Assembly: GCA_030263285.1 (NCBI GenBank)
Contig: SZYB01000001.1
Location: 1-64,000, forward strand
DNA: 64,000 bases
Reading direction: 5' to 3'
Origin: Bergeyella sp.
Lineage (GTDB): Bacteria > Bacteroidota > Bacteroidia > Flavobacteriales > Weeksellaceae
Part shown: positions 1-64,000 of the stretch, in pieces
How positions within the stretch are numbered: the first letter of the stretch is position 1
Layout: every line of letters starts with the position of its first letter
Notes under the pieces: model-generated
What the model saw: only the letters and a program-made list of their open reading frames with translations
What the model was told of the DNA's origin: nothing
The model's database searches: none
Translations under genes and position numbers: made by a program

Positions 1-45
1 ATGAGGCTTTTTTGTGTATAACACAGCTTATACCCCCGTTTTTTT

Positions 46-53
46 TACCTTTG
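46..53 (+). promoter_or_regulatory. putative -7 element of the OmpA-like lipoprotein gene
   Basis: TACCTTTG matches the Bacteroidetes -7 consensus TAnnTTTG and lies 23 bases before the chosen ATG. No TTTG at the expected -33 distance is obvious, so the call is moderate. Confidence 0.4.
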
Positions 54-76
54 GTCTAATTAAAAAATTGTATAAT

Positions 77-916
77 ATGAGTATTTCAAGAATTTTTATG
101 ACCTTGGTCATTGTTGGTATTTTGAGTTCTTGTGTAAGTAAAAAGCAATATGATGTACTGAATCTAAATTATGCACAATGTGTTGAAAATATAGGAGAAA
201 GACAACGGGAAATTCAAGATTTAAAGTTATCCAGTGCAGCACTAAATGGCGAGAATATGCTTTTAAAAAAACAAAATGATGCACTGAAGTCATCTTTGGA
301 TGCCTGTTTGTCTAATACAGGCAAAAGTTCTGCGAATATAGACAAACTGGTAGGGGAAATAAACGCTTCTAATGCGTATATTAAGAGGCTGATTTCTGCC
401 AATTCCAGGAATGACAGCCTGAATATTGCTTTGTCAAATAAACTGAAAAGGTCTTTGGATAACGTTACCGACAGTGATGTACAGGTAAAGGTTTTAAAAG
501 GCGTGGTTTTAATTTCGCTTTCCGATAAAATGCTTTATCAAACGGGAGATTATAATGTACTTCCCGCCGCTTTTGAAGTATTGAGTAAGGTTGCCAAGGT
601 CATTAACGATTATGATAAATATTCTGTATTGATTGAAGGGAATACAGACAATGTTCCACTAAACTCTTCCAATCTACCAAGGGATAATTGGGATCTTTCT
701 GCATTAAGAGCAACTTCTGTTGCCAGAATTTTGCAAAATAAGTTTGGTGTTGACCCTTCGAGAATAACAGCAGGAGGTCGCTCGGAATACAATCCTAAGT
801 CTAATAATATGAGTGTATCCGGTAGGGCAGAAAATAGAAGGACTGAAATTATTGTAATGCCTAAGTTGGACGAATTTATGAAGCTTATGGACTTGGCTCC
901 GGTCAAAAAAAAGTAG
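77..916 (+). CDS. OmpA-family peptidoglycan-binding lipoprotein
   Basis: An outer-membrane lipoprotein expected to tether the outer membrane to peptidoglycan. The ATG at 77 is preferred over an upstream in-frame start because it places a clean signal peptide with lipobox LSSC (Cys19) at the N-terminus. Residues about 20-130 are charged and heptad-like, probably a coiled-coil spacer. Residues about 150-270 form the OmpA C-terminal domain, with EGNTDNVPL, LSALRA and the arginine-rich RAENRRTEI that bind diaminopimelate in this family. The full length is 279 residues. A terminator follows directly. The family assignment is secure; a more specific name would be a guess. Confidence 0.9.
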   Translation: MSISRIFMTLVIVGILSSCVSKKQYDVLNLNYAQCVENIGERQREIQDLKLSSAALNGENMLLKKQNDALKSSLDACLSNTGKSSANIDKLVGEINASNAYIKRLISANSRNDSLNIALSNKLKRSLDNVTDSDVQVKVLKGVVLISLSDKMLYQTGDYNVLPAAFEVLSKVAKVINDYDKYSVLIEGNTDNVPLNSSNLPRDNWDLSALRATSVARILQNKFGVDPSRITAGGRSEYNPKSNNMSVSGRAENRRTEIIVMPKLDEFMKLMDLAPVKKK

Positions 917-946
917 TAATATCCGTATATTATTATGCAAAACAGT

Positions 947-980
947 AAAAAAGCCACCGAAAAATGGCTTTTGTTTATTT
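947..980 (+). terminator. rho-independent terminator after the OmpA-like gene
   Basis: AAAAGCCA, a short CCGAAAAA loop and TGGCTTTT form a hairpin followed by a T-rich stretch, 31 bases after the stop codon. It also lies between this gene and the convergent DUF4407 remnant and could serve both. Confidence 0.75.
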
Positions 981-984
981 TAGT

Positions 985-2038
985 GTATAGACTTATATCA
1001 TTTGTATAAAGTGCCTCATGTGTCAAAATTTTGCTCTGTTTTTTTATTATGTATTTACTCAAAATATTTTCCCTTCTGATATTCTCCTGAGAATAGATTT
1101 TAAAATCAAACTCTATTTTATCCAATAAATAATCATAAGGTCCGGAGGAGGAAATAAGCTTTATTTTATTAGGGACAGCGGAAATCTCAAGACAGATAAA
1201 TAATCCCAGAATAAATCTCGCTCCCAAAGCGATAATGGAAGAGTTATGACCAAGTTCGTCTAAAGCTTGTAGACAGGCGGCGAGTCCTTTGTATTTGTTT
1301 TCATGTTTTTGAGCAGGATCTCGCTCGGCTTCCAATTGAGCATAGACTTTTGTAATTTCATTTTCCAGATATTTTAGCCTTCCCTTTACTTGCTTCCGAT
1401 AGTTATCCAGATCTGTTTTTTTCTGTGTTTTAATTTCATATTTCCGTTTGGCGTTAGGACCATAGCCTTTTTTCCACTGGTAAGATGACTCTTGGTTCCC
1501 AATATTTCTTTTTCAAGTTCTACAGTAGCGGAGTTATTAAGTAGTCTGATAGAGAGCTGTTTTTTTGTTCTATTTTGTTCTTTTCGGGTAAAAAGGAGTC
1601 CTTTTGTTTAAGGATTCTTCCTTCCAGTTGTTTTTTTATTTCTTTCTATAATGGTATTGATTTGTTTGTTTATCTCTTTTTCAAATATTTTTAGTTCCAG
1701 AGGTTTTGAAATGATAATTCTCAGAAAAACAGCGATAACAAGACGTGGAATAGCCATGAAAAATTGTTTCCAAACGCCTCCGTTTTTTTAATTGAGGATA
1801 CAATATAACGGTTTAGATTGAAGATTATAAGTCCTTGGATCAGACCAAGAAATATGGTAGTAGCGAGATTTTCAAAAATAGTATGGACAACATATCCTGC
1901 AGAAAGTGAGGCAAGAAAGGCAGTAAAAAGCGCAACGCCCCCTATGCCCGAAAATTTATTCCATTCCGCGGGTGTCTTTTTCAAAATTGAAAGATTGGCC
2001 CCTGAGCATATCAGCATAAATTTCTGTAAAAAACTCAT
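985..2038 (-). pseudogene. DUF4407 membrane protein, broken by frameshifts
   Basis: Read on the minus strand from 2038, an intact N-terminus (SFLQKFMLICSGANLSIL, then two membrane segments and NLNRYIVSSIKK) matches DUF4407 proteins. Near 1779 the frame shifts: the sequence continues as WKQFFMAIPRLVIAVFL and KPLELKIFEKEINKQI in another frame. Further shifts occur near 1640 and near 1500. After that a long frame continues through GNQESSYQWKKGYGPNAKRK to the characteristic C-terminal membrane segment ALGARFILGLFICLEISAVP and SSSGPYDYLL. All pieces are in the correct order, so this is one gene with at least three lesions. The original stop is not recognisable, so the low-coordinate boundary is approximate. 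The function of DUF4407 is unknown. Confidence 0.82.
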
Positions 2039-2191
2039 TTTATGGGGGAGAAGGCTGAGATTACGTTTTTTTTCGTTTTTGTGTAAATCGGAAAAAATTA
2101 GAATGTGCTGTCAAAAACTCAAATAGAAACAGACCTAACAGACAGACGTAAGGTATTGTACATTAAAAAGAACGGGCAAAAATAAAAAAAA

Positions 2192-2752
2192 TTAGGTAAT
2201 TCTTTTTTCAGAATTATGGTGAAGATAACTTTCCCAGCCGGAGTAAGTCTTTTTTGTTAAAGAACTTGGTGCCGAATTATAAAAATGACATACCGCTACG
2301 GCCAATCCATCTGACGCATCCATATATCGGGTAGGGAATGGCCTTGATTTCAGGAGGTTTTTAAGCATACCTGCCACTTGTTCTTTGCTTGCATTTCCAT
2401 TTCCCGTGATTGCCATTTTGACTTTTTTGGGAGAATATTCCGTAATGGGAATATTTCTATAGAGACTTGCAGCCATTGCCACGCCCTGAGCTCTGCCAAG
2501 TTTAAGCATAGACTGCACATTTTTTCCGTAAAAGGGAGCTTCTAAGGCAACTTCGTCAGGATGAAATTCATCTATGAGTGCAAGGGTTTTTTCGAAGATA
2601 TATTTGAGTTTTGTCTCGTGATTAGGGTATTTTTTCAGGATGAGTTCATGGACGGAGAGAAGTTCCATTGTTTTATTTTTGATCGAAATAAGACCAAAAC
2701 CCATGACCGCGGTCCCCGGATCTATTCCTAAAATAATCTTTTCTATGTACAT
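2192..2752 (-). CDS. ruvC: Holliday junction endodeoxyribonuclease RuvC
   Basis: RuvC cuts Holliday junctions symmetrically during recombination, working with the RuvAB branch-migration motor. The 186-residue protein has the RNase H-like fold signature: the first catalytic Asp in LGIDPGTAVMGFG, the Glu in VALEAPFYGKN, and the paired acidic residues in MDASDGLAVAVCHF. The family is usually 160-190 residues, so it is complete. It is transcribed toward the decayed DUF4407 gene, with tRNA-Asp on the same strand 8 bases upstream, so cotranscription with the tRNA is possible. ruvA and ruvB are not in this window. Confidence 0.95.
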   Translation of the reverse strand: MYIEKIILGIDPGTAVMGFGLISIKNKTMELLSVHELILKKYPNHETKLKYIFEKTLALIDEFHPDEVALEAPFYGKNVQSMLKLGRAQGVAMAASLYRNIPITEYSPKKVKMAITGNGNASKEQVAGMLKNLLKSRPFPTRYMDASDGLAVAVCHFYNSAPSSLTKKTYSGWESYLHHNSEKRIT

Positions 2753-2760
2753 GAGACAAG

Positions 2761-2834
2761 CGATCCGGACGGGACTCGAACCCGCGACCTCCGCCGTGAC
2801 AGGGCGGCATTCTAACCAGCTGAACTACCGGATC
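2761..2834 (-). tRNA. tRNA-Asp (GTC anticodon)
   Basis: On the minus strand a 74-base cloverleaf begins GATCCGGTAGTTCAG, has the anticodon loop CTGTCAC (anticodon GTC) within a five-pair stem CCGCC/GGCGG, the T-loop TTCGAGT, and an acceptor stem closing GATCCGG with CCGGATC plus a G discriminator, which is usual for Asp. No CCA is encoded. Confidence 0.95.
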
Positions 2835-2982
2835 AGTCAAGTGAGAGTGCAAAAATATAATTTTTTTTGGACTAAGCAAAAATATAGCGTGGGAAATACT
2901 AAAAAGAATTATTTTATCTGCCGGATTGAATAATATTTTAGAAAAACAACAGTTCTCAAGAGGTAGATATTTTTTAAAATTC

Positions 2983-2990
2983 TACTTTTG
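2983..2990 (+). promoter_or_regulatory. putative -7 element for the DUF4369-like lipoprotein gene
   Basis: TACTTTTG matches TAnnTTTG and lies 33 bases before the ATG at 3024. A -33 element is not clear. Confidence 0.4.
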
Positions 2991-3023
2991 TAGAAATGTA
3001 AGAAATGTAAAAAATAAAATAAT

Positions 3024-4520
3024 ATGAAGAAGTTTTGGGTATTTTTTGTAGTGGTGGTGAGTCTTGTGTCCTGCTCTAAAGAGGTAGAGATAGGTGGGAA
3101 TGTTACCAATGCAAGTTCCATGGATAGGATAGAACTTATAGAAACCTCAGGGATAAGCACTTTGCCACTCGTGAATGTGGGGATAAATGAAAAGGGAAAT
3201 TTTTCTGCCAGGGTGCAGCTACCCAAAAATGGGATGTACGTTCTTGCAATAGGGGGGAAGGTGATACCATTGTATATAGAAAGAGGTCAGAAAGTAGATA
3301 TTTCTGGAGATATGGCCACCATAGCAGAAAAATATATTATTTCTGGGGATGCGGAGAAGAATAACGATTTTCTGAGGTCTTTTGATGCCGAATTCAAAAA
3401 ATATACGGAGACGCTTTCCGTAGAGGATCTGATAAAGAAAAATGAAAAAAAATTTATTTCTTTATTTGAAAAAATTCATAGAGAGATTTTGCAATTAGTG
3501 GAAAAAGAAGCCCAAAAATACAAAGCAGATGATGATGTCTCGAATTTTAAGAAACTGGAAATTGACGCAAAACTTGTAAGCCTTTTGGATTCATATGAGC
3601 AAAACCATGGTGCTTTTGCAGGAGACAGGACTTACAAGGTTTCCAAAAAATTTCGGGATTTGTACAAAAATATTACCAAGGATAACGATAGAATGGTGAG
3701 AGAAATTCCCATATACAGAAGTTACAAGGTGAATAAGTTAGGGACAGATTTTCAAACATTTGTCACCGAGAAGTATGGTAAAGCGAGCATGCCCCCTTTG
3801 ATGTCGGAAGCTTTTGGAAAATTTCTTAGTCAGAGAAAAGACCTTTCACCAACCGAAAAAGATTTTTTTTATGCATTGGTAATTTCGCAAACCGACCTGA
3901 ATTATGCCAACGTGAGGAACTACGATAAAATAGCACGGCTGATTGATAAGTATGTAGTTGACAAAAAGATTAAAAAAGAATTAAAGACTCTCCAGAAAGT
4001 ATTGATGGGTGTCACTAGGGCTGGAAATGTACCTAATCTCAAAATAGAAAATAGTGTGGGGGTGAAAACCAATATAGGTGATTTAAACAATAAAAAGCCT
4101 ACTCTTATTATGTTTTACGCCTCCTATAACCCCAATTTATCACTCACTACACTGCCCATTCTAAAGAAAATAAATGAATTATACTCATCAAAACTGGATT
4201 TTGTATTTGTCAATTTGGATGATAAAAAAGACATTTATCTCAAGACCATTGATACTTTACTCAAGGGAATGACAGGCAGCAATTATTATGTTCATGGAGG
4301 CATAAATTCTGATGAAGCCAAGAGGTTTGGTTTGTATGCTTTCAAACTTCCTAATTTTATTCTGATAGATAAAAATGAGAGGCTTGTAGGCAGAGAATAT
4401 TTTAGCCTTGAAGATCCTGAATTTTTAGAAAACCTAGAGAAGTTAACAGGTAAAAAGGAGAATGTATCCGAACTGCTAAAAAATGATAATATTCCCCAAA
4501 TTCAAGATAAAAAAGAATAA
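3024..4520 (+). CDS. TlpA/DUF4369-like lipoprotein with a thioredoxin fold lacking CxxC
   Basis: The signal peptide ends in lipobox LVSC (Cys17), so the protein should be membrane-anchored outside the cytoplasm. Residues about 20-110 resemble the beta-rich DUF4369 domain that precedes thioredoxin domains in Bacteroidetes (GNVTNASSMDRIELIE; YIERGQKVDISGD). A helical middle follows. From about residue 340 a thioredoxin/AhpC-like domain starts (KKPTLIMFYASYNPNL; SKLDFVFVNLDD; FGLYAFKLPNFILIDKNERLVGRE, with the usual cis-Pro region). Where relatives have WCxxC this protein reads YASYNPNL, so it has no redox-active cysteine pair. It cannot be a normal thiol reductase and may be a binding or structural derivative. 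It is a single gene between tRNA-Asp and murB. Confidence 0.8.
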   Translation: MKKFWVFFVVVVSLVSCSKEVEIGGNVTNASSMDRIELIETSGISTLPLVNVGINEKGNFSARVQLPKNGMYVLAIGGKVIPLYIERGQKVDISGDMATIAEKYIISGDAEKNNDFLRSFDAEFKKYTETLSVEDLIKKNEKKFISLFEKIHREILQLVEKEAQKYKADDDVSNFKKLEIDAKLVSLLDSYEQNHGAFAGDRTYKVSKKFRDLYKNITKDNDRMVREIPIYRSYKVNKLGTDFQTFVTEKYGKASMPPLMSEAFGKFLSQRKDLSPTEKDFFYALVISQTDLNYANVRNYDKIARLIDKYVVDKKIKKELKTLQKVLMGVTRAGNVPNLKIENSVGVKTNIGDLNNKKPTLIMFYASYNPNLSLTTLPILKKINELYSSKLDFVFVNLDDKKDIYLKTIDTLLKGMTGSNYYVHGGINSDEAKRFGLYAFKLPNFILIDKNERLVGREYFSLEDPEFLENLEKLTGKKENVSELLKNDNIPQIQDKKE

Positions 4521-4626
4521 AAGAGGAGTCTTTAGAAAATCACTTCCGATAATCACTTATGAATAGGGGGACGATTTGGGTTGGGGGGGGTGTCTTCGTT
4601 CATTGTTCTGTATATAATGTAACCAT

Positions 4627-5652
4627 ATGTCTATAACGATTCTGGAGAAAGTTTCTTTGAAGGACTATAATACCTTTGGTATAGAAGTTTTTGCTGATTT
4701 CTTTGTCGAGATAAATAATGAAGAAGAGATAGCTCCCACAATAGAATATGCCAAAAGAAAAAACCTTCCTTACTTAGTTTTAGGAGGCGGTAGCAATGTA
4801 TTGTTTACCAAAAATTTTTCAGGAATTGTTTTACTGATCAAGACGTTAGGTATTTATGAGGAATATGTAGATGAAAATCGTGTTTTGGTAAAAGCCAAGG
4901 CAGGAGAAAGATGGCATTCTTTTGTGGAGTATTGCATTGAGAAAAATTATGGGGGAATAGAAAATTTATCTCTTATTCCGGGTAATGTAGGGCCGGCTCC
5001 TGTTCAGAATATTGGAGCCTACGGAGTTGAGGTAAAAGATGTTTTAGAGTCCTGTAAAGTTCTAAATACAGATACTCTTGATTTTGAGGTATTTGATAAT
5101 GAATCTTGCAGGTTTGGTTACAGGGACTCCATATTCAAAAATGAGAAAAGAGGAAAGTACGTCATTCTGGAAGTTTCTTTTCTCCTCACCAGAAAGGCTC
5201 ATAACACAAGATTGTCATATGGTGCAATAGGTCGAGAACTGTCTTCTCACCATATAGCGAATCCTACACTAAAGGATATTGCAAATACTGTGATACGCAT
5301 CCGAGAAAAAAAACTTCCCGACCCCAAAGAGATAGGAAATGCCGGGAGTTTTTTCAAGAACCCCATAATTGCCCGACAAGATTTTTTATCACTGGAAAGA
5401 GAGTATCCCGATATTCCTTCTTATTTTGGTACTCTTGGGATGAAAGTCCCTGCGGCATGGTTTATAGAAAAAGCGGGCTGGAGAGGAAAACAGATTGGCA
5501 ATGTAGCCACTTATCCGCTACAGGCTTTGGTTATAATCAACAAAACGGGAAATGCGACCGGGTCGGAGATTTATGATTTTTCAGAAAATATTATAAAGTC
5601 TGTAAGAGAGAAGTTCGGAGTTAATTTAGAAAGGGAGGTAAATGTCCTCTGA
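4627..5652 (+). CDS. murB: UDP-N-acetylenolpyruvoylglucosamine reductase MurB
   Basis: MurB reduces UDP-GlcNAc-enolpyruvate to UDP-MurNAc with NADPH, the second committed step of peptidoglycan synthesis, in the cytosol. The 341 residues match the type I (E. coli-like) length. The FAD-binding domain shows LVLGGGSNVLF and SLIPGNVGPAPVQNIGAYG. The substrate domain carries FGYRDSIFK and the catalytic serine in GNAGSFFKNP, followed by WFIEKAGWRGKQIG. It is upstream of rnhB on the same strand with a 67-base gap, possibly one transcript. Confidence 0.97.
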   Translation: MSITILEKVSLKDYNTFGIEVFADFFVEINNEEEIAPTIEYAKRKNLPYLVLGGGSNVLFTKNFSGIVLLIKTLGIYEEYVDENRVLVKAKAGERWHSFVEYCIEKNYGGIENLSLIPGNVGPAPVQNIGAYGVEVKDVLESCKVLNTDTLDFEVFDNESCRFGYRDSIFKNEKRGKYVILEVSFLLTRKAHNTRLSYGAIGRELSSHHIANPTLKDIANTVIRIREKKLPDPKEIGNAGSFFKNPIIARQDFLSLEREYPDIPSYFGTLGMKVPAAWFIEKAGWRGKQIGNVATYPLQALVIINKTGNATGSEIYDFSENIIKSVREKFGVNLEREVNVL

Positions 5653-5719
5653 ACAAAATGGGTTGTGGTATTTTAGTTTCATTTGCGAATAAACAGGATT
5701 CTAATCTAAAATCAATCCA

Positions 5720-6313
5720 GTGGCTAAGAAAAAAAAATTAAAAGTAAAGTGGTCAAAAGATTTGATGGAGGCCGGATGTGACGAGGTGGGAAGAGGCTGT
5801 TTGGCGGGTCCGGTGGTGGCTGCGGCAGTTGTTATAAAAGAAGATTTTCCACAAAGACTCATTAATGATTCAAAAAAATTAAGTTTTAGGAAAAGGATAG
5901 ATTTAGATTTTTATATCAAAGAAAATGTTTATGATTATGCCATAGCAGAGCTGCCCGTAGATTTTATAGATAAGCATAACATACTCAATGCAAGCATGCG
6001 GGCAATGCATCTGGCGCTTGATAAGCTAAATATGAAGCCAGAGCATATATTGGTAGATGGCAATCAGTTTTATCCTTATCGTTTTGTTCCGCATCAATGT
6101 ATTGTGAAAGGAGATGCTAAATTTTTAAGCATTGCTTGCGCTTCTATTCTGGCAAAAAATTACAGGGATCAGATCATGATCAGTTTACACGAAGACTTTC
6201 CTCAGTTTGGCTGGAACAAAAACATGGGATATGCGACCAAGTTTCACAGAGATGCACTCAAAACACATGCCCCCACGATTCATCACAGAAAATCTTTCCG
6301 TCTGGAATATTAA
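5720..6313 (+). CDS. rnhB: ribonuclease HII
   Basis: RNase HII removes ribonucleotides embedded in DNA and RNA primers. It is 197 residues long, normal for the family. The catalytic acidic residues are visible in AGCDEVGRGCLAG (Asp21, Glu22), in ILVDGNQF and in KGDAKFLSIACASILAK. The reading frame opens at a GTG at 5720; an ATG at 5765 would start just before the DEVGRG motif and would be very short-leadered, so GTG is preferred. It converges on atpC with only 17 bases between the stops. Confidence 0.95.
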   Translation: MAKKKKLKVKWSKDLMEAGCDEVGRGCLAGPVVAAAVVIKEDFPQRLINDSKKLSFRKRIDLDFYIKENVYDYAIAELPVDFIDKHNILNASMRAMHLALDKLNMKPEHILVDGNQFYPYRFVPHQCIVKGDAKFLSIACASILAKNYRDQIMISLHEDFPQFGWNKNMGYATKFHRDALKTHAPTIHHRKSFRLEY

Positions 6314-6330
6314 GAGAGTTATTTTCCATG

Positions 6331-6624
6331 CTATTCACATAGGAGAATCCCTTTATTGTTGTTAAACTCCAGAACTCCTCCCGAGACAGAAAAGGAGTAT
6401 AAAGACTCATCTTCACGATTTAAATTCTTGAGATGATTTTTGTCGATTGTATTTGGGGCTATATAAAGTCTTATTTTTCCGGCATTAAGAGTAGAGACAA
6501 TGGGAGCGTGCTGATTCATCACATGAAACTCACCAGATTTCCCGGGAAGGATCATAGACACAACTTCTCCTTCAAAGACTACCGTTTCAGGTGTGAGGAT
6601 TTTTATTTGCATAGGGGACGTCAT
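6331..6624 (-). CDS. atpC: F1Fo ATP synthase epsilon subunit
   Basis: The epsilon subunit forms part of the F1 central stalk that couples proton flow to ATP synthesis. The 97 residues cover the N-terminal beta-barrel (MQIKILTPETVVFEGEV; PGKSGEFHVMNQHAP; SFSVSGGVLEFNNNK). The usual C-terminal helical hairpin, which inhibits the enzyme in E. coli, is missing. Such short forms are known in Bacteroidetes, so this is not a truncation. It lies 28 bases downstream of atpD. The other ATP synthase genes are elsewhere, as is common in this phylum. Confidence 0.92.
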   Translation of the reverse strand: MTSPMQIKILTPETVVFEGEVVSMILPGKSGEFHVMNQHAPIVSTLNAGKIRLYIAPNTIDKNHLKNLNREDESLYSFSVSGGVLEFNNNKGILLCE

Positions 6625-6652
6625 CTACACGTTTTTATTCTAGAGCTGAGAA

Positions 6653-8152
<1,500 letters not shown>

Positions 8153-8173
8153 TTATAATAAAGTTTAATGGCG

Positions 8174-8203
8174 CAAATATAATGAAACTTACCCAACAAA
8201 CAA
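8174..8203 (-). promoter_or_regulatory. putative promoter of atpDC
   Basis: On the minus strand TATATTTG (8181-8174) matches the -7 consensus TAnnTTTG, with TTG at 8203-8201 about 19 bases upstream in a TTG-rich context. The element lies 25 bases before the atpD start. Confidence 0.5.
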
Positions 8204-8288
8204 TTGGGAGAAAAAAAGATTTTTGTCATATTTGCCCCGTACAAAGTAGAGAGATAGTGGAATCTTTATTAAATTTTTAAATAACCTT

Positions 8289-9215
8289 TTGGACATCTAT
8301 AGATATAAAGATTTGGACAGGTACGATGGGAGGGATCCTCTGGCTTTGTCTCTGGGGATGTTTGATGGGGTGCATTTAGGGCACAGATATATTGTAGAAA
8401 CTTTAAAAAGTTTAGCAAAAAGTAGCGGACAAAAAACAGCGATTCTTACTTTTTGGCCGCATCCCAGAATGGTTTTCGAATCTGCCTCCACCCTTAGGTT
8501 GCTCAGTTCTCTGGAGGAGAAAGAGGAGATTCTTCGGTTGTTAGGGGTAGAGAAATTTTTTATTCAGTCTTTTGATGAGTCTTTCAGAAATCTCACAGGG
8601 GAAGAGTTTGTAAAAAAAATATTGGTAGACCGGCTTAAAGTGAGGACGCTTGTGGTGGGATATGACCACGTTTTCGGAAAAAATAAAAGTGGAAATTTTG
8701 CCCTTCTAAAAAAACTTTCAAAACTGTATGATTTTGCCCTGGTACAGACAGATCCCGTATCTGTAGGAGGGAGAAACGTGTCTTCTACCGAGATAAGAAA
8801 AATATTGCAGGAGGGACGTATTGCAGAGGCAAACGCGATGTTGGGATATTTTTACTCCATAACGGGGGAGGTAGTTCATGGGAGAAAATTGGGACGGACT
8901 TTGGGATATCCTACGGCGAATCTAAAGGTGGATTCTCATGTCCTGTTGCCGAAGAATGGTGCTTATATAGTGGAAGTTGAAGTAGAGGGACACACATACA
9001 GGGGAATGATGAGCATTGGGGTAAATCCTACTTTTGAGGATGCGGAGCATTCTGTGGAGGTCTATGTTCTGAACTTTGAAAAGGAGATCTATGGAGAAAA
9101 AATTAAGGTGAGGTTCAGGGAATTTTTACATGAAGAAATAAAATTTGAAAGTGCAGAAAAGTTGAAACAAAAGTTGGATGAGGATAGGAAGATTACGGCG
9201 GAATTTGGTTTTTAG
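8289..9215 (+). CDS. ribF: bifunctional riboflavin kinase / FAD synthetase
   Basis: RibF converts riboflavin to FMN and then FAD in the cytosol. The N-terminal adenylyltransferase half carries the nucleotidyltransferase motif LGMFDGVHLGHRYIV and STEIRKILQEGRIAEAN. The C-terminal flavokinase half shows HGRKLGRTLGYPTANL and GMMSIGVNPTFED. The total of 308 residues is typical. The frame appears to start at a TTG at 8289; there is no upstream ATG in frame, and the conserved part begins about 20 residues later, so the exact start is uncertain. It is divergent from atpD and probably monocistronic. Confidence 0.94.
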   Translation: MDIYRYKDLDRYDGRDPLALSLGMFDGVHLGHRYIVETLKSLAKSSGQKTAILTFWPHPRMVFESASTLRLLSSLEEKEEILRLLGVEKFFIQSFDESFRNLTGEEFVKKILVDRLKVRTLVVGYDHVFGKNKSGNFALLKKLSKLYDFALVQTDPVSVGGRNVSSTEIRKILQEGRIAEANAMLGYFYSITGEVVHGRKLGRTLGYPTANLKVDSHVLLPKNGAYIVEVEVEGHTYRGMMSIGVNPTFEDAEHSVEVYVLNFEKEIYGEKIKVRFREFLHEEIKFESAEKLKQKLDEDRKITAEFGF

Positions 9216-9299
9216 GGAATGGTATATGTTTTGAGAAAACAGCAGATATTTCGGAGGGAATCTTGCTTGTCGTGTGCGTTTTTTTGTCTTATACAATTC

Positions 9300-10337
9300 T
9301 TAGCTTACCAAAAGGCTGCAGCCTCTTATGTCGGAGTGGTCTATTCTTCCCAGAATCTTGAATGCCGGATGGATCAGTTTTTTTGTGCCGGAGTTTTCAT
9401 GTATTACTCTGCCGAGATCTTGCGTGGCAATAAAGCTGCAAGTATTTAGGTTGGCGAGATCAATAATATTCACGCCGCCCGTTTTTTCTTTTTCCAGATA
9501 AGTTAGAGGATCTTCAATACTTCTTATAAGGACTTTCATCCAGTTGGGGGATAGGTAGGTGTTTTCACCCAAGGAGTAGGCCTGGGAAAAAAGTTCGGTC
9601 ATAGAGTATTCGGAGAAAATGTTTGATGTATGAAAACCTTCATAAAAAATCTTGAGCAGTTCATCTTTGGTCATCTCTCTTTTTCTTCCCTTCATGCCTC
9701 CCGTTTCTACAATGGTGAGGTTTGATAATTTTGGAAAGATTTTGTTTGTTTTGGCGATGAAATCCAGAAAATCTAAAAGAGCAAATGATACCCCAAATAA
9801 TAATACGGGTCGATTGTTTGTAGACATCAGAACATCAAAGAGTTCTTCATGATTATACAGAAAATATCCGTTTTCTGGTTTTTGGGATTTTTTCATTAAA
9901 AAATTCACCATATAAACGAGAGAAGAGCTCTGGTTTTCTATATAATTGGGTAAAAGCCCCAGAAAAATATAATCCTGAGGATTTCCCAAAAAAAGAGTAA
10001 ATGATTCCGATATGCTTTTTTCGTAGATTCTGATGTCGGTAATCCAATTTTTTGAGAGTACATGTTGTGTGGTTCCGGAGCTCTGAAAATATTTGTTGGG
10101 ATTAAAATTTTTGTTATAAACAGGATGATTTTTGTAGGTTTCTACAGGCAGAAAAGGAATTTTGTGAATGTGTTGGACAGACGCCGGATTCACCCCCAGA
10201 AAATCCACAAATCTCCTATACACCAGTGTATTTTCGTACTGGAAACGAAAGGTGTCTATACAGGCCTCTACAAAGTCTTGTTCAGAATTTATGGAGAAAA
10301 TATCCTGTATGAGTTTAGAATATTGCTGAATTTCCAT
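9300..10337 (-). CDS. LuxE/PaaK-type acyltransferase (acyl-protein synthetase-like)
   Basis: The protein belongs to the LuxE branch of the ANL adenylating superfamily, which handles activated fatty acids. Visible motifs are the phosphate-binding loop FQSSGTTQHV, IVETGGMKGRKREMT, the central IFSEYSMTELFSQAYS and the C-terminal FKILGRIDHSDIRGCS. The ATG at 10337 gives 345 residues; a further upstream start would run deep into lpxH. Even so, the gene overlaps the lpxH 3' end by 23 bases, which suggests translational coupling. No LuxC-type acyl-CoA reductase is adjacent, so bioluminescence is not implied. In Bacteroidetes such proteins are common and of unproven function; a role in acyl-group metabolism is inference. 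Confidence 0.8.
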   Translation of the reverse strand: MEIQQYSKLIQDIFSINSEQDFVEACIDTFRFQYENTLVYRRFVDFLGVNPASVQHIHKIPFLPVETYKNHPVYNKNFNPNKYFQSSGTTQHVLSKNWITDIRIYEKSISESFTLFLGNPQDYIFLGLLPNYIENQSSSLVYMVNFLMKKSQKPENGYFLYNHEELFDVLMSTNNRPVLLFGVSFALLDFLDFIAKTNKIFPKLSNLTIVETGGMKGRKREMTKDELLKIFYEGFHTSNIFSEYSMTELFSQAYSLGENTYLSPNWMKVLIRSIEDPLTYLEKEKTGGVNIIDLANLNTCSFIATQDLGRVIHENSGTKKLIHPAFKILGRIDHSDIRGCSLLVS

Positions 10338-11103
10338 TTTCTTCAAATACTTGTAACGAAAAAGAATTCCCATCAAAAACTCCATAGGTGAAATGGCTAA
10401 CCCAATCTCCCAGATTAATGTATTTTGCATTCTCCCCGACAGACAAGATCATGGGCAGGTGTCTGTGTCCGAATACAAAATAATCAAAATTTTCTTTGTT
10501 ATTCTTGTATCTTGAGTAAAGGATGAGGTGTTCTTTGTCTGCCCCCAAAAATCTTTTATCCTCCTCGCCGGAGATAAGTTTGTTTTTCCGAGAAAAATAC
10601 AGAGCCATTTTCATGGCGAGGTCCGGATGCAGCCACCTGAAAGCCCACTGAGCCAAAGGATGTGTAAAAAGTTTTTTCATTCTTTTATAGCCGGTATCTC
10701 TGGGTCCCAGTCCATCGCCGTGTGCCAGTAAAAACTTTTTGTCCGCAATTGAAAATATCTGCTTCTCAAAGTATACCGAAATTCCGAGCTCTTCCTGAAA
10801 GTAGTTTCTCATCCATAAGTCATGATTTCCAACAAAAAAGATGATTTCTACCCCTGCGTCTTTCAGTTCTGCAATTTTACCCAGAACCCTTATATAACCT
10901 TTGGGAACTACGTAGTTCCACTCATGCCAAAAATCGAACAAATCACCCATTAAGAAAAGGACTTGTGCTTCTTTCTTTATTTTTTCCAGCCAGAGAATAA
11001 ATCTGTTTTCCCGAGGTTTGCTTTCTTTCGGACTGGGAGAGCCAAAATGTTGATCAGAAGCAAAGTATATTTTTTTTGAGGGGCTTAGTGAAATAGATTT
11101 CAT
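10315..11103 (-). CDS. lpxH: UDP-2,3-diacylglucosamine pyrophosphatase LpxH
   Basis: LpxH hydrolyses UDP-2,3-diacylglucosamine to lipid X, the fourth step of lipid A synthesis, at the inner membrane. It is a 262-residue calcineurin-like phosphoesterase with the dimetal motifs in order: FASDQHFG, FLMGDLFDFWHEW, FFVGNHDLWM, LLAHGDGLG and FVFGHRHLP. The helical insertion with paired arginines (KKLFTHPLAQWAFRWLHPDL) is typical of LpxH rather than of a general phosphatase. It follows queD on the same strand by 30 bases and overlaps the LuxE-like gene, so a queD-lpxH-luxE operon is likely. Confidence 0.88.
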   Translation of the reverse strand: MKSISLSPSKKIYFASDQHFGSPSPKESKPRENRFILWLEKIKKEAQVLFLMGDLFDFWHEWNYVVPKGYIRVLGKIAELKDAGVEIIFFVGNHDLWMRNYFQEELGISVYFEKQIFSIADKKFLLAHGDGLGPRDTGYKRMKKLFTHPLAQWAFRWLHPDLAMKMALYFSRKNKLISGEEDKRFLGADKEHLILYSRYKNNKENFDYFVFGHRHLPMILSVGENAKYINLGDWVSHFTYGVFDGNSFSLQVFEENGNSAIF

Positions 11104-11133
11104 AAGAAAAGATTCATCATTAAAAAATGACTC

Positions 11134-11580
11134 TTACAGATTATCTTCTTCTCTCCATTCTCCATAAGAATTTTCTGTTTCGTAAAGTTTTAGGCTTGAG
11201 AGAGAAATATGGGGGGGCAGATGCTTCTTTATTTTGGCAGCGATAGCATAAAGCATATTTTCGCAAGTGGGTTGAAAGTCACAAGCTACCACTTTATGTC
11301 CTTCGTGTGAGAGTTTTTCTGCTAAATTTTTGTGAGGTGAGTGAGTGTTTATAAGCACTGCGTGATCCCAAGGATCCAGTATTTCTTGCTTTACAATTTT
11401 TTTGAGATCTCCGAAGTCCATGACCATGCCGTTTTTAGGGTGTTCCGGGTCAGAGACGGGATCTCCCTTTACAGAGACAAAAAGCCTGTAAGAATGTCCG
11501 TGTAGGTTTTTACACTTCCCATCATAGTTGTACAGAATATGCGCGGTTTCAAAAGTGAAAATTTTAGTAATCCGAATCAT
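11134..11580 (-). CDS. queD: 6-carboxy-5,6,7,8-tetrahydropterin synthase (QueD/PTPS family)
   Basis: QueD makes 6-carboxytetrahydropterin from dihydroneopterin triphosphate in the queuosine and 7-deazaguanine pathway. The start at 11580 (MIRITKIFTFETAH) places the first zinc His at the family position; an upstream in-frame start would add 18 unconserved residues. Zinc ligands occur in TFETAHIL and NLHGHSYRL, the catalytic Cys region in VACDFQPTCENM, and the C-terminal Glu in KLYETENSYGEW. The length is 148 residues. A biopterin-forming PTPS is the alternative but is unlikely in this phylum. It heads a minus-strand group with lpxH. Confidence 0.88.
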   Translation of the reverse strand: MIRITKIFTFETAHILYNYDGKCKNLHGHSYRLFVSVKGDPVSDPEHPKNGMVMDFGDLKKIVKQEILDPWDHAVLINTHSPHKNLAEKLSHEGHKVVACDFQPTCENMLYAIAAKIKKHLPPHISLSSLKLYETENSYGEWREEDNL

Positions 11581-11806
11581 GGAGCAAAGATAAGCAAAAA
11601 GGTAAGTAATTTTTTCTGAGGTGGACAAAACCAATTATAAGCAATTGATAATACGATATAATTAATGATAGATAGTGCACAGTGGCGTGAAGGCAGTGTA
11701 GATTTTTTTAATCTTTAATTAAGAAACTCTATCCCCTACGGGGGAACCGGAAAAGAATAGTTATTTTTGTGAAGTAAATAATATAATAGAATTAATACTC
11801 ACTTCT

Positions 11807-12595
11807 ATGGTCATCTGTATTACAGGAGCTTCTTCTGGTATTGGTTTCTCCCTTGCAAATTATCTGGGTAAAAAGGGGTATAAAGTTTACGGAGTAAGCA
11901 GAAGGAAGATAGAGAGTCCGTTGTTCTATTCTATTTCTGCTGATATTACGGATCACAACCAAGTATCCTCTGCTGTTGCAGAAATAAAGGGACATGAGGA
12001 CAGAATAGATGTTTTGATCAATAATGCTGGTATGGGGATGGTGGGTACAGTAGAGGGGGCGAATAAGGAAGAAATCATTAGGCTTTTCGAGCTTAATGTT
12101 ATAGGAGCCACACAGCTCATGAGTGCGGTTTTACCCATTATGAAAGCTCAGAAAAAAGGAAAAATCATCAATATTTCTAGTATAGGATCGGAGATGGGGT
12201 TGCCGTTTCGTGGCTTTTATTCGGCTTCCAAAGCAGCACTGGACAAGCTTACCGAAGCCCTTCGGTATGAGGTGTATTCGTGGGGTGTAGAAGCGTGTAT
12301 TTTGCATTTGGGTGATGTAAAAACAGGCATTGCAGAGAAAAGAATACAGTCAGGGGTAAGCGAGGATTACCAAGAGACATACAGAAAAATTTATGAACAG
12401 ATCAATGCACATGTAGATTCGGGAATATCTCCAGAAAGGGTAGCGGTATACATAGAAAAGCTGTTGGGAAAAAGAAAATTTAAGGCACACTATTATTGCG
12501 GAAAATGGGGGCAAAGAGCAGCTGTAACACTTAAGAGGCTTCTGCCTCAGACTCTATTTGAAAAGCTTATGAAAAAATACAACCAACTCCCCTAA
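11807..12595 (+). CDS. short-chain dehydrogenase/reductase
   Basis: This is a classical SDR of 262 residues with the NAD(P)-binding motif ITGASSGIGFSL near the N-terminus, the NNAG motif in VLINNAGMGMVG, the catalytic Ser in INISSIGSEMG and the YSASKAALDK active site (Tyr and Lys). SRRK after the second strand suggests a preference for NADPH. The C-terminal 60 residues (ISPERVAVYIEKLLGKRK onward) resemble SDRs acting on lipid or retinol-like substrates, but the substrate cannot be read from the sequence. It stands alone between queD (divergent) and guaB. Confidence 0.85.
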   Translation: MVICITGASSGIGFSLANYLGKKGYKVYGVSRRKIESPLFYSISADITDHNQVSSAVAEIKGHEDRIDVLINNAGMGMVGTVEGANKEEIIRLFELNVIGATQLMSAVLPIMKAQKKGKIINISSIGSEMGLPFRGFYSASKAALDKLTEALRYEVYSWGVEACILHLGDVKTGIAEKRIQSGVSEDYQETYRKIYEQINAHVDSGISPERVAVYIEKLLGKRKFKAHYYCGKWGQRAAVTLKRLLPQTLFEKLMKKYNQLP

Positions 12596-12857
12596 AAATT
12601 TGACAAAATTATTTTCATAGGTCTTTTCTCCTTCTTTTATTTTCTGTTTTAAAATGAGATGTTCTTGTTGTAAATCAAGTTTTCCTGTTCCGAATTAGAA
12701 CCCGGTCTGAGAATTTATATTAATCTGATAAATACGAAAATAAAGTGAAAATTGGTTACCAGATATTAAAGATCTACCGGGAAATAGCGAAAAAAATAAT
12801 TACAGGGAAGACTTTGCGCGTCCGTTGAAAAAGCTTAACTTCGCGAAGAAAGCGGGG

Positions 12858-14318
12858 ATGTCTATTTATTCAAAAATTGTGGAAGAGGCCATCACTTTTG
12901 ATGATGTTTTGCTTATTCCTTCCTATTCTGAGGTATTGCCGAGTCAGGTTTCTCTAAGGTCAAGGCTCACGGAAAAGATAATGCTCAATATTCCCATAGT
13001 TTCTGCGGCTATGGATACGGTCACGGAGTCCGAGCTTGCTATTGCCTTGGCAAGGGTAGGGGGGGTAGGGTTTATACACAAGAACATGTCTGTTCACGAG
13101 CAGGCAGCGCATGTAAGCGAGGTGAAAAGATCAGAAAACGGAATGATAGCCTCTCCTGTAACGCTCTCGAAAAATCATACTTTGGGGGAAGCGAAGGCCT
13201 TGATGAAAACTTATAAAATTTCTGGATTGCCTGTGGTGGACAGTGACCGCACTCTCGTTGGGATTATTACCAACAGGGATATAAAATATCAGGAAAATTT
13301 AGAGGAGAAGGTAGAAAATTTCATGACAAAGGAGAACCTGATTATCTCCGATAAAACCACTACGCTGGAATCGGCAAAAAAGATATTGCTAGAAAATAGA
13401 GTAGAAAAACTCCCCATTGTGGATAAAGAATATAAGCTGGTGGGGCTTATTACCATAAAAGATATAGATAATCAGCTTGAGTACCCCAATGCCAATAAGG
13501 ATACTAATGGAAGACTTATTGCGGGTGCGGGGGTCGGGGTGGGAGAGGATACTATGGAAAGAGTAGCTGCTCTTGTGGCGGCGGAAGTAGATATCATTGG
13601 TATAGATTCGGCACACGGGCATTCCAGGGGAGTGTTGGACAAAGTCTCTGAAATAAGAGACGCTTATCCAGATCTTGATATTGTGGGAGGGAATATCGTA
13701 ACTGCTCAGGCGGCCAAGGATCTTATCATGGCGGGGGCTAATGTTCTTAAGGTGGGAGTGGGTCCTGGCTCTATATGTACCACGAGAGTGGTTGCTGGGG
13801 TAGGAGTTCCTCAGCTTTCCGCAATATATAATGTTTATGAATATGCAAAGACCAAAAATATTGCAGTGATTGCGGATGGGGGAATTAAGCTCTCAGGAGA
13901 TATAGTAAAGGCGATTGCTTCTGGTGCGAGTGCTGTCATGCTGGGGTCTTTGTTTGCAGGTACCGACGAGGCACCGGGCGAGGAGATTATCTTTCAGGGC
14001 AGGAAATTCAAGTCTTACCAAGGAATGGGGAGTCTATCCGCCATGAAAAGAGGAGGGAAAGAGAGATATTTCCAAACCGAAGCAAAAAAATTTGTACCCG
14101 AAGGTATAGAGGGACGGGTTCCCTACAAAGGAAAATTGGAGGACGTGGTATTTCAGCTCACTGGGGGGGTTAGGGCGGGTATGGGGTATTGTGGTACGAA
14201 GGATATTGAAACATTACAGAGAGAAAGCAAAATGGTAAAAATTACCGGAAGCGGTCTTACAGAATCCCATCCGCATGACGTTATCATAACTCAAGAGGCG
14301 CCTAATTATTCCTTGTAA
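12858..14318 (+). CDS. guaB: inosine-5'-monophosphate dehydrogenase
   Basis: GuaB oxidises IMP to XMP with NAD+, the first committed step toward GMP. The ATG at 12858 gives 486 residues starting [19 protein letters not shown], the usual family N-terminus; an in-frame TTG at 12825 is disfavoured. Two CBS domains (about residues 95-215) interrupt the TIM barrel. The catalytic cysteine loop is [15 protein letters not shown], the IMP-binding segment is [12 protein letters not shown], and the mobile flap contains GGKERYFQ. It is followed by a good terminator. Confidence 0.97.
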
Positions 14319-14372
14319 AGCAGACAGAAAAAGAAAGAAATTCATAAACCCAAGATAAAACTTTCTTGTGGG

Positions 14373-14410
14373 ACACAAAACCTGGATGTTATTTCTAGGT
14401 TTTTTTGTGT
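14373..14410 (+). terminator. rho-independent terminator after guaB
   Basis: ACAAAACCT and AGGTTTTTTTGT form the arms of a hairpin with a loop of about 12 bases, and the 3' arm runs into a T-rich tract. It begins 55 bases after the guaB stop. Confidence 0.7.
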
Positions 14411-14482
14411 TATGTTTTTTATTAGATGGTATACGAAAATTTAATTACATTTATGAGTTAACGGTTAACTATTAAAAAAGGA

Positions 14483-16111
14483 ATGGATATAGACTTCAAT
14501 AAAAGAGAAGACGCTAATAGATTAAAACTTTCCGAGGTGGGCAGGCTTATTTCCATGATGAAGAAAGGAGGGGGTGAGGGGAGATTACAAAAAATAAGAG
14601 AAGAAGGAAAAATGACGGCAAGAGAGCGTGTAAACTATCTTCTAGACAGAAACAAAGAAAGTATAGAGATAGGAACCTTTGCCGGGTATGAGATGTATGA
14701 TGAACATGGAGGTTGTCCCTGTGGGGGGGTGGTGGTGGTTTTAGGATACGTTTCCGGGAGACTGTGCGTGATTGTAGCCAATGATGCTTCTATAAAGGCG
14801 GGCGCATGGTTTCCTATCACAGGAAAAAAAAATCTCAGAGCGCAAGAAATAGCTATGGAAAACAATATTCCTATCATTTATCTGGTAGATTCTTCGGGGG
14901 TTTATCTTCCTTTACAGGATGAGATATTTCCGGATAAAGAAAATTTTGGGAGGATTTTTAGAAATAATGCAAGAATGAGTGCAATGGGTATTCCCCAGAT
15001 TTCTGCCATTATGGGGAGTTGTGTGGCAGGAGGAGCGTATTTGCCAGCTATGAGTGATGAAGCGATTATAGTAGATAAAACAGGTTCTATTTTTTTGGCG
15101 GGCAGTTATCTGGTAAAAGCTGCAATAGGAGAGGATGTAGATAATGAAACTTTGGGAGGTGCTACTACACATTGTGCAATTTCTGGCGTTACAGACTATA
15201 AGGCAAGAGATGACAAGGAAGCGCTGGATAAAATAAAAAATATTGTGCAGAGCCTGGGATATTCGGAAAAAGCAGGTTTTAATAGAACAGAGAGTGTAAT
15301 GCCCCAAAAAAATCCGGAAAATATTTTTGGGCTTATGCCGGTCACCAGGGTAGAGCCGTATGATACCTATGATATTATAGATTGCCTGGTTGATGATTCA
15401 AAGATAGACGAATACAAGCCGGATTATGGTAAGACTATTATATGTGCCTATGTCAGAATAGAGGGATGGAGCGTGGGTATAGTGGCTAATCAAAGAAAAA
15501 TGGTAAAAGATGGAAGGGGAGAGATGCAGTTTGGCGGTGTGATTTATGCAAGTGCTGCGGATAAAGCAGCGAGATTTATAGCAAATTGTAATCAAAGAAA
15601 AATTCCGTTGGTTTTTCTTCAGGATGTTACGGGTTTTATGGTAGGTTCAAAGTCTGAACACGAAGGGATTATAAAAGATGGAGCAAAAATGGTCAGTGCA
15701 GTGGCCAACTCTGTAGTGCCAAAATTTACCGTTATAATAGGAAATTCTTATGGTGCGGGAAACTATGCCATGTGCGGAAAGGCTTATGATCCGAGATTTA
15801 TTGTCTCTTGGCCTTGGGCAGAGCTTGCTGTGATGGGTGGAGTACAGGCAGCGAAGGTATTGTTTCAGATACAGGAGTCTGCGCTTAAAAAACAGGGTAA
15901 AGTAATATCAGAAGAGGAGAGGGGCAAAATTTTAGATTCTGTGACCAAAAAATATCAAAAACAAACACAGGTTACCTATGCTGCAGCCAGGCTTTGGATA
16001 GATGCCATTATAAATCCTGTTGAAACAAGAAAGTGGATCTCTATGGGAGTGGAGGCGGCGAATGAATCTCCTATAAAGGATAAATTTAATCTTGGTGTTT
16101 TACAAATGTAA
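14483..16111 (+). CDS. acyl-CoA carboxylase carboxyltransferase (beta) subunit, MCC-like
   Basis: This is the biotin-dependent carboxyltransferase half of an acyl-CoA carboxylase, 542 residues. It has the two crotonase-like halves: CoA-binding GKMTARERVNYLLD and VDSSGVYLPLQDEIFPD in the first; VFLQDVTGFMVGSKSEHEG and GNSYGAGNYAMCGKAYDPRF in the second. The run IMGSCVAGGAYLPAMSDE and LGGATTHCAISGVTDY resemble methylcrotonyl-CoA carboxylase beta, which acts in leucine breakdown; propionyl-CoA carboxylase is the alternative. The biotin carboxylase subunit is not adjacent, so the partner must be encoded elsewhere. Confidence 0.87.
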   Translation: MDIDFNKREDANRLKLSEVGRLISMMKKGGGEGRLQKIREEGKMTARERVNYLLDRNKESIEIGTFAGYEMYDEHGGCPCGGVVVVLGYVSGRLCVIVANDASIKAGAWFPITGKKNLRAQEIAMENNIPIIYLVDSSGVYLPLQDEIFPDKENFGRIFRNNARMSAMGIPQISAIMGSCVAGGAYLPAMSDEAIIVDKTGSIFLAGSYLVKAAIGEDVDNETLGGATTHCAISGVTDYKARDDKEALDKIKNIVQSLGYSEKAGFNRTESVMPQKNPENIFGLMPVTRVEPYDTYDIIDCLVDDSKIDEYKPDYGKTIICAYVRIEGWSVGIVANQRKMVKDGRGEMQFGGVIYASAADKAARFIANCNQRKIPLVFLQDVTGFMVGSKSEHEGIIKDGAKMVSAVANSVVPKFTVIIGNSYGAGNYAMCGKAYDPRFIVSWPWAELAVMGGVQAAKVLFQIQESALKKQGKVISEEERGKILDSVTKKYQKQTQVTYAAARLWIDAIINPVETRKWISMGVEAANESPIKDKFNLGVLQM

Positions 16112-16194
16112 TTGGGTTGCTTATTTGTTTGCTATAATTTTTTTCGGAAATATCAGTAAGTAAACCTTGTGGTTTTTTGGTGTAATTAAATTTA

Positions 16195-17511
16195 ATGATG
16201 GAAAAGAATCGAAAATTGATTTCAAACTGGGGTAATTTTCCCATTATAGAGGCACATGAAAAGATTTCTGACTCCATAGAAGAGATAAAAAACTTCGTAA
16301 AAGAATCCAGGCAAATAATAGCCAGAGGAAGTGGAAGATGCTATGGGGATGCTTCTTTGGGAGATTATATTTTTTCTACAAGGAAACTTAATAAATTCTT
16401 GAGTTTTGATTCTGATAACGGGATTTTAGAATGTGAATCCGGCGTTTTGCTTTCTGATATTTTAGAATTTGGAATTCCCAAGGGTTATTTTCTATCTGTA
16501 ACTCCGGGTACCCGGTTCATTACCATTGGTGGGGCAATAGCTTCTGATGTGCATGGTAAGAATCACCATTCTGAGGGGGCCTTTTCTACCTGTCTCCTTA
16601 GTTTTTCTCTCGTTACAGAAAATGGAGAAGAGAAGACCTGTTCAAGAAAAGAAAATCCCGACAAGTTTTGGGCGACTTTGGGGGGTATGGGGCTTACAGG
16701 GATTATAATCTCTGCAAAAATCAGACTTAAAAAAATAGAAACTGCCTATATAAAACAGGAAAGCATAAAGGCTTATTCATTAGACGAAATTTTCAGGCTT
16801 TTTGATGAGAGCGAAAACTGGACTTATACCGTGGCATGGATAGACTGTTTGCAGAGAGGAAAAGATATTGGGAGGTCCATACTACAAAGAGGGGAATTTG
16901 CCAAAAAAGCAGATTTGCCCTATGATTTAGCCAAACAACCGCTTAAAATAAAGAAAAAACTGAGCCCCACCATTCCGTTCTATTTTCCGGAATTTGTGCT
17001 GAATAAATTCAGCATAAAGGTATTTAACTATTTATATTTTGCAAAACAAAGGCAAAAGGTGTTAAAAAATATTTTGGATTATGAATCTTTTTTTTATCCC
17101 TTGGATGTAATCAAATCCTGGAACAAAATTTACGGAAAAAAGGGTTTTATTCAGTACCAAATGGTCATTCCTAAAAATAAAGGTAAAGAAGGGATGAGAA
17201 GAATACTGGAGACCATCGCCAATTCTGGAAACGGGTCTTTTTTAGCTGTGCTCAAGCTCTTTGGTAAAAGTGATCCTAAAGCTTACAATTCGTTTCCTAT
17301 GGAGGGGTATACTCTTGCTTTAGATTTTAAGGTGAACGACCGACTTCCTATACTTGTAGAAAAGCTGGATGCTATAGTAGAGGAGTTTTCCGGAAGAATA
17401 TACAGAACCAAGGATAGTATGAGTAAGTCCAGTCTTACAAATTATCTTGAAAATGTAGACAGTGAAAAGTTTATTTCACATCAACAAAAGAGGATCCTTT
17501 CTAGAGAATAG
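16195..17511 (+). CDS. FAD-linked oxidase, DprE1-like
   Basis: A 438-residue flavoprotein of the vanillyl-alcohol-oxidase fold. The FAD pyrophosphate loop is IARGSGRCYGDASLG, followed by SVTPGTRFITIGGAIASDVHG with the family GGxIAxDVHGKNHH signature and LGGMGLTGIIISAKIRL. This is the pattern of DprE1, which oxidises decaprenylphosphoryl-beta-D-ribose in mycobacteria. The gene directly after is an SDR matching the partner DprE2, and a HAD phosphatase follows, so an epimerising oxidoreductase pair on a polyprenyl-phosphate sugar is likely. The sugar and the final polymer are not known. A general sugar 1,4-lactone oxidase is the alternative. Confidence 0.82.
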   Translation: MMEKNRKLISNWGNFPIIEAHEKISDSIEEIKNFVKESRQIIARGSGRCYGDASLGDYIFSTRKLNKFLSFDSDNGILECESGVLLSDILEFGIPKGYFLSVTPGTRFITIGGAIASDVHGKNHHSEGAFSTCLLSFSLVTENGEEKTCSRKENPDKFWATLGGMGLTGIIISAKIRLKKIETAYIKQESIKAYSLDEIFRLFDESENWTYTVAWIDCLQRGKDIGRSILQRGEFAKKADLPYDLAKQPLKIKKKLSPTIPFYFPEFVLNKFSIKVFNYLYFAKQRQKVLKNILDYESFFYPLDVIKSWNKIYGKKGFIQYQMVIPKNKGKEGMRRILETIANSGNGSFLAVLKLFGKSDPKAYNSFPMEGYTLALDFKVNDRLPILVEKLDAIVEEFSGRIYRTKDSMSKSSLTNYLENVDSEKFISHQQKRILSRE

Positions 17512-17551
17512 CAGTGAGAAAGCCTGATAGTTAGTGTAAAAACTGTTATAT

Positions 17552-18277
17552 ATGATAATACTTGGAAGTAATTCAGAGGTGGCGCAGGCATTTCTGGAAA
17601 GGTTGCTTTTAAACGGAGAGAAGTTTGATAATGTGTATCTTTTTACCTCAAACAGGTTAAGTACAGAAAAGTTTGCACGACATATTGAGGTGAAGTACGG
17701 TATTTTACCTAAAATAATAGAGTTAGATCTGGAAGAGCCGCTTGATTTTGAGAGGTTTGGTGATGTAGATTCTCAAGTTTTATTTTGTGCTACGGGTTAT
17801 CTAGGGAAGAATACGAGAGAGGGGTTTCTGGATGCAGAGAATACTCGGAAAGTAATAGACATTAACTACGCAAAATTAATCCCTGTAATCAATTATTTTG
17901 TGGGGAAAATGATGCGGAAAAAGAAGGGAACTATCATCGGAATTTCTTCTGTTGCGGGCGATAGAGGAAGGCAGAGTAATTTTATTTACGGGTCTTCCAA
18001 GGCAGCCTTCACCGCTTATCTCAGTGGTCTTAGAAATTATTTATATTTCAAGAATATTCATGTACTTACCATAAAACCTGGTTTTATGGCGACCAAAATG
18101 ACAGAAGGACTTGCCCTTAACCCAAAGCTAACCGCCACTCCTGTGCAAGCTGCAGACATTATATATAAAGCGTATAAAAAAAAGAGAAATGTTGTATACG
18201 TGCTTCCTGTTTGGTGGGTGATTATGATGATTATACGGAATATCCCTGAGCAGATTTTTAAGAAACTAAAACTTTAG
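17552..18277 (+). CDS. short-chain dehydrogenase, DprE2-like
   Basis: This 241-residue SDR begins directly with the nucleotide-binding loop MIILGSNSEVAQAF (a GxxSxxA variant rather than TGxxxGxG), as in DprE2. The catalytic Ser lies in IGISSVAGDRGRQSN and Tyr-Lys in YGSSKAAFTAYLSGL. IKPGFMATKMT follows, and the C-terminus is hydrophobic (VLPVWWVIMMIIRNIP), suggesting membrane association. It starts 40 bases after the DprE1-like gene. The expected role is NAD(P)H-dependent reduction of the keto intermediate made by the upstream oxidase. Confidence 0.8.
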   Translation: MIILGSNSEVAQAFLERLLLNGEKFDNVYLFTSNRLSTEKFARHIEVKYGILPKIIELDLEEPLDFERFGDVDSQVLFCATGYLGKNTREGFLDAENTRKVIDINYAKLIPVINYFVGKMMRKKKGTIIGISSVAGDRGRQSNFIYGSSKAAFTAYLSGLRNYLYFKNIHVLTIKPGFMATKMTEGLALNPKLTATPVQAADIIYKAYKKKRNVVYVLPVWWVIMMIIRNIPEQIFKKLKL

Positions 18278-18306
18278 TTTTATTTATTTTGTTATCTGAA
18301 AAATGT

Positions 18307-18900
18307 ATGAAAAAGGGATATTTCTTTGATTTTGACGGTACGCTTACCAGAAGTGACTCTATGTTTCTGTTTCTTAGGTTTTATCACCCCATTCTATATT
18401 ATATACAATGTCTTATTTTTTCTCCGGCATTTGTATTGCTGAAATTGGGTTTTTTAGGGGCAGATGAAATGAAAAGGAAATTCATATCTTCTATATTGAA
18501 GGGTGAGCGGAAAACCAAAATAGAGAAAAAATCTGAGGAATTTTTTGCTGTTTTTTATCCTAAACTAATTCGGGAAAATGCCCTTGAATATATTGAGAAG
18601 CTGGATAAACAAGAGGCAAATATTTTTATTGTTACGGCTTCCCTGGATATTTGGGTAAAGCCTTTTGCAGAAAAATGGGGCTGTGAGCTCATCAGTACAC
18701 GGGCAAAATATACAGAAGGAAAGTATTCTGGATATTTTGTAGGCAAAAATTGTAACGGACAGGAAAAGGTGAAAAGAATCAGAGAAGTATTGAAGGCTAA
18801 AAATATTTTTCTTCATAAAACTATTGCTTTTGGGGATACCAGTGGCGATATTCCTATGATAAGGTGGGCAGATGAGGGTTTTTATAGGTATTTTGATTAG
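18307..18900 (+). CDS. HAD-superfamily (subclass IB) phosphatase
   Basis: The start at 18307 (MKKGYFFDFDGTLTRSD) puts the nucleophile motif DFDGTLT next to the N-terminus. A TTG 18 bases upstream is an alternative. Motif II is in FIVTASLDIWVKPF and the metal-binding motif III/IV is FGDTSGDIPMIRWADEGF. The protein has 197 residues and a hydrophobic cap (YYIQCLIFSPAFVLLKLGF). It is the third gene of the DprE-like operon, 29 bases downstream. In related clusters a phosphatase removes the 5-phosphate of a polyprenyl-phosphoryl pentose, which is a reasonable but unproven role. No UbiA-type prenyltransferase is next to it. Confidence 0.8.
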   Translation: MKKGYFFDFDGTLTRSDSMFLFLRFYHPILYYIQCLIFSPAFVLLKLGFLGADEMKRKFISSILKGERKTKIEKKSEEFFAVFYPKLIRENALEYIEKLDKQEANIFIVTASLDIWVKPFAEKWGCELISTRAKYTEGKYSGYFVGKNCNGQEKVKRIREVLKAKNIFLHKTIAFGDTSGDIPMIRWADEGFYRYFD

Positions 18901-18925
18901 ATTTGTTTGCGGAAGGTTTTTAAAG

Positions 18926-19131
18926 ATGAGGATCTTGATTTGCTTTGTTATTTTTTGTACAGTTGTGATGGGTTGTTCTCAAGTACAGTATGGTGGAAGG
19001 GAAGTTCGGCTTGTTTCTTACCAGACATCGGGAGGAAGGGATAGCGGGGTATAGAGAAAATTGATTCTCTCGGAAATTTGGATGAGGTTCTTGGTTCTTA
19101 TGCTCCCGATATGCTAAGTACGGTCGTATAA
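18926..19131 (+). pseudogene. remnant of a small lipoprotein gene
   Basis: An ATG at 18926 opens a convincing lipoprotein signal (RILICFVIFCTVVMGC) followed by about 25 residues to a stop at 19054. In a shifted frame the text continues as GIEKIDSLGNLDEVLGSYAP up to a stop at 19131. This looks like one lipoprotein broken by a frameshift. No coding frame of use continues from 19132 to 19401. The original family is not recognised with confidence. Together, 18901-19401 is about 500 bases of apparent gene decay between the HAD gene and the cysteine desulfurase. Confidence 0.5.
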
Positions 19132-19401
19132 CAAAGAGGATAGCTTGGAAAAGTTTTCTTTAATTTTTCTGTGTTCTTTGTACACAATTTTGGAGAATTA
19201 AGAATGGGGAGGTCACGGGTAAAAAATATTGATGGATATTGTTCTGAAGGATGATATTTTATTTTGTGCTTATAGAGTATGGTTCTCACTCCTCCGGCAG
19301 CGGGAGGCATATGCGGATGGTTTCTTCCTCTTAGATTATATTTAGTCTTCCCAAAGCTGTGAAGTTTGGCAGGGTAGAAATTAGATCGAAATAGATTTTT
19401 T

Positions 19402-20541
19402 ATGAAGAATATTTATCTGGATAATGCAGCTACTACACCTATTGATGAGCAGGTGATGGATCTCATGATAAAAGTAATGAGGGACTGTTATGGTAACCCT
19501 TCATCTACACACAGCAGTGGTCAGGAAGCGAAGGCTCTTATAGAGGAAGTAAGAAGAAAAATTGCTGCCTATTTGAGAGTGCAACCGGGGGAGATTATTT
19601 TTACCTCATGTGGTACAGAGTCGAATAATCTTATCATTAAGTCCTGTGTAGAGCATTTGGGAGTGGAGAGAATTATAACTTCTCCTATGGAGCATAAGTG
19701 TGTAGCAGAATCTGTAAGGGATATGAAAAACAGAAAAGGGATAGAAGCAGTTTATATAAGACCGAACTCAAAGGGGGATATAACACTGGATCAAGTAGAG
19801 CAGGCACTTAAGTCTTCTGACAGAAAAACATTGGTAACTCTCATGCACGCCAATAATGAAATAGGCAATATATATGATATTTCTTCTATCGGGAAGTTGT
19901 GTAGAAGATATGGGGCCTATTTTCACTCGGATACGGTGCAAACCATAGGACATTTGGATGTCGATTTTTCAAAAACGGAGATTGATTTTGCTTCCTGTAG
20001 TGCACATAAATTTCATGGACCTAAGGGGGTGGGTTTTGCCTTTGTAAGAAAGACATCAAAACTTAAGTGTATGATTTCCGGTGGTGGACAAGAGAGAGAC
20101 TTGAGATCCGGCACAGAAAATGTCCCGGGGATTGTTGGGTTGGGAAAAGCTCTTGAGATATCATTGGAAAACAAAGATGACTATCAGTCTCATACCCAAG
20201 AGATAAAGGACTATGCAATAACACGCCTAAAAGAAGAAATAATAGGCATAAAGTTCAATGGATGGACAAGCAAAGAGAAGAGTCTTTATACACTGCTCAG
20301 TATTCTGTTGCCTTTTAAGGATCCCATGATAGGATTCAAGCTGGATATGAAAGGCATAGCAGTCTCCCAGGGAAGTGCTTGTTCTTCCGGAGCCACCAAA
20401 CCTTCTGCTGTTATGCTGATGTTATTGGACGAAGAGGAGATGAATAACTCTACTCCTCTGAGGGTATCATTCAGTCATAGGACAAAAAAAAAGGATATAG
20501 ACGCATTCGTGGAGGCATTGGTTTCGGTGCAACCGATATAA
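19402..20541 (+). CDS. cysteine desulfurase (NifS/IscS family)
   Basis: A PLP enzyme that removes sulfur from cysteine for Fe-S clusters or tRNA thiolation. The 379 residues begin IYLDNAATTPIDEQV. The PLP lysine lies in SCSAHKFHGPKGVGF, the cofactor-binding His in HSDTVQTIGH, and the catalytic Cys loop in QGSACSSGATKPS near residue 325. This is the class I NifS/IscS arrangement, distinct from SufS. No IscU or SufE is adjacent. The gene starts after about 270 bases without coding content and precedes trxA. Confidence 0.92.
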   Translation: MKNIYLDNAATTPIDEQVMDLMIKVMRDCYGNPSSTHSSGQEAKALIEEVRRKIAAYLRVQPGEIIFTSCGTESNNLIIKSCVEHLGVERIITSPMEHKCVAESVRDMKNRKGIEAVYIRPNSKGDITLDQVEQALKSSDRKTLVTLMHANNEIGNIYDISSIGKLCRRYGAYFHSDTVQTIGHLDVDFSKTEIDFASCSAHKFHGPKGVGFAFVRKTSKLKCMISGGGQERDLRSGTENVPGIVGLGKALEISLENKDDYQSHTQEIKDYAITRLKEEIIGIKFNGWTSKEKSLYTLLSILLPFKDPMIGFKLDMKGIAVSQGSACSSGATKPSAVMLMLLDEEEMNNSTPLRVSFSHRTKKKDIDAFVEALVSVQPI

Positions 20542-20629
20542 TATATAATTTCTATGATGAGTATAGAGAGATTTTGTTCTTTGTAAACTATAGATTCATT
20601 AACTTCGCGTGAGTTATAAAACATTAAAA

Positions 20630-20947
20630 ATGGCATTAGAAATTACAGATAGCAGTTTTCAGGATGTTGTACTGAATTCAGAGAAGCCCGTGTTGGTCGA
20701 TTTTTGGGCGACGTGGTGTGGTCCGTGTGTGACGCTAGGTCCTATCATAGAGGAGATAGCTAGAGATTTTGAAGGCAAAGCTGTAGTAGGAAAAGTTGAT
20801 GTAGATAACAATCAGAAAGTCTCTGCGGACTACGGAATCCGAAATATACCTACTGTGCTTATTTTCAAAAATGGACAAGTGGTAGATAAATTGGTGGGAG
20901 TAAGTCCGAGAGAGGTAATTGCCGAGAAACTTTCCGCTCATTTGTAA
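20630..20947 (+). CDS. trxA: thioredoxin
   Basis: A classical cytosolic thioredoxin of 105 residues reducing protein disulfides. The active site is WATWCGPC (Cys30, Cys33), Asp24 lies in VLVDFWA, and the cis-proline is in GIRNIPTVLIFKNG. The ATG at 20630 gives the standard N-terminus; a GTG 21 bases upstream would only add residues outside the fold. It is followed by a strong bidirectional terminator shared with sdhB. Confidence 0.96.
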   Translation: MALEITDSSFQDVVLNSEKPVLVDFWATWCGPCVTLGPIIEEIARDFEGKAVVGKVDVDNNQKVSADYGIRNIPTVLIFKNGQVVDKLVGVSPREVIAEKLSAHL

Positions 20948-21005
20948 ATAAGGAAAGGGGACAGAAAGTTTAGTAAGGAATCTGAAGGCGAAAATTTGGT
21001 CCTGT

Positions 21006-21060
21006 AAAAAAACACGATAAAAAAGGTCTCATGGCTGAGATGATTCTTTTATCGTGTTTT
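21006..21060. terminator. bidirectional terminator between trxA and sdhB
   Basis: AAAACACGATAAAA and TTTTATCGTGTTTT are perfect 14-base inverted repeats around a loop containing CTCATGGCTGAG, itself a smaller hairpin. A-rich and T-rich flanks on both sides fit termination in both directions between the convergent genes. Confidence 0.88.
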
Positions 21061-21083
21061 GTTATAGTGTATTTCCAAAGCTA

Positions 21084-21854
21084 CTAGTTTTCTGCGGTGA
21101 AATTGGCCGTCAAAAACTCTCTGTTCATTCGGGCTATATTTTCTAGAGAGATACCTTTGGGACATTCTACTTCGCAGGCCCCTGTGTTGGAACAGTTACC
21201 AAAGCCCTCTTCATCCATGGTTTTTACCATGTTCAGAACTCTTCTTTTAGCCTCCACTCTTCCTTGTGGCAAAAGTGCATATTGTGAAATTTTTGCCCCC
21301 ACAAAAAGCATTGCAGAGCTATTTTTGCAGGTGGCAACACAGGCACCACATCCTATGCAAGCGGCAGCATCCATCGCCTTATCGGCATCGTCTTTGGGAA
21401 TCAGCATGGCATTGGCATCGGTGGTATTCCCGGAGGTATTTACAGAAATAAAACCTCCAGCCGCCATGATCCTATCAAAGGCGCTGCGGTCCACCACTAA
21501 GTCTTTTATAATAGGAAAAGCGGCAGATCTCCATGGCTCTATCGTAATAGTTTCTCCATCTCTAAACATTCTCATGTGAAGCTGACAGGTAGTAATTCCG
21601 GTATCCGGACCATGTGCTCTTCCATTGATGTATAGGGAGCACATACCACATATTCCTTCCCTGCAGTCATGATCAAAAGCAACAGGCTCTTTTCCCTCTT
21701 CTATGAGTTTTTCGTTAAGTATATCGAGCATCTCAAGAAAGGAAGAATCCTTAGAAACATCAGAGATTTTATATACCTCAAACTGTCCTCTAGATTTATT
21801 ATTTTTTTGTCTCCAAATTTTCAGTGTAAGATTGAGACCTTTTTTTTCACTCAT
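21084..21854 (-). CDS. sdhB: succinate dehydrogenase/fumarate reductase iron-sulfur subunit
   Basis: The electron-transfer subunit between the flavoprotein and the membrane quinone site. The 256 residues show the [2Fe-2S] ligands in [15 protein letters not shown] with a later TTCQLH, then the [4Fe-4S] motif [13 protein letters not shown] and the [3Fe-4S]/[4Fe-4S] motif [14 protein letters not shown]. It lies 224 bases downstream of sdhA; the gap has no recognisable gene. The order sdhC-sdhA-sdhB is typical of B-type enzymes in Bacteroidetes. Confidence 0.96.
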
Positions 21855-22078
21855 AATTTTTATTTTTGCTGGAGATTACTTTTTTGGTTTGTCATCACTT
21901 TTCAGACTGCATGCCCTTGGGGGATTTTTTTTATATCTTTCTCTTTCAATATTTCAGTATATCCTTATCGTTGCTTTTTCAATATTTAAGGGCTTATCGC
22001 AGGTGCTTTTAATGAGATCGCCAGATTTTCTGTGTTCTCAATCTCTTCATGCAAACCCGCTCCCGTCCCTCTTATCGT

Positions 22079-24091
22079 TTATTTATAGCTTCTGGTTTTT
22101 ACCTCAATATTATCGTAAACAAGATCTTCTCTGTGTAGAATTTCTTTGTTGATGTCAGGACCGTTATACTGCCATGCTGCTACATATTTATAGTTTTCAT
22201 CATCTCTTTTTGCTTCTCCGTCTTCTGTAGAGTGATCTTCCCGGAAATGTCCTCCACAAGATTCATTTCTATTAAGTGCGTCTATTGCCAAGAGTTGTCC
22301 CAGTTCTAAAAAGTCGGCCACACGAAAGGCTTTTTCCAACTCAGTATTCATGCCTTCTTTCTCTCCGGGTACTTTTACCTCTTTCCAGAATTCATTTCTT
22401 GCTTTTTCTATTTCCTTAATTGCTTCTTTTAGTCCCTCCGGGGTTCTCCTCATACCTACCTTATTCCACATAATGTGACCCAGTTTTTTATGGAAATAAT
22501 CCACAGAATGAGAACCTTTATTCGACAAGAAAAAATCTATCTTTTCTTTTACCGAATCTTCGGCCGCAGCAAAGTTTTCAGTCTGGGTAGAAATTTCACC
22601 TGTACGAATGTCACCGGAAAGATAATCGGCAATAGTGTAGGGCAAAACAAAATAACCGTCGGCAAGGCCTTGCATAAGAGCAGAAGCACCCAGACGGTTT
22701 GCCCCGTGATCAGAAAAATTGGCTTCTCCTATCACAAAGCATCCAGGTATAGTAGACATGAGATTATAATCCACCCATATACCTCCCATGGTGTAATGCA
22801 CCGCAGGATAAATCTTCATAGGGGTCTTATAAGGATCATCAGCAGTTATCTTTTCATACATCTGGAAGAGATTTCCATACTTTTCTTCTATCCAGGCCTT
22901 ACCCAGATCATATATCTGTTTATCGGAGGGGTTATGGATATTTTTTTCCAGCGCTGCCTCACGACCTTTTTTCATTATCTCTGTAGAAAAATCCAAAAAA
23001 ACTCCCTCTTTGGTATCATTGTTTTCTATTCCAAATCCAGCATCACATCTCTCTTTTGCAGCTCTGGATGCTACATCCCTCGGGACAAGATTTCCAAAGG
23101 CAGGGTAGCGTCTCTCTAGATAATAGTCTCTGTCTTCTTCCTTTATGTTTTCTGGACGTAATTTTCCCTCTCTTACTGATTTGGCATCCTCTATATTTTT
23201 GGGAACCCAGATTCTGCCAGAATTTCTCAGCGATTCTGACATCAAGGTGAGTTTGGATTGCTGCGTGCCATGAACGGGAATACAGGTAGGATGTATCTGT
23301 ACATAGCAAGGATTGGCAAAATAGGCACCTTTTTTATGTATTTTCCATGAGGCAGAAACATTGGATCCCATAGCATTGGTGGAGAGAAAGTATACATTAC
23401 CATAACCTCCGGAAGCAATGACTACGGCATGGGCAGAGTGTCGTTCTATTTCTCCGGTGACAAGATTTCTGGCAATAATACCTCTGGCTTTTCCATCTAC
23501 AATTACCAGATCCATCATCTCGTGACGATTATACATTTTTATTCTCCCTTTTCCTATTTGTCTGCTCATAGCAGAATAGGCACCTAAGAGGAGCTGTTGC
23601 CCCGTTTGTCCTTTTGCGTAAAAAGTTCGTTTTACCTGTACCCCACCAAAAGATCTGTTATCTAGCTGCCCACCATAATCTCTCCCAAACGGAACCCCTT
23701 GAGATACACATTGGTCTATAATATTTGCAGAAACTTCTGCCAAACGATATACATTTGCCTCTCTGGCTCTGTAGTCTCCTCCCTTTATAGTGTCGTAGAA
23801 AAGCCTGTATATAGAATCTCCATCACCTTGGTAGTTTTTGGCGGCATTTATACCCCCTTGTGCCGCTATTGAGTGTGCTCTTCTGGGGGAGTCTTGGTAG
23901 CAAAATGATTTTACATTATATCCCTGTTCTGCGAGGGTAGCCGCAGCAGAGCCCCCTGCCAATCCTGTCCCCACTATTATAATGTCTATCTTGTCACGGT
24001 TATTGGGTGCCACAAGATTCATGTGGTCTTTATGATTTTTCCACTTGTTTTTAAGAGGACCTTTAGGAATTTTAGAATCGAGTGGAGCCAT
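22079..24091 (-). CDS. sdhA: succinate dehydrogenase/fumarate reductase flavoprotein subunit
   Basis: The catalytic FAD subunit that interconverts succinate and fumarate, 670 residues. The dinucleotide loop is [20 protein letters not shown], the covalently flavinylated His is in [14 protein letters not shown], and the active-site segments ATNAMGSN-type, HPTCIPVHG and [17 protein letters not shown] are present. The long form with an internal insertion matches the Bacteroidetes/Bacillus group. It sits 51 bases downstream of sdhC. Confidence 0.97.
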
Positions 24092-24142
24092 GAATATGGG
24101 AGTTTTAAAATAATAAATAATAGACGATGATTAGGATTACCT

Positions 24143-24826
24143 TTAACTAAAAATAGGGGCAAGACCTGCATAGTGAAAAATAGCCACCAAAATAAATCCC
24201 AGAGGAACGAGAATCGCATACCATTTCCCCATAGACTCTATGATAGGAGTGTACTTAGGTCGTCTGGCTCCTATGGACTGAAATGAAGATTGAAAGCCAT
24301 GAGCCAAATGCAATCCTAAAAGAACGAAGCCTATCACATAAAATACTACCCTCCATGTGGTTTGAAATTTATGATGCAATTCTCCCCAAAACCTTTCTGT
24401 ATCTTCTGAATTTCCATTTCCAGGAAAGTATTTATATGCAGTTTCAGGATACCAAAAGTCAAATAAATGCAATGCCAAAAAAGCAAGTATAACCCCCCCG
24501 GAGATGATCATATTCCTAGACATCCAAGTAGAATTTGCCGAGGCATTGTTTATTGCGTATTTTATGGGTCTTGATTTGTTGTTTCTTATTTCCAACACAA
24601 AACCCATGATGAAATGAAAAATCACTCCAAAAAACAAGATGGGTTGCATAAGATACTGTACGAAGGGATTATACCCCATAAAATAGGAAGCCTTATTGAA
24701 GGCCGATTCACTAAAGACAGATAATAAATTTGTAGATAAATGAAGTATCAAAAAAATAAGCAGAAACAAGGCCGAGATAGCCATTGTGTATTTTCTGCCG
24801 ATGGAAGAATCTAGGAATCCTGACAT
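24143..24826 (-). CDS. sdhC: succinate dehydrogenase cytochrome b subunit (B-type)
   Basis: A 227-residue membrane anchor with five hydrophobic segments (for example AISALFLLIFLILHLSTNLL; ILFFGVIFHFIMGFVL; IISGGVILAFLALHLFDFW; VVFYVIGFVLLGLHLAHGF). Histidines in LILHLS, VIFHFIMG, LALHLF and GLHLAHG are the expected ligands of two hemes, as in the single-anchor B. subtilis/Wolinella type, so no sdhD is needed. It is the first gene of the sdhCAB operon, with a candidate -7 element 34 bases upstream. Confidence 0.93.
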   Translation of the reverse strand: MSGFLDSSIGRKYTMAISALFLLIFLILHLSTNLLSVFSESAFNKASYFMGYNPFVQYLMQPILFFGVIFHFIMGFVLEIRNNKSRPIKYAINNASANSTWMSRNMIISGGVILAFLALHLFDFWYPETAYKYFPGNGNSEDTERFWGELHHKFQTTWRVVFYVIGFVLLGLHLAHGFQSSFQSIGARRPKYTPIIESMGKWYAILVPLGFILVAIFHYAGLAPIFS

Positions 24827-24859
24827 GAGCGATTATATATTTATAATATTGAGTCTCGG

Positions 24860-24867
24860 CAAAGCTA
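24860..24867 (-). promoter_or_regulatory. putative -7 element of sdhCAB
   Basis: TAGCTTTG on the minus strand matches TAnnTTTG and is 34 bases before the sdhC start. No clear -33 element was found. Confidence 0.35.
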
Positions 24868-24970
24868 ATGAAATGTTAACAGATTTCATAGCTGAATTTT
24901 CTCATAAACATAGTTTATAACTCTTCTAAATAATATACCAGTGCTTGTCTTGGGGTATAAAACAGACCAA

Positions 24971-26776
24971 TTAGTAGACAGTATAATTTTTCCCTTTGTA
25001 TCGGATAATATTATTATTTCTCAGAATGTCAACAATCTGATAATTTTTTACTCTAGAATGGGTAATGTACGGAGTGATAATGTATTTTGTGAGATGATCT
25101 TTATCGGTGTTTTTGGGGACAAAAAAAATGGCGGTATTTTTTTCTTTTACAGAAAGTATATGTTTTCCCCCCAGATTATAACTTAGTACTTCGCGAGTGT
25201 TGTAAGCATGAAAATTGAGTGCAAGTCTTAGACTGAAAAAAAGAAATAAGAAAAGAGCCGAGATGAGAATATTTTTTAGGGAGAATTGTAGGATAAGAAA
25301 TCTCAGGCTAAAAATGATAGTACACAAAACAAAAAATTCACTGATATCCAATGGAATGTTTCGTAGGATAAATGAAGGAAATGAAGAAAAAAAATGAACA
25401 AGAGATAGGAAAACTTCAGAGGATATATTGTAAAGGGAAAAGAGTAAAGGGATTTTAATTCCTGAAGAGACGATGAAGACCATGAACAGGGAAGAAATAA
25501 TTACAATTTCCGTAAGAGGTACGATCACAAGATTAGCTAAAACAGAAAGAATGTAAAACTGATGGAAATAATATAGGATGAGAGGCAGGGTAGCAATCTG
25601 AGCGCTTAAAGTGAGCGCTAAAATTTTTGTAAAATACTCAAGAAGTTTAGATTTGTTTTCGGGAAGGGCTTTAACAATGGGAGAATAAAGCCAGTATATT
25701 CCCAAAACAGCAGAGAAACTGAGCTGGAACCCAAGATCAAAAATCTGAAATGGATCAAAAATCAAAATAATAAATGCAGACAAGGATAAAGAATGCAATA
25801 GATTGGGAGTTCTTTGTGTGAGTACATAGAGGTAATATACTGTAATCATAATGCAAGAGCGGACTATGGGGTTTCCGTAACCTATGAACACACAAAAACA
25901 CCAGATCAAGGTCAGAGAAATAAGAATCACAATTTTTCTGTATTTGTAAGAAAAAATGAGGGAGAGGAGAGAAAAAGTCATCCAGAAGATAACTGCCATG
26001 TGCGCTCCGGATATGGTTAGAATATGTGCCAGTCCGGCATGTGTGAAATCCGATGTTATATCGGGTGAAATCCGGGATTTATCGGCTAGCACTATCGCTT
26101 TTATAAGTTCTTTATTTTTGCTGGAGAGAATGGGAGCCCGGTCTATTTTTATGAGAATTTTTCGTCTTTTTTCTTTGATTCTATCTCCTATACCGATAGG
26201 GTTCTTTTTTGTTTTTGAGAGATCAGAATCAGAATAGATTAAAAAGTGTATTCCTTTTCTTTCGAGGTATTTTTTGTAATCAAAGGAGTAGGGCGATGGT
26301 TTTTCTTTAAGTTTATAAACATTAAATGTTCCGGTATAGTAATGCTGAAAATCTAGTGGTCTGAGTTTTTTTTGATGAGAAAATATCGCCAGAGTATTGC
26401 GGGACAGATTATGGATTTTAACTTCGTATTTTCTGTATTTTTCGTTGGATTTTAATTCGTGCTGGAGACTAAAGGTGATTTTTTCTTTAGGTTTTATTGG
26501 ATAAGAAAAATCATGGGATTTTAAGGACAAGAAGTAAGATAAAACTCCTAAAGTAAAGAAGAATCCCAGCAATAAAAATTCTTGCAAAACCAGTGTGTAT
26601 GGCGAGAGTTGGTTGTATGATTTTTTAAATATAAAGGGGATGCATGCCCCAACAACAGAAAGAATAACCAACGCGTACACACAGCTTCCCGACAGAAAGA
26701 AAAAATTTTCAAAAAGCAATCCGAGAATATAACCGATCAACAAGATAAACAGAGGTTGTTTTTTCACAAATGTCAA
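24971..26776 (-). CDS. comEC: ComEC/Rec2-family DNA-uptake channel
   Basis: ComEC forms the inner-membrane channel for single-stranded DNA during natural transformation. The 601-residue protein has hydrophobic N-terminal segments, a soluble DUF4131-like region (residues about 95-200), and the Competence domain starting at about residue 235 with the family motif HAGLAHILTISGAHMAV and FIGYGNPIVRSCIM, then several membrane helices. The C-terminal soluble part is short and lacks the metallo-beta-lactamase-like motif found in Gram-positive ComEC, as is usual in Flavobacteria. It is head-to-head with the comF-like gene. Confidence 0.88.
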   Translation of the reverse strand: MTFVKKQPLFILLIGYILGLLFENFFFLSGSCVYALVILSVVGACIPFIFKKSYNQLSPYTLVLQEFLLLGFFFTLGVLSYFLSLKSHDFSYPIKPKEKITFSLQHELKSNEKYRKYEVKIHNLSRNTLAIFSHQKKLRPLDFQHYYTGTFNVYKLKEKPSPYSFDYKKYLERKGIHFLIYSDSDLSKTKKNPIGIGDRIKEKRRKILIKIDRAPILSSKNKELIKAIVLADKSRISPDITSDFTHAGLAHILTISGAHMAVIFWMTFSLLSLIFSYKYRKIVILISLTLIWCFCVFIGYGNPIVRSCIMITVYYLYVLTQRTPNLLHSLSLSAFIILIFDPFQIFDLGFQLSFSAVLGIYWLYSPIVKALPENKSKLLEYFTKILALTLSAQIATLPLILYYFHQFYILSVLANLVIVPLTEIVIISSLFMVFIVSSGIKIPLLFSLYNISSEVFLSLVHFFSSFPSFILRNIPLDISEFFVLCTIIFSLRFLILQFSLKNILISALFLFLFFSLRLALNFHAYNTREVLSYNLGGKHILSVKEKNTAIFFVPKNTDKDHLTKYIITPYITHSRVKNYQIVDILRNNNIIRYKGKNYTVY

Positions 26777-26852
26777 TACTTTGTGATAAATTTAGTGAGA
26801 TTTATCCAGGGAATAATTAGAATTAAAATAATTGGGTAGAGGGGGTTCCACC

Positions 26853-27533
26853 ATGATCATGACAAGTAGATTGGGCTCTTTTGTTCGGGATATTTTTTTG
26901 CCCAGCAGGTGCTTGGGTTGTGGCAGAATTGTAGATGCAGAGGTCTGTTTATGTTTTTTGTGTGAGGATAAAATTCATTTTTTGCACGAATCCTTTTCTG
27001 ACCATAATGAGCTTAGGGAGAGGTGCAGTGTTTTATTTCCGGTGCAGGTGGCCTGTTCGTTGATGAAGTACGAGAGAAATGCTTTAGCCAAGAAAATGAT
27101 CCACTCTCTGAAATACGGACAGAGGGAGAGCATAGGACAATATATTGCCAGAATGGCAATTGAGAGATTAGACATCGGAGCGCTTAGACCCGATTTGTTA
27201 GTCAGCATTCCTCTGCATCTCAGAAAATACAGGAAAAGAGGATACAACCAGTTGCATCTTTTTACCGAAACTTTATCTGAGTACTACCATATTCCTTATG
27301 ACCATAAAGTTTTAAAAAGGAATAAACACCTAAAATCACAGGCCCAAAAAAACAAATCGGCCCGGCAGAAAAGTGATTTTAGTTTTTCTCTTAATAGAGA
27401 AATAGAAAATACCCATGTGCTTCTCATCGATGATGTTTTTACCACGGGGCAAACTTTGGCGCAGGCGTCCTGGGCTGTTTTGTCTCGTAAAAATAACAAA
27501 GTGAGCATTTTAGTCATGGCGATGGAAGGCTAA
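26853..27533 (+). CDS. ComF-like phosphoribosyltransferase
   Basis: ComF-family proteins pair an N-terminal zinc-ribbon with a PRTase fold and are needed for transformation in several bacteria. The start at 26853 (or the ATG at 26859) gives about 226 residues. Zinc-ribbon cysteines occur in SRCLGCGRI and CLCFLCEDK, the double-zinc family signature LKYGQRESIGQYIA follows, then SIPLHLRKYRKRGYNQ and the PRPP loop VLLIDDVFTTGQT. The gene is divergent from comEC with 76 bases between the two starts, so they could share a control region. Confidence 0.87.
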   Translation: MIMTSRLGSFVRDIFLPSRCLGCGRIVDAEVCLCFLCEDKIHFLHESFSDHNELRERCSVLFPVQVACSLMKYERNALAKKMIHSLKYGQRESIGQYIARMAIERLDIGALRPDLLVSIPLHLRKYRKRGYNQLHLFTETLSEYYHIPYDHKVLKRNKHLKSQAQKNKSARQKSDFSFSLNREIENTHVLLIDDVFTTGQTLAQASWAVLSRKNNKVSILVMAMEG

Positions 27534-27544
27534 AGTAGAATGTA

Positions 27545-27652
27545 TTAACGTTGTAATTTTTCCCCATAAGCCAAATCTCCCGCATCTCCTAGTCCCGGAG
27601 AAATATAACCCTCGGGGGTAAGACGATTATCTATGGCGCCTACCGCAGAAAT
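27545..27652 (-). pseudogene. upp: 3' remnant of uracil phosphoribosyltransferase (upp)
   Basis: On the minus strand the last 35 codons read [20 protein letters not shown], then [14 protein letters not shown] and a stop. This is the conserved UPRT C-terminus including the uracil-binding [12 protein letters not shown] loop. Directly upstream there is an in-frame TAG at 27653-27655, and no upstream part of the protein can be found before der. The PRPP-binding core is absent, so the gene cannot function. Confidence 0.85.
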
Positions 27653-27798
27653 CTATCTGGAGGGAGTAGATCGGCTTGGGTTAAGTCAATAAATAGGGAA
27701 AACGGTTTCAAATCTGGTAGCAAATATAGGACCCAACCGTCATTTATAGGAAGTAATTTCTCAATCGGGGGGGGGCAAATGGAACCCGTCTCCTTCGT

Positions 27799-29109
27799 TT
27801 ATTTCTGCCGGAAATAGACTTCTATAGGCACCCCGGTAAACCCGAATTGTTTTCTTAATTGGTTTTCTGTAAATCTTTTGTAAGTTTCCTTTATGTATTG
27901 TGGCAGATTACAAAAAAATACAAACTGAGGAGAGGGTGTGGGGAGTTGTACGCAATATTTTATCTTGATGTATTTTCCTTTAATTGCAGGGGGCGGCGTT
28001 TGCTCAAATACGGGAAGCATGACTTCATTCAACTTGGAAGTTTTTATCTTTTTCTTTCGGTTTTCGTACACTTCCATCGCAAGTTCTACAGCTTTTAGAA
28101 TTCTTTGTTTTGTAAGGGCGGAAATAAATAAGACAGGGACATCTCGGAACTGACCTATCCGTTCTTTTACTGCTTTCTCAAAATCCCGAATGGAATGTGT
28201 CCCCTTGTCTTTTATGAGATCCCATTTGTTGACCAAAATGACAATTCCCTTTCGGTTTCTTTGGGCGAGACCGAAAATATTCATATCCTGAGATTCCCAT
28301 CCTTGTGTGGCGTCTATCATGATAATCACGACATCAGAATACTCTATAGAACGTATAGAGCGCACAACAGAGTAAAATTCCAAATCCTCGGAGACCTTGG
28401 CCTTTTTGCGAATTCCTGCCGTGTCTATCAGTACAAATTCGTACCCGAATTTCTTATATAAAGTCTGTATGCTGTCTCGGGTAGTTCCTGCCATCTCGGT
28501 TACGATATTTCTTTCTACATCAAGTAACGCATTGGTGAGGGTAGATTTTCCTACGTTGGGTCTTCCGGCGATAGTGATTTTAGGCAAACCCTCGTAAGGA
28601 TCCTTATAATCCTTGGTAGGGAAATCTTTTACGATATCATCCAGTAATTCTCCCGTTCCCGATCCCGTGGCAGAAGAAAGAGTATAGTATCTTTCTATTC
28701 CCAGTTGATAGAATTCTGTGGCAGGGAGCTCTTCTCTGGCAGAGTCCACCTTATTTACCACCACATACACAGGTTTTTTTGTTTTTCTCAAAAGCTCGTA
28801 GATTTCATAATCGGTATCGGTAAGTCCTTCTTCCACGTTCATCATAAAGATAATGGAAGTAGCTTCGTCTAAAGCGAGCTGTACTTGCTTTCTTATTTCT
28901 GCTTCAAAGATATCTTCTGTACCCACATCATATCCCCCGGTGTCTATCACCGTAAATTCTACTCCGTTCCAGTCGGACTTTCCGTAATGACGATCCCTTG
29001 TTACCCCGGCAGTAGAGTCTATTATAGCCTCGCGTCTTTCTAACAACCTGTTAAAAAGGGTTGATTTTCCCACATTGGGTCTGCCTACAATAGCCACGAT
29101 GTTTGACAT
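27799..29109 (-). CDS. der: ribosome-assembly GTPase Der (EngA)
   Basis: Der has two tandem GTPase domains and a KH-like domain and is required for 50S assembly. Both G1 loops are present, GRPNVGKSTLFNRL near the start and GRPNVGKSTLTNALL near residue 180, with DTGGY and DTAGIRKK as G3 motifs and VNKVD and VNKWD as G4 motifs. The C-terminal KH-like part contains KIKYCVQLPTPSPQFVFFCN. The 436 residues are full length. It lies upstream of the upp remnant and 250 bases after the end of the AddA-like gene; that gap holds nothing recognisable. Confidence 0.97.
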   Translation of the reverse strand: MSNIVAIVGRPNVGKSTLFNRLLERREAIIDSTAGVTRDRHYGKSDWNGVEFTVIDTGGYDVGTEDIFEAEIRKQVQLALDEATSIIFMMNVEEGLTDTDYEIYELLRKTKKPVYVVVNKVDSAREELPATEFYQLGIERYYTLSSATGSGTGELLDDIVKDFPTKDYKDPYEGLPKITIAGRPNVGKSTLTNALLDVERNIVTEMAGTTRDSIQTLYKKFGYEFVLIDTAGIRKKAKVSEDLEFYSVVRSIRSIEYSDVVIIMIDATQGWESQDMNIFGLAQRNRKGIVILVNKWDLIKDKGTHSIRDFEKAVKERIGQFRDVPVLFISALTKQRILKAVELAMEVYENRKKKIKTSKLNEVMLPVFEQTPPPAIKGKYIKIKYCVQLPTPSPQFVFFCNLPQYIKETYKRFTENQLRKQFGFTGVPIEVYFRQK

Positions 29110-29359
29110 GTCCTCGTTTTTTATAAACCTTCGGCAAAAAATGCAAAAAAAAGTCTTTGCGAAGATAGTTTATTTCTGCTTGGGTTTAAAGAAGCTATAT
29201 TCTTACCTTGTACACCAAAATATATAGTTTTTCTTTTCAAGAAGTCTAATACGATGATGCATGATCCTTTTAGCGGTATAAATTTGTTAATCTAAAAACT
29301 CGGGTCCGTTGTAACTGAGTGGCCGCACCGTGCATATCTCCTCGTATAGTGATAACGTC

Positions 29360-32300
29360 TCAAATATAGATAATCTCACAAGTCAGAATCTTTTTGCCCA
29401 TACTTTTTAGTGCGTTTTTGTAAGTGTTCATCTGAGTTTTGTGTGAGGGACGAGGAGTTCCCGTTTTGAAGTCGATAAGCATAATTCCGTCCTGGGTTTG
29501 TATTATTCTGTCGGGGCGCAGTGCGGTGGAAGAAATTCCGTCGGAAATAAAAATATCACGCTCGGAGATGACCTCTAGTCCTTCTCGGAAGTAGGGTGCG
29601 TATTTCTTATTCCGAAGGACTTGCAACAGATTTTTTTTTATTTCATCCTTATCTTTTTGTGTGAGACTGCCTTCCAGAAGATAAGAGAGCAAGACCGGTT
29701 CCAGATCTTTTTCAGTCTTGAGTTTTGCCAGAATTTCGTGGGTAAGAATTCCTTTTCTTATTTTTGGGTTTGTATTCTGATAGTTCTTGGCAGGAGTGGC
29801 AATTTGTATCAAAGGACTTAAGAGGGCAGGGGTACGAAGCGGGGGGATAGATAAGGTTGTTTTTGTGTGAAGGAGATTACCGGGATTGGATTTTTTGCAG
29901 ATAAAATCATGTTCGGGATAAAGATCAAATGAACTTTCGTCTCCACTTCGAGGATATTTTGAGGATATAAATTCATAAATTCCTGTTCCTTTTGAACCGG
30001 TAGAAGGTCTTTGAAGATAAAGAAAAAGTTGTTCTCTAGGTCTTGTGGTCGCTACATATAGAATGCACAACTTGTCAAGCGTGTTTTGGTACGTATTTTC
30101 TTCATTGAAGTTTTGTATGTCTTGATCATACGGAGAGAGTTTTGTGTTAAAAGGACTGATGTATATAGACTGCAGAGATTCATGTTCTGACAGAGAATAC
30201 CAGCAATTTTCTTTACTGTTCCTAACGCTGTTGGGTTGAGGAAGAAAAACAACAGGGAACTCCAATCCCTTTGCAGAATGGATGGTCATGAATTTTATGG
30301 CGTCTAAAGTGTCAGACGTTTTAAGGGAGATTTTGTGTGCTTCCTCATCCCAATAGAGTAAGAATTTTTTGAGACTTGGGTCGGTGTGTAAGCAAAAGTT
30401 ATACGCGATTTCTAAAAAGTTTAGGATAAAATGTATTTCTTTTGAGCCCTGAGAAAATTCCTGAGAAAAGTATTCTAGCGTATTGTAAAGACTGAGTTTC
30501 GGGAGGTTTTTGGGCGTGAGGCGTAGCGCATATTTTTTTTCTATATGTGCCGTTATTTTTTCTTTTTTTGGATATTCTATTATCTCCAAAATCTCTTTGG
30601 TAAAGTCTGTGGTGTTTATTCTTCCTAGTGTTTGTAAGTAATACAGACATCTCACAACAGAACTCAGATCCAGAGGATCCTCTTGCCATTTAAGGAATTC
30701 TATTACTGCTTTTAGGGTGAGGGAAGTATCCAAGGTGAGTCCTTTTTCCCCTACCGTTTTTATATAGCTCCGTTTTCCCATGTAGTTTACTTTGTTTTTA
30801 CCCAGAAGCGACATATATGCGCCAATTTCTTTGGCGGTTCTACAGATAATGGCAATATCAGAAAACGCATGACCGTTATCCAGACATTCCTGTATGTCGA
30901 GAAGCATTTGTCGAGAAGCACTTTCAAAGAAATCTTCTTGATTTCTGGAGTAATCACTTAAGTGGACTTTTACTCTTCCCATGTTTTTGCGAATGGACTT
31001 TTGGTAAGCCTGTTGAGAGAAGAGTAACCGATGTTCTTCCTTCAGATTTTCACTTAGGAAGGGATAGAGGGCGTTATTAAAATCGACAATATTTTTTGCG
31101 CTTCTCCAGTTGTTTTGTAAAATCTCTATTCTGGGAGGAAGGACAGAAGGTTCTCTCCCGTGAATGATGTCCAGCATAATTCTGCTGTCTCCTCCCCGAA
31201 ATCTGTAGATACTCTGTTTGGGGTCCCCTACAAGGGTAAAAGAATTACCTTCTGTAGAGAGGCTGTTTTCCTTTAGAGGGATAAAATTTTTCCATTGTAG
31301 GGTAGAGGTGTCTTGAAATTCGTCTATGAAAAAATGATGAAATCTTACCCCAATTTTCTCGTAAATAAATGCAGAGGGTTCATTTCTTAAATGCTCGTAG
31401 ATAAGAGCATTGAATTTTGACAATAAAAGGACTTCTTGTTCGTTTTCTATTTGTTTCAGAGTACTTTGTATCTCTTGATTGAACTTAAAGGGAAGGAGCT
31501 CTTGCAGAATTTTTTCTGTCTTTGTTCTTTTTATGTGGAGTTTTATTATTTTCTGTCTGTTCTCTATAAGAGTTTCCAAAATCTCCTCTACGGCGCTTTT
31601 TGTACCAGGTACCTTGGAAGTGCTTCCTTTTCGGAAATTTTCTAGGGATTTGTCTTCATTAGAGGGAAAGGGGAAGTCTCTTCTTCCCTCCAAAAATTTT
31701 ATGTATTCAGAAAAAAATACCGCAATGCTATTTCTAGATTTGCCATAAAAATCATGAGAAGTAAGTTTTTTTTCTTCTATCAGCCTAAGGGAATGCAATG
31801 CAACTTTTTTGGATTTTTCTTTGGAGTCGGATATATCTTTTCTAAGTTTTTTTTTCAGCTTTTCATAAGTATCCCAGTCAAAGGAGATGTTTTTTTTCAG
31901 TTCTGCATAGTGGCGGTCTTGGATGTAATCTTTAGCCCTTTCATAAAGGGTTTGTCTTACGTGTACACGCTCTTCATGCTCCAGGTGATAGAGTACCAGA
32001 TCCATAAATACAGTCGATCGTTTCTCATCATCTCCTATTTTGTGTAAAAGCCTGTCAATAGCTTCCACTAAAAAAGGTTCGTTTTTTATCTCCAAAGAAA
32101 ATTGTTGAGGCAGTCCTAATTCATAGCTAAAGCTCCTGATCAGCCTGCTGTTAAATTTATCTATGGTTCCAACATTGAGGGAAGAATAATGGTGAAGTAC
32201 ATAGTCTAGAACGTTTTGTGACCGAAAATGCAGTTCTTCTGGTGTTATCTCTATTCCTTGCTTCTTTAAGGTGTTTTGTACGTCGATGAGCAGGAGGTTG

Positions 32301-32521
32301 TCTTTATAATTTTGTGCAGTAAAGGATTTCAATCCCAGTAAGATTCTTTCCTTCATTTCGTTAGCCGCCTTATTGGTGAAAGTGAGTGCCAAGACGTTTT
32401 TTATGGTATCAAAAGCTCCAGGAGATGCGAGACAGAGACTCAGTATTTTTTGTACGAGGAAATAGGTTTTTCCGGAGCCTGCCGAGGCACTTATTACGTT
32501 ATAGGGAGATAGTGGAAGCAT
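29360..32521 (-). CDS. AddA/RecB-like ATP-dependent helicase-nuclease
   Basis: A 1053-residue UvrD-type helicase fused to a C-terminal nuclease, expected in double-strand break processing. Walker A is SASAGSGKTYFLV (Lys18); helicase motifs include LALTFTNKAANEMKERI, FHHFFIDEFQDTSTLQW, LVGDPKQSIYRFRGGDS, FMTIHSAKGLEFPVVFL and LYVATTRPREQLFLYL. The last ~80 residues carry the PD-(D/E)xK nuclease signature LRPDRIIQTQDGIMLIDFKT. In Bacteroidetes this protein normally works with an AddB-like partner; none is adjacent, and the flanks are der and rpsU. Confidence 0.9.
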   Translation of the reverse strand: MLPLSPYNVISASAGSGKTYFLVQKILSLCLASPGAFDTIKNVLALTFTNKAANEMKERILLGLKSFTAQNYKDNLLLIDVQNTLKKQGIEITPEELHFRSQNVLDYVLHHYSSLNVGTIDKFNSRLIRSFSYELGLPQQFSLEIKNEPFLVEAIDRLLHKIGDDEKRSTVFMDLVLYHLEHEERVHVRQTLYERAKDYIQDRHYAELKKNISFDWDTYEKLKKKLRKDISDSKEKSKKVALHSLRLIEEKKLTSHDFYGKSRNSIAVFFSEYIKFLEGRRDFPFPSNEDKSLENFRKGSTSKVPGTKSAVEEILETLIENRQKIIKLHIKRTKTEKILQELLPFKFNQEIQSTLKQIENEQEVLLLSKFNALIYEHLRNEPSAFIYEKIGVRFHHFFIDEFQDTSTLQWKNFIPLKENSLSTEGNSFTLVGDPKQSIYRFRGGDSRIMLDIIHGREPSVLPPRIEILQNNWRSAKNIVDFNNALYPFLSENLKEEHRLLFSQQAYQKSIRKNMGRVKVHLSDYSRNQEDFFESASRQMLLDIQECLDNGHAFSDIAIICRTAKEIGAYMSLLGKNKVNYMGKRSYIKTVGEKGLTLDTSLTLKAVIEFLKWQEDPLDLSSVVRCLYYLQTLGRINTTDFTKEILEIIEYPKKEKITAHIEKKYALRLTPKNLPKLSLYNTLEYFSQEFSQGSKEIHFILNFLEIAYNFCLHTDPSLKKFLLYWDEEAHKISLKTSDTLDAIKFMTIHSAKGLEFPVVFLPQPNSVRNSKENCWYSLSEHESLQSIYISPFNTKLSPYDQDIQNFNEENTYQNTLDKLCILYVATTRPREQLFLYLQRPSTGSKGTGIYEFISSKYPRSGDESSFDLYPEHDFICKKSNPGNLLHTKTTLSIPPLRTPALLSPLIQIATPAKNYQNTNPKIRKGILTHEILAKLKTEKDLEPVLLSYLLEGSLTQKDKDEIKKNLLQVLRNKKYAPYFREGLEVISERDIFISDGISSTALRPDRIIQTQDGIMLIDFKTGTPRPSHKTQMNTYKNALKSMGKKILTCEIIYI

Positions 32522-32591
32522 TTATTTTCAGGTTAACGGGTGAACAAGGGAAAATATAACCATGACGACGAGAACAAAAGTAGGTCTAATT

Positions 32592-32624
32592 TTTGGAATT
32601 AATAAAAAAATTACACTACATTTG
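32592..32624 (+). promoter_or_regulatory. promoter of the rpsU-xerC-hpf operon
   Basis: TTTG at 32592-32595 and TACATTTG at 32617-32624 match the Bacteroidetes -33/-7 pair, with 21 bases between. The same geometry recurs before the tRNA operon at 34159-34191. The element lies 29 bases before the rpsU ATG. Confidence 0.6.
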
Positions 32625-32653
32625 CGCCTACGAAATGAGATGTAAGTAAAGTT

Positions 32654-32851
32654 ATGTTAATAATTCAGGTAAAAGAAGGAGAGTCCATAGACAGGGCGCT
32701 TAAAAAGTACAAGAGGAAATTTGACAAGACCAGAGTGATAAGGCAGCTTAGAGCAAGGCAGCAGTTTATCAAGCCTTCGGTGATCTCCAGACAACAAAGG
32801 CTGAAGGCGGCTTATAAGCAAAGAATGCTGAGCAGAGAAGAACAGGCATAA
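32654..32851 (+). CDS. rpsU: 30S ribosomal protein S21
   Basis: S21 is a small basic protein of the 30S platform near the anti-Shine-Dalgarno sequence. The 65 residues match the family (MLIIQVKEGESIDRALKKY; KPSVISRQQRLKAAYK). The Bacteroidetes form lacks the long basic C-tail of E. coli. A terminator follows, so transcription into xerC may be attenuated or independent. Confidence 0.96.
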   Translation: MLIIQVKEGESIDRALKKYKRKFDKTRVIRQLRARQQFIKPSVISRQQRLKAAYKQRMLSREEQA

Positions 32852-32876
32852 TTATTTTTTATGTAGATTTACGTAC

Positions 32877-32910
32877 ACTTCCTAAAATGTTTTAGGAAGT
32901 TTTTTATTTT
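32877..32910 (+). terminator. terminator after rpsU
   Basis: ACTTCCTAAAA and TTTTAGGAAGT form a perfect 11-base stem with a two-base gap at the tip, followed by TTTTTTATTTT. It lies 26 bases after the rpsU stop and ends just before xerC. Confidence 0.85.
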
Positions 32911-32917
32911 GTGATGT

Positions 32918-33805
32918 ATGTACATGATTGAAAAATTTCTAGAATATATAAGGGTAGAGAAGAGGTACTCAGAAAATACCCTGAAAAGTTACAGGAAAGA
33001 TTTAGAAGATTTTTTGTCTTTTGTGAGGCAAACGGAGAGTACGGATGTTCTTTCAGATGTGGATAAAAAAGTGGTGAGAAACTTTGTAGCTTTTTCTAGT
33101 AGGGAAAACTATTCTAAAAGGAGTATTAACAGGAAGCTTTCTTCTTTACGGAGTTTTTATTTGTTTCTTCTAAAGATAGGGGAGATATCTGTTTCTCCGT
33201 TGGAGGATATCCGTTCGCTTAAGTTTTATCCGGAAAAGCAGGTGCCTATGTCGGTTGAAGAAATGAACTTTCTTAAAGATGTCGTTATGTCGGAGTCTGG
33301 TCTTCTGGAGAAACTCATTTTGGAGACTTTTTACCAGACAGGAATAAGGAAATCGGAGCTTTGTTCTCTCACAATCCAGAATGTTGATTTTTCAAAGCGG
33401 GAGATAAAAATTATAGGGAAAGGAAATAAAACACGAGTCATTCCCATCTCGGATGAGTTGGCAAAATATTTTTATGAGTACGCGCAAAATAGGACACCGG
33501 ACGAAGGGTATAAAGAGTATTTTTTTCTTAGTAAAAAAGGGCGAAAATTAGACGAAAAGTTTGTGTATTCTGTCGTGAATAAGTACCTTAGTAGGGCGAC
33601 ACACAAAACGAAAACGAGTCCGCATATACTGAGACATACTTTCGCTACGCATGTCTTGGATAATGGTGCAGAGATTTCCAGGGTGAAGAAAATTCTGGGG
33701 CATTCCAGTTTGGTGAGTACTCAGGTGTATATTACCGCTAACATAGAGCGGTTGAAAAGGGTGTTAAGCAATGCACATCCAAGAGCAAGGAAAGACAAAA
33801 AATAA
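32918..33805 (+). CDS. XerC/XerD-type tyrosine recombinase
   Basis: A 295-residue tyrosine recombinase of the chromosome dimer resolution type. The N-terminal SAM-like domain reads FLEYIRVEKRYSENTLKSYR. The catalytic residues are visible: Arg in TGIRKSELCSL, Lys in GKGNKTRVIP, HxxR in HILRHTFATHVLD, His in LGHSSLVSTQVY and nucleophile Tyr in the same segment. Position between rpsU and hpf is the conserved flavobacterial place of the housekeeping enzyme, so a phage or transposon integrase is unlikely. Assignment to XerC versus XerD is not possible by eye. Confidence 0.9.
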   Translation: MYMIEKFLEYIRVEKRYSENTLKSYRKDLEDFLSFVRQTESTDVLSDVDKKVVRNFVAFSSRENYSKRSINRKLSSLRSFYLFLLKIGEISVSPLEDIRSLKFYPEKQVPMSVEEMNFLKDVVMSESGLLEKLILETFYQTGIRKSELCSLTIQNVDFSKREIKIIGKGNKTRVIPISDELAKYFYEYAQNRTPDEGYKEYFFLSKKGRKLDEKFVYSVVNKYLSRATHKTKTSPHILRHTFATHVLDNGAEISRVKKILGHSSLVSTQVYITANIERLKRVLSNAHPRARKDKK

Positions 33806-33830
33806 AAAGGATAAATTTAATTTTGTAGTT

Positions 33831-34121
33831 ATGAAAATTACCGTACGATCCATAGGGCTTACACCGCATGCGCCACTAGAGGAGTATGTAGAAAAAAAAA
33901 TAGGCAAACTGGATACTTTTTACGATAAGATCATAGGGTGTAAGGTTTTTTTGAAGGTGGAAAATAAATCAGAACGGGAGAATAAAACGGTTGAGGTTTG
34001 TCTTGCCATACCGGGAGACGACATTGTGGTGAAGAAGACAAGTGCGAGTTTTGAAGAAAGTATAGATTTATGCACGGATGCAGCAAAAAAACTTTTGATC
34101 AAGAAAAAGGAAACCTCATAA
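33831..34121 (+). CDS. hpf: ribosome hibernation-promoting factor, short type
   Basis: HPF/YfiA proteins bind the 30S decoding site and idle ribosomes in stationary phase. The ATG at 33831 gives 96 residues with the beta-alpha-beta-beta-beta-alpha fold (MKITVRSIGLTPHAPLEEYV; KKIGKLDTFYDKIIGCKVFL; ASFEESIDLCTDAAKKLLIK). There is no C-terminal dimerisation domain. It follows xerC by 25 bases and precedes the tRNA operon. Confidence 0.93.
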   Translation: MKITVRSIGLTPHAPLEEYVEKKIGKLDTFYDKIIGCKVFLKVENKSERENKTVEVCLAIPGDDIVVKKTSASFEESIDLCTDAAKKLLIKKKETS

Positions 34122-34158
34122 ACAATCTGCAAGAAGGGAAAATATTTTTTTCCAATTA

Positions 34159-34191
34159 TTTGTGAATTTAAAAGATTCTATCTTATATTTG
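34159..34191 (+). promoter_or_regulatory. promoter of the four-tRNA operon
   Basis: TTTG at 34159-34162 and TATATTTG at 34184-34191, with 21 bases between, match the -33/-7 pair. It lies 40 bases before the first tRNA. Confidence 0.6.
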
Positions 34192-34231
34192 CAATCGCAA
34201 AGCAAGAGAGGGGTTGTTTGGGATTTGTTTT

Positions 34232-34305
34232 GCCTCCATAGCTCAGCTGGTCAGAGCACGTGATTTGTAATCTCGGGGTCGTGGGTTCGAATCCCTCTGG
34301 AGGCT
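34232..34305 (+). tRNA. tRNA-Thr (TGT anticodon)
   Basis: The acceptor stem GCCTCCA/TGGAGGC closes the molecule, the D-arm is GCTC-GAGC, the anticodon loop is TTTGTAA (anticodon TGT), and the T-loop is TTCGAAT. Both the anticodon stem (CGTGA/TCTCG) and the T stem (GTGGG/CCCTC) contain one T-T mismatch. It is the first of four tRNAs. Confidence 0.93.
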
Positions 34306-34316
34306 CGCAAAAGAAT

Positions 34317-34397
34317 GGGGAGATTCCAGAGCGGTCAAATGGGACTGACTGTAACTCAGTTGCTTCGGCTTCGTAGGTTCGAATCCTGCTCTCCCCA
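34317..34397 (+). tRNA. tRNA-Tyr (GTA anticodon)
   Basis: A class II tRNA with acceptor stem GGGGAGA/TCTCCCC, anticodon stem-loop ACTGA-CTGTAAC-TCAGT (anticodon GTA), and a long variable arm TGCTTCGGCTTCG. The discriminator is A, as required for Tyr. Confidence 0.95.
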
Positions 34398-34495
34398 CTT
34401 TCTTATTTTAATTTTTGGAAAAAAAATTGCAAGTTCTGAATTTTTAGTGTAAGTTCGCATACCGTTTGCCAACCTTTTTTTGGAAACAAAAGAAT

Positions 34496-34568
34496 GCGGA
34501 AGTAGCTCAGTTGGTAGAGCGTCAGCCTTCCAAGCTGAATGTCGCGGGTTCGACCCCCGTCTTCCGCT
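34496..34568 (+). tRNA. tRNA-Gly (TCC anticodon)
   Basis: Acceptor stem GCGGAAG pairs with CTTCCGC; the anticodon loop CTTCCAA gives TCC, reading GGA and related glycine codons; the discriminator is T. It lies 98 bases after tRNA-Tyr, a larger gap than the 11 bases between the first two. Confidence 0.95.
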
Positions 34569-34614
34569 CAAAATCACACCGAATACTTTTCTGGTTGTGG
34601 TTTTTTTTTACGAC

Positions 34615-34686
34615 GCCGATATAGCTCAGCGGTAGAGCGCTTCCTTGGTAAGGAAGAGGTCTCGGGTTCAAGTCCCGATATTGGCT
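34615..34686 (+). tRNA. tRNA-Thr (GGT anticodon)
   Basis: Acceptor stem GCCGATA pairs with TATTGGC with one G-T pair; anticodon stem-loop CTTCC-TTGGTAA-GGAAG gives GGT. In many bacteria this Thr-Tyr-Gly-Thr operon runs directly into tuf. Here it is followed by about 170 bases without a gene and then a LytTR regulator on the opposite strand. Confidence 0.95.
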
Positions 34687-34858
34687 CTGTCATTAGGTTT
34701 TGGTAATTAATAAATTACAGAATCTTAGAACCTTACGTTTCGGGGTATGGTCTGTTTTGCAACGTGTTTGTAAGCGTGATTATCAATTAAGATGGCGGCA
34801 AAATTTATTCTGGTCAAACACCCCGCTTTGAGGATAGAGTCCCGAGGAATTCTTTAGA

Positions 34859-35572
34859 TTAAATGGGTTGGGCAGGGAAGTTTCCTGAAAGCAACCGTTT
34901 GAACAATTCTCTTTTAAATGTGATTCCAATAGGAAGTGTTTTACCGGATACGACTACTTCTTTTTCCGAATAGTGTGATATTTTACCCAAATTAACGGCA
35001 AAAGATTTGTGAATCCGTACAAACCGTTTTGGGGAAAGGTGGGATAAAATTTCTTGTGTGGTGGTCGATGCCAGATAAAATCTCGAGCCGACATATACTT
35101 TGACATAATTGCCTAAACTTTGTACATAATCAACATCGGCTTCAGAAAGCTGTATTTTCTCTTTATCTACCTTGAGAGTTAAAGTTTTCGGCATAAAAAG
35201 TTCTGCTGCATTATGCAATGATAAAAACTTTTTCACCGCTTTCTGGAAACGAGGATAAGGAATGGGTTTTAGCAGGTAATCGACAACACCATAGTCATAA
35301 CTCTTCAGGGCGTATTGAGAATAGGCAGTGGTCAGTATGGCTTTGGGCGGATTGGGGTGTGATTGCAAAAATTCGAGCCCGCTTGTTTCGGGTACATGGA
35401 TGTCCAAGAACAGGAGATCGGTATCATTGTCCCTAAGGTATTCCGTGACCTCCGGAATATTATAGCATTGTGTAACCAACTGTAGCTGTGGAGACCTATT
35501 GATATAGTTTTTCAAAACCATATGTGCAGCAGGCTCGTCATCTACTATGATACAGGTAAATACTTCTCTCAT
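34859..35572 (-). CDS. LytTR-family response regulator
   Basis: A 237-residue regulator: receiver domain at residues about 5-120 with acidic IIVDDEPAAHM, the phosphorylated Asp in LLFLDIHVPETSGL and the conserved Lys in YLLKPIPYPRF; LytTR DNA-binding domain at about 140-232 with DVDYVQSLGNYVKVYV and KRFVRIHKSFAVNL. It is encoded 12 bases after the sensor kinase, so the two form a two-component system. The pair is divergent from the ApbE-Rnf-like operon and is the obvious candidate for its control, although no binding site is recognised. Confidence 0.92.
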   Translation of the reverse strand: MREVFTCIIVDDEPAAHMVLKNYINRSPQLQLVTQCYNIPEVTEYLRDNDTDLLFLDIHVPETSGLEFLQSHPNPPKAILTTAYSQYALKSYDYGVVDYLLKPIPYPRFQKAVKKFLSLHNAAELFMPKTLTLKVDKEKIQLSEADVDYVQSLGNYVKVYVGSRFYLASTTTQEILSHLSPKRFVRIHKSFAVNLGKISHYSEKEVVVSGKTLPIGITFKRELFKRLLSGNFPAQPI

Positions 35573-35584
35573 CCTTTATAACGT

Positions 35585-36595
35585 TTATAATGCGATTTGC
35601 AAGTAGGTGTTAAACTGACTTCCCCGCTCGTTTAATCGTAGACTGTATTTGTCGGGGTAAATCATTTGGAGCCTTGTTTTTGTATTTTCCAATCCTACTT
35701 TGGTGGAAGTGATATTGCTGATCGTCCTTGAAAGCGAATTACTAATTTCCAGTACCAATATTCCGTCGTTCACCTTTATGCCAATCTTTATAAAATTTCC
35801 ACTAATGTTCCCAGTTCCGTGTTTGAAAGCATTCTCAATAAACGTAAAGACAATCATGGGGGCGATGGAGTATTCTTCGACATTGTCAGTGGAGATATTA
35901 AGCTCAACGGAACACCGATACCCAAGACGTTCCTTCTCAACAGCGATATAACTTTCAATAAAAGCCATTTCATCTCTAAGCGGGACCCAATCTCTATTGC
36001 TGCTTTCGACTTGGTAGCGCAGGAGTTCCGATACTTTCATTATGGTATCGGGAATACGTTCGGGAAAATCGATGCTCAGACCATAAATCGTGTTCATCGT
36101 ATTGAACAGAAAATGAGGATTGAGCTGTTTGTTGAGTAAATCTATTTTTATTTTCTTTGACAGAATTTCCTTATCTGTTTCTTTTTTCTTTTTATGGTAA
36201 TGCTCTACAAAAAGAGAAGGTCCTGCTATGCAGATATAGGAACCTAAAAGTATCCCGAGCTGATACTGAAAAGACAGTTTAGCAGGGTTATTGTTCAAAA
36301 AGCAGGTCTTGTACAGAAAAATTTGTGCTATTTGGCTAAGGATTATTACAAAGGTCAATAATCCTAGTGACGTAAGAACAACATACATGTACACGTTTTG
36401 CTTTTTTAACAGAAAGGGCAGTATATAAAAGCGGTTGAGCTGTGCATGCACGTACAATACTAGATAATAGGCTCCTCCGAGGAAAAAGCTCTTCAGAGAA
36501 CTGATGAAGATCCAGTCGTTCAGTACAAACAAGATAAAGGAAAAGAGAAGTATCCCCAATTCCAAAACCCATTTGCGATCACCTAACAGTTTCAT
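35585..36595 (-). CDS. LytS-like sensor histidine kinase (His_kinase family)
   Basis: A 336-residue membrane kinase with four predicted membrane segments in the first ~150 residues (LELGILLFSFILFVLNDWIF; SFFLGGAYYLVLYVHAQL; YMYVVLTSLGLLTFVIIL; GILLGSYICIAGPSLF). The phospho-acceptor motif LNKQLNPHFLFNTMNTIYGL follows, and the ATP-binding domain has FTFIENAFKHGTGN (N-box) and VGLENTKTRLQMIY. There is no separate periplasmic sensor domain, so the signal is probably sensed in or near the membrane. It is the first gene of the regulator operon, 48 bases from the divergent small ORF. Confidence 0.92.
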   Translation of the reverse strand: MKLLGDRKWVLELGILLFSFILFVLNDWIFISSLKSFFLGGAYYLVLYVHAQLNRFYILPFLLKKQNVYMYVVLTSLGLLTFVIILSQIAQIFLYKTCFLNNNPAKLSFQYQLGILLGSYICIAGPSLFVEHYHKKKKETDKEILSKKIKIDLLNKQLNPHFLFNTMNTIYGLSIDFPERIPDTIMKVSELLRYQVESSNRDWVPLRDEMAFIESYIAVEKERLGYRCSVELNISTDNVEEYSIAPMIVFTFIENAFKHGTGNISGNFIKIGIKVNDGILVLEISNSLSRTISNITSTKVGLENTKTRLQMIYPDKYSLRLNERGSQFNTYLQIAL

Positions 36596-36643
36596 CGTGC
36601 TGTGTTAACAAGACAAAGATAACGATTCAAATACGCTAAAGTT

Positions 36644-37069
36644 ATGATCAATGACCAATTCAAGTCGTCATTAAAATTTAATATACTTGGGTATGAATGT
36701 ACAGAAAGGATAATTTTGCGTAGTCATCAGTTAATCGATATGGTAAGAGTAAAACCGACACACGTACTTCTCTATCTAATAGGCGTTTCGTTTTTTGTTT
36801 TGGGAAATCGTAAGTTCTGGGATAAAATTCAGGAAGAAGAGAAGAAGAAAGAGCAGGAGAGAAAAAAACGTGAAAGGGCATATGTAGAGTCTTTCAAAAA
36901 ATTTGAAATACAGAATCTGATGTACGATAGTGTCAATAGAATTTGGAAGAATAACCATATCAGTTTTCAGAGGATACATATAGAAAAAGTGAGTTTCTCT
37001 CCCATGTCAAAGATAAATATGGCAAAAACTGAAACAAATGACGATGAGAACGCTTCAGAAAGCTTGTAA
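36644..37069 (+). CDS. small membrane/coiled-coil protein of unknown function
   Basis: This 141-residue frame (an alternative ATG at 36740 gives 109) has one hydrophobic segment, THVLLYLIGVSFFVLG, then a strongly charged helix (DKIQEEEKKKEQERKKRERA), consistent with an anchored coiled coil. No family is recognised and no cysteine pair, heme or FMN-attachment motif is present. The 3' end overlaps the apbE-like start by 32 bases in another frame, suggesting coupled translation. It may be a membrane adaptor for the electron-transfer proteins downstream. An alternative is that it and the ApbE-like gene were once one anchored protein, split by a frameshift. Confidence 0.5.
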   Translation: MINDQFKSSLKFNILGYECTERIILRSHQLIDMVRVKPTHVLLYLIGVSFFVLGNRKFWDKIQEEEKKKEQERKKRERAYVESFKKFEIQNLMYDSVNRIWKNNHISFQRIHIEKVSFSPMSKINMAKTETNDDENASESL

Positions 37070-37967
37070 ATCGTATTTGGCAAAAACCCAATTTCTGTTT
37101 CACTGTCACTTCAAGATTAAAATACCTTGCCAGTATGGTGAAATACTTTTGGATGAATGTTTTGATTTACTGGATACAATTGACTGTAATTATAATTCTT
37201 ATCGGCAGGGTTCCTATTTCCACCGGATCAACCAAAACGCGGGTCAATGGGTGCCCATTGATGAAGATTGTTTTTTTATACTTAGGAAAACACTTTTGGT
37301 ATCAGAATGCACGGGAGGTGCCTATAATATAGGCTGTACGCCGCTTTTGCGCTTATGGGGATTTTACCGTACAGACCATCGACATATTCCGAGTGATAAC
37401 GATATAAAGAAATTACTGGCGAAAATTGACTACCGTTCCATTGAACTGGAAGGAGAAAGAGTTCGCATTTCCGCAGACCAAGAGCTGATTACAGGATCGT
37501 TTATAAAATCTTTTGCCGTTGATAGGCTTGTAGATTTTTTGAAGAGCAAAGGGGTCTCTGATGCTGTTATTAATGCAGGGGGGAGTACAATTTTTGGTAT
37601 CAATGACAGTAAACACAAGTCATGGAAGGTAAATATACCAGGGCTGGATCATCTTAATATAGCCTCGCATCAGACGGTTATCCGTAACCAGTGTTTTAGT
37701 CTTTCGGCACGGTCAAATCAACCTATTCTCGTTCGGGGTAGAGAGTATGGTCATATACTCGATTCAAGTACGGGATATCCTGCTTCCACTTTACAGGTAG
37801 GGGTATGGAGTGATAAAGCATTTTTGGGTGATGTACTTTCAACCGCCATATTTTGTGTAGGACAGAATAAACTAGAAAATACGTTGGAACGGTTGAGGTC
37901 TGAATTCAGATTCGACTATTATCGGATAGAAGAAAACGGAACTAAAACGACTAATCTATGCTTTTGA
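37038..37967 (+). CDS. divergent ApbE-family FAD:protein FMN transferase
   Basis: ApbE attaches FMN to Thr or Ser of target proteins such as RnfD, RnfG and NqrB/C. Family segments appear in order over 309 residues: NYNSYRQGSYFHRIN, CTPLLRLWGFYR, FIKSFAVDRLVDFL (the AKGYAVD motif), VINAGGSTIFG, GHILDSSTGYPA (the HILDPxTG motif with its His) and LGDVLSTAIFCVG (metal-binding Asp and Thr). Several otherwise conserved positions are changed: Asp before the LWGF motif is Asn, GG of the GGIAKG motif is GS, Pro in HILDP is Ser. There is no export signal, whereas ApbE serving Rnf complexes is usually periplasmic. It overlaps both neighbours and so is coupled to rnfC. Confidence 0.82.
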   Translation: MTMRTLQKACKSYLAKTQFLFHCHFKIKIPCQYGEILLDECFDLLDTIDCNYNSYRQGSYFHRINQNAGQWVPIDEDCFFILRKTLLVSECTGGAYNIGCTPLLRLWGFYRTDHRHIPSDNDIKKLLAKIDYRSIELEGERVRISADQELITGSFIKSFAVDRLVDFLKSKGVSDAVINAGGSTIFGINDSKHKSWKVNIPGLDHLNIASHQTVIRNQCFSLSARSNQPILVRGREYGHILDSSTGYPASTLQVGVWSDKAFLGDVLSTAIFCVGQNKLENTLERLRSEFRFDYYRIEENGTKTTNLCF

Positions 37968-39211
37968 TCCCCTCCAAAAAGAAAAAGACTCGACATTGTG
38001 CTGTCGAAACCATTAGAGATCCGAGAGATTTTTATCTGCCTCTGGATGCGTACCGAGGTACGTTGGAGCCCATTGTTGAGCTGGGTCAAAAAATACGTAA
38101 ATACCAATGCGTGGCACATCTGGAAGGAACGTTTGCAACCCGACTTCACGCACCTGTTTCAGGGAGGATAAAAGCGTTTGTTTTGATAGACGGGAAGCAG
38201 TATATCCATTTGGAAAACGACTTCAAAGATCTAGAGATGGCTGTTTCGTCTCTGGACACAACAAAACTGACGGTAGAAGGTTTTTCTGAAATTCTTGCAC
38301 AACTGGGCATTGAGGGGTCCGGAGGCTCCCGCTTTCCTACCCAGATGAAATACCGAGTAAAAGAGGGTCGTATCGAAACGTTGATTTTCAACGGAGTTGA
38401 GTGTGAGCCTTATCTAAGTGCCGACACTGTCCTAATGAAAGAGAAAGGAGAGGAATTGCTTAGGGCAGCTCAGCTTGTCCAAAGTGTTTTAAAGGCGCGT
38501 CGGGTCATATTTGTTATCGAAAAGCAGAATAGTGATGTCAGGATAATTTTGGATAATGAGGCAAAAAAGCTAGGCATTCCTGTAGAGTTCTGTATGGTCT
38601 CTAACACCTACCCACAGGGTGGAGAACTTCAGGTGATCAGATCGGTTACCGGACTTGAATTAAAAAAAGGTGAAATTCCTGGTTTGTACGGAATACTGCT
38701 CAACAATGTGGGAACGTTGTGGGCTATTTATCGGGGGATATTTGAAGGTAAACCCTATACTGAAAGGGTATTGACCATTTCGGGGAATCAGAGTACAGGG
38801 CAGGGGAATTATTGGGTAAAGATAGGGACGCCTGTTTCTCATTTGTTGAACGAAGCTCAAAATAAATTTGACGTGGAGGGATGTTTAGTCGTGTTGGGCG
38901 GAGCCATGATGGGAAAAGCTGTATTCTCCCTTTCTACTGGTGTTAATAAGGGTTCGGGGGGGCTCCTTCTCCTGAAAAAACAAAAGAAAGCAGCACTGAA
39001 CTGCATCAAATGTGGCGCATGTGTTGATGTCTGTCCGCAGCGGCTGATGCCGCTGGAATTCGTGAGGCATGTCGAAAACAAAAGTGTGGGTTTGCTAAGG
39101 GCTTTTTACTTGCAAAACTGTATCGAATGTGGTGCTTGTGCCTACGTTTGCCCTAGTCATGTTCCCTTGATGGAGAATATATTTAAAGGAAAAAACATGT
39201 TGTCATCATGA
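37958..39211 (+). CDS. RnfC-type NADH:electron-transfer subunit
   Basis: RnfC oxidises NADH with FMN and passes electrons through 4Fe-4S clusters to membrane partners. The 417-residue protein keeps the flavin/NADH site (EGSGGSRFPTQMKYR; FNGVECEPYLSAD; YPQGGELQVIRSVTG; NVGTLWAIYRGI) and two ferredoxin motifs near the C-terminus, CIKCGACVDVCP and CIECGACAYVCP. It is somewhat shorter than full Rnf relatives. It starts inside the ApbE-like gene (10-base overlap) and its stop overlaps the rnfD start (ATGA), so all three are translationally coupled. rnfA, B, E and G are not present. Confidence 0.92.
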   Translation: MLLIPSKKKKTRHCAVETIRDPRDFYLPLDAYRGTLEPIVELGQKIRKYQCVAHLEGTFATRLHAPVSGRIKAFVLIDGKQYIHLENDFKDLEMAVSSLDTTKLTVEGFSEILAQLGIEGSGGSRFPTQMKYRVKEGRIETLIFNGVECEPYLSADTVLMKEKGEELLRAAQLVQSVLKARRVIFVIEKQNSDVRIILDNEAKKLGIPVEFCMVSNTYPQGGELQVIRSVTGLELKKGEIPGLYGILLNNVGTLWAIYRGIFEGKPYTERVLTISGNQSTGQGNYWVKIGTPVSHLLNEAQNKFDVEGCLVVLGGAMMGKAVFSLSTGVNKGSGGLLLLKKQKKAALNCIKCGACVDVCPQRLMPLEFVRHVENKSVGLLRAFYLQNCIECGACAYVCPSHVPLMENIFKGKNMLSS

Positions 39212-40293
39212 GTCTGCATCCACACATAAAGCCTCGTTTTAATAGCACGCAGTTGGTAATGTTCGATGTACTTATTGCTCTGTTTCCTGTACTTATTGTT
39301 GGGTGGATGGCTTACGGAAAAATTTTACTTGTGCAGCTGGGCGTGGCACTGGGATCGGCACTGGTAACAGATTTTGTATTCTCGTCAGTTTTTTTGAAAA
39401 AATACGACAGCGTTTTGGACGGATCTTCGGTTGTAACTGCTATTTTATTGGTCTGCACACTTGCCCCTCTCACGCCTTGGTATGTCGTGTCTTTTGGTGC
39501 TTTTTCTGCTATACTTTTGGGTAAGATCGTATGGGGAGGACTCGGAAAAAACCGCTTTAATCCCGCGTTGGTGGGACGTGAATTTATGTCGGTGTTTTTT
39601 ACCGCCGCAATGACCTCACCAATGCTTTGGAAATCAGGCGACCTGATACGTCAGGAGACGGTCAATCTATTTCATGGAATGGCTTCTCCCTATGTTTCCA
39701 AATATTTGTCAGCAGTGATTTACAAGACCGATGGTGCAATGGGCGAATACTCTATTTTGGCCATTTTCATCGGAGGATTATATCTTCTCTTCCGCAGCCG
39801 AATATCGTGGCATATTCCTTTGTCATTGCTATTGACTTGGTCTGTCCTAAGCTGGATAAATGGCACAGCGGGTACGCAGTATTCTGTTGCGGGTATCCTG
39901 TTGGGAACCGTTTTTATGGCTACCGATATGCCCTCAAGTCCTACCACACCAAATGGAAAATTGTTTTATGGAGTAATGACCGGTGTCTGTCTCTTTATCT
40001 TTATCAAAGAAGGGATACGTTTTGAGTATATGTCCTTTTCCATTCTTTTGATGAATGGCTTTGCAGATAGGATAAGCATGGTATTTAATCCCAGAGCTTG
40101 GGGCGAAAAACAAGACTATAAGCGAAAAATGGAGGAGGTATTTGTATTGACATTAAAAATTCTGACGGTATCATTTGCTGTTCTTACACTGTATCGGTAC
40201 GGATGGATAAACTATGTCGTTTTTACCTATATGATTTATATCGTTTTTAAGTTTAATTTTTCATTTGCTCAAGCAGTCAATAAATATGTTTAA
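39208..40293 (+). CDS. RnfD-type membrane subunit, atypical flavinylation site
   Basis: RnfD is a multi-helix membrane protein that normally carries covalent FMN on its outer side. The 361 residues contain the family segments GGLGKNRFNPALVGREF, GEYSILAIFIGGLYLL and FMATDMPSSPTTPNGKLFYG plus about nine hydrophobic helices. In relatives the segment between these carries a D-x-x-SGAT motif whose Thr holds FMN. Here the corresponding stretch is GDLIRQETVNLF: a Thr (Thr151) stands at the aligned position but SGA is replaced by RQE. So FMN attachment is plausible but not assured. The 4-base overlap with rnfC indicates coupled translation. Confidence 0.88.
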   Translation: MSLHPHIKPRFNSTQLVMFDVLIALFPVLIVGWMAYGKILLVQLGVALGSALVTDFVFSSVFLKKYDSVLDGSSVVTAILLVCTLAPLTPWYVVSFGAFSAILLGKIVWGGLGKNRFNPALVGREFMSVFFTAAMTSPMLWKSGDLIRQETVNLFHGMASPYVSKYLSAVIYKTDGAMGEYSILAIFIGGLYLLFRSRISWHIPLSLLLTWSVLSWINGTAGTQYSVAGILLGTVFMATDMPSSPTTPNGKLFYGVMTGVCLFIFIKEGIRFEYMSFSILLMNGFADRISMVFNPRAWGEKQDYKRKMEEVFVLTLKILTVSFAVLTLYRYGWINYVVFTYMIYIVFKFNFSFAQAVNKYV

Positions 40294-40317
40294 TAAAAAA
40301 ATAAGAGTTCAGCAGAT

Positions 40318-40992
40318 ATGTCCGAAAACAAAAAAATGAGTAGATCTTCCTTTCTGGGGGTGTTGGGAGTACTTGGCACAGTGCCGTTGTTAACTGCGGG
40401 TTGTAAAGAAAAAAAAATTGAACGTGTGGTATATAAAGGGGGGAACAAGGAGGCTATCCTCAACAATATACTGACCCGAAGGGCGATCCGAAAGTATACA
40501 GATCAGGAGGTTGCGCAGGAGATGCTTGATACGGTGATGAGGTGTGCTATTTTCGCCCCCAGTGCTACCAATGCCCAGCCTTGGGAGGTGAGAGTGATCC
40601 GAAATCAGGATATCCTAACGGAGATAAATGAACGGTGGAGAAAAACGGCTGCAAAGAAAGACACTGCCCTTGCCCGTGATCTGGAATTCAGTGTGTTTCA
40701 CCATGCCCCGGTACTTATCGTAATAGCAGGCGATTCCAAAAATCCAAAAGCCAGAGTGGACGTGGGGATCATGCTGCAGACTATATTGCTTAGCGCTCAT
40801 GGACTGGGTCTGGGGACGTGCCCGATAGGAATGTTGATCCCCCCGTTAACCCTTCCCGAAAATCGGGATATCATAAAATTACTCAATATTCCGGAAGGAT
40901 ATGAAGTCATGGGGAATGTAGCTTTGGGATATCCCGATGAAAGTCCAGAAGCCCCAGTCAGGTTCAGCGATAAGGTGAAATATATAGTGTAG
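40318..40992 (+). CDS. nitroreductase-family lipoprotein
   Basis: The protein belongs to the FMN-dependent nitroreductase fold (ILTRRAIRKYTDQEV; FAPSATNAQPWEVRVI; DVGIMLQTILLSAHGLGLGT; GNVALGYPDESPEAP), 224 residues. Unusually it has an export signal, SRSSFLGVLGVLGTVPLL, ending in lipobox LTAGC (Cys29). The S-R-S-S-F-L start resembles a Tat motif with one arginine missing. Most nitroreductases are cytosolic and use NAD(P)H. An exported one would need another electron source, which the coupled RnfC/RnfD genes 24 bases upstream could provide. The substrate is unknown; quinone, flavin or nitro compounds are possible. Confidence 0.85.
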   Translation: MSENKKMSRSSFLGVLGVLGTVPLLTAGCKEKKIERVVYKGGNKEAILNNILTRRAIRKYTDQEVAQEMLDTVMRCAIFAPSATNAQPWEVRVIRNQDILTEINERWRKTAAKKDTALARDLEFSVFHHAPVLIVIAGDSKNPKARVDVGIMLQTILLSAHGLGLGTCPIGMLIPPLTLPENRDIIKLLNIPEGYEVMGNVALGYPDESPEAPVRFSDKVKYIV

Positions 40993-41163
40993 CAAAATGT
41001 GGATTATTAGGCATTGTTGGAAGGGCAGGGGATGTTCCGGTTGATGGGGTTTCTTTCTATATTGTGAGGACATTCAAAAATGATAAGGCTGTTTGTGATT
41101 TCATAGATTTATAAGAATTGAATTATTACAGAATTTCCCTTTTATTCATGGGGGAATATTCTT

Positions 41164-41171
41164 TACATTTG
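41164..41171 (+). promoter_or_regulatory. putative -7 element of purB
   Basis: TACATTTG, identical to the rpsU -7 element, lies 17 bases before the purB ATG. The -33 region has TTTC but no TTTG. Confidence 0.45.
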
Positions 41172-41188
41172 TGTTCTAAAATGGAACT

Positions 41189-42616
41189 ATGGATTCTTAT
41201 AAAAATCCCTTAGAGGAACGGTATTCCAGCAAAGAAATGCTTTATAATTTTTCTCCCGACAAAAAATTCAAAACATGGCGAAAATTGTGGATCGCTTTGG
41301 CAGAAATAGAAAAAGAGCTGGGGTTGGGTATATCCCAAGAGCAAATAGATGAGTTGAAATCCCAAGCAGAAAATATAGATTATGATAAAGCTGCGGAATA
41401 TGAAAAAAAGTTTCGTCATGATGTGATGGCACATGTATATGCGTATGGGGAAGTGGCCCCCAAGGCAAAAGGTATTATTCACTTAGGGGCGACATCGGCT
41501 TTTGTGGGAGATAATACCGATCTCATACAGATGAGGGACGGTTTGCTCATTATTCAAAGGCAGCTGGTAAATGTCATAAAAAAACTGTCTGATTTCGCCC
41601 TAAAGTATAAGGATCTTCCCACATTGGGTTTTACCCACTTTCAGCCTGCTCAACTTACTACGGTGGGCAAGAGGGCTACCCTATGGCTTCAGTCCCTTAT
41701 TTTGGATTTTGAAGAGTTAGACTTTTTTTTGGAGACCTTAAGATTTCGTGGAGTGAAGGGCACAACAGGTACGGCGGCCAGTTTTTTGGAGCTCTTTAAC
41801 GGAGATTATAAAAAAGTAAAGCATCTGGAAAAAGAACTTTCCGGAAGATTTGGTTTTAGGAAAGTGTTTGGGGTTTCTGGCCAGACTTATGATCGTAAGA
41901 TTGATGCCAAGGTGGTGGCGCTTCTTTCCAACATAGCGCAGTCTGCTCATAAGTTTTCTAATGACATCAGACTCCTGCAAAACCTAAAAGAGATAGAAGA
42001 GCCTTTTGAGAAGAATCAGATAGGTTCTTCTGCTATGGCTTATAAGAGAAATCCAATGAGATCGGAGCGGATGGGGGCACTGGCAAAATATGTAGTATCG
42101 TTAGTGTCCAGTTCGGCTATGGTTTCTTCCACGCAGTGGTTTGAGCGTACACTGGATGATTCGGCAAACAAGCGCCTTACTATTCCGCAGGCGTTTTTGG
42201 TGGTAGATGCCATTTTGCTTATTTGGAACAATGTGATGGAAGGTCTTGTGGTGTACGAGAACAGAATACGGAAGCATATTATGGAAGAGTTGCCTTTTAT
42301 GGCTACAGAATACATAATCATGGAGGAGGTGAAGGCGGGTGGAGACAGGCAAGAAATTCATGAAAAGATTCGCAGGCATTCTATGGAAGCCTCCAGGAAG
42401 GTAAAAGAGGAGGGAAAGGAGAATGATTTACTTGACAGAATTATGCGGGATGCCGGTCTGAGGATGGATAAGACAAAATTGCATGAGCTAATGAATCCTA
42501 AAAATTTCATTGGTTTTGCCCCTGTTCAGACACAGGAGTTTATAGCAGATGAGGTAAGTCCTATTTTGAAGAAACATCTTTCCCTTATCGGGCTGAGGTC
42601 GGACCTAAAAGTATAA
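41189..42616 (+). CDS. purB: adenylosuccinate lyase
   Basis: PurB eliminates fumarate in two steps of purine synthesis (SAICAR to AICAR, adenylosuccinate to AMP). The 475 residues include HLGATSAFVGDNTDLI, the catalytic His region LGFTHFQPAQLTTVGKR and the lyase signature GSSAMAYKRNPMRSE with the catalytic Ser. The N-terminal helical part and length match the eukaryote-like long PurB found in Bacteroidetes. purL follows 65 bases later. Confidence 0.95.
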   Translation: MDSYKNPLEERYSSKEMLYNFSPDKKFKTWRKLWIALAEIEKELGLGISQEQIDELKSQAENIDYDKAAEYEKKFRHDVMAHVYAYGEVAPKAKGIIHLGATSAFVGDNTDLIQMRDGLLIIQRQLVNVIKKLSDFALKYKDLPTLGFTHFQPAQLTTVGKRATLWLQSLILDFEELDFFLETLRFRGVKGTTGTAASFLELFNGDYKKVKHLEKELSGRFGFRKVFGVSGQTYDRKIDAKVVALLSNIAQSAHKFSNDIRLLQNLKEIEEPFEKNQIGSSAMAYKRNPMRSERMGALAKYVVSLVSSSAMVSSTQWFERTLDDSANKRLTIPQAFLVVDAILLIWNNVMEGLVVYENRIRKHIMEELPFMATEYIIMEEVKAGGDRQEIHEKIRRHSMEASRKVKEEGKENDLLDRIMRDAGLRMDKTKLHELMNPKNFIGFAPVQTQEFIADEVSPILKKHLSLIGLRSDLKV

Positions 42617-42681
42617 AGAACGCCGTGCAGTCTTTGGGGCTGCATTTTTTTATTGAGAAAGTACAGAAACCGAATTCATTT

Positions 42682-45600
42682 ATGAAAAAGAGAATTTTTG
42701 TAGAGAAGAAAGAGAATTTTGATGTTGAGAGTAAAAAACTTCTTTGGGAAATCAGAGAGTTTTTGCCACAGGTAAAAAATATTAAAGTGTATAACATTTA
42801 CGATATTTTTGGACTGGAGGATGCGTTTTTTTCGGAGACGGTCGGGACTACATTTGTAGATCCGGTGACCGATATTTTGCATCACAAAAATCCTGCAAGA
42901 ACTTCTTTTTTTGCGATTGAATATTTACCAGGTCAGTACGATCAGCGTGCAGATTCTGCGCAGCAGTGTATAACACTGCTTACGGGCAACGAAAAGGTTT
43001 TTGTAAGAAGTGGAAGACTGGTAGAGATCTATGGAATTTTAGGAGAAGAGGAACATAAAAATTTAGAGATAATAAAGAAATTTCTTATAAACAAAGTGGA
43101 AAGCAGAGAAAAAGACCTCTCTGTTCTGGAGATATCCAAAGAGATAAAGCCCAGGCCAATACATTCCTACAAAGGGTTTATATATTTCTCACAGGAAAAG
43201 CTTAAAGATTTTTACCGGAAAGAGGGCTTTGCCTTCGGGTTTGACGACTTGGTGTTTATTCAAAAATATTTTGCCCAGGAAAGGAGAGATCCCACCGAGA
43301 CAGAGCTGAAGGTTTTGGACACGTATTGGAGCGATCATTGCAGGCACACCACTTTTGAGACCGAACTTACGGAGATTCAGTTTTTGGGGGAATATAAGGA
43401 GGTATTACAGAAGATATTTGAAGATTATAAGGCTAAGAGAGAAGAATTGGGGAGAGGAAGCAAACCGGTTTCTCTTATGGATGTTGCCACTTTGTGTGCG
43501 AGATACTTTCACAAAACAGGAAAACTAGAAAATTTAGTAGTTTCGGATGAGGTAAATGCGTGTACGGTAGAGGTAGAGGTGGAATATGATGGGAGGAAGG
43601 AGCCTTGGTATTTGCTTTTCAAAAATGAAACGCATAATCATCCTACAGAAATTGAGCCTTTTGGGGGGGCTTCTACGTGTTTGGGGGGAGCGATACGCGA
43701 TCCTCTTTCAGGCAGAGCTTTTGTCTATCAGTCCATGAGGCTTTCGGGAGCGGCAAATCCTTTAGAGTCCTTGTCAAAAACTTTACAGGGGAAATTACCA
43801 CAAAAAACAATCAGCAAACAGGCGGCGAACGGCTATTCGTCCTATGGAAACCAAATAGGGTTGGCCACCACCTGCGTGAACGAAATATACCACGAGGGCT
43901 ACAGAGCCAAGAGAATGGAAGTGGGTTTTGTGGTGGGTGCCGTGCCTAAAAAATGGGTAATAAGAGAAAAACCTGTCGCAGGAGATCTGGTTATTGTACT
44001 GGGTGGTGCCACGGGGAGAGATGGGATAGGAGGGGCAACGGGAAGTTCAAAAGAACAGGATGAAAAATCGATATATTCCCTTTCTACCGAAGTCCAGAAA
44101 GGAAATGCCGTGGAGGAGCGGAAGCTACAGCGTTTGTTTAGGAATCCGAAAGTGACCCGGCTTATAAAAAAATCCAATGATTTTGGGGCGGGTGGGGTTT
44201 CTGTAGCTATCGGAGAGATTGCAGATTCTCTGGAGATTGATCTGGATACTTTACCGCTTAAATATGGGGGGCTTAACGGTACAGAGCTCGCTATTTCAGA
44301 ATCTCAGGAGAGGATGGCGGTAGTCATTGATTCGAAAAATGAAGAACGTTTTTTTGAGCTTTGCCAAAAAGAAAATATTCAGGTTGTTCGGGCAGCAAAA
44401 GTAACTCAATCGGGAAGGATGCAAATGTTCTGGAGGGGAGAAAAAATAGTGGATCTAAGCAGAGAATTTTTGGATACAGGTGGAGTCCGAAAGACTCAGA
44501 GTGTGACGGTAAATCATCTTTGTGAGATAAAAAAAACCGCGTTTCCTCTTACAAAGGAAAATTTTGTACAGTTTCTTTCTGACAAAAATACAGCATCCCA
44601 AAAAGGACTTTTGGAGATGTTTGACTCTTCGGTGGGAGCCACTACCGTGACAATGCCCCTAGGAGGGGCATATCAACTTACAGAGATGGAGGGTAGCGTA
44701 CATACGTTTCCGGTACTTTATGCAAAGGATGTAGAGACGGTTTCTATGGCCAGCTGGGGCTTTTCTCCGGAGCTTTCTTCTCAGAATTCCCTGTTGGGCG
44801 CTGCGTATGCTGTGGTAGAAAGTGTAGCGAAGATCGTAGCGATGGGAGGAAATTATAGCAATATAAGGCTGAGTTTTCAGGAATATTTTGAAAAACTGGG
44901 AGAGGATGAAGAAAAATGGGGAAAGCCTTTGGCTTCTTTATTGGGAGCTTATGATGCACAAATGCACTTGGGTTTGGCAGCCATAGGCGGAAAAGATTCC
45001 ATGAGTGGTACGTTTCGTCATCTGAGTGTTCCTCCTACACTTATCTCTTTTGCCTGTGCACATGGGGAGAAAAAGAATATTATTTCTCCGGAGTTAAAAA
45101 AAGCAGGGAATCACATCTACCATTTTTATCATAGGGAGACGGAAAAGGGATTGCCGGATTATGAAACCCTAAAGGCTGTTTTTACCTTTATTTATGGTCA
45201 TGTAAAGACAAAAAAAATAGTTTCGGTAAAGACCATTAAGAAGGGAGGAGTGGCTGTAGCGTTGGCCAAAATGGCTTTTGGAAACAGAAAAGGTGCAGAT
45301 CTCACCCTCCCGGAGACATTTATTTTTGAAGAAAACATCGGGGGTTTTGTAGTGGAGAGCGAAGTGGAGTTATTCCATGAATCACTTACAAAAATAGGTA
45401 GAGTTACAGATTCTGATTTTTTAGAAATTAATAAAACAAAATTTTATTTGGATCCTTTGCGGGCAGCTTATGAGTCCACGTTCGAATCTTTATTTCCTAC
45501 CCGGGAAAAAGATAAAAAAATCGTTGTTCTGGATGAAAGCATACAGGGTATAAATAGAAGAAGTATAGGCATAAGGAAGCATATGATTGCCAAACCCAGA

Positions 45601-46383
45601 GTTTTTGTGCCTGTTTTTCCCGGAACGAATTGTGAATACGAAACTCAGAATGCTTTTATGAAGGAAGGGGCAGAGGTAAAGAGCCTTTCTTTACTGAATC
45701 TCAACGGTCAGATGCTGGAAGAGAGCATTATTTCTTGGGTAAAAGAGATAGAAAATTCTCAGATTCTGGTTTTTTCTGGTGGTTTTTCTGCTGGAGACGA
45801 ACCGGATGGTTCGGCCAAATTTATGGTCAATGTTTTGAAGAATGAAAGGGTAAAAGCAGCGGTTTATCGTTTTTTGGAGAGGGGTCATCTTATTTTGGGG
45901 ATATGTAATGGCTTTCAGGCACTTGTAAAGTCGGGATTATTGCCCTTTGGGGAGATCCGAAATCTTGACGAAAATGCACCTACCTTAGCTCACAATGCGA
46001 TTGGACGACATGTTTCTCAGATGGTTCGCATAAAAGTGACCCACCAGGATTCGCCGTGGCTTAAAGGGATGTTAAATAATGTATATACGATTCCCGTATC
46101 TCATGGAGAAGGAAGATTTATGGCCTCAGAAAAAATTTTGGAAGAACTTTACAGAAATGGACAAATTGCAACCCAATACGTGGATGAAAAGGGGATGATA
46201 GCCCACGGAATGCCCTATAATCCCAATAATTCATTGTTTGGTATAGAGGGGGTTACAAGTCCGGACGGGAGGATTTTTGGTAGAATGGGACACACAGAGC
46301 GGTACGCTCCCGGACTTATGAAAAATATACCGGATGTAAGTGAGCATAATATTTTCAAAAACGGCATTGCTTATTTTAAGTAG
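42682..46383 (+). CDS. purL: phosphoribosylformylglycinamidine synthase, large single-chain form
   Basis: PurL makes FGAM from FGAR, ATP and glutamine. The 1233-residue single chain combines an N-terminal domain, two AIRS-like halves and a C-terminal glutaminase. Visible are YWSDHCRHTTFETELTEI, FKNETHNHPTEIEPFGGAST, GGATGRDGIGGATGSS, DSSVGATTVTMPLGGAYQ, GGKDSMSGTFRH and the glutaminase Cys in LILGICNGFQALVKSGLL with a later HGEGRF. The ATG at 42682 is preferred over an upstream GTG. It is coupled in sequence with purB. Confidence 0.97.
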   Translation: MKKRIFVEKKENFDVESKKLLWEIREFLPQVKNIKVYNIYDIFGLEDAFFSETVGTTFVDPVTDILHHKNPARTSFFAIEYLPGQYDQRADSAQQCITLLTGNEKVFVRSGRLVEIYGILGEEEHKNLEIIKKFLINKVESREKDLSVLEISKEIKPRPIHSYKGFIYFSQEKLKDFYRKEGFAFGFDDLVFIQKYFAQERRDPTETELKVLDTYWSDHCRHTTFETELTEIQFLGEYKEVLQKIFEDYKAKREELGRGSKPVSLMDVATLCARYFHKTGKLENLVVSDEVNACTVEVEVEYDGRKEPWYLLFKNETHNHPTEIEPFGGASTCLGGAIRDPLSGRAFVYQSMRLSGAANPLESLSKTLQGKLPQKTISKQAANGYSSYGNQIGLATTCVNEIYHEGYRAKRMEVGFVVGAVPKKWVIREKPVAGDLVIVLGGATGRDGIGGATGSSKEQDEKSIYSLSTEVQKGNAVEERKLQRLFRNPKVTRLIKKSNDFGAGGVSVAIGEIADSLEIDLDTLPLKYGGLNGTELAISESQERMAVVIDSKNEERFFELCQKENIQVVRAAKVTQSGRMQMFWRGEKIVDLSREFLDTGGVRKTQSVTVNHLCEIKKTAFPLTKENFVQFLSDKNTASQKGLLEMFDSSVGATTVTMPLGGAYQLTEMEGSVHTFPVLYAKDVETVSMASWGFSPELSSQNSLLGAAYAVVESVAKIVAMGGNYSNIRLSFQEYFEKLGEDEEKWGKPLASLLGAYDAQMHLGLAAIGGKDSMSGTFRHLSVPPTLISFACAHGEKKNIISPELKKAGNHIYHFYHRETEKGLPDYETLKAVFTFIYGHVKTKKIVSVKTIKKGGVAVALAKMAFGNRKGADLTLPETFIFEENIGGFVVESEVELFHESLTKIGRVTDSDFLEINKTKFYLDPLRAAYESTFESLFPTREKDKKIVVLDESIQGINRRSIGIRKHMIAKPRVFVPVFPGTNCEYETQNAFMKEGAEVKSLSLLNLNGQMLEESIISWVKEIENSQILVFSGGFSAGDEPDGSAKFMVNVLKNERVKAAVYRFLERGHLILGICNGFQALVKSGLLPFGEIRNLDENAPTLAHNAIGRHVSQMVRIKVTHQDSPWLKGMLNNVYTIPVSHGEGRFMASEKILEELYRNGQIATQYVDEKGMIAHGMPYNPNNSLFGIEGVTSPDGRIFGRMGHTERYAPGLMKNIPDVSEHNIFKNGIAYFK

Positions 46384-46448
46384 ATCTGATATCCCGTTTT
46401 CGGGAAAATTGAATTTTTCTTTTTTACCTGAATTCTAAAGGTATTTAG

Positions 46449-46456
46449 TATCTTTG
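46449..46456 (+). promoter_or_regulatory. putative -7 element of dnaN
   Basis: TATCTTTG matches TAnnTTTG and lies 80 bases before the dnaN ATG, leaving an untranslated leader of about 75 bases. No convincing -33 element was seen. Confidence 0.4.
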
Positions 46457-46535
46457 CCGTCTGTCTGTCCGTTCTTTGTACACGTTGAAGGAATGGAGGT
46501 TAAAGTGGATGAGATTTAAAAAATAATTTAGATAA

Positions 46536-47663
46536 ATGAAGTTTATTGTTTCAAGTGGTCTTCTACAAAAGGCCCTCCAGGCCGTAAGCGGGGTGATTTC
46601 TGCTTCACAGTCGAGACCCATTTTAGAAAATTTTTTATTTGAGCTGAACAAAAATGTATTTTCTATCACTGCTACAGATGGAGAGACCACCTTGGTGACT
46701 TCTGTCGAAGTAAAGTCTGAAGATACTGGAAAAATAGCCGTTCCTGCGAGGATTTTCCAAGATTTTCTAAAAACGTATAACGAGCAGCCTCTCACTTTAT
46801 CTGTGAAAGCAAATGAAGAAGGAACCGGGAAGAAACTGGAGATTTTGGACGAAAGGGACAGTTTTTCCGTAGCACTTGACAATGAAGAGGACTTTCCGGA
46901 CTTTCCGGATTTTGATGCCTCTCAGAGTGTTTTTGTGCCTTCTGCGGTTTTGTCGGAAGCGTTTTCGAATACTTTGTTTGCAACAAGCAATGATTCTTTA
47001 CGTCCCGTGATGACGGGAGTTTTATTTCAGATAGACGATGAGGGAGCGAATTTTGTGGCCACAGATTCCCACAAATTGGTGATATACGGGAGGAAAGATT
47101 TATACGGGGAATCTATGGAATTTATTATGCCCAAGAAGCCCCTTTCCATATTTAAAAATATTTTAGGAGATGTGAATGAGGAGGTGAAAATAGACCTCAA
47201 CGAGAGCATGGCCAAATTCAGCTTTGGGAATCATGTATGGATGTGCAGGTTAATTGATGGAAAATTTCCAAATTATCACGCGGTGATCCCGAATGAGAGT
47301 CCAAATGTTCTCACCATAAACAGAAATTTGCTTTTGAGTGCTATAAAGAGGGCTTCCATCATGTCTAATAAGTCTACAAACCATATAAGATTTAAACTCT
47401 CAGGGAATATATTGCACCTCCATGCAGAGGATACCGAGTTTGCCAACAGAGCAGATATGCAGATTCCGTGTGAGTACAACGGAGAAGAGATGAAAATCGG
47501 ATTCAGCTCCAAGATTTTATTGGAGATGCTCTCCATTTTATCTTCGGAAGACGTGATGATAAAAATGTCCCAACCTAACAGGCCGGGGATTATAGAACCG
47601 GTAGACGGGCTGGAAAAAGATGAGAGTCTTCTTATGCTTTCCATGCCGGTAATTGTTAACTAA
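46536..47663 (+). CDS. dnaN: DNA polymerase III beta sliding clamp
   Basis: The beta clamp encircles DNA and tethers polymerase III. The 375-residue protein has three repeats of the clamp fold; recognisable segments are MKFIVSSGLLQKALQAVSG, FQIDDEGANFVATDSHKL and the C-terminal LLMLSMPVIVN that contributes to the protein-binding pocket. It is far from dnaA here, as is usual in Bacteroidetes, and precedes pheT. Confidence 0.96.
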   Translation: MKFIVSSGLLQKALQAVSGVISASQSRPILENFLFELNKNVFSITATDGETTLVTSVEVKSEDTGKIAVPARIFQDFLKTYNEQPLTLSVKANEEGTGKKLEILDERDSFSVALDNEEDFPDFPDFDASQSVFVPSAVLSEAFSNTLFATSNDSLRPVMTGVLFQIDDEGANFVATDSHKLVIYGRKDLYGESMEFIMPKKPLSIFKNILGDVNEEVKIDLNESMAKFSFGNHVWMCRLIDGKFPNYHAVIPNESPNVLTINRNLLLSAIKRASIMSNKSTNHIRFKLSGNILHLHAEDTEFANRADMQIPCEYNGEEMKIGFSSKILLEMLSILSSEDVMIKMSQPNRPGIIEPVDGLEKDESLLMLSMPVIVN

Positions 47664-47765
47664 TACAGAGAGATATAATGTAAAACACATTTGAGGTTTG
47701 ACAGATATTCGGATCTCATGTGTGTTTGTATAAGTAAGAGCGGTAGGAGGATAAAAAAATATGAA

Positions 47766-50165
47766 ATGAAAATTTCAAATCATTGGTTAAGAGAGTACAT
47801 TAAGACGGATATCAAAATAGAGAAAATAGGAGACTATCTTACCGATATTGGTCTTGAAGTGGAGGGTATAGAGCAGTACGAAACCATAAAAGGAAGCCTG
47901 AAGGGAATTGTAATAGGAAAGGTGATTACTTGTGATAAACACCCTAACGCAAACAAACTAAAAATTACGACAGTGGACGTAGGAGAGAAGGTTCCCCTAA
48001 AAATTGTTTGTGGAGCCCCTAACGTAAAAGAAGGAATATTGGTTCCCGTAGCTCTTGTGGATACCATTCTTTACACAAAAGAGGGGAGTACTTTTCAGAT
48101 AAAAAAGACAAAAATAAGAGGAGAGATTTCGGAGGGGATGATATGTTCGGAATCTGAGCTCCATCTCAGTGAAAAAAACGAGGGGATTATGGTTCTTGAG
48201 GGCTCTGCTTATAGGGTGGGCGCCGCGCTTTCTAATTATTTTAACACTTATCAGGACGAGGTTCTGGAAATAGGTCTTACCCCCAACAGAACAGATGCGA
48301 TGTCACATTATGGGGTGGCCAGAGATCTTCATGCATTTTTACAATCTCATCAGATAGAATCTCAGTTTGAAAAAATACAGGCTTTGCCTATGGAGACAGA
48401 AGAAGAGAGTGGGTATGAAATAGAAATAGAAGAGGCTTCACTTTGTCCACGTTATGTGGGGGCAGTGATAGAAAATGTAGAGATAAAAGAATCTCCCGAA
48501 GAGTTAAAAAACAAGCTGAAAGCCATAGGGGTTACCCCGATAAATAATATTGTAGATGCGACCAACTATATTCTCCATGGTCTTGGACAGCCGCTACATG
48601 CCTTTGATGGAGATAAAATTTCAGGTAAGAAAATAAAAATAGGAACCGCAAGGCGTGGTACCCTTTTTACTACATTGGATGGAGTGGAAATAAAGCTGAA
48701 AGGCAGCGAAATTGTCATAAAAGACGCGGAAGATGTTCCTTTGTGCATGGCGGGTATTTTGGGAGGAGAAAATTCGGGGATATCAAAAAATACCCAAACC
48801 GTTTTTCTGGAGAGCGCTTATTTTGATCCCGTAGCCATAAGAAAAACTTCCAAGTTACATGGTATTCACACAGATGCTTCTTTTCGTTTTGAGAGAGGAG
48901 TGGATGTGGGCAACACCAGAACTGCCATTACTCATGCGATAGAACTTATAGAAAAGATATCGAACGGGAAGCTTAGGGGATCTATTCTGGAATCTTATCC
49001 TCAAAAAATAGAGAATCATTATGTGATTCTCAGGTATTCTAAGTTGGAGCAAATTTTGGGAGAAAAGATACACAGAGAAAAGGTGAAGAAGATACTGAAA
49101 TCTTTGGATATTACCGTAATCAACGAAATACAAAATGGTCTTGAATTGAGTGTTCCCCTCTACAGAGCAGAGGTTACACGAGAGATTGACGTAATAGAAG
49201 AAATTCTGAGGATTTATGGTTACAATAAGATAGAAGCTCCGGGGAAAATATCTTTTACGCCTGTTTCACTGGATTTGGGGAACCGGGAAGATCTGGAGGA
49301 ACTTTGGTCACAAGTGTTGGTTGGGAATGGATTTTTTGAGGTGATGAATAACTCTCTCACCATAGAAAATGACCCGAAAGAGGCGGTTTTGTTACTTAAT
49401 CCCCTGAGTCGGGAGCTCTCTCATATGAGAAAATCTCTTTTGGAAGGGCTGCTCGAAAATACTATTTACAATATCAACAGAAAAGCTTTGGATATAAAGT
49501 TTTTTGAGTTTGGGAAAGTTTATCATAAATACCTAGAGGGATATAAAGAAAAAAAACAACTGGCACTTCTTATATCCGGAAGGGAGGTGTATGAAAATTG
49601 GTTACAACAAAAATCTTCTACCCATTTTTATTATCTTAAGGCGTATGTGAGTTTACTTTGTGAGAGAGTAGGGGTGGTACTGGAAGAATTTCCTTTGGAG
49701 GATACAAGATTTTCTGAAGGGGTTGCTTTGTCTTATGAAAATACCCCTGTGATCAAAATGGGAAAAGTTTCTCCTGAGTTACTTCGGTTGTTTGACATAG
49801 AGCAAGAATGTTTTTATGCAGAGTTGGAGATGAAGGAAATACAGGAGATGAGAGAAAAGATTTTAAAATTTAAAAATATTCCAAGATTTAATAAAATTCG
49901 TAGAGATTTGGCTTTATTGTTAGATAATGATATCAAGTATTCGGAGGTACTTCGTGTGGCGAGAAGCAATAAATCTCCTTTCTTGAAAAGTGTCATGCTT
50001 TTCGATGTGTATGAAGGGAAAAATTTGCCGGAAGGAAAAAAATCTTATGCTTTGAGTTTTGAACTTCTCAATGAAGAAAAAACATTGGAAGAAAAGGAAA
50101 TCAATGAGGTGATGGACAGCTTGATTCATTCGTTTCAAAATGAACTTTCTGCAAGTTTGAGATAA
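47766..50165 (+). CDS. pheT: phenylalanyl-tRNA synthetase beta subunit
   Basis: PheT forms the (alpha-beta)2 PheRS that charges tRNA-Phe. The ATG at 47766 (MKISNHWLREYIKTD) gives 799 residues. Domains in order: N-terminal helix pair, an OB-fold tRNA-binding domain (residues about 40-155, CDKHPNANKLKITTVDVG), B3/B4 editing domain (INNIVDATNYILHGLGQPLHAFD), B5 (PLYRAEVTREIDVIEEILRI) and the C-terminal ferredoxin-like anticodon domain (FNKIRRDLALLLDNDIKYSE; SLIHSFQNELSASLR). pheS is not adjacent, also common in this group. Confidence 0.96.
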   Translation: MKISNHWLREYIKTDIKIEKIGDYLTDIGLEVEGIEQYETIKGSLKGIVIGKVITCDKHPNANKLKITTVDVGEKVPLKIVCGAPNVKEGILVPVALVDTILYTKEGSTFQIKKTKIRGEISEGMICSESELHLSEKNEGIMVLEGSAYRVGAALSNYFNTYQDEVLEIGLTPNRTDAMSHYGVARDLHAFLQSHQIESQFEKIQALPMETEEESGYEIEIEEASLCPRYVGAVIENVEIKESPEELKNKLKAIGVTPINNIVDATNYILHGLGQPLHAFDGDKISGKKIKIGTARRGTLFTTLDGVEIKLKGSEIVIKDAEDVPLCMAGILGGENSGISKNTQTVFLESAYFDPVAIRKTSKLHGIHTDASFRFERGVDVGNTRTAITHAIELIEKISNGKLRGSILESYPQKIENHYVILRYSKLEQILGEKIHREKVKKILKSLDITVINEIQNGLELSVPLYRAEVTREIDVIEEILRIYGYNKIEAPGKISFTPVSLDLGNREDLEELWSQVLVGNGFFEVMNNSLTIENDPKEAVLLLNPLSRELSHMRKSLLEGLLENTIYNINRKALDIKFFEFGKVYHKYLEGYKEKKQLALLISGREVYENWLQQKSSTHFYYLKAYVSLLCERVGVVLEEFPLEDTRFSEGVALSYENTPVIKMGKVSPELLRLFDIEQECFYAELEMKEIQEMREKILKFKNIPRFNKIRRDLALLLDNDIKYSEVLRVARSNKSPFLKSVMLFDVYEGKNLPEGKKSYALSFELLNEEKTLEEKEINEVMDSLIHSFQNELSASLR

Positions 50166-50237
50166 AATATCAAGTCATAACCCAGAATAGGGGGGTATGA
50201 CAAGAGAAGATAATCAATTCTACAAATCTAAAATGTT

Positions 50238-50648
50238 ATGAAAAATTTTGTGTTTGCGTTGCTGGGAGTCTTCTTGATGGCTTCCTGTGCGGTTAACTCT
50301 TCCGTAAAGAGCGGAGGAAAGCAACTTCCGTTAGAAAATACAAATTGGATTTTGGTGAATGAAGGAATAAAAGAAAACACAAAACCTACCCTTCTTATAG
50401 AAAAAGAGAAGGTATTAGGGAATCTTGGTTGTAATAATTATTTTGGGTCGCTAAAGGTGAACCCTTCTTCCGGAAGTTTTTTGGTTAGTGGTATAGGATC
50501 CACCAAGATGCTCTGTGACGATAAAAAAATGTGGGTGGAAAATAATTTTAGTGATATTCTGTCAAAAGTAAACAGATACGTGGTCTCTGGGGATTTCTTG
50601 GAACTGTACCAGAATAATCTTTTGTTGGTTAAATTTAAAAGGCAATAA
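50238..50648 (+). CDS. META/HslJ-domain lipoprotein
   Basis: A small lipoprotein (136 residues) with signal and lipobox MASC (Cys17). The META domain is recognisable from NTNWIL, LGNLGCNNYFGSL, STKMLCDD and the C-terminal DFLELYQNN. HslJ-like proteins are linked to resistance to aminoglycosides or heat in E. coli; the biochemical role is unknown. It is followed by a terminator. Confidence 0.82.
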   Translation: MKNFVFALLGVFLMASCAVNSSVKSGGKQLPLENTNWILVNEGIKENTKPTLLIEKEKVLGNLGCNNYFGSLKVNPSSGSFLVSGIGSTKMLCDDKKMWVENNFSDILSKVNRYVVSGDFLELYQNNLLLVKFKRQ

Positions 50649-50676
50649 GGCGGTTATTAAAACCAACAGAAAAAAA

Positions 50677-50706
50677 GAGCCCCGATTATCAGGCTCCTTT
50701 TTGTTT
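50677..50706 (+). terminator. terminator after the META lipoprotein
   Basis: GAGCC, a ten-base CCGATTATCA loop and GGCTC form a hairpin followed by CTTTTTGTTT. It starts 28 bases after the stop codon. Confidence 0.72.
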
Positions 50707-50754
50707 ACTGCAAATATTGTATACTTTGAGAGCTTACCCGATTAGGAAGTGTAT

Positions 50755-50988
50755 TTAGTCTTCCTCTTCGTATTTTGCAAGTTCTTCATCACACCATCTA
50801 AAAGCTTCTTCCACTACTTTGGTCGCTTCGTTGGCTATGGTTTCTTCTTGGTCTCTCTGCAATTCGTCCAGCCACTCTACCTCTTCTTCCTCTACGTTTA
50901 AGATGAACCGGGGATATTCGGTATGTACCACGAATAAATCATCAGGAAATTTAGAGTTATCAGCAAGCAAAAATCTTGGTAGTTTCAT
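50755..50988 (-). CDS. small acidic conserved protein of unknown function
   Basis: The 77-residue protein starts MKLPRFLLADNSKFPDDLFV and continues VHTEYPRFILNVEEEEVEWL, with a strongly acidic second half (EEEEVEWLDELQRDQEE; WCDEELAKYEEED). It resembles small proteins common in Flavobacteriales annotated as hypothetical. It has no signal, membrane segment or known motif. Convergence with the upstream terminator region and a well-formed acidic amphipathic C-terminus support a real gene. Confidence 0.75.
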   Translation of the reverse strand: MKLPRFLLADNSKFPDDLFVVHTEYPRFILNVEEEEVEWLDELQRDQEETIANEATKVVEEAFRWCDEELAKYEEED

Positions 50989-51091
50989 AGTTATGGTCTT
51001 TTAAGATGACTCCGCAAAGGTATATAATTTTTACTTTATGTCTGTTCTGTGTGAGAATTCTGTATTTAAGTCTGTTATAAAAAGGCTTTTA

Positions 51092-51982
51092 TTATGAAAA
51101 CATTCTGGATATTCTCTCTGCTTTTTTATTTTCAGAATAATCATAAAACCCTTCCCTGGACTTCACCCCTAACTTTCCGGCAGTAACCATTTTTATCAAC
51201 AAAGGGTTTGGAGCATATTTTGGATTTTTAAATCCATCGTACATCACTTCTAGAATGGCCAGACATATATCCAGTCCTATAAAATCAGCAAGTTGGAGAG
51301 GTCCCATGGGGTGTGCCATCCCCAGTTTCATCACCGCATCTATCTCCTCTACTCCTGCTATACCTGTGCGAAGGACCTCTATTGCTTCATTTATCATAGG
51401 CATGAGGATTCTATTTGCCACAAAACCGGGATAGTCGTTTGCCTCTACAGGGCTTTTTCCCAGAGTTTTACTTATAGCATACGCGGTATTGAAGGTTTCT
51501 CTCGCGGTAGAATATCCTTTTATTATTTCCACCAGGGGCATGACAGGAACAGGATTCATAAAGTGCATCCCGATCACCTGCTCTGGTCTTCGGGTAGCAG
51601 AGGCTATTTTTGTAATAGAAATAGAGGAGGTATTGCTGGCCAGTATACAGCCTTTGGGAGCGTAGGCATCTATTTCCCGAAATATTTCCAGCTTGGCCTT
51701 TTCATTTTCTGTAATGGCCTCTATAACGAGTTCTACTGAAGAAACGGCTTTTTTAACCTCTGTAAAAAGGGAGAGGTTGTCTAGAGTTTCCTTTTTTTGT
51801 TTCTCTGTACAGTTTCTCTTAGTAAGGGTTTTATCAAGATGATAAACTATATCTTTGTACCCGTTGTCCAATGCTTCTTTGGAAATATCCAACCAACGTA
51901 CCTTGTATGCAGTTTGTGCGAAGACCTGAGCGATACCTTTTCCCATGGTACCTGCCCCTATTACTGTGACTTCTCTTATCAT
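51092..51982 (-). CDS. 3-hydroxybutyryl-CoA dehydrogenase-like
   Basis: An NAD-dependent 3-hydroxyacyl-CoA dehydrogenase, 296 residues from the ATG at 51982. The Rossmann motif is VTVIGAGTMGKGIAQVFAQ and the catalytic dyad appears in ASNTSSISITKIA and GMHFMNPVPVMPLVEIIKG; NDYPGFVANRILMPMINEA and MAHPMGPLQLADFIGLDI complete the family. The single-domain form suggests use in short-chain hydroxyacyl-CoA oxidation (amino-acid breakdown or butyrate-type pathways). The gene stands alone. Confidence 0.88.
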   Translation of the reverse strand: MIREVTVIGAGTMGKGIAQVFAQTAYKVRWLDISKEALDNGYKDIVYHLDKTLTKRNCTEKQKKETLDNLSLFTEVKKAVSSVELVIEAITENEKAKLEIFREIDAYAPKGCILASNTSSISITKIASATRRPEQVIGMHFMNPVPVMPLVEIIKGYSTARETFNTAYAISKTLGKSPVEANDYPGFVANRILMPMINEAIEVLRTGIAGVEEIDAVMKLGMAHPMGPLQLADFIGLDICLAILEVMYDGFKNPKYAPNPLLIKMVTAGKLGVKSREGFYDYSENKKAERISRMFS

Positions 51983-52048
51983 TTTCATGATTATTTTTTT
52001 AGGAGAAGATAGTATTATTTATGATTTCCTAAAATTAAGAATAAAAAA

Positions 52049-53011
52049 TTAGCCAGTTAGTTTGGCAATTTCTATGGCCGTTTTTAAGGCCTCTGTTCCG
52101 TCTTCCAGAGATACTTCTGTTGCAGTATCTTTTATAATAGAGTCAGCAAAGGCATTGAGTTCATCCAGTATTGCGTTATTAGGCTGAATATAAGGATATT
52201 CAAATAAGATTTGATTTTTTTCTCCTTCTGCATTTTCTATGATTATGTCAAACGAGCTAGGTATTTTTGGAGCTTCTTTCATTCTGATTACTTCGGCTTT
52301 TTTCTCCAAAAAATCAACTGAGATGTAGGCGTCCTTCTGGAAAAATCTGCTTTTTCTCATGGCTTTCATAGAAATTCTGGAGGTGGTAAGGTTGGCCACG
52401 CATCTATTCTCAAATTCTATTCTGGCGTTTGCGATATCGGGAGATTTGCTCACCACGCGCACTCCGTTCGCATGGATGTTTTTTATGGGAGATTTTACGA
52501 TGCTGAGAAGAATATCCAGATCATGAATCATTAAATCCAAGACTACGGATACGTCCGTCCCTCTGGGATTAAATTCTGCCAGCCGGTGAATTTCTATGAA
52601 CATAGGATTTTGTATCACTTCTTTGACTGCTAGAAATGCAGGGTTAAACCGCTCTACATGCCCCACTTGAGCCTTAATACGGGTATTGTTGCACAGGGAA
52701 ATGATTTCTTGAGCCTGTACAAGGGTTTGCGTTATGGGTTTTTCTATAAAAAAATGTAGATTGTTTTCTATTGCTTTTTTGGCATATTCGTAATGGTATA
52801 GTGTAGGGGTTACAATATCCACCACTTCTATTTTTTTGAGAAGTTCATCCAGATTAGGATAATAAGTACATCCCAGTTCTTTTTGCGTTTTTTTCCCATT
52901 TTCTTCATCGGTATCATAAAATCCTGTGAGATAATACCTGTCCGACTCTTGGAGGAGTTTGAGATGAATTTTTCCTAGATGTCCGGCACCTATAAGACCA
53001 ACAGAAAGCAT
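52049..53011 (-). CDS. Gfo/Idh/MocA-family oxidoreductase
   Basis: A 320-residue NAD(P)-dependent oxidoreductase. The start at about 53011 (MLSVGLIGAGHLGKIHLKLL) places the nucleotide loop at the N-terminus; a longer frame upstream is unconserved. EKPITQTLVQAQEI carries the catalytic Lys, HVERFNPAF and VVLDLMIHDLDILLSI the conserved substrate-side residues. The substrate is not predictable from the sequence. It is divergent from pcm. Confidence 0.85.
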   Translation of the reverse strand: MLSVGLIGAGHLGKIHLKLLQESDRYYLTGFYDTDEENGKKTQKELGCTYYPNLDELLKKIEVVDIVTPTLYHYEYAKKAIENNLHFFIEKPITQTLVQAQEIISLCNNTRIKAQVGHVERFNPAFLAVKEVIQNPMFIEIHRLAEFNPRGTDVSVVLDLMIHDLDILLSIVKSPIKNIHANGVRVVSKSPDIANARIEFENRCVANLTTSRISMKAMRKSRFFQKDAYISVDFLEKKAEVIRMKEAPKIPSSFDIIIENAEGEKNQILFEYPYIQPNNAILDELNAFADSIIKDTATEVSLEDGTEALKTAIEIAKLTG

Positions 53012-53106
53012 AATTAAAGAGTAATTTTCGTAAAGATAATTTTTTGGGAAAATATAACAGAAGTGAAGAGCGTAATAATTTTTTAAAAAATACTTCTGAT
53101 TCTCAC

Positions 53107-53114
53107 TAAATTTG
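53107..53114 (+). promoter_or_regulatory. putative -7 element of pcm
   Basis: TAAATTTG matches TAnnTTTG and lies 47 bases before the pcm ATG. A -33 element is not clear. Confidence 0.35.
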
Positions 53115-53160
53115 CCCTGAGATGGCTCGTGATTAAAAATAATTAGAACATTTTTTTGGT

Positions 53161-53808
53161 ATGCGGGATACATTTGTCCATAAGGGGAGACGTAAGCATC
53201 TGGTTGATTACCTGAGAGACCGCTTGGGGATAAAGGACGAGGATGTTCTAAAAGCGATAGGTACAGTGCCTCGACACTTGTTCATGGAGAGTATTTTTGA
53301 AGGCTATGCGTATGAAGATAGAGCATTTCCTATCGCGGCAAAACAAACCATATCTCATCCTTCTACAGTGGCAGAACAGACGGAACTTCTTGAGGTAAGG
53401 CAAGGAGATAAGGTTTTGGAAGTAGGTACTGGAAGTGGTTATCAATCAGCTATTCTGGTTTCTATGGGAGCAGAGGTATATACTATGGAAAGGCAGAGGG
53501 ATTTATATAACTTCTCGTATAAAAAACTGCAAGAACTTTTTCTAAAGCCGAAGTTTCACTATTATGGTGATGGTTTTCTGGGGCTTCCTGACAAGGCTCC
53601 TTTTGACAGAATTATAGTGACTTGTGGTGCAGAAGAACTTCCTACAGAACTTTTAAAACAGTTAAAGATAGGGGGGAAGATGGTAATACCTTTAGGAAAA
53701 AGGGAGGAACAGATATTGTACAGATTCACGAAACGGAATGATAAAGAAATAGAGAAAGAAAGTTTCGGGAAGTATAGATTTGTGCCTATGGTACATAATC
53801 GGGAATAA
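53161..53808 (+). CDS. pcm: protein-L-isoaspartate O-methyltransferase
   Basis: PCMT repairs isoaspartyl residues in aged proteins using SAM. The 215-residue protein contains RDTFVHKGRRKHLVDYLRD, VPRHLFMESIFEGYAYEDRA, the SAM motif VLEVGTGSGYQSAIL and DRIIVTCGAEELP, all in family order. The ATG at 53161 follows a leader of about 45 bases after a putative -7 element. It stands alone between the divergent oxidoreductase and hutU. Confidence 0.92.
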   Translation: MRDTFVHKGRRKHLVDYLRDRLGIKDEDVLKAIGTVPRHLFMESIFEGYAYEDRAFPIAAKQTISHPSTVAEQTELLEVRQGDKVLEVGTGSGYQSAILVSMGAEVYTMERQRDLYNFSYKKLQELFLKPKFHYYGDGFLGLPDKAPFDRIIVTCGAEELPTELLKQLKIGGKMVIPLGKREEQILYRFTKRNDKEIEKESFGKYRFVPMVHNRE

Positions 53809-54012
53809 TAAGTTTAAGAGCTGTTTTCGAGGCTTTTGCCGTCAATTTAGCACTAGGGGTCTTGGGGGATTGTTTTGAAAAATTTCATGGATCTAATTAT
53901 TCCCATGATTTTATCCAGAAAAAATCAAAAACCAGCATAATTCCATGAGCTGAAAAGTTTACCGAATCTCATTTATTTTTATGGAATATTAAGTGATAAA
54001 TTTTTAGATGAC

Positions 54013-56004
54013 ATGAAAAAATCTTTTCAAGATCAGGTAAAGGAAGGCATCCCAGATACCATACCTGCCAGGAAGGTCTACGATGAGAGTGTAAACCATG
54101 CTCCAAAGAGAAAGGACATTCTCACAGAAGAGGAAAAGGTACTGGCAATAAAAAATGCCCTGCGTTATTTTGAACCTTCACAGCACAGAGAACTCTTGAC
54201 AGATTTTAGGCAGGAGTTGGAGCAGTATGGAAGAATTTATATGTACAGGTATCGTCCAGACTATGAAATGAAAGCCAGAGCGATAGAAGAGTATCCGGCA
54301 AAGTCAAAGCAGGCGGCGGCTATCATGCTGATGATCCAGAATAATCTGGATCCTCGGGTGGCACAGCATCCTCATGAGCTTATCACCTATGGAGGAAATG
54401 GAGCGGTATTTCAAAATTGGGCGCAATATCTTCTTACCATGCAGTATTTGTCAGAAATGACCGATGAACAAACCCTTGTTATGTGTTCTGGGCATCCGTT
54501 AGGTTTGTTTCCCAGTCATAAAGACGCGCCAAGAGTGGTGATCACCAACGGAATGGTCATTCCCAATTATTCTCAACCAGACGATTGGGAAAGGCTTAAT
54601 GCTTTGGGGGTTTCCCAGTATGGACAGATGACAGCGGGGAGTTACATGTACATTGGACCTCAGGGTATTGTACACGGAACAACTATTACAGTGCTTAATG
54701 CATTCAGAAAAATAAATAAAGAGCCAAAAGGGAGTTTATTTGTAACTTCAGGATTGGGGGGAATGTCTGGAGCACAGCCTAAGGCTGGGAATATAGCAGG
54801 ATGCATTACGGTTTGTGCGGAGGTAAATCCCAAAATCACAAAAATACGTCATGATCAGGGATGGGTGGACGAAATTATAGAAGATTTGGATATCCTGATA
54901 GGTAGGGTGAGATCTGCACAAGAGAAAAAAGAGACCGTATCCCTTGCTTACTTGGGGAATGTTGTGGAAGTGTGGGAGCGGTTTTATGAAGAGAATGTTT
55001 GCATAGAGGTGGGGAGTGATCAGACCTCACTTCATAACCCCTGGGCTGGTGGTTACTATCCTGTGGGTCGATCCTTTGAGCAATCCAACAGACTCATGGC
55101 AGAAAACCCCAAAAAGTTCAAAGAGGAGGTGCAGGCATCATTAAGAAGACAGGCTGAGGCAATCAACAAGCACGCAGAAAGGGGTACCTATTTTTTTGAC
55201 TATGGAAATGCATTTTTATTGGAGGCAAGCAGAGCGGGAGCAAAGGTATTGACACTTGCGCCTATTTTGGGAAGAGAATTCAGGTATCCAAGCTATGTTC
55301 AGGATATTATGGGGCCGTTGTGTTTTGATTATGGTTTCGGGCCGTTTCGTTGGGTATGTACTTCCGGAGATCCCAAAGATTTGGAAAAAACGGACAAAAT
55401 TGCTTGCCGGGTATTAGAGGAAATGGTAAAAGATGCCCCAAAAGAGATCAGACAGCAGATAGAGGATAACATTATTTGGATAAAGAAGGCGAAAGAAAAT
55501 AATCTGGTAGTAGGTTCTCAAGCCAGAATTTTGTACGCAGATGCGGAAGGCAGAATAAAAATTGCTGGAAGGTTTAATGAGGCAATAAAAAAAGGAGAAA
55601 TAGGTTTTGTGGTATTGGGTCGGGATCATCACGATGTTTCGGGAACAGATTCTCCTTACAGAGAAACTTCTAACATATATGATGGATCCCGATTTACCGC
55701 AGACATGGCTATACAGAACGTAATAGGCGACAGCTTTCGTGGGGCCACTTGGGTGTCTATTCATAATGGTGGGGGAGTAGGTTGGGGAGAGGCGATTAAC
55801 GGAGGTTTTGGGATGTTACTGGATGGGACACGGGATGCAGAAAGACGACTAAAATCCATGCTTTTCTGGGATGTGAGTAACGGTATATCCAGAAGAAGCT
55901 GGGCCAGAAACGAAGGAGCTGTTTTTGCGATTAAGAGGGCTATGGAAGCCGAACCATTACTTAAAGTAACTCTGCCCCAAAATGTAGAGGAAAAATTATT
56001 TTAG
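54013..56004 (+). CDS. hutU: urocanate hydratase
   Basis: HutU converts urocanate to imidazolonepropionate with a tightly bound NAD+ in histidine degradation. The 663-residue form is the long one seen in Bacteroidetes. Visible are LITYGGNGAVFQNWAQYLL, SGHPLGLFPSHKDAPRV, the NAD-loop SGLGGMSGAQPKAGNIAGC and EVGSDQTSLHNPWAGGYYPVG, with the conserved Cys in LGREFRYPSYVQDIMGPLCF. hutH and hutI are not next to it, so the rest of the pathway is elsewhere or lost. Confidence 0.95.
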   Translation: MKKSFQDQVKEGIPDTIPARKVYDESVNHAPKRKDILTEEEKVLAIKNALRYFEPSQHRELLTDFRQELEQYGRIYMYRYRPDYEMKARAIEEYPAKSKQAAAIMLMIQNNLDPRVAQHPHELITYGGNGAVFQNWAQYLLTMQYLSEMTDEQTLVMCSGHPLGLFPSHKDAPRVVITNGMVIPNYSQPDDWERLNALGVSQYGQMTAGSYMYIGPQGIVHGTTITVLNAFRKINKEPKGSLFVTSGLGGMSGAQPKAGNIAGCITVCAEVNPKITKIRHDQGWVDEIIEDLDILIGRVRSAQEKKETVSLAYLGNVVEVWERFYEENVCIEVGSDQTSLHNPWAGGYYPVGRSFEQSNRLMAENPKKFKEEVQASLRRQAEAINKHAERGTYFFDYGNAFLLEASRAGAKVLTLAPILGREFRYPSYVQDIMGPLCFDYGFGPFRWVCTSGDPKDLEKTDKIACRVLEEMVKDAPKEIRQQIEDNIIWIKKAKENNLVVGSQARILYADAEGRIKIAGRFNEAIKKGEIGFVVLGRDHHDVSGTDSPYRETSNIYDGSRFTADMAIQNVIGDSFRGATWVSIHNGGGVGWGEAINGGFGMLLDGTRDAERRLKSMLFWDVSNGISRRSWARNEGAVFAIKRAMEAEPLLKVTLPQNVEEKLF

Positions 56005-56026
56005 TAGAGGAGTTTACACAAGAAAA

Positions 56027-56055
56027 CGCCCCTGATAAGAATATCTTACCAGGGG
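56027..56055 (-). terminator. terminator of metNIQ
   Basis: On the minus strand CCCCTGGTAAG and CTTATCAGGGG form a hairpin with one internal mismatch, followed by CGTTTTCTTG. It lies 26 bases after the metQ stop and also sits behind the convergent hutU gene. Confidence 0.65.
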
Positions 56056-56080
56056 AGGCGTACGGTTGTTCATGAGAGGA

Positions 56081-56887
56081 TTACCATCCTTTTATGGCTC
56101 CGCCATTAAAGATTTTTTTTGCGGTTTTTTCTACCTCATCAGATTGATAAGCTTTTACAAAATTCTTTATTCTCTCATCATTTTTATTGTCTTCTCTGGA
56201 TACTACAATGTTTACGTAGGGGGATTCTTTATCCTCTATAATTACGCCGTCCTTTTCTATTTCCAGACCATTTTGCGAAGCAAAGCTGTTGTTGATAACG
56301 GCAATGACTACGCTTTTATCATCTAAAACTCTAGGTAGTTGCGGAGCTTCTATTTCTATAATGTTTAGGTTTTTAGGATTTTCTACAATATCGGTGAGTT
56401 TTGGGAAAAGACCTATGTTTTTCTTAAGAGTAAGGAGTCCGTTTTTTTGGAGTAAAAGCAGCGCTCTTCCTCCATTGGTAGGATCGTTTGCAATGGCAAT
56501 TGTATTTCCTTCTTTAAGTTCGGTGGGCGATTTTATTTTTTTTGAATATCCCACGATAGGGTAAGTAAAAGTCTTCCCTAACACAGCGAATTTGTACCCT
56601 CGTTTTTTCGACTGATCTTCCAGATAGGGAATATTTTGAAATATATTTACTTCAATATCTCCTATATTAAGGGATTCATTGGGCATTACATAATCGTTAA
56701 AACTTACCAGCTCTACCTCCAGATTGTATTTCTCTTTTGCTACTTTTTTAGCTGTCCTGGCAAGTTCAAATTCTGGACCTGCAATTACTCCCACTTTTAA
56801 AGAGGTATTGGTTTCATTTTTTTTTGATCCCCCGCAAGAGAGGGCGAGGGCGAAGAAAAAAAAAGGTAAATTTTTTAGTGATTTCAT
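56081..56887 (-). CDS. metQ: methionine ABC transporter substrate-binding lipoprotein
   Basis: The periplasmic lipoprotein of the D/L-methionine importer. Signal peptide ends in LALSC (Cys18), followed by KVGVIAGPEFELARTAK. The NlpA/MetQ fold shows VELVSFNDYVMPNESL, IEVNIFQNIPYLE, IAIANDPTNGGRALLLLQKNGL and VIAVINNSFASQNGL. The length (268) is normal. It is the last gene of metNIQ, 14 bases after metI, and is followed by a terminator. Confidence 0.93.
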   Translation of the reverse strand: MKSLKNLPFFFFALALSCGGSKKNETNTSLKVGVIAGPEFELARTAKKVAKEKYNLEVELVSFNDYVMPNESLNIGDIEVNIFQNIPYLEDQSKKRGYKFAVLGKTFTYPIVGYSKKIKSPTELKEGNTIAIANDPTNGGRALLLLQKNGLLTLKKNIGLFPKLTDIVENPKNLNIIEIEAPQLPRVLDDKSVVIAVINNSFASQNGLEIEKDGVIIEDKESPYVNIVVSREDNKNDERIKNFVKAYQSDEVEKTAKKIFNGGAIKGW

Positions 56888-56901
56888 ATTTATAGGATTA
56901 A

Positions 56902-57564
56902 TTATCTATGATTAAATTTTTTCGAGAGAAAATCTCCCAAAAACTGTATGCAGAATACCAGAATGATGAGCATAACGAGTACAGTATTCATAATAAAGGG
57001 ATCGTAGCCGATATAGCCATATTGGTAGCCTATTTGCCCGAGACCTCCGGCCCCCACAGCTCCTCCCATGGCACTGTATCCCACCAGGGCGATAAGGGTA
57101 ATGGTGGCGTTATTGATAATTGAGGGTAAAGCTTCTGGAAGTAGTACTTTCCGGATAATTTGTAGCGGAGTGGCTCCCATTGCTCTTGCCGCTTCAATAA
57201 GTCCGTTAGGTACTTCCAAAAGGCTGTTTTCTACAAGTCTTCCCACAAAAGGAGCTGCCCCTATACTCAGGGGTATGAGTGCAGCATTCATGCCAATAGA
57301 GGTCCCTACAAGTAAGCGGGTAAAAGGAATCATCCATACGATCAGTATAATGAAAGGAATGGCCCGAAAGACATTGACCAAGAAGGAGAGTGTCTGGTGA
57401 TAAAAAGAGTTTTCTAGGAGTTGTCCTTTTCGGGTTAAGAACAAAAATATACCTATGGGGAGTCCCAGCAAGAAACCTAAAAATCCGGAAGCAAAAGTCA
57501 TATAGAGGGTTTCTCCCAGCCCTCTGTAGAGTAAAGAAAAGACAGAATCATACATATCCTTCAA
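56902..57564 (-). CDS. metI: methionine ABC transporter permease
   Basis: The membrane subunit of the methionine importer, 220 residues with five hydrophobic segments. The EAA loop that contacts the ATPase is VPNGLIEAARAMGATPLQII, and VGYSAMGGAVGAGGLGQIGY is the typical MetI segment. It overlaps metN by 17 bases. Confidence 0.93.
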   Translation of the reverse strand: MKDMYDSVFSLLYRGLGETLYMTFASGFLGFLLGLPIGIFLFLTRKGQLLENSFYHQTLSFLVNVFRAIPFIILIVWMIPFTRLLVGTSIGMNAALIPLSIGAAPFVGRLVENSLLEVPNGLIEAARAMGATPLQIIRKVLLPEALPSIINNATITLIALVGYSAMGGAVGAGGLGQIGYQYGYIGYDPFIMNTVLVMLIILVFCIQFLGDFLSKKFNHR

Positions 57565-58573
57565 TTGAATGATTTATTTTTTTGTTTTCTAATGTGTGTA
57601 CGGTGTTTTCTATTTCTTTGGATGGGATCTTTATTTTTACTAGCATCTTTCCCATATGCTTATTTCCCAAAGTCTCTATCTCTACTTTTATCAGTTGATA
57701 GGGATAGGTGTCGGTTTTGCTTACAAAATCTAAAACTTCAGAAAAAGAATATTTACCATCCAACTCTGTTTTCAGTAGCGTATGAAGGCCCTCACGAGGA
57801 TGTGGAGAAAGGACTTTGTAGATTTCTTGTGGGATGTTGATATCTCTGCTATGTGAAAGGTGTTCTATTGTAGGATGTGAGAATTTTAATACTTCTTCCA
57901 GGCTTCCCTTTGTGACGAGTTTCCCTTTGTCTATTACTGCAATGTGGTTACAGATAGATTTTACCACTTCCATTTCGTGGGTGATGAGCACTACCGTAAT
58001 TTTTAGTCTTTTATTTATATCCCGTATGAGTTGTAATATGGAGAGTGTAGAGGCGGGATCCAGGGCGCTGGTGGCCTCATCGCAGAGGAGCAGATGTGGG
58101 TCATTAGCCAGGGATCTGGCAATGGCTACCCTTTGTTTTTGTCCGCCAGAGAGATTTTTGGGATATTCATTTGCTTTGTCCTTTAGCCCCACTATACCAA
58201 GAAGTTGACTGACCTTTTTCTCTATATCCTGTTTTTTGATATGGTCGAATTCCAGTGGGAGAGAGACATTCTCAAAAACTGTCCTGGAAGAAAGGAGATT
58301 AAAGTGCTGAAAGATCATTCCGATTTTTTTTCGTTCCAAAGCCAGAGACCTTGTACTCAGCTGCACAAGGTTTTTCCCGTTGATCACAATGTTTCCTTTA
58401 TCTGGTTTTTCCAGAAGATTGATACACCGTATAAGGGTGCTCTTTCCTGCTCCGGAGCTCCCAATAATCCCCACGATGTCCCCTTCCGATATACTAAGTT
58501 GGATACCGTCCAGAGCCTTGATTTTTTTTTTATTAAGAGTAAAATTTTTAGAAATATTTTGTATTTCGATCAT
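57548..58573 (-). CDS. metN: methionine ABC transporter ATP-binding protein
   Basis: The ATPase of the importer, 341 residues. Walker A IIGSSGAGKSTLIRCIN, Q-loop GMIFQHFNLLS, signature LSGGQKQRVAIARSL, Walker B LLLCDEATSALDPAST and the H-loop LITHEMEVV are all present. The C-terminal NIL domain (about residues 265-341), which binds methionine and inhibits transport, is recognisable in SFSEVLDFVSKTD. It heads the operon; the leader is described separately. Confidence 0.95.
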   Translation of the reverse strand: MIEIQNISKNFTLNKKKIKALDGIQLSISEGDIVGIIGSSGAGKSTLIRCINLLEKPDKGNIVINGKNLVQLSTRSLALERKKIGMIFQHFNLLSSRTVFENVSLPLEFDHIKKQDIEKKVSQLLGIVGLKDKANEYPKNLSGGQKQRVAIARSLANDPHLLLCDEATSALDPASTLSILQLIRDINKRLKITVVLITHEMEVVKSICNHIAVIDKGKLVTKGSLEEVLKFSHPTIEHLSHSRDINIPQEIYKVLSPHPREGLHTLLKTELDGKYSFSEVLDFVSKTDTYPYQLIKVEIETLGNKHMGKMLVKIKIPSKEIENTVHTLENKKINHSIEGYV

Positions 58574-58698
58574 TTAATTTGTATTTATCTAACTTTTCAA
58601 AAGCTCTAAAAGAGTCTCACGAAACGCAGCATCTTCTGTTAGTTTACTTATATGTATTGTATACTACCAATATAAATCAAAAACCTCAACAAAATAGC

Positions 58699-58735
58699 AA
58701 AAAAACCCCATCCACTCTCACTGTTACGAAAGGGG
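58699..58735 (-). promoter_or_regulatory. terminator-like hairpin in the metNIQ leader
   Basis: On the minus strand CCCCTTTC and GGATGGGG can pair (eight positions, one mismatch) around a 14-base loop, followed by seven T. It lies between a TACCTTTG element (58758-58751) and metN, so transcription from that element would meet a terminator before the operon. No riboswitch consensus was recognised. Confidence 0.4.
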
Positions 58736-58750
58736 AAAAAAATACAGAGA

Positions 58751-58758
58751 CAAAGGTA
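58751..58758 (-). promoter_or_regulatory. putative -7 element for metNIQ
   Basis: TACCTTTG on the minus strand matches TAnnTTTG, 178 bases before the metN start. The downstream leader of about 170 bases has no assigned gene apart from a short open stretch near its end (translating as LTEDAAFRETLLELLKS). Confidence 0.35.
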
Positions 58759-58855
58759 AGTAATAAATATACCTAACGAACATTTTTTTCTTCTATTTTG
58801 ATAAAAGGTGAACTATTCAATATTTTGTTAAAGAAGTTTTAGTGCTAAAATTGAG

Positions 58856-58863
58856 TAATTTTG
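58856..58863 (+). promoter_or_regulatory. putative -7 element of uvrA
   Basis: TAATTTTG matches TAnnTTTG and lies 45 bases before the uvrA ATG. The -33 region is not clear. Confidence 0.4.
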
Positions 58864-58907
58864 CAAAATCTTTTGTGGAAGAATACAAATAAGCTGAAGA
58901 TAAAAAA

Positions 58908-61745
58908 ATGGAAAATTCCAGAGACTACATAGAGATCTACGGTGCAAGAGAACATAATCTAAAAAATATTGAGGTAAAAATTCCCAGAAATAAATTGGTG
59001 GTGATTACCGGCCTTTCTGGAAGCGGAAAGTCTTCGTTGGCTTTTGATACCATTTTTGCAGAGGGACAGCGGAGGTATATTGAGAGTTTTTCGGTATACG
59101 CTAGGCAATTTTTGGGAGGATTGGAGCGTCCCGATGTAGACAAGATAGAGGGATTGTCTCCGGTTATTGCGATAGAGCAAAAGACGACCAACAAAAATCC
59201 CAGATCTACTGTAGGCACTATAACGGAACTTTATGATTTTTTCAGACTGCTTTATGCAAGAGTGTCAGATGCCCATTCTCAAAAAACGGGAAAACGCTTG
59301 GTGGATTTTACTGAAGAACAAATTTTAGAAGCGATAAAGACCTATTATGGGGGAGAGAAAGTATTGCTGTTATCTTCTGTGGTGAGAGGCAGAAAAGGTT
59401 CTTATCAGGAACTTTTCATTCAGATGCTGAGAAAAGGGTACGATAAAGCCTTCATTGATGGAGAAATGGTGGATCTTCATCCGGAACTCAAACTTGACCG
59501 ATACAAAACACACGACATAGATGTTGTGGTGGACCGATGGAAAATAGAGGGAAAAGAGGGGGAAAGTGGCAGAATGAAAAAATCTCTTCATCTGGCTCTG
59601 GAAATGGGAGAGGGAACTATAGGAATAAAAAATATTTTTTCTGATAAGATTGAATATTTTTCCAAAAATCTGGTGGACATCGATACGGGAGTCTCTCTGG
59701 CTTTACCGGAACCGAATACCTTTTCATTTAATTCTCCTAAGGGGAGCTGTCCGTATTGTAAAGGTTTGGGGACGGTTAGGGACATCAAGACCGATTTTTT
59801 TGTAGAAGATCCTGAAAAATCCATAGATCAAGGGGCATTACTCCCTCTTGAGGTAATAAAATCTCACGCATGGATACTGAATCAAATCAAAAATATTTTG
59901 GAAATTTTTGGTAAGGATTTGTCAAGCCCGTTTTCCGAAATTCCTAAAGAGGCATTAGATTACCTCTATTACGGGGTAAGAAAGGAATGGGATAAAGAGA
60001 TGAAGTACGCAGGGATTTCAAAGAAAATAAAAATCAATTTTGAAGGACTGCTTTCCATTATTTCCGAGATGATTCGGGAGCAGGACACTTATGAGGCCAC
60101 TCTTTTGGAAAGACGTTTTACCAAAGAGGAAATTTGTGTAGAATGTAAGGGAACAAGACTTAAACCTTCTAGTCTGGGGTTTAAGATTCAAGGAAAAAAC
60201 ATAGCCCAGGTTTGTGCCATGAGTCTTTCGGATCTTAAAAAGTGGATTTATGATATCAAGGATGCTTTCTTGCCTCAACAGAAACTCATTGCTCAGGAAA
60301 TAATCAGGGAAATTGATACAAGATTGGGATTTTTGTTGGAAGTAGGGCTGGATTATTTGAGTCTTGATAGAAGTTCAAAAAGTTTGTCGGGTGGAGAATC
60401 ACAAAGAATTCGTCTGGCGACACAAATCGGGTCACAGCTAGTCAATGTTTTGTACATTCTGGATGAGCCCTCTATAGGTCTACACCAAAGAGATAATGAA
60501 AGACTCATTAATTCCCTTAAAAACCTCAGAGATATAGGTAATTCTGTATTGGTGGTAGAACATGATAAAGATATGATTCTAGAAGCAGATGAGGTGCTGG
60601 ATATAGGACCTAGAGCAGGGAAAAACGGGGGAGAGATAATATGGCAGGGTAAACCCAAAAATATAGCGGAAGCCAATACCCTTACGGCAGCATATATCAC
60701 CGGGAGGAAAAAGATAAAGATACCCGGCCGGCGTAGAGAAGGAAACCAAAAGAGTATTTTTTTACGGGGAGCTACGGGCAATAATCTGCAAAATGTGGAT
60801 ATGGAGATTCCGCTGGGGAAACTGGTGGTGATAACAGGGGTTTCGGGTAGTGGAAAATCCTCTCTTATCAATGGGACTTTATATCCTATTCTGAGCAAGT
60901 ATTTTTACAGGTCTGTCCAGGAGCCTTTACCGTATAATAGCATTGAGGGGCTGGAAAATATAGACAAAGTAGTAGAAGTGGATCAGTCTCCTATCGGCAG
61001 AACCCCCCGTTCTAATCCGGCTACTTATACAGGAGTATTTACAGATATTAGGGTACTTTTTTCCGAGTTGCCGGAAAGTAGGATAAGAGGATATAAACTC
61101 GGCAGATTTTCTTTTAATGTAAAAGGAGGGAGATGCGAGACATGTCAGGGGGGAGGACTTAGGGTGATAGAGATGAATTTTTTGCCTGACGTTTATGTAA
61201 ATTGTGAGGTATGTCAGGGCAAGCGGTTTAATAGAGAAACTTTAGAGATAAAGTATAAAGGGAAATCAGTTTCTGACGTGCTGGAAATGACGATAGACGA
61301 GGCGGTTATGTTTTTTCGGTCTTTACCCAAAATTTTTAATAAGATAAAGACACTGCAAAATGTGGGTTTGGGTTATATTACTTTGGGACAGCAGTCTACC
61401 ACGCTTTCTGGTGGGGAAGCTCAGAGAATAAAGCTGGCGGCCGAACTGGCAAAAAAACAAACAGGAAATACTTTATATATACTGGATGAACCCACCACGG
61501 GTTTGCATTTTGAGGATATAAAAATTCTTATGGAGGCAATAGATCAGCTTCTTGATTTAGGAAATAGTTTTGTCGTCATAGAGCATAATCTGGACGTGAT
61601 AAAACTGGCAGATCATATTATAGATATAGGCCCGGAGGGAGGGAAAAACGGAGGTAGAATCATAGCAGAAGGCACCCCGGAGGAGATCATAAGAAACAAA
61701 AAATCTATTACCGCAAAATTTTTAAAAAAAGAGATAGAAAAATAG
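58908..61745 (+). CDS. uvrA: excinuclease ABC subunit A
   Basis: UvrA recognises DNA damage for nucleotide excision repair. The 945-residue protein has two ABC domains: Walker A loops GLSGSGKSSLAFDTIFAEGQ and GVSGSGKSSLING, signatures SLSGGESQRIRLATQIG and TLSGGEAQRIKLAAELA, and both zinc motifs (CPYCKGLGTV with CVECKGTRL; CETCQGGGLRVIEM with CEVCQGKRF). It is complete and divergent from metN. Confidence 0.97.
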   Translation: MENSRDYIEIYGAREHNLKNIEVKIPRNKLVVITGLSGSGKSSLAFDTIFAEGQRRYIESFSVYARQFLGGLERPDVDKIEGLSPVIAIEQKTTNKNPRSTVGTITELYDFFRLLYARVSDAHSQKTGKRLVDFTEEQILEAIKTYYGGEKVLLLSSVVRGRKGSYQELFIQMLRKGYDKAFIDGEMVDLHPELKLDRYKTHDIDVVVDRWKIEGKEGESGRMKKSLHLALEMGEGTIGIKNIFSDKIEYFSKNLVDIDTGVSLALPEPNTFSFNSPKGSCPYCKGLGTVRDIKTDFFVEDPEKSIDQGALLPLEVIKSHAWILNQIKNILEIFGKDLSSPFSEIPKEALDYLYYGVRKEWDKEMKYAGISKKIKINFEGLLSIISEMIREQDTYEATLLERRFTKEEICVECKGTRLKPSSLGFKIQGKNIAQVCAMSLSDLKKWIYDIKDAFLPQQKLIAQEIIREIDTRLGFLLEVGLDYLSLDRSSKSLSGGESQRIRLATQIGSQLVNVLYILDEPSIGLHQRDNERLINSLKNLRDIGNSVLVVEHDKDMILEADEVLDIGPRAGKNGGEIIWQGKPKNIAEANTLTAAYITGRKKIKIPGRRREGNQKSIFLRGATGNNLQNVDMEIPLGKLVVITGVSGSGKSSLINGTLYPILSKYFYRSVQEPLPYNSIEGLENIDKVVEVDQSPIGRTPRSNPATYTGVFTDIRVLFSELPESRIRGYKLGRFSFNVKGGRCETCQGGGLRVIEMNFLPDVYVNCEVCQGKRFNRETLEIKYKGKSVSDVLEMTIDEAVMFFRSLPKIFNKIKTLQNVGLGYITLGQQSTTLSGGEAQRIKLAAELAKKQTGNTLYILDEPTTGLHFEDIKILMEAIDQLLDLGNSFVVIEHNLDVIKLADHIIDIGPEGGKNGGRIIAEGTPEEIIRNKKSITAKFLKKEIEK

Positions 61746-61774
61746 TTTTCCATTATTATTTTTTTGGAGTTTTT

Positions 61775-62436
61775 TTTACCACCTTGGAAAGGCTGAGACC
61801 TTATCCCATAGGCGAAAATAAAACCAAACCACAATGATAGAGATAAAAATAATCTCATCTCTCATAGGAAATGCTTCTTCATTATCTAATTTATGTGGCA
61901 ATGCCAACGTGATGGCCAGGGATACAATCCCTCTCGTCCCGGACTAGGTAATGATAATACCTGGATAATACCTGTTTAAAATCAAGAAATTTCCTTTCAC
62001 TTAGCTTACGCCCTTCTGTAAAGGCTTTTTCCAGACTAATTTTTTGTAGAAATACTCTGAAACCCCTATAAATGAACAGGGTTAAAAGTACTATGACGTT
62101 GCATAACCTACATAACAGCCGATTTTATCTTTTGGTATTTTCTTGGAATAAAGGGGAAACTCCAGACCTATCAGCAAAAAGATAAGCCAAGCCCGTCAAG
62201 TAAAAAAGAGTGGTATTCCAAAAATTTTCGGGATTGAGTTTTTAATTTTTCTGGAATTTTTTTCGACTTAGTTTTGACATTCCGATACCTAAAATAACCA
62301 CCGAAATTTCAGTTATCTTCTCATAATTCTGTGTGATCAATTTAACTAGGATAGGAATGTGAAGTAGGATAACTGTAATCAGCGGGCATAGGAGACCGCA
62401 GCGTATAGTAGGGAAATATATTATCAGGGTGCACAA
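61775..62436 (-). pseudogene. CPA1-type Na+/H+ antiporter, decayed
   Basis: On the minus strand fragments of a cation/proton antiporter occur in several frames in the right order: FLLIGLEFPLYSKKIPKD near 62180-62110, then LEKAFTEGRKLSERKF near 62040-61980, and GTRGIVSLAITLALPH with AFPMRDEIIFISIIVVW near 61950-61830. The RGIVSLA segment is the typical C-terminal motif of CPA1 antiporters. In-frame stops and several frameshifts lie between them. The N-terminal third is not recognisable; an open stretch at 62436-62242 is possibly part of it. No intact gene exists here. Confidence 0.78.
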
Positions 62437-62452
62437 TTGTCAATAGAAAACC

Positions 62453-63202
62453 TTAAGGATTTTGCATGAACACGTCGGGGGTATCTGTGGTAACGAATTC
62501 TATCCCCAAATCTTTTAGATTTTTGAAGAGTTTTATATCATTTATGGTCCAGGTGTTGGTTACCAGATTGAGTTTTTTTGCTTCGGATATCCAAGTGGGA
62601 TTTTTGAGAAATACTTCGTACTCATAATCTATCCCGTCCAGTCCTATTGTTTTTATTTCTTTAGGGGAGAGATCTCCGTTTAGGTACTGGACATGGAGTT
62701 TTGGATTTGTTTTTTTTATGGTTTTGCAGATGTTGAGACTGAAAGAAATAAATATCACCTGATTATTCATTTGGTGTTGTTCTACTAAATCCAAAGTTTT
62801 TTTTACAATTTCATCCTCTTTCTTTGGGGATTCGGCAGGTTTTATTTCTAGTATCATTTTTATGGCAGGATTTTGCCTCCCTTGTTCTAGATAGTCTTCT
62901 AAAAGTGGCAAAGTTTCTCCGTTAGAGAGTAAGATGTTTTTTAATTTTCTGTACCGCGATTTGTAAATCTCCAGATCATTTATTTTCTCATCGTGGTTTA
63001 TCACCAGTACTTTATCTTTGGTCATTCTCACATCAAATTCACTACCATATACGCCCAATTTCTGAGCATTTTTCAATGACTGAATAGAGTTTTCGGAAGT
63101 AGGTTTTTTGGTTTTCCAAAAGCCTCTATGGGCGATGATTTTTACCTGTGATGTTGTGAGTATTCCCACAAGACCGAGGGCCAAAAAAAATATTTTTTTC
63201 AT
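62453..63202 (-). CDS. glycerophosphodiester phosphodiesterase family protein
   Basis: A GDPD-fold enzyme hydrolysing glycerophosphodiesters. The N-terminal signal KKIFFLALGLVGILTT predicts export. The family motif reads IIAHRGFWKTKKPTSENS with the catalytic His-Arg, then GSEFDVRMTKDKVLVINHDE with Glu, Asp and the second His, and KMILEIKP. The length of 249 residues is complete. The neighbour toward lower coordinates is the decayed antiporter; upstream is a TonB receptor. Confidence 0.88.
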   Translation of the reverse strand: MKKIFFLALGLVGILTTSQVKIIAHRGFWKTKKPTSENSIQSLKNAQKLGVYGSEFDVRMTKDKVLVINHDEKINDLEIYKSRYRKLKNILLSNGETLPLLEDYLEQGRQNPAIKMILEIKPAESPKKEDEIVKKTLDLVEQHQMNNQVIFISFSLNICKTIKKTNPKLHVQYLNGDLSPKEIKTIGLDGIDYEYEVFLKNPTWISEAKKLNLVTNTWTINDIKLFKNLKDLGIEFVTTDTPDVFMQNP

Positions 63203-63253
63203 AGGTCTAGGTTTTTCGTTCCAATTTACTGGTTTTTAAGGTTACAAACAATA

Positions 63254-64000
63254 CTAAAACAAATACTTTACGCCCAGTTGTATTTGGTAAGGATTGCCAG
63301 ATCTGGGCTCCAGTCCTTTTGTGTTGAGATTATAGATAAATTCTTTTTTTTTGGCATTCCACCCTTTTATGGTATAAAGCGGCATATTGCTGTAAGATCT
63401 GTTTACTCCCCAGTTTTTGTTGAGTAGGTTGGCCACATTGAATATATCCAAAGAGAATTCGAACTTTCCTATTTTATCAAAAGCAATTTTCTTTGCAACA
63501 CGCAGATCCCAAATGCTATAAAACCCGTTTATCCCCCCGTTTCGCTCGGTGATTTTGTTATTGTATTTTTGAATATAGTTTTTCAGCGCATTTCCCACTT
63601 CAGGGTCGTTGAGTAGGGATTGTACGAGATCCGGGAAAATATAGGCGAGGTCATTTGAACCGACAAAATCGCCGTTTATATTGCCTCCTGTAAGCAAAGA
63701 AAACCGAGTACCTCCTATCCCGGAACATCGGATTCCGAATGTAAAGCCTGCCATAGACGGAGTGTTTCCGTAGAATACTATTTTGTGTCTGAACTGGTTG
63801 TCAGAATAAGTCATTCTCAGGGATCTGGGATCACCCTGTATGGGGGTAAAAAGAGTAGCAGAGTTGGCTACGTTTCCGTCGTAGGAGGTATTGTCTTTTA
63901 TGTCAGACCAGGTATAACTTGCGGTAAATTCTCCGTCTTTGTGGTATCTGTAACTTGTTTCCAACACAAAAGAAAACTGATCTATTTTTCCGTCACTTAC
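63254..64000 (-). CDS. TonB-dependent receptor, C-terminal part (continues past the window)
   Basis: The open frame runs from beyond base 64000 to a stop at 63254, so 248 residues of the C-terminus are visible. Alternating beta strands with aromatic ends (ETSYRYHKDGEFTASYTWSD; FRHKIVFYGNTPSMAGFTFG; KFEFSLDIFNVANLLNKNWG) and the terminal YQIQLGVKYLF, ending in Phe, indicate an outer-membrane beta-barrel, most like the Oar-type TonB receptors of Bacteroidetes. The plug domain and TonB box are not in the window, so the substrate cannot be suggested. Confidence 0.85.
   Translation of the reverse strand, partial: VSDGKIDQFSFVLETSYRYHKDGEFTASYTWSDIKDNTSYDGNVANSATLFTPIQGDPRSLRMTYSDNQFRHKIVFYGNTPSMAGFTFGIRCSGIGGTRFSLLTGGNINGDFVGSNDLAYIFPDLVQSLLNDPEVGNALKNYIQKYNNKITERNGGINGFYSIWDLRVAKKIAFDKIGKFEFSLDIFNVANLLNKNWGVNRSYSNMPLYTIKGWNAKKKEFIYNLNTKGLEPRSGNPYQIQLGVKYLF

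Follow-up and report, generated by a model that had tools for sequence, protein, structure and literature searches.

A five-gene module in the window (the whole 64,000-nucleotide stretch of Bergeyella sp. DNA analysed here) places RnfC and a diverged RnfD next to an exported nitroreductase. We rate the chance as slightly better than even that it works as a stand-alone half-Rnf electron-export module, in which electrons would pass from NADH via RnfC and RnfD to the nitroreductase lipoprotein and on to an outside substrate. The genes span positions 36740-40992, lie on the plus strand 3′ of a divergent LytS/LytTR pair and follow the order small one-helix membrane protein, signal-less ApbE, RnfC, RnfD, nitroreductase lipoprotein. 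Pfam and NCBIfam searches bore out the gene content given in a preliminary description of the locus, identifying ApbE, RnfC, an RnfD-family protein and a nitroreductase, with LytS-like and LytTR regulators upstream. The features of the locus are:

34859-35572, minus strand: LytTR response regulator (PF00072 and PF04397; 51% identical to the module-adjacent one in genome G267)
35585-36595, minus strand: LytS-type membrane histidine kinase (PF06580; 49% identical over its full length to the one in G267)
36650-36672, no strand: near-palindrome AATGACCAATTCAAGTCGTCATT, self-complementary at 18 of 23 bases (candidate operator, located between the divergent genes)
36740-37069, plus strand: small one-helix membrane protein of 109 aa (conserved in all five loci)
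37038-37967, plus strand: ApbE-type FMN transferase without signal peptide (PF02424, 169.8 bits)
37958-39211, plus strand: RnfC with NADH/FMN domain and two 4Fe-4S motifs (above the TIGR01945 cut-off)
39208-40293, plus strand: RnfD-derived membrane subunit (PF03116; below the TIGR01946 cut-off)
40318-40992, plus strand: nitroreductase-fold FMN protein with lipoprotein signal (PF00881, 116.8 bits; lipobox-type Cys)

The first gene (orf1) overlaps apbE by 32 nt, apbE overlaps rnfC by 10 nt and rnfC overlaps rnfD by 4 nt; a gap of 24 nt separates rnfD from the nitroreductase gene. For the first gene, a start at 36644 had been given earlier. This is probably too early, and the gene more likely starts at 36740 (MVRVKPTH...), because the preceding stretch has no counterpart in the relatives and contains the operator-like palindrome. 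The start of apbE lies in the +1 frame inside the end of the small-protein gene in 5/5 loci (overlap 32-44 nt; window 37038-37069), which suggests translational coupling. Four tRNA genes (Thr, Tyr, Gly, Thr) are located at 34232-34687, immediately ahead of the regulator gene. No direct repeats of at least 15 bases linking the tRNA genes to the rest of the window were found, and a tRNA-linked insertion at the locus was rejected, as no such repeats lie beside the module.

The identical five genes in the identical order were observed in four further genomes (loci L107, L108, L112 and L113), whose flanks mostly differ, and the five genomes span two families. The window genome (1.68 Mb) is 99.99% complete and those of the relatives are near-complete. 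Genome searches confirmed the proposed co-occurrence of the five genes without rnfA/E/G in all five. Genome-wide, no protein of PF02508 (RnfA/E, NqrD/E) or PF04205 (FMN_bind, RnfG-type) was found in any of them, and positive controls were detected in the search of the window genome. Because both families are missing from all five genomes, the module is, as judged by RnfA/E and RnfG, not a split Rnf. The original proposal stood to fall if the missing subunits were encoded elsewhere in the genome, and for RnfA/E and RnfG this objection is avoided; RnfB is absent from the window locus. A dispersed but otherwise ordinary Rnf complex, with which the score of RnfC above its family cut-off would agree, is extremely improbable: it is refuted for RnfA/E and RnfG in five near-complete genomes, and the flavinylation site of RnfD is lost. 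In public RnfD/NqrB loci with enough flank, rnfD or nqrB stands beside rnfG and rnfE/A, and the module loci alone lack these neighbours; the comparison covers contigs from an RnfD scan and the loci of the relatives, a few of which end too soon to tell. The public-contig RnfD scan returned ordinary Rnf/NQR loci only.

No copies of RnfC or RnfD besides those of the window were found in the genome. RnfC reaches 344.6 bits with TIGR01945 (cut-off 246) and matches the solved RnfC of 7zc6 at 4e-92. Both CxxCxxCxxxCP motifs are present, all eight cluster cysteines are kept, and identity to the window protein across the relatives is 45-55%. RnfD (42-62% identity across the relatives) scores 234 bits with PF03116 but only 184 bits with TIGR01946, below the cut-off of 207. 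In an alignment of 102 RnfD/NqrB proteins (5 module, 97 non-module), the flavinylation-type motif, which places a threonine in the periplasmic loop, was absent from all five module RnfDs and present in 97/97 comparison proteins; since the motif pattern was widened to the variants among the 97, the contrast is total absence in the module and not departure from a fixed consensus. The earlier claim that RnfD carries covalent FMN added by ApbE is therefore unsupported. Module RnfDs also carry a C-terminal extension of 60-62 residues in 5/5 proteins, compared to a median of 8 and a maximum of 16 elsewhere, and in a maximum-likelihood tree they form one clade on a long branch (support 100/100). By these sequence comparisons, module RnfD is a monophyletic diverged branch that has lost the covalent-FMN threonine and gained an approximately 60-residue C-terminal extension. 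Its structure prediction (mean pLDDT 54.7) is too low in confidence for a fold search. In L036, L037 and L032, ordinary RnfDs show variants of the flavinylation motif (TMATA, TQPTP, SQSTP) but retain its threonine. A functionless, decaying Rnf remnant would fit the partial gene set and its rare and patchy occurrence. It is very improbable, given five full-length frames in kept order across five lineages with conserved cofactor residues, an apparent horizontal transfer and shared derived RnfD features.

In the solved Rnf, the two 4Fe-4S clusters of RnfC bridge the RnfD riboflavin to FMN and NAD(H) (PMC12174285), so that RnfC and RnfD alone would make a continuous wire, one arm of the complex. 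According to the electron-export reading, RnfC would oxidise cytoplasmic NADH via FMN and its two 4Fe-4S clusters, and the modified RnfD would carry the electrons across the inner membrane via a non-covalently bound flavin. The membrane-anchored nitroreductase, having no NAD(P)H outside the cytoplasm, would receive them from RnfD and reduce an extracytoplasmic substrate, for instance a quinone or a nitro compound. Because the RnfA/E-B-G arm is missing, electrons would flow in one direction only, with no ion pumping. The small membrane protein would act as scaffold or electron relay and may stand where RnfG stood. We infer electron direction, partner contacts, substrate and ApbE target from the anatomy of the module. 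If this reading is true, the NADH-side half of Rnf can by itself conduct electrons across the membrane, and an extracytoplasmic nitroreductase has a natural electron source. Several points count against it. Lacking covalent FMN, RnfD may pass electrons on poorly, unless that cofactor is replaced by a non-covalent flavin or by the small protein. An exported nitroreductase would need a supply of FMN outside the cytoplasm, and the sorting of lipoproteins in Bacteroidota could carry it to the cell surface, out of direct reach of RnfD.

The nitroreductase is the last module gene in 5/5 loci; its absence from relatives had been named beforehand as grounds for rejecting the proposal. An export signal is present in all five proteins and the lipobox-type cysteine is invariant; identity to the window protein is 49-57%. 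The protein resembles the nitroreductase superfamily (nearest solved 5j62, 3ek3) in its family match and FMN-binding sequence pattern, and differs by its lipoprotein export signal and its fixed operon with RnfCD. It is possible, though unlikely, that RnfCD exports NADH electrons to another acceptor (membrane quinone, free flavin or an envelope protein) and that the nitroreductase, though regulated together with them, detoxifies with electrons from another source. In NQR, quinone is reduced by NqrB (PMC12174285), the C-terminal extension of RnfD might provide a new site, and the contact between RnfD and the nitroreductase is something we only infer. On the other hand, the constant last position of the nitroreductase gene and its export signal argue against this alternative, and outside the cytoplasm the enzyme would need an electron source other than NAD(P)H. 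Inward flow, in which the exported nitroreductase-fold enzyme would oxidise an outside substrate and electrons would pass via RnfD and RnfC to NADH, seems improbable. RnfC does reduce NAD+ in forward Rnf (PMC12174285), and some members of the superfamily oxidise their substrates, for example albonoursin synthase, which was a distant match here. However, most named homologues are reductases, and reduction of NAD+ by most such substrates would require coupling to an ion gradient.

Compared to the Rnf complex RnfABCDGE (solved 7zc6, 8ahx, 9eri), the module shares the RnfC and RnfD core, whereas no RnfA/E or RnfG was found and RnfD lacks the covalent FMN site and carries the extra C-terminal part of about 60 aa. 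For NQR/RNF-like one-arm systems, a one-way electron flow from NAD(P)H to the outside has been proposed (Meheust et al. 2021, PMC8238504; Huang et al. 2024, PMC11334425), and proposals of one-way reduced systems without the RnfD threonine are already in print (PMC8238504, PMC11334425). In these systems, the membrane subunit carries a fused NqrF-type NAD-binding domain, and the outside partner is an FMN-binding domain protein (PMC8238504, PMC11334425). Common to both are a single NQR/RNF arm and a membrane subunit of the NqrB/RnfD type in which the flavinylation threonine is missing. Measured against the definition of Meheust 2021, module RnfD differs in matching PF03116 only, with no fused PF00175 domain, and RnfC forms the NADH side. 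The module genomes also have no PF04205 partner, and a nitroreductase lipoprotein takes the outside position. The best reading is that the module resembles the published NQR/RNF-like systems in logic and is built from different parts. In a literature search that left subscription papers mostly out of reach, we found no description of this gene set, nor of an exported nitroreductase under the phrases tried.

The ApbE of the window is the sole ApbE in its genome (42-50% identity across the relatives). Its triad Ser223/His239/Asp265, known from FmnB and V. cholerae ApbE (PMC12052999), is invariant across the five module loci. An N-terminal hydrophobic segment is absent from all five proteins, and the enzyme is therefore probably cytosolic. 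A search of the whole genome for D-x-x-[S/T]-G-A-[S/T] gave 11 DNA matches, compared to 4 in a reversed control, and no convincing ApbE target. The in-frame matches were one acyl-CoA dehydrogenase, one FAD oxidoreductase and one doubtful ORF, and canonical ApbE targets in the genome were rejected on these counts. When the five module proteins were scanned for the looser pattern [ST]xA[ST], only scattered, non-conserved matches appeared. The cytosolic ApbE of Klebsiella pneumoniae (as reviewed in PMC12052999) likewise has no signal peptide and keeps the catalytic triad; in contrast, no DxxSGAT-type target was found in the module genome. Module ApbE appears catalytically intact and would act on something other than RnfD. 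It is puzzling that ApbE is intact when its usual target in the operon no longer has the modification site; the export reading leaves unexplained a signal-less ApbE that seems competent but has no visible target, and this counts against it. The NAGG-Ser of module ApbE (window 37575-37586) is invariant in the five, and relatives often have Asp after GG.

The small protein (31-40% identity across the relatives) has no Pfam family match. It consists of a hydrophobic helix, a long charged helix, a beta hairpin and a conserved acidic tail, ExA[ST][ED]S; the structure model is of low confidence (mean pLDDT 62), and the charge distribution leaves the membrane side ambiguous. The tail is conserved despite its DNA overlapping the variable apbE start, and it is a candidate, and only a candidate, for FMN attachment by ApbE. 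It is doubtful, but conceivable, that the covalent flavin has moved, with ApbE modifying a non-canonical site such as this tail instead of RnfD and the small protein serving as a new flavin relay from the half-Rnf wire to the exported nitroreductase. A disguised RnfG was rejected for the small protein, with no Pfam match and no FMN_bind-like fold in the low-confidence model. A TatA-like protein, for which FG[NQ][RK] after a short helix had seemed to speak, was rejected as well, since no supporting Pfam match appeared even at E 10.

The module occurs in less than 1% of the genomes sampled. An RnfC search of 296 genomes of the family gave two relatives besides the window. RnfD searches gave one further carrier among 396 genomes of the order, one more among 299 genomes in the genus of the order-level match, and none besides the window among 395 genomes of the phylum. 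In a tree of the five concatenated proteins, the window pairs with a genome of the other family, that of locus L112 (support 100/100), and trees keeping the families apart were rejected (AU p < 0.001); single-gene trees were weakly supported, except RnfD and RnfC. This conflict between module tree and families, together with the rarity of the module, indicates horizontal transfer, with an old duplication followed by loss as a possible alternative. Carriage on plasmids was rejected: in the plasmid matches listed, no RnfD exceeded 35% identity. In G300 (L108:4734-9801), short ORFs downstream of the module look, by eye, like transposase and IstB-like fragments, which fits a mobile past.

Control by the adjacent two-component pair, as first proposed, is supported in part. 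The pair is linked to the module in 2/5 loci, the window and G267 (divergent), and these two share the operator-like palindrome: 20/23 bases of the near-palindrome match the G267 site, compared to a shuffle maximum of 18 in 60 trials. In the other three loci the pair does not adjoin the module; the L108 contig begins 192 bases upstream and cannot be judged. A weaker match to the near-palindrome was found in G1072 and none in G300 or G519; as the search pattern was derived from these sequences, its zero chance expectation is not independent evidence. In G519 (L112:3385-5901), a single case seen by eye, a same-strand arsenic-type cluster (ArsR-like, ArsC-like phosphatase, Acr3-like transporter) lies upstream, about 270 nt before the first module ORF.
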